A stretch of 22,856 nucleotides of DNA from a virus. The position numbers were made by a program, and so were the translations under genes. Within the stretch, counting starts at the first letter, position 1, and each line of letters begins with the position of its first letter. Of the stretch, positions 1-22,856 are shown piece after piece. Under the pieces are notes generated by a model. It was not told where the DNA came from. It ran no database searches and saw only the letters and a list, made by a program, of their open reading frames with translations. The DNA is taken from the IMG/VR virus record IMGVR_UViG_3300025424_000039, positions 1-22,856 of that record; one strand, given 5' to 3'.

Positions 1-706
1 CATTACCTGAACTAGGTGCAGTTCCTCCTTGCCATTTAGGTGTGACGTTTGTACCATCAATTTGGAATACGTTTTCGTAATAAGCAGTTGTTCCTTGTGT
101 AACCAAGAAAGCAATCGTTACAGTCTGGCCTGTTGACATGGCTGTATTCAAACTTGTACCAGAACTGAAAGCCACATTCAATGTCCAGTTTGCTGATGCG
201 TTACTTGTGTAGTACAGAACCGACTGGCTGTTAACGTAAAAGTTAATCGTGCCTGTTGCGGCAGTAGCTGAGACTGTTGTTGTCTCAGCGGCATTAAGTA
301 AAACAGTGCCAAATATGCTTGAAGTACCGTTAAAAGTTTGAGTGCCTGTCCATGTGTTATTTGCAGATAAAGAAACGCCAGCAGTAGGAGTTGTCGATTG
401 CCATGTTGTACCATTAGATGTTAATACATTTCCCGATGTACCAGGCGCCACAACTTGTAGTGCAGATGTTCCATTTCCAAGTAATACATTGTTTGCTGTC
501 AGACTTGTAGAACCCGTACCACCTGCGCTTACTGGAGTCGTTTTCCACGCAATAACTTGTACTGCACTACTACCATCTTTGTAGAACAGTTTGCCATCAG
601 CATAATTGATTGCCAATTCACCAAAAGCCAAGTTACCTGCTGTTGGTGCGTTTGTGGTCGTTCCGCTGTTATAAACAACGATTGGTGTGTAGCCTGATTG
701 AGCCAT
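1..706 (-). CDS. Tail fibre-like protein, partial (C-terminus beyond window)
   Basis: The frame is open from an ATG at 706-704 to the window edge without a stop, giving about 235 residues. The ATG overlaps the stop of the upstream fibre gene (TAATG), so translation is probably coupled. The protein opens MAQSGYTPIVVYNSGTT and continues with GELAINYADGKLFYKDG, an opening I associate with fibre or tail-appendage proteins of uncultured aquatic phages. It then becomes rich in Thr, Ser, Asn and Gly, with beta-type segments such as VSAGGTGSTSLTANNVLLGN and a receptor-region-like stretch (INFYVNSQSVLYYTSNASAN). It likely forms part of the host-binding appendage with the gene before it. The distal domain, which would decide receptor or enzymatic function, lies outside the window. 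Confidence 0.75.
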   Translation of the reverse strand, partial: MAQSGYTPIVVYNSGTTTNAPTAGNLAFGELAINYADGKLFYKDGSSAVQVIAWKTTPVSAGGTGSTSLTANNVLLGNGTSALQVVAPGTSGNVLTSNGTTWQSTTPTAGVSLSANNTWTGTQTFNGTSSIFGTVLLNAAETTTVSATAATGTINFYVNSQSVLYYTSNASANWTLNVAFSSGTSLNTAMSTGQTVTIAFLVTQGTTAYYENVFQIDGTNVTPKWQGGTAPSSGN

Positions 707-2790
707 TAGAATGTTCCTCCGTTGATGCCTGCTGTTAAGGCATTATTTGTGTAATTGTATGTCAGTGATGAGTTTGTTGTAAGGGGCTGATTACCTGTTG
801 CAGTAGCAGAAAATGTTAGGTAATTGGTTGATCCAGTGCCTGCAGACAAAGCTACATTGGTTGCATTTGTTGCGGTTCCTGCAGTGGCCGCATTCAAATT
901 AGCCACTTGTGTGGTACTTGTAACAGTCAATGGTGCTGTTCCTGTTGCTACGGTAGAAACAAGCGTATTACCTGTCACAGCTTGTGTTGATGTAATTGCC
1001 GCGCCAGTACTCAATGTATTGGTAGACCAAGACGTTCCAGATGGAATGTTGGCGTGATAATCCCAAGAACCTGCAGACGTTCCATTTGCAGTTAAAACAA
1101 CCGTTACATATGCACCAGACTGAACAGTTACAACTGTTGTCGATGAATTATTTTGGACAACAATTGTTCCTGAAGATTGATTATTGTTGAACGTATATGT
1201 TGCACCAACAGGCAAAGTTGTGGCATCAGGCAACTTATAAGTTTGACCACCAGAACCAATAACAATCCAGTTTGGTGTAGAGCTTGCAACCAATGTGGTT
1301 GTAGTACCTGCGGCGGCTACGTTGGTATAACCCAAAAATGCAAAATTGGTTGTCAAATTACCGTTGGCATCTTTAACAACAATACCGCTTGCCGCATTGG
1401 TTGTGTTACCCAACGCTGTCAAAACACCAGTACCTGTAGTAATCGTACTCGGAGCCGTTCCTGCACCTCCACCAATCATCAAAGCATTTGCTGTTAATGC
1501 GGCGCTAGATGCCCATGTGCTCGCAGAACTAAAGTAAACAACACCACCAGAAGTTCCTGCAACAGTCAGAGCAGGCGTTGTTGTTGCTGTAGCAACAGAA
1601 ATTAAACCACCAGTAAATGAAACTGATGTCACAGTTCCACCACCACCACTTGTTGACAAAGTTCCACCAGAAAAGCTTAGTCCAGAACCTACAGTAACAT
1701 TGCTGAATCCACCCGTGCCATTACCATAAAGAATTGAAGTTCCTGATGTAGGAACCGCATAATCCGTTCCTGCAACAGCATTTGCTAATGCTCCACCACT
1801 ATTAGCCTTCAATAAAGCCGTACCACTAGGTGGAACAAGATAATCTGTGCCTGCTGTGGCCGCACTTATGGACGTTGCATTGCCTTTCAAAATGCCTGAA
1901 ACAGTTGTTGTAAGGGTAATAGCAGGAGTACTTGTTGAATTTGCTACCGTGCCTGCAAAACCATTTGCACTAACAACAGAAACTGCTGTAACCGTACCAC
2001 CACCTGATGAACTTACTTGTTGAAGCACAAAAGCAGTTGTTGCTAATTGAGTCGTATTTGTATTCAGAGCGGCTGTTGGTGCAGTCGGTGTTCCCGTAAA
2101 TGAAGGACTTTGCTGTAAAACAACTACACCGCCAGTACCTGTAGTTGTTGAACTTGAAATGTTTGTCAAACGACCATAAGCATCGACAGTAACGCTTGCA
2201 GGAATAGTGTAAGTACCCGCAGTTACGGCAGTTGTTACCAATGAAATTGTTGGAGTTCCAGTTCCATTTCCATTAGTAACTGAAATTTGTCCAGACGTTC
2301 CACTTAAAGTAACTTGGCTGAAAGTAGAGCCATTAATAGTCACTAATCCAGTACCACTTAAACTTGCAACATTTTGCAGATTAGTATTTAAGCCAATCGT
2401 TGGATTACCAGTGGTTCCATCTGGATTAGCAATAGTCAGTCCACTTCCAACTGCAATTGAAGTATTTGAAACAGTAGTAGTTCCTGTTTTGACCAACAAT
2501 CCGTTAGATGCGCCATCCAAAGATTGGGCCGCGCCAGTTAAGTTAATTTGTAAAGTGCTACCTGCACCATTGTCTGTAACTGAAAGACCAGATCCAGTAG
2601 CTATATATCTAGCTTGTGTTAGTCCTGCTGTTGAATTAACAGTCAAAAATGGATAATTAAGCGCACCTGCACCTGCAATAGCACCTGTTGTTGTTTGTAC
2701 CGTAACCCCGTTTTGAACAACAGGAACCGACTCAGTACCTGTTAGAGCACTGGCCGTAGGTAATTGGAGTATGGTTACTTGTCCGCTCAT
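706..2790 (-). CDS. Tail fibre-like repetitive beta protein
   Basis: This 694-residue protein is almost free of charge and very rich in Thr, Ser, Gly, Ala and Val. Short motifs recur, such as GTVTSVS / GTVTAVS, AGTDY(L/A)VP and TPALTVAG / TPAITLTT, the last set typical of fibrous beta-helical or trimeric shafts. The N-terminus (MSGQVTILQLPTASALTG) is conserved-looking and probably anchors the fibre to the tail. The start ATG overlaps the stop of the zinc-ribbon-like gene (ATGA), and the stop overlaps the start of the next fibre gene. I see no hydrolase motif and no C-terminal chaperone domain. Fibre assignment rests on composition, repeats and position at the end of the tail module. A baseplate or neck-fibre role is equally possible. 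Confidence 0.75.
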   Translation of the reverse strand: MSGQVTILQLPTASALTGTESVPVVQNGVTVQTTTGAIAGAGALNYPFLTVNSTAGLTQARYIATGSGLSVTDNGAGSTLQINLTGAAQSLDGASNGLLVKTGTTTVSNTSIAVGSGLTIANPDGTTGNPTIGLNTNLQNVASLSGTGLVTINGSTFSQVTLSGTSGQISVTNGNGTGTPTISLVTTAVTAGTYTIPASVTVDAYGRLTNISSSTTTGTGGVVVLQQSPSFTGTPTAPTAALNTNTTQLATTAFVLQQVSSSGGGTVTAVSVVSANGFAGTVANSTSTPAITLTTTVSGILKGNATSISAATAGTDYLVPPSGTALLKANSGGALANAVAGTDYAVPTSGTSILYGNGTGGFSNVTVGSGLSFSGGTLSTSGGGGTVTSVSFTGGLISVATATTTPALTVAGTSGGVVYFSSASTWASSAALTANALMIGGGAGTAPSTITTGTGVLTALGNTTNAASGIVVKDANGNLTTNFAFLGYTNVAAAGTTTTLVASSTPNWIVIGSGGQTYKLPDATTLPVGATYTFNNNQSSGTIVVQNNSSTTVVTVQSGAYVTVVLTANGTSAGSWDYHANIPSGTSWSTNTLSTGAAITSTQAVTGNTLVSTVATGTAPLTVTSTTQVANLNAATAGTATNATNVALSAGTGSTNYLTFSATATGNQPLTTNSSLTYNYTNNALTAGINGGTF

Positions 2791-3173
2791 GTTGATGTAT
2801 TGTTCGTTGGGTTAGGTGAAATGATGTTGATATTGCCGTTTTGACTTGGTGTTGTGTTATCGCTTTGAGTACTGATATAAATTTCTGTTGGATTACCTTG
2901 AGGAATATTTGTACCAGTAGGCGTAACAACCAATCCATTGTCATCTGTTGCAATGCTGACATCAGGCCGTGGAAATCTTAATGCAATCCTTTCAGTTGGT
3001 CTTGCAGGTAAACGATATGGATCTTTTTGATCGGCACACCCTTGCTCACACACCTTTAGCCCAGGGAAATTTGGGTCAGGTTGCGCCTCTATGATTGGTC
3101 TCTTCATCTTGCATCTGTCGCAGATAAAGATCGCAATCGTTGAGTTGCCAGTAGTGTCTAACCATTTAGGCAT
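2787..3173 (-). CDS. Small zinc-ribbon-like virion or tail-region protein
   Basis: The product is 128 residues. The N-terminal half carries two cysteine pairs, C18-x2-C21 (ICDRCKMK) and C42-x3-C46 (VCEQGC), consistent with a zinc ribbon, followed by DPYRLPARPTERIALRFPRP. From about residue 72 the protein is polar and low-complexity (Asn, Thr, Ser, Pro, Gln), like a flexible tail. Openings of the form MPKWLDT-GNS with a Cys-x2-Cys and a DPYRLPxRxTE segment are familiar to me from structural modules of other phages, always next to fibre and adaptor genes, with no assigned role. The ATG overlaps the adaptor stop (TAATG), and the gene ends inside the fibre start. A part in tail assembly or appendage attachment is inference. 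Confidence 0.7.
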   Translation of the reverse strand: MPKWLDTTGNSTIAIFICDRCKMKRPIIEAQPDPNFPGLKVCEQGCADQKDPYRLPARPTERIALRFPRPDVSIATDDNGLVVTPTGTNIPQGNPTEIYISTQSDNTTPSQNGNINIISPNPTNNTST

Positions 3174-4246
3174 TATTTTGTGTACACCCCAATGTTGGGG
3201 CTGAAGTAGATCGGCGACTTATCGCGCTCTTCGTTTTCAGCCATGATGAAATACTTCTCAGCTTGTGTTTCCAAGTATGCAATTCTGCCTTGCTCCACTT
3301 GGGGCAAGATTAAGCTCATCTGGTGAGCTAGTAAGTATTGAATAGCTTGATTCCAACGCTGTGGAATTTCTAATTGATTGGTCAATGTGCCCACATCATC
3401 AACTTGTCGTGAGTACCAAATGGTCATTTGTACAAATGGATTTGAAGGCGTTGGCCACAATGTAATCTTGGATTGTGGCAAAGTCCTGTTAAACCAATAT
3501 TGATAAGGCTGATTGGCTGTAAAGTTTTTATTTGGCAAATTTGTGTAATCGTCACGATTTAGACGAGCCATCGTGATTTCTGTTGAATTTGTACCTAAAT
3601 AAAACTCATACAAAGCCAAAGTGGTTCCATTAAAAGCTTGTATGCGGTAATACGCTACATTCGCACCAGGGTCTATATCCTGAAATACCCATTGCCCACT
3701 TGTCACAGTCACTGCAGTTGCTGTGTACAGAGTAGTCCAATTCGTGCCATCTGGTGATGATTGCAGGTAGTAGCTCCAAGTTGCGCTACCACCTCCTGAA
3801 ATGTAGGGCATAAATCCAATAGACCCAATATATTGAGTATTGGTTGTGCCGTAATAAACCTGATACGACCCATTAGCCGTTGTCATCTGGTTATAGGTAG
3901 TGATGTTGCCGTCAGCAATGTTATTGGTTGAACTACCATCGCTTGCTGAATACGCACCGCTAGGACGCGTCATAGTGCGATATAAGGCGTTTAAAACGTC
4001 AACGCCACCCACAGGTAGCAAGTACTCATATTGATTCGGCAGAAAGCCGTAAACTTGCTTGTTAATAGCCCAATAGTTGATACCTTGGTTGATTAAATTG
4101 CTAAGTACAAAGAACAGCGCTTGCTGTGATCCTTGTACTTGTTCAACGGTGAGCTCTTCCGCGAGCTTGCCTGATAGGCGAGCCCCTTGGTCAATGAACT
4201 GCTGTACTGTGACAACAGTGGTTCCAACAGTACCGCTGTAGGCCAT
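3173..4246 (-). CDS. Head-tail adaptor (tail tubular protein A-like) with inserted discoidin-like domain
   Basis: The product is 357 residues. Residues 1-95 are helical and adaptor-like (FIDQGARLSGKLAEELTVEQ, then a segment ending YEYLLPVGGVDVL). Residues about 220-357 match the C-terminal half of the T7 gp11-like adaptor pattern: TMARLNRDDYTNLPNKNF, then LWPTPSNP, RQVDDVG, EIPQRWNQAIQYLLAHQMSL and a long helix ending near 340. Between them, residues about 95-219 look like a separate F5/8-type C (discoidin) sandwich: IADGNITTYNQM, then WSYYLQSSPDGTNWTTLY, WVFQDI, AYYRIQAF and LYEFYLG. The adaptor would sit under the portal and connect it to the tail nozzle, while the inserted domain could display a sugar-binding surface. 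A good Shine-Dalgarno (TAAGGA) lies 6 nt before the ATG. Adaptor identity is probable, and the insertion is clear from sequence style. Confidence 0.72.
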   Translation of the reverse strand: MAYSGTVGTTVVTVQQFIDQGARLSGKLAEELTVEQVQGSQQALFFVLSNLINQGINYWAINKQVYGFLPNQYEYLLPVGGVDVLNALYRTMTRPSGAYSASDGSSTNNIADGNITTYNQMTTANGSYQVYYGTTNTQYIGSIGFMPYISGGGSATWSYYLQSSPDGTNWTTLYTATAVTVTSGQWVFQDIDPGANVAYYRIQAFNGTTLALYEFYLGTNSTEITMARLNRDDYTNLPNKNFTANQPYQYWFNRTLPQSKITLWPTPSNPFVQMTIWYSRQVDDVGTLTNQLEIPQRWNQAIQYLLAHQMSLILPQVEQGRIAYLETQAEKYFIMAENEERDKSPIYFSPNIGVYTK

Positions 4247-4255
4247 TTTTAATCC

Positions 4256-4588
4256 TTACCAACCAGGGCAATCCCAACGTCTCAGCGATGCCTTCGCCCT
4301 TTCAGCATCACCCTTTGAATGTTTCACCACACCTGACATTCTCGCGCAAAATGAATCTTTACGCGAACCGCCTTTGGGCTGTGGTGCTTTCAGATGAGAA
4401 CCCGTCTCTCTGTTGTACTTCTCTCTGCCTTTGGCTGTGAGTCCTGCGCCCTTTTTTGTAGGCAACTTCTCACCGCGTCCAACAGCTAAAGATGGTCCAC
4501 CTTTTTTAAAAGGTACAGTACTATCGCCTCTACTTGTTCCGACACCAGAACCAGAACTTGGAGCAGAACTATAGTTACTTTGTCCCAT
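4256..4588 (-). CDS. Small basic KGG protein, DUF6321-like
   Basis: The product is 110 residues and strongly basic. The N-terminal 25 residues are Ser/Gly-rich, followed by VPFKKGGPSLAVGRGEKL. The core from about residue 44 reads KKGAGLTAKGREKYNRETGS, then LKAPQPKGGSRKDSFCARMS, and ends LRRWDCPGW. This GLTAKGRxKYNRxTG plus SFCARMxG pattern is one I associate with a small phage family of unknown function (I believe DUF6321). The cysteines at residues 81 and 107 recur in that pattern. The upstream Shine-Dalgarno is weak (TTGGTGAAAT before ATG) and overlaps the stop of the preceding gene, so translational coupling is likely. Basic charge and position next to the adaptor suggest a nucleic-acid-associated or packaged protein, which is inference. 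Confidence 0.65.
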   Translation of the reverse strand: MGQSNYSSAPSSGSGVGTSRGDSTVPFKKGGPSLAVGRGEKLPTKKGAGLTAKGREKYNRETGSHLKAPQPKGGSRKDSFCARMSGVVKHSKGDAERAKASLRRWDCPGW

Positions 4589-4591
4589 ATT

Positions 4592-4891
4592 TCACCAACA
4601 TGAGCCTATTGGCCCACCCTTTTTATGTTTTGCAGTCTTTGCAGATGCCTTGAATGCCTCAACAGTAGGTGCTCCCTTAGCTCCGACACGACGCATCTTC
4701 TCGCCAGAACCATGAGCTATACGCTCTTGTTTAGCATGGATGTTGGCATAAAGACCGCCCTTAGACATCTTTTTGCCCTCATCCGCTTTGACAAACTCTT
4801 TGCCGACTTTTTGAGGAACACCGCCGTATCCACCTTTTGTATGAGCGGCGGCTTCCATCAGCCTATGTTGTGCAGGTGATTTGCTAGGCAT
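4592..4891 (-). CDS. Small basic KGG protein made of two phage modules
   Basis: The product is 99 residues if started at the ATG at 4891-4889. An upstream in-frame ATG lies inside the preceding gene, and I reject it because [17 protein letters not shown] is the usual opening of this type of protein and because this ATG sits 1 nt after the previous stop. Residues 1-40 contain [11 protein letters not shown] and [17 protein letters not shown]. Residues 44-93 contain [20 protein letters not shown], then [23 protein letters not shown] and KKGG. I know both halves as separate small phage proteins without function, so this looks like a fusion. Calculated by eye it is very basic. KGG occurs at residues 19-21, 44-46 and 91-93. 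No clear Shine-Dalgarno is visible. Confidence 0.7.
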
Positions 4892-4892
4892 A

Positions 4893-7526
4893 TTAAGCCT
4901 GACTTTCTTGCCAAGATAAACGAGCAAACGCTGTACCGTTTGAGCCAATTTGGCTGACGGTCACATACAAAATGTCTGGGCCATCAGGATAAGTTCCTGC
5001 TTGACTTGTAGGCACTGTGTTGTTTAATCCGCCACCCAAAATACTGTTTCCAAATGGAGCAACAGAAGTCAAATCTAAAGTGGTTTGTCCTGCTGTGTTT
5101 GTAAAAAATGCCGCAATAGACTCACCACCACTAATTGTGGTTGCTGTATTAGTGTTTGTCGCAACTTGCACAATCGATGTTGTGTTGGTGTTATTTTGCG
5201 TTGGAGATGCAAATGAAGTAAATCCACTTGTTCCACCAATAACACCATTCAAAATAAATTGAACCAAGTAACTTGTTGTGGTCAACATAGCAATCTCACG
5301 CATTTGCAATTGCAAGCGATTGATAATCTCTTTGACACCTAAAGTACCAACTGTACCGTTATCCACAGAAGGAGCTACTCGAATGGCCATAATTGGCACA
5401 GCGGTTGAGCTTGATGTAGATACAGCCGAAGTCATACCGTAGTTATAAATAGCTGATACATCACTTGTATACCCACCATCCATTACTACTGATGAACCCC
5501 AATGAGACAATTGAGCGGCGGCATCAGGAGATGCATATTCAACAGCAATAGGTGCAGTGGCTGAATAAGTGAATGCAGTAGCGGCAGATCCACCTGTACC
5601 GCCACGAGTCACTCCATTCAACGTAGTACTAGTTAAACTAGTATAACTAATGTATTCAATTACGCCAGAAACACCGTTTCCAATGATTCTTGCTGTACCG
5701 CCCGCAGGATTAAATCCATAGGTACTCAATACATTAATTGTTGTATCAGAAACTCCAATATTTGCTGTAATTGTTGTCAAAGGCAATACGTTATTTTGCT
5801 CATAATGTGAAGGCAAATTGCCTGAACGCATGTAAGCTTGATATTGCACGTTGTTGTTTTGGAAACCATACACATAAATGATTTGACCATTTGTTGCACG
5901 GAAACCAAATCGAGCTACACCCGCACCGTACCAAGAGTAGTCGATGTAAAACATCTGTACTCTAGTCAAGTCAAGGTTATATCCAGAAGGATTAGAAATA
6001 GAGTTTGATCCGTCGCAAACATCCCACCATTGTGATTGAGGAATTTTTACCTCAACAATACGGGATACCAATGCATTTGCAATTGTTGATCCACGATATT
6101 CAGGAGTAACGTACAACTGTGTGTCGCTAGTGATTGTTGTTACACGGTGTGTTTGACCACGAATAACAATGTAATCTCCAACTACCAATTGAGTTGTAAA
6201 TTGTGTTTGACTTCCAGTTACCAAAGAACTGGTTTGTGTAGCTGTTACTGTTCCAGTAATTTGGTTGACGCTGTTGCGAAGAACACAATACAAAGTTTGT
6301 CCATCAAATTGGAAAAACATACCGTTTTGGCTGTCAAAAAATCCAATTTTGTTGCTACCGCCGTACCATGAATATGGACTAACGTGAGGAATCAACGGTG
6401 CTGTACTTGTTGCAGGAGACGCTGTTGGCGCACTCAAAGCAGTGTAAGTAAACGTCAAAGCATTGGCAACGCTTGTAATTTTGAAAGTTCCGTTATATCC
6501 AGACTGATCAAAACCAGATACTTGGACATAAGTATTTACAGTCAAATTGTGAGGAGTTTTGCTCGTTACAGTAACTGTCGTACCAGACGAAGTTATGGTT
6601 GTAAATGCAATCTGTGGCTTGAGAATTGTTCCAGTAGAAAACTGAATGCCCTTACCTGATTGGTAACGGAAATAACGTCTAGTTTGACGGAACAACTGCT
6701 GGTTAGGAACAGATGTTCCTGCAGTAAAGTTAACAGAACCATCGTAGGCATGGCAATCAACCCAACCTACAGGACGTGCATACAAGTTTGATTGACCTGC
6801 GGTGTTTGCAATTGTCGTAGATGGAGTTCCATTTACATTGGTAAATGTAAAGGTATTTGCTGTAGGCGTAGTTGCAACTACCTGAGCACCATTGATCTGA
6901 GTTGCAGTCGATGGTCCAGTTGTTCCTGTAATAAAAATTGCAGAATTGACTGACAAACCATGTGGGAATTGAGTGGTAACAGTTACTGTAGAACCGCTAA
7001 AAGTGAAAGCGGTAGTTCCTGTTAATGCAATACCGCAATTAGAGTATGTGTAACCTTGATAACAGTATGTTGTTGTTGCAGAATAGTTGTTAACTGTAGT
7101 TACTGCATTGGCGACTTGCACAGTAATTGAAGTGCCAGCACTTACGCCTGCAACCACATATGCCCAGCCTGATGCGTTGGGATCAATTGTGTCTTCAATG
7201 AATAAAGGGGTTCCAGTTGCAATTGTTACATTTGATGAAAATGTAATAACCAACTGATAAGTATTTGCTTGATTACCTGTAATAGCAGATACAGGCAAAG
7301 CCGCGTTAGCTAAATAATACAGAGATTGACGGTTGTTTTGCAGGGAAACTTGTTCCCATTTGGTAGGCTGTTGACCATACTCAAAGTCAGTATCAATCAA
7401 AGACTGAGGGGTTGATACACGAACTTTATCAACAGGATCATATGCACCAGAGCGTTGCGCTTGCTGAAGACGCAATTGATTGTCGGTATTTGACGTTGGG
7501 CCTGTGTAAACAGAAAGTTGCGACAT
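4893..7526 (-). CDS. Large beta-rich virion structural protein
   Basis: The product is 877 residues from the ATG at 7526, chosen because AAAGGA lies 8 nt upstream. A start 13 codons earlier would fall inside the preceding hairpin. The conserved-looking framework includes [20 protein letters not shown] (29-48), [17 protein letters not shown] (284-300), [16 protein letters not shown] (404-419), and [20 protein letters not shown] (521-540) followed by [12 protein letters not shown]. This pattern occurs in large virion proteins of other phages, often in the tail or neck. Spliced into it are beta modules at about 173-230 and 306-362 (FCCH-like: [20 protein letters not shown] and [20 protein letters not shown]), and at 585-645 ([12 protein letters not shown] to [10 protein letters not shown]). 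The exact place in the virion is unknown to me. The DNA carries a third copy of the intergenic palindrome at 5627-5643. Confidence 0.7.
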
Positions 7527-7544
7527 TTTTTTTCCTTTTAAAAG

Positions 7545-7568
7545 TGGGTGGAGCACACGCCCCACCCA
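7545..7568 (-). terminator. GC-rich hairpin, possible weak intrinsic terminator
   Basis: Read on the minus strand, a 10-bp stem (TGGGTGGGGC / GCTCCACCCA, with one G-T pair) closes a GTGT loop and is followed by ACTTTTAAAAGG. The hairpin fills the gap between the KGG repeat gene and the 877-residue gene. The T run is only four long, so full termination is doubtful. It could attenuate transcription or protect an mRNA end. Confidence 0.5.
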
Positions 7569-7574
7569 ACTTAA

Positions 7575-9179
7575 TTACCTACTTCTCAATGAGCCACCAC
7601 GCTTTTTGGGTGGCGCAACAGTAACTGATTTTTCAGTTTTTGTTACGCTACCCTCTGGAGGCTTGGAAGAAGAAAACATGCTCTTAACAGCATCATAGGC
7701 GCGCTTTGGGGCACCTAAAACTGCATTGCGCATTGCTTCGTTTTCTTTCTTCTCGTCTGCATAATGAGCGTCATATGCACCTTTGGAAAGGTCTTCTGTA
7801 CCGCCATCTGCAAACCTTACCTTGCCACCTCTTTTGAACGTGCCAGATTGCAAGCTGTTGGCCACGGGTTGGCTCACGAAATGCTTGGGCATAGCCACTG
7901 GCTTACCCATTGCATTTACATTACCCCCCGTGGCGTAGGCTTTTTTTGTGGCATGTCCTCCACGCTTGAAACCACCCGCATTGGCAAGCTTTACTTCACC
8001 AGTTTTGGTGCCTGTTTTGCCTTTAGGAGTTGTATCAGCAGGACGATTTTCCCAATTTCCGCCTTCAACTGTGTCGCGTGTCTCGTACTTGTCGATAGCG
8101 CCGCCATCAGCTTTGTGATGCATATGGTGAGCTTTACCACCACGCTTAAAACCGCCTGCATTACCCATTTTGACGCCACCAGTGGTCTTTGAACCACTGA
8201 ATGGACGTGAGCTATGCATGTCGGTGTTTTCATAGTAATGCTCGTTGTCTTCAATAGTTCCACCCATTTCTGTTTTACCACGAGTTTCGCTCTCGTTGGT
8301 TTCACTAGGAATAGAACTACCAGTTGCACGACCACCCTTGGCAAAATGATGTTTTGCTTTTCCACCATGTTTGAAGCCACCTGCATTGCCTAATTTGACA
8401 ACGCCAGTTTTTCCACTGGTATGATCTGCATGCTCGCCATCATACATTTTGGTTTTTGCAAATTTCTTTGCATTGCCTTCAATAGTAGTTTTGGTTTCTG
8501 CGCTATCAATCTCGCCACCAGAAGCATAGCTACCACCTTTGCACATGGCTTTGTGATGCTCATGCATCTTCTTGTGATGCGCAGAGCCACCTTCTTTGTG
8601 CATCTTGGCATGGTGTTTAGCCATGTGCTTGTGATGCTCCAAAGAACCTTCAGGATGACCGCTCACGCGATGTACCTTGCCGCCATGCTTCAAGCCGTGA
8701 TGTGCTTTAGAAGCTTTCATGCCTTCATGATGCTTGAGTTCTTTCTCAATCTTATGCATTTCGGCCATTTCTGCTTTGTGAGCAGAACCGCCTTTTGCGT
8801 ACATCATTTGTTTGCCCATGCCTGCCATTTTGTTACCCATAGCGGCTTTTTTAGCGGCCATTGCAGGTTTTGCCATAGCAAGAGGATTCTTCATCATTGC
8901 ACCGCCCATGCCTTTATGAGCCACTTTGCCGCCTTTAGCGTACAAATTGGGGTTCATGGCTTTACGGCGCTCAGACATAGAAGGCTTTTTAGGAGATTTT
9001 CCTGCCTCTGACTCAAACGCATGATGCATTCCACCCATAGCATGATGTTGCATGTTCTTGTGACCATGCTCTTCGTGCTCTTTGTGGTGCTTGGCTTTAA
9101 CTTTTCCACCTTTTTTGAGCTTCAGTGATACTGAAGGCTCATCGGTGTACATTTTCACCATTGGTTTAAAACTAGACAT
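7575..9179 (-). CDS. His/Lys/Met/Gly-rich KGG repeat protein
   Basis: The product is 534 residues, extremely basic, and very rich in His, Lys, Gly and Met. Residues 1-220 are a low-complexity His/Lys region with units such as LYAKGGKVAHKG, YAKGGSAHKAEMAEMHK and KEGGSAHHKKMHEHHKA. Residues about 221-283, 284-360 and 361-419 form three imperfect repeats. Each has an acidic/polar half (for example YETRDTVEGG) and ends in a near-constant block VKLGNAGGFKRGGKA followed by a KGG or DGG. A fourth, degenerate copy is SGTFKRGGKVRFADGG (445-460). The C-terminus is Lys/Pro-rich. A strong Shine-Dalgarno (AGGAGG) lies 5 nt before the ATG. The gene sits between two virion genes, so a packaged DNA-binding or metal-binding protein is a reasonable guess. 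I recognise no domain, and the resemblance to bacterial KGG stress-repeat proteins is limited to the motif. Confidence 0.7.
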   Translation of the reverse strand: MSSFKPMVKMYTDEPSVSLKLKKGGKVKAKHHKEHEEHGHKNMQHHAMGGMHHAFESEAGKSPKKPSMSERRKAMNPNLYAKGGKVAHKGMGGAMMKNPLAMAKPAMAAKKAAMGNKMAGMGKQMMYAKGGSAHKAEMAEMHKIEKELKHHEGMKASKAHHGLKHGGKVHRVSGHPEGSLEHHKHMAKHHAKMHKEGGSAHHKKMHEHHKAMCKGGSYASGGEIDSAETKTTIEGNAKKFAKTKMYDGEHADHTSGKTGVVKLGNAGGFKHGGKAKHHFAKGGRATGSSIPSETNESETRGKTEMGGTIEDNEHYYENTDMHSSRPFSGSKTTGGVKMGNAGGFKRGGKAHHMHHKADGGAIDKYETRDTVEGGNWENRPADTTPKGKTGTKTGEVKLANAGGFKRGGHATKKAYATGGNVNAMGKPVAMPKHFVSQPVANSLQSGTFKRGGKVRFADGGTEDLSKGAYDAHYADEKKENEAMRNAVLGAPKRAYDAVKSMFSSSKPPEGSVTKTEKSVTVAPPKKRGGSLRSR

Positions 9180-9191
9180 AACAGCCTCCTA

Positions 9192-10439
9192 TTAAGCTTG
9201 AGTCACGCCAAGAGAGCCTTGACGTGTTGAGTTGGGGCCAGAGCCAATCGCAGGCACTGCAATTGCGACCACCAAGCGTTTTGTACCATCTGGTGCGCTT
9301 GAAGGATTGTATGTACCGCGAACATCACCTGTAGATGATGTAGCAGGGTTTGTCATGTCAGCTTTAACAAAAGCTGTGGGGCTATCAAAGCCAACAGTAT
9401 TGTTATAGCCTGCATTAACGATGTAAGAACCGTCAATTACACGAACTGGCATACCCAAAACATCAGTTGTACCAACAGTCAATGCTGTTCCAGTAGCTCC
9501 TGCAATTGAAATTGAAGAAACTTGATAGAAAGCTTTGGTTGTATTTACTGCAGTAGACACAGATGAACTGGTTGTGATTGCTTGTGTCATTGCTTGACCG
9601 TAATAATCATATCCAGAGATTGTTGCTACTTGAGGAGCTACGCCCAATGTGTATGTCAAGCCAGTTGGTGTACCTGCTGTAGTCACAACTGCCGCACCTG
9701 CTGTGGTGGTCAAAGTTGCTGTTGTCGCAGTAACTGCTGTCAAGATATAAGTTGTTGGGTTTGAGTAACCTGTAATCGAACCTGTACCACCATAAGTACC
9801 AGAAATAGTTAGGTATTGGCCTGAAACTAAACCAGTTTGTGATGTGTAAGAGATTTGACCACCAGTACCAGTGATTGCTACGCCTGACAATGTTGATGCG
9901 GCGGCAGTAGCAGTAGTAATACGCAAACCACGGGGTACGTCCAACTGAAGAACAGTTGTGCCGTCACTGCGTGTTTGTGATGTTACATTTGTGCCTGCTG
10001 TCAACGTCAAATTACCTGCGGCGGCAGGAGTTTGTGATGCGGCTACGTTAGCGGCGCCTTTTGCTTGGGGAATTGTGTCCCAAACATAAACGCGACCTAA
10101 TGGGCCAACACCCAATGACATGGGTGATGGATCGCCCAATAGTGCATTGCCTGACGCATACATTACTACTGCACTAGATACAGTAGATGATTGCGACAAG
10201 GTGTATTGATTCAAACCACTAGAGTTCAATCCTAGTGATGCTGTAATGTAACTGTTTGCAGTTACGCCTGATCCTGAAACGTACTGACCAACAACCAAAG
10301 GGTCGCCAGACTGCACTGTTTGAACGGTCAGTGTTGTTGAAGAAATAGTACCAGTAATGACCGATGTTGCGGCCTGATTACCTGTACCCATATAGGTTGC
10401 GCCTGAACCTAGAAAGATATCATCTGAAAATAAAGGCAT
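9192..10439 (-). CDS. Virion structural protein with two inserted beta domains
   Basis: The product is 415 residues, poor in charge and rich in Thr, Ser, Gly and Ala. The framework pieces are MPLFSDDIFLGSGATYMGTG at the start, SPMSLGVGPLGRVYVWDTIP (105-124), TSQTRSDGTTVLQLDVPRGL (153-172), SGYDYYGQAMTQAI (275-288) and LGMPVRVIDGSYI. This is a pattern I associate with a conserved protein encoded just after the capsid gene in aquatic phages. Two extra beta stretches interrupt it: residues about 25-97 (TISSTTLTVQTV, VVGQYVSGSGV) and about 183-266 (GGQISYTSQTGLVSGQYLTI, TYILTAVTATTATLTT), both resembling FCCH-type modules. AAGGAG lies 6 nt before the ATG. The capsid terminator lies directly upstream, so its transcription depends on read-through or a promoter I cannot see. 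A capsid-exterior or neck location is inference. Confidence 0.7.
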   Translation of the reverse strand: MPLFSDDIFLGSGATYMGTGNQAATSVITGTISSTTLTVQTVQSGDPLVVGQYVSGSGVTANSYITASLGLNSSGLNQYTLSQSSTVSSAVVMYASGNALLGDPSPMSLGVGPLGRVYVWDTIPQAKGAANVAASQTPAAAGNLTLTAGTNVTSQTRSDGTTVLQLDVPRGLRITTATAAASTLSGVAITGTGGQISYTSQTGLVSGQYLTISGTYGGTGSITGYSNPTTYILTAVTATTATLTTTAGAAVVTTAGTPTGLTYTLGVAPQVATISGYDYYGQAMTQAITTSSSVSTAVNTTKAFYQVSSISIAGATGTALTVGTTDVLGMPVRVIDGSYIVNAGYNNTVGFDSPTAFVKADMTNPATSSTGDVRGTYNPSSAPDGTKRLVVAIAVPAIGSGPNSTRQGSLGVTQA

Positions 10440-10473
10440 TGTCTGCTCCTTGAAAAGTTTGACAATAAATTTT

Positions 10474-10502
10474 AAAAAAGGGTCGGTGTTTTAAGCCGAC
10501 CC
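10474..10502 (-). terminator. Intrinsic terminator downstream of the major capsid gene
   Basis: On the minus strand a perfect 7-bp GC-rich stem (GGGTCGG / CCGACCC) with a 9-nt loop is followed directly by six T residues. It begins 8 nt after the capsid stop codon. Placement after the capsid gene recalls T7 Tphi and would boost capsid transcripts over distal tail genes. Confidence 0.85.
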
Positions 10503-10510
10503 TGTACTCA

Positions 10511-11425
10511 TTAAACGCCTGGGGTACCGTAAGCGCAACGTGGGTCAGTGAAGCCCACTGCATAACGCTCAGTAGCCTTGTAGCGCATTGTGTCAGTTTC
10601 GAAGTCGCCTTCCATAGTTTTCTCCAAACGACGACGCATCAAAAGCTTGAAGCCTTCGGGAGCATCGGTTTGAACCCACCATGCTGTGGCAGAAGTCAAA
10701 CGTGACAACACAGCGGCACCTTCGTCAAGCAAGCCAATAGACTTGATTGGGTTGATGTCGTTGTTTGCGTTACCAGTACGCAATACTGATTTCAACAACA
10801 CTTCAGCTTGGAAGATATTGCCTGGGGCCACGATCAGTTGACGTGGAACCAAGCGAATACGTTTGCCGTTGTTGTCCACTGCTTGGCGGATTTGAATCAA
10901 CATCTGCTCAAGAGATGTTTGAGACAACACAGCGGCTGTAGACAATTGGTTGCTGAATGTACCGTTGACGATTGGGTGTGCAGTGTTAATCAAAGACACA
11001 CCGTCACCGCCAGGGTATGAGCTGTTGAACGCAGTGTTCAATACGTTAGCTGACAACAACTCTTTGGTCTCAACCAAAGACTGTGCAAGGTGACGTGCAT
11101 ATACTTGGCCCAAACGGATGTGGTCGCCGTCTTCAACGAGAACCTTAGTCAGTGCAAAAGCCAAGCCATACACTTTGTAGAGGTAACGCTGTAAGAACAA
11201 CACACCGCCCTGTTGATATGTAACGGGAGTACCGTCAGGCAACTGGGGAGCGGCGCCAAATCCATAAAGGACAGGCTCTTCGTGGTAGTTACGGGGAATA
11301 CCGTCTTCTTCGCGGAACACACGGCTCCACTCGTCGGCACGTTGATCATAGACTCCATCAAAACACTCGTTAAGAATTGGCTCAACGATTGATCTAAAGT
11401 CCGTACTTCGCATTGGTGCGGCCAT
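10511..11425 (-). CDS. Major capsid protein, Mu gpT-like HK97 fold
   Basis: The product is 304 residues, a usual size for an unprocessed HK97-fold capsid protein. The N-terminus (MAAPMRSTDFRSIVEPILNE) lacks a long delta domain. Residues about 78-125 form a helix-rich segment (FLQRYLYKVYGLAFALTKVL). The stretch DGVSLINTAHPIVNGTFSNQ (141-160), then SLEQMLIQIR and LVPRQLIVAPGN (192-203), matches the pattern of Mu gpT-like major head subunits, with the usual LI-x-T-x-HP and P-x-x-LIV-x-P elements. C-terminal WWVQTDAPEGFKLLMRRR and MEGDFETDTMRYKATERYAV are typical of the P-domain strands. The Shine-Dalgarno AAGGGG lies 6 nt upstream of the ATG. The neighbouring decoration and scaffold genes and the terminator just behind it fit the capsid role. 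Confidence 0.9.
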   Translation of the reverse strand: MAAPMRSTDFRSIVEPILNECFDGVYDQRADEWSRVFREEDGIPRNYHEEPVLYGFGAAPQLPDGTPVTYQQGGVLFLQRYLYKVYGLAFALTKVLVEDGDHIRLGQVYARHLAQSLVETKELLSANVLNTAFNSSYPGGDGVSLINTAHPIVNGTFSNQLSTAAVLSQTSLEQMLIQIRQAVDNNGKRIRLVPRQLIVAPGNIFQAEVLLKSVLRTGNANNDINPIKSIGLLDEGAAVLSRLTSATAWWVQTDAPEGFKLLMRRRLEKTMEGDFETDTMRYKATERYAVGFTDPRCAYGTPGV

Positions 11426-11435
11426 GATTTACCCC

Positions 11436-12026
11436 TTATGCAATAGCGTTCACAGTACCGAAGAACTGAGAAGCTGAGTTAACAACACGAACAACTGTGT
11501 AGGCATCGCCCCACGCATTGTCCACTCCTTGGCCCAAATCAACAACGCGCATTTGACCTGGTTGGGCATTACCAACGGCTGAAGAAGCGCCAAGAGTTGC
11601 TTGTGACAAACCAGTAGTAGTAGAACCATTTGTCACGTTAGTGAACAAATACTCGTTACCAATAGTAGTTTGAGCCATAGATCCATCTGCTTGAATTTCA
11701 TAAACGATGTTTTGATCATTGTAGAAATAAGCAACGCATGAGCCAGTTGTGTAGGCAGTATTAGCAGGCCAGTAGTTGCTTACGCGACGACGACCTGTAG
11801 TATCTGTCCACTCAACACCCGCAAATGCGCCAGACCATGTGGCCTGAGTGCTGTTAGCAGTAATAGGAACAATAACACCTGCAGATGCTGAATAGGCAAC
11901 GGGTTGGCCTTTCAGAATGTTGGTGCTGTAACCAGAAGTGATACCGTTAGCAAGCGCCTGTGCGCGATCCAATCCAGAAGAGTGGAACGCAGGACGCAAG
12001 CCAAACGGAGCTGATGTACTTGACAT
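11436..12026 (-). CDS. Probable head decoration protein
   Basis: The product is 196 residues, Ala/Thr/Ser/Gly-rich, with few charges and an expected beta structure. It opens MSSTSAPFGLRPAFHSSGLD and contains LKGQPVAYSASAGVIVPI, FAGVEWTDTTGRRRVSNYWP and YEIQADGSMAQTTIGNEYLF, and ends DNAWGDAYTVVRVV. I know this pattern from the gene next to the major capsid gene in many uncultured phages, where it is taken to be a capsid decoration protein, though direct proof is not known to me. The position immediately before the capsid gene is the usual one for decoration proteins. A strong Shine-Dalgarno (AGGAG) lies 7 nt before the ATG. A capsid-stabilising role is inference from position and composition. 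No known decoration fold can be named from sequence alone. Confidence 0.7.
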   Translation of the reverse strand: MSSTSAPFGLRPAFHSSGLDRAQALANGITSGYSTNILKGQPVAYSASAGVIVPITANSTQATWSGAFAGVEWTDTTGRRRVSNYWPANTAYTTGSCVAYFYNDQNIVYEIQADGSMAQTTIGNEYLFTNVTNGSTTTGLSQATLGASSAVGNAQPGQMRVVDLGQGVDNAWGDAYTVVRVVNSASQFFGTVNAIA

Positions 12027-12044
12027 AAGATTTCTCCTAAATGA

Positions 12045-12590
12045 TTAACCCGAAAATACGGGAATTTTGCTTGGTTGCTTGTCAATAGAGCCAATACCCT
12101 CGCCTTCAATCTCCATCAAGCGACGTCCGTTACTGTCACGTTGTCCCTGTAGGTTTTCCATTTGGATCATTACCTTTTCTGCTTCTTCACGAGGTTTGTC
12201 GTGATGCATGTGTGTCATAACGTCTTGGAAAATTTCCATAGGTATCTTAAACAGCAACATCTCGTTACAAGATATATACCCAACGTGCTCACCTGATTTA
12301 ACGCGATAGTCTTCGTAGCCTGGTAACTCATCTGCTTTCACAGGAACGTACCCTAGTCTAATCCGCTTATCGATTGAATCGTAGCTGTTGGTTGTCGAAA
12401 GCCAGCAAGGATGCCACCCTTCCATCTCGGGTAACTTTGGCAATGCTGATTGCGTCCACTCCTCGCTCCACATTTTTTTACGTTCCTGCGCAGAAATGAA
12501 CTTGTCTTCTGGTGCCTTATGGCTTGCTTCCCCGTTCGAGCGGTCTTGGCGGCCATTGGCATTCAAAGATTTTTTGAGACGTGATTCCAT
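12045..12590 (-). CDS. Conserved head-region protein of unknown function
   Basis: The product is 181 residues. The N-terminal 35 residues are polar and basic, followed by a Trp-rich segment (RKKMWSEEWTQ, MEGWHPCWLSTTN). The central part, YDSIDKRIRLGYVPVKADEL followed by PGYEDYR and then EHVGYISCNEMLLFKIPMEI, resembles a recurrent phage pattern in which a strand-rich core carries G-(W/Y)-x-PV-x-A and a later glycine plus LLxKxP motif. Genes of this type are usually found beside the scaffold and capsid genes, as here, and have no assigned role. The C-terminus (EEAEKVMIQMENLQ) is helical. The start has AGGGG 8 nt upstream overlapping the scaffold stop region. It could be a minor head protein or a scaffold partner, but the sequence does not decide. 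Confidence 0.65.
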   Translation of the reverse strand: MESRLKKSLNANGRQDRSNGEASHKAPEDKFISAQERKKMWSEEWTQSALPKLPEMEGWHPCWLSTTNSYDSIDKRIRLGYVPVKADELPGYEDYRVKSGEHVGYISCNEMLLFKIPMEIFQDVMTHMHHDKPREEAEKVMIQMENLQGQRDSNGRRLMEIEGEGIGSIDKQPSKIPVFSG

Positions 12591-12602
12591 AATGTTTTCC
12601 CC

Positions 12603-13577
12603 TTAGTTGTTGCGGTTGGCACGGTCATATGCCATGAATTGTTTAATCATCTTGGCTTTGCGTTCAGGATTGTCCCAAGCGCCTGCATCCTTCATAGCCT
12701 TCACCCTCTCAGGCGAAAGTACAAACTGGGAGCGATTAGATCCCCCATAAGATGCTGATGCTTCACGTCCTGCACTTCCCACAACATTCCTTGGTCGTCT
12801 GACATTACGTCTTTCGTCGTCATTGCGATCATTGTAACGGTGAGGTAGTTCTTTTTGCAAACGGCTATCAAGCTCGTCCCAATAGTCGGGATCTGTAGGG
12901 TTCCAACCTTGTGCAACCATCAGTTCATCCATCTTCTTTGCCACCTTACTATCGGGGTCACGAAGGCTTGAGTCATACCAACTATTACGGCGTACCCATT
13001 CATTTGCACGACGTGCAATAGCAGGGTCTTGAGCATTGTTTTGCTGTGGACGCTTTAATTCTTGGTCAGCTTGATTACGCATTTGCTTCAATTGACGAAC
13101 TTCGTCCGACGCATTTTGCAAAAGTAACTGTGCATCAACCATACCTTGGCCATCTTGATTCTGAGTGGCCTCTGCAATCTTCATTTTTGCGTATTCAAGG
13201 CGCGTTTGTGCGTCCTCTATGTTCTTATCAATACGCACGACATGTTCTGCCTTGGTATTGCGCTCCAATTGGCTTAGACGACGTTTAAACTCTTCGTTTT
13301 CACGCTGTAAAGCTTGTAGACGGACGTCTTTTTCTTGATTTGTTTTACGAACCAAGTCTTTTTTAGCCCGACGACGGTTTCTTTTAGCGGCTCTGAGCTC
13401 TTCATCGTCATCTGGATGATCAGCATCAGCGTCGTTAGAGTCATTTGACTCTTTTGCACGATCAAAACCGTTTTGTTCCTCAACAGTGTCAGGTACAAGG
13501 TCTTTTTCAGGCACCTCTACGGTTGCAGAGCCATCATTTTGCTCTTCAACCTCTAATTTCTCTTTGACTTCAGCCAT
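12603..13577 (-). CDS. Capsid scaffolding protein-like, coiled coil
   Basis: The product is 324 residues and highly charged. Residues 1-60 are acidic and probably disordered (ending NDADADHPDDDEE). Residues about 60-180 are rich in Arg, Lys, Glu and Gln with heptad-like spacing (VRLQALQRENEEFKRRLSQL), predicting a long coiled coil. Residues about 185-240 are more compact (RRNSWYDSSLRDPDSKVAKK), and the last 45 residues form a basic helical end (LSPERVKAMKDAGAW, KMIKQFMAYDRANR), where scaffolds of other phages contact capsid subunits. The gene lies between the co-chaperonin and capsid genes, the standard scaffold place. Residues 11-26 are nearly the same as the portal N-terminus. AGGAG is 6 nt from the ATG and overlaps the preceding stop. 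Confidence 0.75.
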   Translation of the reverse strand: MAEVKEKLEVEEQNDGSATVEVPEKDLVPDTVEEQNGFDRAKESNDSNDADADHPDDDEELRAAKRNRRRAKKDLVRKTNQEKDVRLQALQRENEEFKRRLSQLERNTKAEHVVRIDKNIEDAQTRLEYAKMKIAEATQNQDGQGMVDAQLLLQNASDEVRQLKQMRNQADQELKRPQQNNAQDPAIARRANEWVRRNSWYDSSLRDPDSKVAKKMDELMVAQGWNPTDPDYWDELDSRLQKELPHRYNDRNDDERRNVRRPRNVVGSAGREASASYGGSNRSQFVLSPERVKAMKDAGAWDNPERKAKMIKQFMAYDRANRNN

Positions 13578-13586
13578 TTTTTACTC

Positions 13587-14039
13587 CTAAACGTAAGCTT
13601 TAAACGATAACGGATCGTCAGTGACGGCCGAAATCAGTTCGTGATCATTGATTGTCATGAATAAAACGGGATCTTCACCGTCTTCAGTAGGAACTTTGCG
13701 CTCCCAACGGTCTCCACCCCACCTTGGAACCCTTACATAGTCACCAATTTCAGCCCATGAGCCTTCAGCCCACGGTTGCATGGTGTCTCGGTTCTTGAAC
13801 GCGAGTGGGCCAATTGCCACGACCTTACCGATCATGTTGTTCCACTTTTCGTTTTCTTTGGTTTCATCAACAATGATGATCATTCCAGACTTCTTTTTGA
13901 TTCGTCGAAGTTGGACAATCACTCGACCGCCGAAGGGGCGTTGCCCTGGGCTTACTTCAGGAAAGGCCCAAGCTAATTCATCAGCATTGGGCGTTCCGCT
14001 ACTTCCCTCGATTGTGGGAATAGGCTTGCTTTCAGTCAT
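13587..14039 (-). CDS. GroES-like co-chaperonin
   Basis: The product is 150 residues against about 97 for bacterial GroES. Residues 1-35 are an extra N-terminal segment. The GroES-like barrel starts at FGGRVIVQLRRIKKK (36-50), followed by the equivalent of the mobile loop with the hydrophobic GMIII (52-56), and then NMIGKVVAIGP (68-78). The sequence resumes with IGDYVRVPRWGGDR (98-111), matching the VGDRVLF strand and roof-loop region, and ends VLFMTINDHELISAV, like the canonical INxxDILAV end. It would cap host GroEL and help fold capsid or other phage proteins, as T4 gp31 does for gp23. Location just before the scaffold and capsid genes supports this. The Shine-Dalgarno AAGGA lies 5 nt before the ATG. 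Binding to GroEL is inferred, not shown. Confidence 0.75.
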   Translation of the reverse strand: MTESKPIPTIEGSSGTPNADELAWAFPEVSPGQRPFGGRVIVQLRRIKKKSGMIIIVDETKENEKWNNMIGKVVAIGPLAFKNRDTMQPWAEGSWAEIGDYVRVPRWGGDRWERKVPTEDGEDPVLFMTINDHELISAVTDDPLSFKAYV

Positions 14040-14074
14040 ATTTTTCCTTTACACCATATCTCAGGTGCATAAAC

Positions 14075-14088
14075 GCGCTTTTCAGCGC
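14075..14088 (-). other. Short GNRA-type hairpin upstream of co-chaperonin gene
   Basis: On the minus strand GCGCT and AGCGC pair around a GAAA tetraloop and are followed by G and three T residues. It lies in the 53-nt gap between the 59-residue gene and the co-chaperonin gene. The stem is short and the T run poor, so a terminator role is unlikely; an mRNA stability or processing hairpin is possible. Confidence 0.3.
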
Positions 14089-14092
14089 ATGG

Positions 14093-14272
14093 TTAATCGT
14101 AATCTTTCTCTTCTTCCAACATGTTGTCGATGGTATCCAGAACGTATTGCACACCTGCATACTCACCAACCATGCGTTGATACGACTCATAGTTCTGCGG
14201 AATGCCTTGAGCCAAGGAAACCTGCAATTCTGCTTGCCGTATTTTGATCCTATGGATCAATGCTTCGATCAT
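14093..14272 (-). CDS. Small unknown protein between portal and co-chaperonin
   Basis: The product is 59 residues, starting MIEALIHRIKIRQAELQVSL and ending in an acidic tail (LEEEKDYD). The ATG at 14272-14270 overlaps the TGA of the preceding 55-residue gene (ATGA), which together with good protein-like composition argues that it is real. Most of it should be helical: an amphipathic helix over the first 22 residues, a short turn (GIPQNYESY), and a second helix (VQYVLDTIDNMLEEE). No motif allows a function. The position downstream of the portal and upstream of the co-chaperonin suggests a role in head assembly, which is inference. Confidence 0.65.
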   Translation of the reverse strand: MIEALIHRIKIRQAELQVSLAQGIPQNYESYQRMVGEYAGVQYVLDTIDNMLEEEKDYD

Positions 14273-14436
14273 TTCTTCTTACTAGCGTGTGATAGTCCGC
14301 CAGATTTAGAGCCAGAAGATGAAGATTTACTTCCACCTTTTGGTTCCATCGCTGTGCCATCAAGCTTCTCGCCTTGAGCGATACGCTTGTGTTGGGGCAC
14401 ATTAGCGGTTCTCTGTTCGTAATCAGATGTTGCCAT
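14269..14436 (-). CDS. Small KGG/Ser-rich protein overlapping the portal end
   Basis: The product is 55 residues. The ATG at 14436-14434 lies within the last codons of the portal gene, overlapping it by 14 nt in another frame. AAGGAG sits 6 nt upstream, still inside the portal gene, which strongly supports translation. The first half is mixed (MATSDYEQRTANVPQHKRIA), while the second half is low-complexity Ser/Gly/Lys (PKGGSKSSSSGSKSGGLSHA, then KKK). It carries the KGG motif seen in several other proteins of this cluster. Function is unknown; the basic, flexible tail suggests interaction with DNA or acidic head proteins, but that is only a guess. Confidence 0.65.
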   Translation of the reverse strand: MATSDYEQRTANVPQHKRIAQGEKLDGTAMEPKGGSKSSSSGSKSGGLSHASKKK

Positions 14437-16882
14437 TTGGAGCTCCTTGTTCAGGGGTTACGGGAGCGGCGGGTGCCGCAGGAATCGCAGGCGGTTGGGC
14501 CTGCGCTTGAGCTTGAGCCACCGTTTGAATGGTCTCATGCGTCAACTTTGCGTTTTCAATCTGAATCTTCGTCTGATTGTCAATCGCGTGTTCTTGCATA
14601 TCCTTTTGCAACTTGGCTTGTGCAATTTGGAAGTCTTGCTGATCTTTCTGTGTCTTACGTTGTGTCTCAGCAGTGCTTGTGTCTTTAACGACTTGTGCAT
14701 CAGGTGGTAAAGGTGCAGGCCCTTTGCCTTGCTGTGACATCTGTACAAGCTTTTGAAACGCAGGTGTAAATTGACCAAACACTTGTTGTGTATCGATCAT
14801 CACATGCGCGCCAATCGTCGTGTATATCTTGTCGATGGTAGGCGTGTAATTGGGGTCGTCATAGTCGTCCACAGGCTTGCCTGTTGCGTCCTCAACGTAT
14901 CCGTTTGACCTATTGATGTACCACAGCGTCATGTGCTGTTTAATGTGCTCAATGAGGTTATTCAAATAGTTGGGGTCTGCGAATGGAGATTGGCCAAAGA
15001 ATGGATTCAGTCCAAACTGCAAATGGTCTTGGATGTGCGCAATGTGGTCTTGCTGTACATACGCATATGCAGTTTGACCTAACAACATGGCCGCGTTCTC
15101 ATCCGCTGATGTACGCTGTTCAGGCGCGGGCACGTCCACCATGATCTGCTCAATGTTGGGTATTTTCATTTGCTTGAGCAAACGAGCCAACACCGCACTC
15201 ATCTTGAATTGATCAGGGTGTTGTTGTGCCAGACTCAATACCGCTTGGTTCTGAGCCATGCGTTGTGTCTCAGAGAAAATGTTGGGGTCTGATACTGGCT
15301 CAACGTCCGTGTTGCGAGCAAAGTCTTCACGGGTAACTTCAAGGTCAGATACGTCCTCACCCTTTTGCATGTCGTCAAAGTACCAACGATTCAATCGGCA
15401 AAGAATCTTCAACACCCTAGCTTGCGATGCATGCAAGCGAGCATGGATGGATGAATAAACGTGTGAACCTTGCTCAATCAAAGCTTGCGTAGTGCCCACA
15501 GGCATCTGAGAAGTGGCATCTGCTATCTTCTCCTCGGCCGTGGTCACAACGGAGCTTGTAGCCTTATCCAAGAAGCCTAATAGCTCAAATAGCACAGGGC
15601 TTGGTGGGTTAAAGGGCATGGGCATGGCGATTTGACGGATGTCTTGAACCCCTGGTGCGCCCTCAATCTCCACTACTTGAGTAACGTCGATTTGTTGGCT
15701 CTGCCCACTAATCTTGGCTCCTTTAAGCTTGAGCATTGTGGCCGCGTTATTGATGTGGGCTGAGTCCAAGAGCGCACGAAGCGAGCCAGTGAGGGCGGCG
15801 GACAATCCACCAATGAGATGAGGGAGACCAATCGCATATGCACCCCTCCAAGGGATAAACTTAAACTCAACCACCCAATCCAACTTGGACATGGTTTCAT
15901 CGCTCTCTTCCCAGTTGCGATAGATGCCTAGACATTCATTGTCTAATTCATCAATCATGAAGATGTAGGGAGCGCTCTTACCGTGCGTTTCCTTGTCGTC
16001 TTCCAACTCTAACCATGTGTAGATATGGTATACCTTGCGCAGTCCATCTTTATTGGTTTCAAACTGCTTACCCTCGATCTTGTTGTTGGCCTTGGCAACT
16101 TTGCCTTCTTCCATGTTCTCGGTGGCTTGAACATAGTTGATGTCGCGGTACATGCCAGAAGCAATCCGTCGATCCATCTCATACTGAGTGATCTCATGCA
16201 CTTCAGCCGCACGTTGTGCCGTGTAGAAGTTAGTCGCCGCAAAAGGCAGAATCACGCGATCAATCGGCAAGAACTCAATGCAAGGACGCTTCTTGTCTTC
16301 GTCGTACCACAGCTTCATGTATTGTGAGCCACCCAAAGGCAACTGAGTCAACAACTGCTCTAGCTCATCCCTGAACTCACCCATTTGCTCGGTGATCTGC
16401 CAGTTAAGGAAGTCAACCTTACGGTCAGCAATGGCCGACTTCAGGTCGTCTTGCTTCCCGATGATTTTTGACTTAACGGGCCCATCGGATGGGAAGAGCT
16501 CTTTAATGGCGCGAGCGGCAAAGTCAACACAGCCTTCTGCCATTGCAGGGTGAACAACTTTGGATGCGCCCATGAAGGTTGCACCCCCAGGTGCATCATT
16601 CCCCATTCCTGTGCGCTTGATTCCTTCTTCATACTGCTTGTCCCTCAGTTCACGAGCTTCTTTGTCAGACTCAAGTAGATCACGGTATCTAGAAACTAAA
16701 TCACTAACAACACTTGGGCTAATTGAATCAGCTAAGTTGTCATAGAAGTCAGGATTGAACTCAGGGCCATCGTCGATTTGTATGACCGCTGAACCATCTG
16801 GCAATTCATCGACATCCATCTCTGGCATGTCCACAACAGCAGATCCGTCTTCTTGTTCGTCAATGTTGATATCTTCTGCCAT
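14423..16882 (-). CDS. Portal protein
   Basis: The product is 819 residues, the large portal size usual in podovirus-like phages. Residues 1-38 are acidic and contain the DGSA motif twice (EDGSAVVDMPE and PDGSAVIQIDD). The body shows portal-like features: SRYRDLLESDKEARELRDKQ in the first helical region, PLGGSQYMKLWYDEDKKRPC, FLPIDRVILPF, KFIPWRGAYAIGLPHLIGGL and then a stem and crown region (TSSVVTTAEEKIADATSQMP, VGTTQALIEQGSHVYSSIHA). The last 120 residues form a Gln/Ala-rich coiled coil (DFQIAQAKLQKDMQEHAIDN) ending in a Pro/Ala tail. Twelve copies would form the DNA channel at one capsid vertex, where terminase docks and the adaptor binds. The Shine-Dalgarno AAGGA overlaps the upstream stop. 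The next gene starts inside its last codons. Confidence 0.88.
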   Translation of the reverse strand: MAEDINIDEQEDGSAVVDMPEMDVDELPDGSAVIQIDDGPEFNPDFYDNLADSISPSVVSDLVSRYRDLLESDKEARELRDKQYEEGIKRTGMGNDAPGGATFMGASKVVHPAMAEGCVDFAARAIKELFPSDGPVKSKIIGKQDDLKSAIADRKVDFLNWQITEQMGEFRDELEQLLTQLPLGGSQYMKLWYDEDKKRPCIEFLPIDRVILPFAATNFYTAQRAAEVHEITQYEMDRRIASGMYRDINYVQATENMEEGKVAKANNKIEGKQFETNKDGLRKVYHIYTWLELEDDKETHGKSAPYIFMIDELDNECLGIYRNWEESDETMSKLDWVVEFKFIPWRGAYAIGLPHLIGGLSAALTGSLRALLDSAHINNAATMLKLKGAKISGQSQQIDVTQVVEIEGAPGVQDIRQIAMPMPFNPPSPVLFELLGFLDKATSSVVTTAEEKIADATSQMPVGTTQALIEQGSHVYSSIHARLHASQARVLKILCRLNRWYFDDMQKGEDVSDLEVTREDFARNTDVEPVSDPNIFSETQRMAQNQAVLSLAQQHPDQFKMSAVLARLLKQMKIPNIEQIMVDVPAPEQRTSADENAAMLLGQTAYAYVQQDHIAHIQDHLQFGLNPFFGQSPFADPNYLNNLIEHIKQHMTLWYINRSNGYVEDATGKPVDDYDDPNYTPTIDKIYTTIGAHVMIDTQQVFGQFTPAFQKLVQMSQQGKGPAPLPPDAQVVKDTSTAETQRKTQKDQQDFQIAQAKLQKDMQEHAIDNQTKIQIENAKLTHETIQTVAQAQAQAQPPAIPAAPAAPVTPEQGAPNGNI

Positions 16883-16891
16883 TATCTATCC

Positions 16892-19726
16892 TTATTCTTT
16901 AGTTGCTCGGCGCTTTGCAAGATGGTGCTGTGAAGCAAAATTTGTTTCAGGGAATGCATTGAAGTCATCGTTATAGTCCAATTGCTTCAATGATGAATGT
17001 ACAGCTCCACCAGTAGCCCATGTTTTCTTAACCATCTTCATGGGTTCAGGTGCAACATACTCTTTGCCCCTTGCAAATTCTTGAGCCAATGGTGGATCAA
17101 TCTCATACTCGCCATTATTTTTCTTGGCGTATTCTAAGTGCGTTGGGTTTACATCATGCGTAAACGATGAATGATGTTCATGATTAGGCGTGGACTCTGT
17201 TGGAGTCGTCATCAAAATCAAGCCTGCACGCTTACCATTTTTAGTCTTAAATTGCTTGCTTCGTTGAATCTTTTTGTCCAACTCTTTGTTGTCTAAGAAT
17301 CGTGAGTCCGTAGGAATCATGTGGGGCGTACCATCATTGTTCGTACCCACTTGAACTAGCCTTGGATGCAATATGTGTTGCTTTTGATAGTCGTAACGGT
17401 TATCTCCTATGACCATATGTCCATAATGAGATTTATCAGGGGTTGTGGGTTTTCCTTTGCCATCGTAATGGCCTTCACTACCCTCGTCCTTTTCCATCTC
17501 TGTAAGCTCGTTTAGTGGCCTTGGGATTGACCAATACTTAGCATGCGTGATGGTGTTCTGCATTTCTTTGTCGAATGGTGAGCCACGCTTCACATTGGTC
17601 ACCATGTATGAGTTCTTAGGTGGCGTCTTGTTGCCTTGCTCATTGACAAAGTCACCTTGATTGTCTCTAGCCAAAATCGTATTACGGACTCTTGCTTTGT
17701 CGCGCTTGATACTTTCAGTAATTTCTTTTCCATGTTTGGTCTTTGGGCCAACATTGGAATGGGTCACATGGTAATGATTTTCAGGATCGTGCAACTCATT
17801 AGTCTTACCATAGCTGTTGGCAATAATTGGTGGTTTGTCTTCTTTCTTGCGTTGTTCATTTAATCCACGCAATACATGACGTGATGATGTATCGCTTTCA
17901 TCCACCACATTGGGTCTGAACAATAAACGCTGATTGTTCTGATCGGCTTCATCAGCGGCTTCACGCAATGAGCCAGTATGAGCCAGAACCCAATTGCGAG
18001 TCATAGCAGGGTCATGCTTGGCTTGCGCATGAGCGGCGCGACGTACTGCCGCGTTGACGTATTGTGATTCAGCATTGGGGGCAAAGCATGAGCCACGTTT
18101 GGTATCCACGATTCCATTCTGATCAATGCCTCCACCACACCCATCAACTTGTCCAGGGCATGTATTCAACACATGCAACTTTTCATTCTTGCCATCGCCA
18201 GATGAATACAGCGCATGGCCTGCAATACCCTTGGCCGCATAACCCACATGAGTACGTCCTTGGTCATCGGTCTCATGGCGCACTGTATCAAGCTTCTCGC
18301 TTTCATCCAATGTGTTTGCCTTAGATCCAATGTGCTTGGCTTCGCGCAATCTTTCTAAAGCTTCTTTTTCGGCTTTTGTTTGCTCATCAATTGGTTTGGC
18401 AAAGTGATCGCTCAATACTTGCTTGTGAATTCTGCCCATCTGTCCAATGTTTAACGGTGGACGATTTTCTGATCCATAAACTTTAGCTCTGGCTTTGTTT
18501 AGATCAAGCAGTCCTTCAACTTTCTGTCCTGCTTTAGGCCCAGTACCACCATAGGTTTTACCTTCCAACATGTGACGTGGAATAACAATACCCTTGATGC
18601 CATTTGGCCCTGTGGCTTCCACCAGAATACGCTTAGACTCTTCTGCTTTTTCTTTCTGGCTTCCACCTTTAGCAAAGTGGTGAATAGATCCACCCTTGGC
18701 CATATTAGGAGTCATGGGTGGCTTGATGGCGCTCATGGCTTGGCCTTGAGGCGTTAGGTTCAAGATATTGCTTGGACTTTGTGGAGCTCCAGAACCTGCA
18801 GGCGCCATGCTTGGGAATGGGCTTTGTTGACCTTGTGGTGGCTGTTGTGGTTGCTGTGGTTGTTGGGGCATGAATTGTGTGCCCGCCATCATTGGGTTGA
18901 CATCTACGCCACCAATAGGCAAAGGGCCCTTTGGTGTTTTAACTCCACCCACATCAGGCAATCCAGATGAATTGGGATTGGGGTTAACAAACATCTTTGG
19001 ATCGATGTCCACGGCTTCATTGACGCCGATGTTGTTCATCACTGCGGGGTTGCTATGGCGGGCAACCTCAAGGCGCATTTGGGCTAATGTGGGTTCTGAT
19101 TGTGGTTGCATGGAGCCTCCAGTTGCTTTGTGTTTTATTTCACCGCCCCTTGCGGCAAGTAAATCGTTTTCATGAACTCTATGTGGATCAAATGCGGCAA
19201 ACCTTGATCTAATCACTGATGGGTCAGGGAACATATGCTGTGTCTGCATTCCACCAATGTCCGACATGTCATTGATTTGCAGACGGTCATATCCATGATG
19301 AGGCAGTTGTTCTTCCATGCGACGAGTCTTTGGCATGCCAGTGGCTTTTGCCATATTCTCTCTGAACCATCCTCCTGAGTGCGGATCATCTGGGTGAAGA
19401 TCAGACACTGTGAGCTTTTTACCTCGAGCAACTATCGGCAATACATTAGGAGCCGCATTCCCCGTTCTACGTTCACCAGTTGCATACATATCGGCAATCT
19501 CTGGGTCTTCAGTGGCATATGTTCCTGCACCATATCGTGGATGCTTTTCAAATGCGGGGAAGTCGCTGTTTGTGCCATGATAAAGCTTTTCGTTTAAGTC
19601 AAAACCAAGAGCTCGAGCACGATCTTCAGCCGTATTATGTTCATGCAAGCCCAATGTTTTAATGGCATTGAGACGAGCCTGCTCATGGGCATGTGAATGG
19701 GGATGTTTGGGCTTATGTTTGCTCAT
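16892..19726 (-). CDS. Polyvalent-type protein: ART-like domain plus GP88-like Cys domain
   Basis: The product is 944 residues. Residues about 45-190 look like an ADP-ribosyltransferase domain of phage polyvalent proteins: LYHGTNSDFPAF with H50, GAGTYATEDPEIADMYATG with Y70, and a closing VIRSRFAAFDP (171-181). A third catalytic residue is not certain. Residues 205-355 are a Pro/Gln-rich linker (QQPQQPQQPP). Residues about 365-665 contain NTCPGQVDGC with C523 and C530, SCFA with C547, and RPNVVDESDTSSRHVLRGLN. This recalls the TCPG-xx-C-xxx-C(Y/F)A signature of GP88-like phage proteins. The remainder has His-rich parts (NHEHHSSFTHDVN). Gly-Gly motifs mark the linkers (194-204, 344-355, 906-907). 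Between terminase and portal genes it may be packaged and injected to modify host targets. The best Shine-Dalgarno (AGGA) is 10 nt from the ATG. Confidence 0.72.
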   Translation of the reverse strand: MSKHKPKHPHSHAHEQARLNAIKTLGLHEHNTAEDRARALGFDLNEKLYHGTNSDFPAFEKHPRYGAGTYATEDPEIADMYATGERRTGNAAPNVLPIVARGKKLTVSDLHPDDPHSGGWFRENMAKATGMPKTRRMEEQLPHHGYDRLQINDMSDIGGMQTQHMFPDPSVIRSRFAAFDPHRVHENDLLAARGGEIKHKATGGSMQPQSEPTLAQMRLEVARHSNPAVMNNIGVNEAVDIDPKMFVNPNPNSSGLPDVGGVKTPKGPLPIGGVDVNPMMAGTQFMPQQPQQPQQPPQGQQSPFPSMAPAGSGAPQSPSNILNLTPQGQAMSAIKPPMTPNMAKGGSIHHFAKGGSQKEKAEESKRILVEATGPNGIKGIVIPRHMLEGKTYGGTGPKAGQKVEGLLDLNKARAKVYGSENRPPLNIGQMGRIHKQVLSDHFAKPIDEQTKAEKEALERLREAKHIGSKANTLDESEKLDTVRHETDDQGRTHVGYAAKGIAGHALYSSGDGKNEKLHVLNTCPGQVDGCGGGIDQNGIVDTKRGSCFAPNAESQYVNAAVRRAAHAQAKHDPAMTRNWVLAHTGSLREAADEADQNNQRLLFRPNVVDESDTSSRHVLRGLNEQRKKEDKPPIIANSYGKTNELHDPENHYHVTHSNVGPKTKHGKEITESIKRDKARVRNTILARDNQGDFVNEQGNKTPPKNSYMVTNVKRGSPFDKEMQNTITHAKYWSIPRPLNELTEMEKDEGSEGHYDGKGKPTTPDKSHYGHMVIGDNRYDYQKQHILHPRLVQVGTNNDGTPHMIPTDSRFLDNKELDKKIQRSKQFKTKNGKRAGLILMTTPTESTPNHEHHSSFTHDVNPTHLEYAKKNNGEYEIDPPLAQEFARGKEYVAPEPMKMVKKTWATGGAVHSSLKQLDYNDDFNAFPETNFASQHHLAKRRATKE

Positions 19727-19767
19727 TGCGCCATTATCCTATGCTCGGACAATCATCGCAACGGCCA

Positions 19768-19977
19768 TCACCTTGACAGAGCCCCATGCTCGCGCAACTC
19801 CTCTTGCCTCTTTCTCCATCTGATCCATTCTCTGAACATCTGCACTGCTTGCTGTTCCCACACTTCGTTCCTTGGGGTCGCTGACAGCTCAAACTTATGG
19901 TCAGACAAAGTGATTCGCGTTCCGTCAATGTGGAGGACTTTCCTATAACAATCGTCTTGATGATCTCGGCCATTCAT
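19768..19977 (-). CDS. Small unknown basic protein
   Basis: The product is 69 residues, starting MNGRDHQDDCYRKVLHIDGT. I chose the ATG at 19977 because AGAGG lies 5-6 nt upstream. A GTG two codons earlier would overlap that ribosome-binding site. The second half is rich in Glu, Arg and Trp (VWEQQAVQMFREWIRWRKRQ) and should form an amphipathic basic helix. A second open frame of similar length overlaps this one (19734-19973) but has a poorer composition. The gene follows the palindromic repeat patch behind TerL and precedes the 944-residue protein. A small regulator that binds the repeats, or a partner of the large protein, is conceivable, but no motif shows it. Confidence 0.55.
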   Translation of the reverse strand: MNGRDHQDDCYRKVLHIDGTRITLSDHKFELSATPRNEVWEQQAVQMFREWIRWRKRQEELREHGALSR

Positions 19978-19991
19978 TTTCACCTCTTAAT

Positions 19992-20047
19992 ACTAATTGA
20001 TTACTAGTTAAACTAGTAAAACTAATTGATTACTAGTTAAACTAGTA
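19992..20047. repeat. Two 27-bp direct repeats, each with an inner palindrome
   Basis: Copies at 19992-20018 and 20021-20047 are identical over 27 bp and separated by two A residues. Each contains TACTAGTTAAACTAGTA, a 7-bp inverted repeat around TAA with two SpeI-type ACTAGT hexamers. The outer ends of the patch (AATACTA at 19989-19995, TAGTATT at 20043-20049) are also complementary. The patch lies 3 nt after the TerL stop and just before the Shine-Dalgarno of the 69-residue gene. An operator or promoter region, an RNA hairpin pair, or a recombination scar are all possible. Confidence 0.85.
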
Positions 20048-20051
20048 TTCC

Positions 20052-21482
20052 TCACTGCGAGTAGGGGTTTGATCGACCCTTCCTGTTGTAGAGTTCTGCG
20101 TCGTCGATGTCCTCTTGCATAAGCTCTTCACGGGGTGGTGCATCGATGCTGATCCATCCTGCGTCACGCAGGTATCGGAGCCCTTGGCTGATGCAGTCCA
20201 CGAACTCATCGTGTGCGGTCTCAGGAAAGGAGCAGATCTGGCTCACCATGCCTTCAGCCCAGTCACGGACGAAGCCTTTGCGCTTACTGGACTCAGGCAC
20301 CCACACGCGCCCTGCTTTAATGATGTTGGCCACGATGGATAGGCGTTGGACTTTGTCCGCTTTGCCAGGGTTATACGCATGCACAGGCAGATGCGCTCTC
20401 TGTAAGTCTTGTATGAGTGATATGCCTGCGCTCTTGTCCTCCACCAAAACCAAGTCCACAAGCTTCTTGTCCCGTCCTTCGCCAAAGACTGACTCGTACT
20501 CATCGAGCACTTTGGGACGCAGGTCAGGGTATTGGAGGTGCTCTTGCCAACAGTCTAGGATCATCACGGACATACCGCCATCCATAGGCTTAAACACGCC
20601 CATAGTGATCGATCCAGTGGGGTCGTTGTATGTTTTGTCGGACGTGGCGCAGTCATAGCTCTGAATGATGTATTCAAGCTTGGGGAAGGGCTTACCATCA
20701 GGCCAGAGTCGGAACCATGTACGCTTGACGATGCCAGACTCCTCCATGTCGATGAGCTCGGCGTGGATCTCTTGGCGGCCAAGGTTGGTGCCTTCGTACT
20801 GAAGAATCTGCTTCTGGAACGATGGAGCCAGATTGGCAATGTTGGAGTAGGTGGAAGCTTTGGTCACCACCACGTCGTCACCTTCGCGCCCCACCAGATC
20901 AAGGATCAAGTCCTTGGGCTTTGGTGTGGTGGAGCAGATCAGCTTGGTGTGCTTACCCAATCGGATGCCGAATTGGATCATGTCCCATGAGTCTTGGAGG
21001 TATTCCCACGCGGCCAACTCGTCCAACCATCCGCCGTGGAACTGGGGGCCACGGAAACGCTCTGGCTCCGATGCAGGGATGCCTTTGATAAATGAGCCAT
21101 TGACTAGCTTGATCTCGTGAAGGGCTTTGTTGTAGTCGGCCACGAGCTCCTTGGGGATAATGGAAAGCAGGCCAGAATCGCCTTCAAAGCATGTGCCCTT
21201 CACGTCGCCACTGGTAGGGGCCGATACAAGCCATCGGGTGTTGGGTTGATTCCACGCCCATGATGCTAGGGTCTCCGCCGCCGCACGGGTCTTGCCTGCT
21301 CCACGGCCTGCAAGCATGAGCCATATGGCCCACCAATCCCCTGCGGGCTCAATCTGATGCTTGTGCGCTTGGATTTGCCACTTCGCTTGCCAATTAAAAG
21401 CAATCTGATTTGTAGGGGTGAGTTTTTTATACTCTTCAAAAAGAGTTGGTTCGTCATCTAGTATCGCGTCAACGACACTCAT
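20052..21482 (-). CDS. Terminase large subunit
   Basis: The product is 476 residues, a normal length for this family. The N-terminal ATPase has Walker A AGRGAGKT (58-65), SAPTSGDVKG, RFRGPQFHGGWLDELAAWE with Walker B acidic D154-E155, and coupling motif CSTTP (183-187). The C-terminal RNase H-like nuclease shows QSYDCATSD with D277, VLVEDKSAG with E348-D349, and HDEFVDC with D425 and D429 as likely metal ligands. It cuts concatemeric DNA and drives it through the portal into the prohead. The pattern resembles the Terminase_6-type large subunits of Mu-like and gene-transfer-agent-like phages. Start ATG overlaps the small-subunit stop (ATGA), so the two should be made together. All key motifs look intact. 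Confidence 0.95.
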   Translation of the reverse strand: MSVVDAILDDEPTLFEEYKKLTPTNQIAFNWQAKWQIQAHKHQIEPAGDWWAIWLMLAGRGAGKTRAAAETLASWAWNQPNTRWLVSAPTSGDVKGTCFEGDSGLLSIIPKELVADYNKALHEIKLVNGSFIKGIPASEPERFRGPQFHGGWLDELAAWEYLQDSWDMIQFGIRLGKHTKLICSTTPKPKDLILDLVGREGDDVVVTKASTYSNIANLAPSFQKQILQYEGTNLGRQEIHAELIDMEESGIVKRTWFRLWPDGKPFPKLEYIIQSYDCATSDKTYNDPTGSITMGVFKPMDGGMSVMILDCWQEHLQYPDLRPKVLDEYESVFGEGRDKKLVDLVLVEDKSAGISLIQDLQRAHLPVHAYNPGKADKVQRLSIVANIIKAGRVWVPESSKRKGFVRDWAEGMVSQICSFPETAHDEFVDCISQGLRYLRDAGWISIDAPPREELMQEDIDDAELYNRKGRSNPYSQ

Positions 21483-21991
21483 TCAGCTTGCCTTTGCATC
21501 TTGATGGCCTTGAGGAGCTCGCCGAACACGTTCATGTTGTTCTCCACCACCACAGGGCTTGTATCGTCGCCAGAGTGCGTTATGCGCTCGCCATACTTGC
21601 GTGGTCGTTGTTTGGCGGCATTCCACTTCCTTGCGTCAATGCGTTGTCTTTGCCACTGGATGTAAGCCGAATCAAGCTTAACGTCGATCTGGTTGCCGTC
21701 CTTGTCAAACACTGGCGCCGTCTCAGGCGTCTCATCCGCAATGGACACGATTTCGTCAGCATGAGTCTCAGCCTGCTCTTCGCGCGCACGCGTGTAGAGC
21801 TCTAAGAATTCTGGATGATCATGCAACCATGTATAAACTGTTCCGTGACTGGGCATGCTTGGATCCCTACAGATCTGTGCCAAGCTTTCCCCTAATCCTA
21901 GCCTATTGCATAGAACCTTTGCTAGTTCTATGGAGTATCCTGATGGTCTTCCTCTTGGTAGGTAATCTTTAGGATCTTTTCGTTTTGTCAT
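21479..21991 (-). CDS. Terminase small subunit
   Basis: The product is 170 residues. Residues about 13-60 form a helix-turn-helix-like DNA-recognition segment: GRPSGYSIELAKVLCNRLGL, GESLAQICRDPSMPSHGTVY, TWLHDHPEF. This is followed by a helical oligomerisation region (LYTRAREEQAETHADEIVSI) and a basic segment (IQWQRQRIDARKWNAAKQRP, RKYG) as in Sf6/Mu-type small terminases. The C-terminal tail probably contacts the large subunit. It would recognise the packaging site on the phage DNA and load TerL. The Shine-Dalgarno AAAGGA lies 7 nt before the ATG. The gene is 4 nt overlapped with terL, giving the classic terS-terL pair. Confidence 0.9.
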   Translation of the reverse strand: MTKRKDPKDYLPRGRPSGYSIELAKVLCNRLGLGESLAQICRDPSMPSHGTVYTWLHDHPEFLELYTRAREEQAETHADEIVSIADETPETAPVFDKDGNQIDVKLDSAYIQWQRQRIDARKWNAAKQRPRKYGERITHSGDDTSPVVVENNMNVFGELLKAIKMQRQAE

Positions 21992-22065
21992 CTCTGTTCC
22001 TTTCGCGCGATATTTTCAGCGCATTATGCAGAGTGTAACTGAAACATAGATTTAGGTGAATATCT

Positions 22066-22248
22066 TCACTTTGTTCCTGATAATGTTAATTGCTCTTCAG
22101 CGCTTACTGCTATTCCTATGATTTCTTCATCCAAGCCGTCTTTCATTGCTTGTAAGATTTGTTCTCGGCGTTGCAGAATAATGTCTAGCTCAAAGGTTGC
22201 GAGCTTGCATGTGAATGTCAATTCAATTTCTTTCAATTCGTAGTTCAT
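22066..22248 (-). CDS. Small unknown protein upstream of terminase
   Basis: The product is 60 residues if started at the second ATG (22248), because GAAAG lies about 6 nt before it, whereas the first ATG (22254) abuts that sequence with no spacing. The sequence starts MNYELKEIELTFTCKLATFE and continues LDIILQRREQILQAMKDGLD; a beta strand and an amphipathic helix are expected. It lies just behind a strong intrinsic terminator, so it may be expressed only from read-through or from a promoter in the short gap. I recognise no family. A 74-nt spacer separates it from the small terminase gene. Confidence 0.5.
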   Translation of the reverse strand: MNYELKEIELTFTCKLATFELDIILQRREQILQAMKDGLDEEIIGIAVSAEEQLTLSGTK

Positions 22249-22260
22249 TTGCATCTTTCA

Positions 22261-22288
22261 AAAAAAAGGGAGAGTGATTAGCTCTCCC
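22261..22288 (-). terminator. Strong intrinsic terminator between early small genes and the terminase region
   Basis: On the minus strand a perfect 7-bp stem GGGAGAG / CTCTCCC with a 7-nt loop is followed by eight T residues (22267-22260). It lies behind the 63-residue gene and before the 60-residue gene. It probably closes the transcript coming from the right, separating an earlier operon from the packaging and structural operon. Confidence 0.85.
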
Positions 22289-22352
22289 GAAGGTTTTGCC
22301 CTTACCCAAGGCAACTGCAAAGAATGCACAGCTCGTGTGCAGTCTCATTGTA

Positions 22353-22544
22353 TTACTCCTCTTGGTCACTGCGCAATATGCGGTTCTCAGCCCACTTCTT
22401 ATAGCTCTTGAGCTCCTTGTTCTCGGCTTTTAAGCGCTCGATCTCACCCTTCTGGTGGTTCATGGTTGCATGAGCCCGATCAATCCATTCCTTTACCTCT
22501 TGCGGCATTGCGAATTTGGGCTCTGTTGTTTTCTTAGTAACCAC
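22353..22544 (-). CDS. Small coiled-coil protein of unknown function
   Basis: The product is 63 residues. The start is GTG at 22544-22542: no ATG is suitably placed, and GGAGG lies 9 nt upstream, overlapping the end of the preceding gene. Residues 1-20 are mixed (MVTKKTTEPKFAMPQEVKEW), and about 22-58 form a charged helix with heptad-like Leu spacing (HQKGEIERLKAENKELKSYK), suggesting a coiled-coil dimer. It ends LRSDQEE just before the terminator region. The last codons contain an AAGAGGAG sequence in front of a short 41-codon frame that I do not accept as a gene. Function is unknown. Confidence 0.6.
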   Translation of the reverse strand: MVTKKTTEPKFAMPQEVKEWIDRAHATMNHQKGEIERLKAENKELKSYKKWAENRILRSDQEE

Positions 22545-22545
22545 T

Positions 22546-22815
22546 TTACGCTTCCTCCACAGTGATCTTGTACTTCTTACCGTAGCGGTCTTCTACCATG
22601 ATGGTTTTCTTTGTTGATAGGAACTTGCCGTCGTCGGTCGCGTCGAACTTCATGTTGCCAACACTGGCCAAAAGCTTGTCATGCACAGCGTCCAAAGCTT
22701 TCAGGTTCTTTTGAATCTGGTACGCGATGTAGTCGCAATATGCGATCATTGTGCGTGACTTGACCGTATCTTCCACGGCCATCTTGATCATGGGTTTAAA
22801 GTCCTCAATAGTCAT
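22546..22815 (-). CDS. Small unknown protein
   Basis: The product is 89 residues, starting MTIEDFKPMIKMAVEDTVKS. Residues about 1-52 are helical with a Tyr/Ile-rich stretch (MIAYCDYIAYQIQKNLKALD), and the C-terminal part (KTIMVEDRYGKKYKITVEEA) looks like a beta hairpin. GAGG lies 6 nt before the ATG, and the start overlaps the end of the preceding partial gene by 11 nt, so these genes read as one operon. I do not recognise the family. It is probably an early or accessory phage protein, since it precedes the terminator that separates it from the packaging module. Confidence 0.65.
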   Translation of the reverse strand: MTIEDFKPMIKMAVEDTVKSRTMIAYCDYIAYQIQKNLKALDAVHDKLLASVGNMKFDATDDGKFLSTKKTIMVEDRYGKKYKITVEEA

Positions 22816-22856
22816 ACTCTGCCTCTTCTTCGAAATACTTGATGATACTGCTTTCA
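22805..22856 (-). CDS. C-terminal end of an upstream gene, partial
   Basis: A frame open from the window edge ends at TGA 22807-22805 and encodes ESSIIKYFEEEAEYDY. The overlap with the next start, the ribosome-binding site for that gene lying inside this frame, and the acidic tail make a real gene end plausible. Only 16 residues are visible, so nothing can be said of function. Confidence 0.4.
   Translation of the reverse strand, partial: ESSIIKYFEEEAEYDY

Follow-up and report, generated by a model that had tools for sequence, protein, structure and literature searches.

Near-identical phages swap, as a unit, a cassette at the N terminus of a 944-residue protein (the polyvalent-type protein, PV), and a Pro/Gln-rich linker and a predicted GP88-type core stay in place behind it. 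In the phage described here the cassette carries a domain like that of ADP-ribosyltransferases (an ART-like domain), and short peptide tags lie at the borders of the exchanged segment. This pattern suggests that the effectors form an interchangeable set that reaches the host at an early stage of infection, and we consider it probable that PV represents a new lineage of the phage polyvalent proteins. The original prediction for this DNA had singled out the pairing of an ART-like with a GP88-like domain; cassette exchange and boundary tags were absent from it and are, in our view, the more interesting result.

Gene neighborhood of PV

The window, meaning the whole stretch of DNA that was analyzed, is a 22.9-kb sequence from a freshwater phage, and the record IMGVR_UViG_3300025424_000039 is limited to it. 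PV is encoded on the minus strand at 16892..19726 by an ORF of 944 codons with an ATG start and without an internal stop, exactly where a chain of this length had been predicted. The neighboring genes for which coordinates are given lie on the same strand. Upstream of PV in transcription order are the small terminase subunit (Sf6 type; 21479..21991) and the large terminase subunit (20052..21482), and 9 bp downstream of PV follows the portal protein (phrog_1216; 14423..16882), after which come a GroES/Cpn10-like protein (13587..14039) and then the capsid protein. The predicted location between terminase and portal genes is therefore confirmed, with the addition of a 69-codon ORF (19768..19977) that had gone unmentioned and also lies between the large terminase gene and PV. 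This ORF is conserved in relatives (approximately 75 homologs among the loci that were fetched) and has no PHROG match. It was considered as the immunity partner of the ART in a toxin/immunity pair, which we rejected because the ORF is kept next to other cassettes too and is not cassette specific. An immunity gene paired with each cassette, as expected of polymorphic toxin systems, was not found at the PV loci. Between the terminase gene and the 69-codon ORF there is an AT-rich tandem repeat with inverted arms (19979..20050; two copies of TAGTTTAACTAGTAATCAATTAGT) that is retained in about 20 close relatives. Searches for tRNAs, Rfam RNAs, and promoter or terminator signals gave nothing above chance.

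An ART-like domain in the N-terminal cassette

Residues 44 to 180 (19187..19597, minus strand) are predicted to adopt an ART fold whose active site looks intact, so that enzymatic activity may be expected. The Pfam ART-PolyVal model (PF18760) matches residues 47 to 153 with an E value of 1e-4 and 23.6 bits, below its gathering cut-off of 31.2, and because of this score we call the domain ART-like, of the same fold as ART-PolyVal and not a formal member of that family. Sister ART cassettes exceed the cut-off with 55 to 83 bits, and the best ART cassettes elsewhere in the PV family reach an E value of 5e-31. A profile built from ART modules of the phage group and searched against the PDB returned 29 weak matches (each with an E value of 0.12 to 0.73), all 29 of them to chains of the ART superfamily. 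The structural model of the domain is of moderate confidence (pLDDT 70, pTM 0.65); its best PDB fold matches are all ART enzymes, with Foldseek retrieving the catalytic folds of tankyrase, an RES-Xre toxin, and diphtheria toxin at a probability of approximately 0.99 to 1 and a best E value of 1.7e-3.

The candidate catalytic residues are H50 on strand 1, Y70 on strand 2, and D147 on strand 5, which by alignment would fit the H-Y-D triad given for the ARTs of polyvalent proteins (PMC5512222). In an alignment of 21 ART modules of the phage group, every row that spans the position has H50, D147 is present in 21 of 21, and the strand-2 position is mostly aromatic, being occupied by Y, W, or F across the broader set. 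D180 of the FDP motif was set aside as the third catalytic residue, the invariant aspartate being D147, for which an active-site role is suggested by this conservation.

The motifs quoted in the original prediction are all present (YHGT at residues 49-52, GAGTYAT at 66-72, IRSRFAAFDP at 172-181, NTCPG at 521-525, and GSCFA at 545-549), and its ART-like domain, its GP88-like cysteine domain, and its polyvalent-type multidomain chain each find support from Pfam, fold prediction, and the relatives. It had offered two outcomes as evidence against itself, namely folds matching neither ART nor GP88 and loss of the HxT/Y core in homologs; both folds were recovered by modeling, and the conservation of H50 and D147 speaks for retention of the core.

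A GP88-type core with three cysteines

The C-terminal part of PV, approximately residues 356 to 905 (17012..18661, minus strand), is supported as a GP88-type domain by profile matches and structural modeling. The Pfam GP88 model (PF17338) matches residues 495 to 607 with an E value of 2.7e-5, a marginal pass at 24.6 bits against a cut-off of 24.4, and the match spans only profile positions 16 to 106 of 230, less than half of the model. A relative in MW202545 scores 31.0 bits, and L019 and L021, close relatives that have the ART of PV, contain canonical GP88 at E values of 1e-19 to 1e-20. The model of residues 356 to 905 has a pLDDT of 86 and a pTM of 0.84, and in BFVD it matches annotated GP88-domain phage proteins with an E value of 7.7e-10. 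A profile-profile comparison of the core with canonical GP88 gave an E value of 2e-17 that we discarded and do not count as evidence, because the two alignments had row L019 in common; without the shared row the comparison is weak (E = 0.02). Sequence searches of the PDB with whole PV, canonical GP88, and DUF5131 returned no relevant match.

C523, C530, and C547 are the only cysteines in the 944-residue chain and are invariant in 22 relatives, and exactly three cysteines occur in 18 of 22 diverse cores. They form the motif C523-x6-C530-x16-C547 (18086..18160, minus strand), so the predicted NTCPG and GSCFA elements stand and the spacing given with them, NTCPG-x5-C, is corrected. Canonical GP88 has C-x6-C-x3-C as well as collinear R-N..D, Y-K, and N..T.S motifs, and these latter motifs are present in the core of PV. 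The core is like the Pfam family, that of mycobacteriophage L5 gp88, in its three-cysteine site, its collinear motifs, and its predicted fold, and unlike it in its size (approximately 550 residues, with insertions), its cysteine spacing, and its fusion to other domains. Stand-alone GP88 proteins have about 240 residues, and their genes can be located at the early genome end: in several T7-like or pelagiphage genomes they are gene 2 or 3 from the start. In T7-like phages this part of the genome is expressed early and serves takeover of the host. Long GP88-containing phage proteins exist in public databases, where they have gone undiscussed. An independent fusion is found in Tunturiibacter phage Tunturi_5, where a protein annotated as minor head protein (5398..6732 of that locus) joins an inorganic pyrophosphatase-type domain to GP88.

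Cassette exchange between near-identical phages

In DNA alignments of the window with L004, L005, L007, L008, L010, L011, and L030, homology breaks at residues 2-7 and again at 195-211, delimiting an exchangeable cassette of approximately residues 5 to 197 (19136..19714, minus strand). In L004, L005, L007, L010, and L030, DNA identity to the window is 93% to 95% up to residues 4-6, the sequence between the breakpoints is unrelated or only distantly related, and identity returns to 88% to 96% from residue 198 or 211 onward. In L008 and L011 this pattern recurs with lower identity, and overall the flanks of exchanged cassettes are 82% to 96% identical on both sides. In L002 and L009 it is the inner part of the ART (residues 44 to 167) that has been exchanged. 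One border of the cassette lies directly behind the start codon, the other at a PTLAQMR/AxGG boundary. The conserved Pro/Gln-rich linker (IGVNEA...GGVD...TPQGQAM; residues 205 to 342; 18701..19114, minus strand) is defined by a segment cluster in 90 loci and by invariant alignment columns. Protein-level breakpoints likewise cluster at residues 182-205 and 338-370, around the AxGG pairs 192/201 and 343/352.

PV carries five AxGG tags, all on the minus strand. Tags 1 (AARGG, residues 192-195; 19142..19153) and 2 (KATGG, 201-204; 19115..19126) lie at the cassette boundary together with the PTLAQMR peptide (212-218; 19073..19093), tags 3 and 4 (MAKGG, 343-346, and FAKGG, 352-355; 18662..18700) at the entry of the GP88 core, and tag 5 (WATGG, 904-907; 17006..17017) at its exit. 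Counting the motif A[KRDENTSQA]GG in 61 nonredundant family members against expectations from shuffles, we found 205 in the variable regions against 15 expected (approximately 14-fold), 56 in the C-tails against 2.9, and 0 in the cores against 11.7. The number of tags grows with N-terminal length (r = 0.78), and for P[ST]xx[QE]M[RK] the same 61 members yield 69 occurrences where 0.12 would be expected. Within the window AxGG is confined to PV (5 against 0.28 expected) and a 534-residue His/Lys-rich late protein (7575..9179, minus strand; 7 against 0.6, or 16 [AK]xGG against 2.8), and was not found in the other structural proteins of the window; the MW202545 counterpart of the latter protein, with 12, shows the same pattern. 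The AxGG and PTxxQMR peptides would be flexible joints that permit exchange, and they may also serve capsid loading or the later release of parts.

A family with varied payloads

Relatives of the core were collected from 163 stretches in viral contigs, 80 of which were kept, plus three contigs from bacterial genomes. The order TerL-PV-portal holds in nearly all fetched loci, with 95% to 100% identity of the capsid protein. Two loci (L094 and L100) encode a PV-related protein 60% to 63% identical to PV beside terminase and portal proteins only about 30% identical, in a different gene order, and therefore the module is mobile across phage groups as well.

N-terminal regions range in length from 17 to 1,388 residues. 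Pfam recognizes ASCH in 19 and ART-PolyVal in 16 of 70 variable regions, along with PcfJ-like, GDSL lipase, GNAT, LPD23, and L5 gp82-like modules; this catalogue is extended by PHROGs with ParB-like domains, and the ARTs are of several types. No single cassette is essential, because some relatives have no recognizable ART cassette or a nearly empty N terminus of 17 to 33 residues. Payload is also found C-terminally in L039, L077, L080, L084, L090, and L096, and as a separate ORF just upstream of PV in L034, L047, and L098; L012-L015 contain two ART modules, and in L022 the linker is kept and GP88 is not detected. A 686-residue protein annotated as a DNA repair protein in MW202573 (3621..5678 of locus L025), encoded between tail adaptor and stabilization genes, has two ART domains and an LPD23-like stretch, and shares the IRSRFAAFDP end of the window's ART. 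The complete genome of the relative MW202545 also encodes Tad2-like anti-Thoeris, SPFH/Band 7, and ketoacyl-synthase-like proteins.

A possible radical-SAM relation of GP88

In several genomes, DUF5131 (Gp37/Gp68) genes score above the cut-off of the Pfam GP88 model, with as much as 28.9 bits, and DUF5131 in turn matches the radical-SAM NCBIfam model rSAM_mob_pairA (TIGR04471) with E values down to 1e-28, below the equivalog cut-off. The loci L121-L133 hold DUF5131 genes that match this radical-SAM model, several of which are also matched by Pfam GP88. DUF5131 (PF07505) shares C-x6-C with the GP88-type core, and the scores together suggest that the DUF5131 and GP88 families are related. This link rests on the broader Pfam GP88 model, since small profiles of GP88 and DUF5131 that we built ourselves do not find each other. 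Searching the PDB with the core fold gave weak TIM-barrel matches that included radical SAM enzymes, none of them significant, and profile comparisons of the GP88 core free of shared rows were weak. PV differs from DUF5131 and rSAM_mob_pairA in its cysteine spacing, its C-x6-C-x16-C is not the CxxxCxxC-type cluster motif of the radical SAM superfamily, and no direct match was found between PV and radical-SAM models. A radical-SAM origin of GP88 is accordingly plausible, by an indirect chain of sequence comparisons.

PV as a probable early-acting polyvalent protein

PV joins at least two unrelated functional domains in one chain, ART-like and GP88 (with further modules in relatives), and is encoded near the head and packaging genes of a portal-terminase phage, as polyvalent proteins are; the two domains in one polyvalent-type chain are supported by sequence matches and models. 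We favor a reading in which PV is expressed late, along with the head genes, is most likely loaded into the capsid, leaves it together with the DNA, and takes effect within minutes of the start of the following infection. The ART cassette would use NAD+ to ADP-ribosylate a host target, and the core with its three-cysteine site would be a second early enzyme or a carrier, possibly of an Fe-S/radical-SAM type. The cassette is exchanged as a unit at the tagged boundaries, with linker and core remaining. Packaging in the virion is argued by analogy: the ART Alt of T4 is packaged, injected with the DNA, and modifies host proteins (PMC5512222), and ART genes beside terminase and portal genes have been described as likely head-packaged (PMC9503650). 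Alt itself belongs to the R-S-E clade of ARTs, whereas the ART of PV would be of the H-Y-D type and is fused to further domains.

Cassettes directed at different host immune systems, and not at a takeover of host transcription or metabolism, would be a variant of this explanation that differs only in the target. Exchange between near-identical phages fits an arms race, MW202545 carries the Tad2-like gene, and antirestriction is known for polyvalent proteins such as DarA/DarB of P1 (PMC5512222); however, Pfam matches no cassette among the 70 variable regions to a known anti-defense family, and we consider a counter-defense role somewhat unlikely. A fuller version of the favored reading is rather improbable: a phage-head system of effectors built for cassette exchange, in which the constant linker and GP88 would be the carrier, GP88 would be a divergent radical-SAM-type enzyme not previously recognized as a virion effector, and AxGG/PTxxQMR would be a standard joint for swapping, duplicating, or moving early effectors within one phage group, and also for loading or release.

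It is unlikely that AxGG marks protease sites at which PV, as a polyprotein, would be cleaved within the capsid or the host to give individual effectors. The tags border the modules and are absent from the core, which would suit such cutting, but AxGG is not known as a prohead-protease site. Nor is there a protease of such specificity among the 25 of 32 Pfam families listed for MW202545. For other polyvalent proteins, autoproteolytic processing into units has been proposed (PMC5512222).

A role for linker and core in head or connector assembly, with the N-terminal domains as nonenzymatic passengers, draws on the invariant position of PV between terminase and portal, on the conservation of core and linker while cassettes change, and on the sharing of AxGG tags with only one other protein, itself late. 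In T7-like phages, however, stand-alone GP88 is encoded at the early genome end and not with the head genes; H and D are retained by many types of ART cassette; and the linker of L022 occurs with no detected GP88, which leaves a structural function distinctly improbable. That PV is a chimeric assembly artefact or a fusion of neighboring genes, as the separate upstream payload ORFs might hint, is rejected as almost certainly wrong because the architectures recur on independent contigs, with L001 repeating the chain at 99% identity, L003 and L029 having the same architecture on other contigs, and L012-L015 and L005-L007 repeating other architectures on separate contigs.

Relation to known systems

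PV resembles the phage polyvalent proteins (Iyer et al. 2017, PMC5512222) as a multidomain chain beside portal and terminase genes with an ART of the H-Y-D clade, and its relatives share their ParB-like, GNAT, and LPD23 modules. What sets the PV family apart is the Pro/Gln-rich linker with its AxGG and PTxxQMR tags, and the whole-cassette exchange between near-identical phages; recombinational variability had been raised only as a possibility, for the cassettes of one kinase group (PMC5512222). The statement in the original prediction that the pairing of ART and GP88 is undescribed stands, because GP88 is absent from the text of both the polyvalent-protein survey (PMC5512222) and the viral ART survey (PMC9503650). 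Polymorphic toxin systems similarly combine a constant carrier with exchangeable effector cassettes and marked boundaries, but in PV exchange is mainly N-terminal, no dedicated immunity gene was found for each cassette, and the setting is that of phage late genes and not of a secretion system.

Polyvalent proteins are regarded as early effectors that enter the host by injection, and the renewal of their contents has so far been guesswork. The PV family provides natural experiments, near-identical phages differing in one cassette at a defined boundary, and GP88, a widespread family without known function, is placed in the setting of early infection and acquires a candidate enzyme class. Elsewhere in the window, two small proteins (4256..4588 and 4592..4948, minus strand) match end pieces of far larger PHROG proteins, which suggests that they may be further movable modules.
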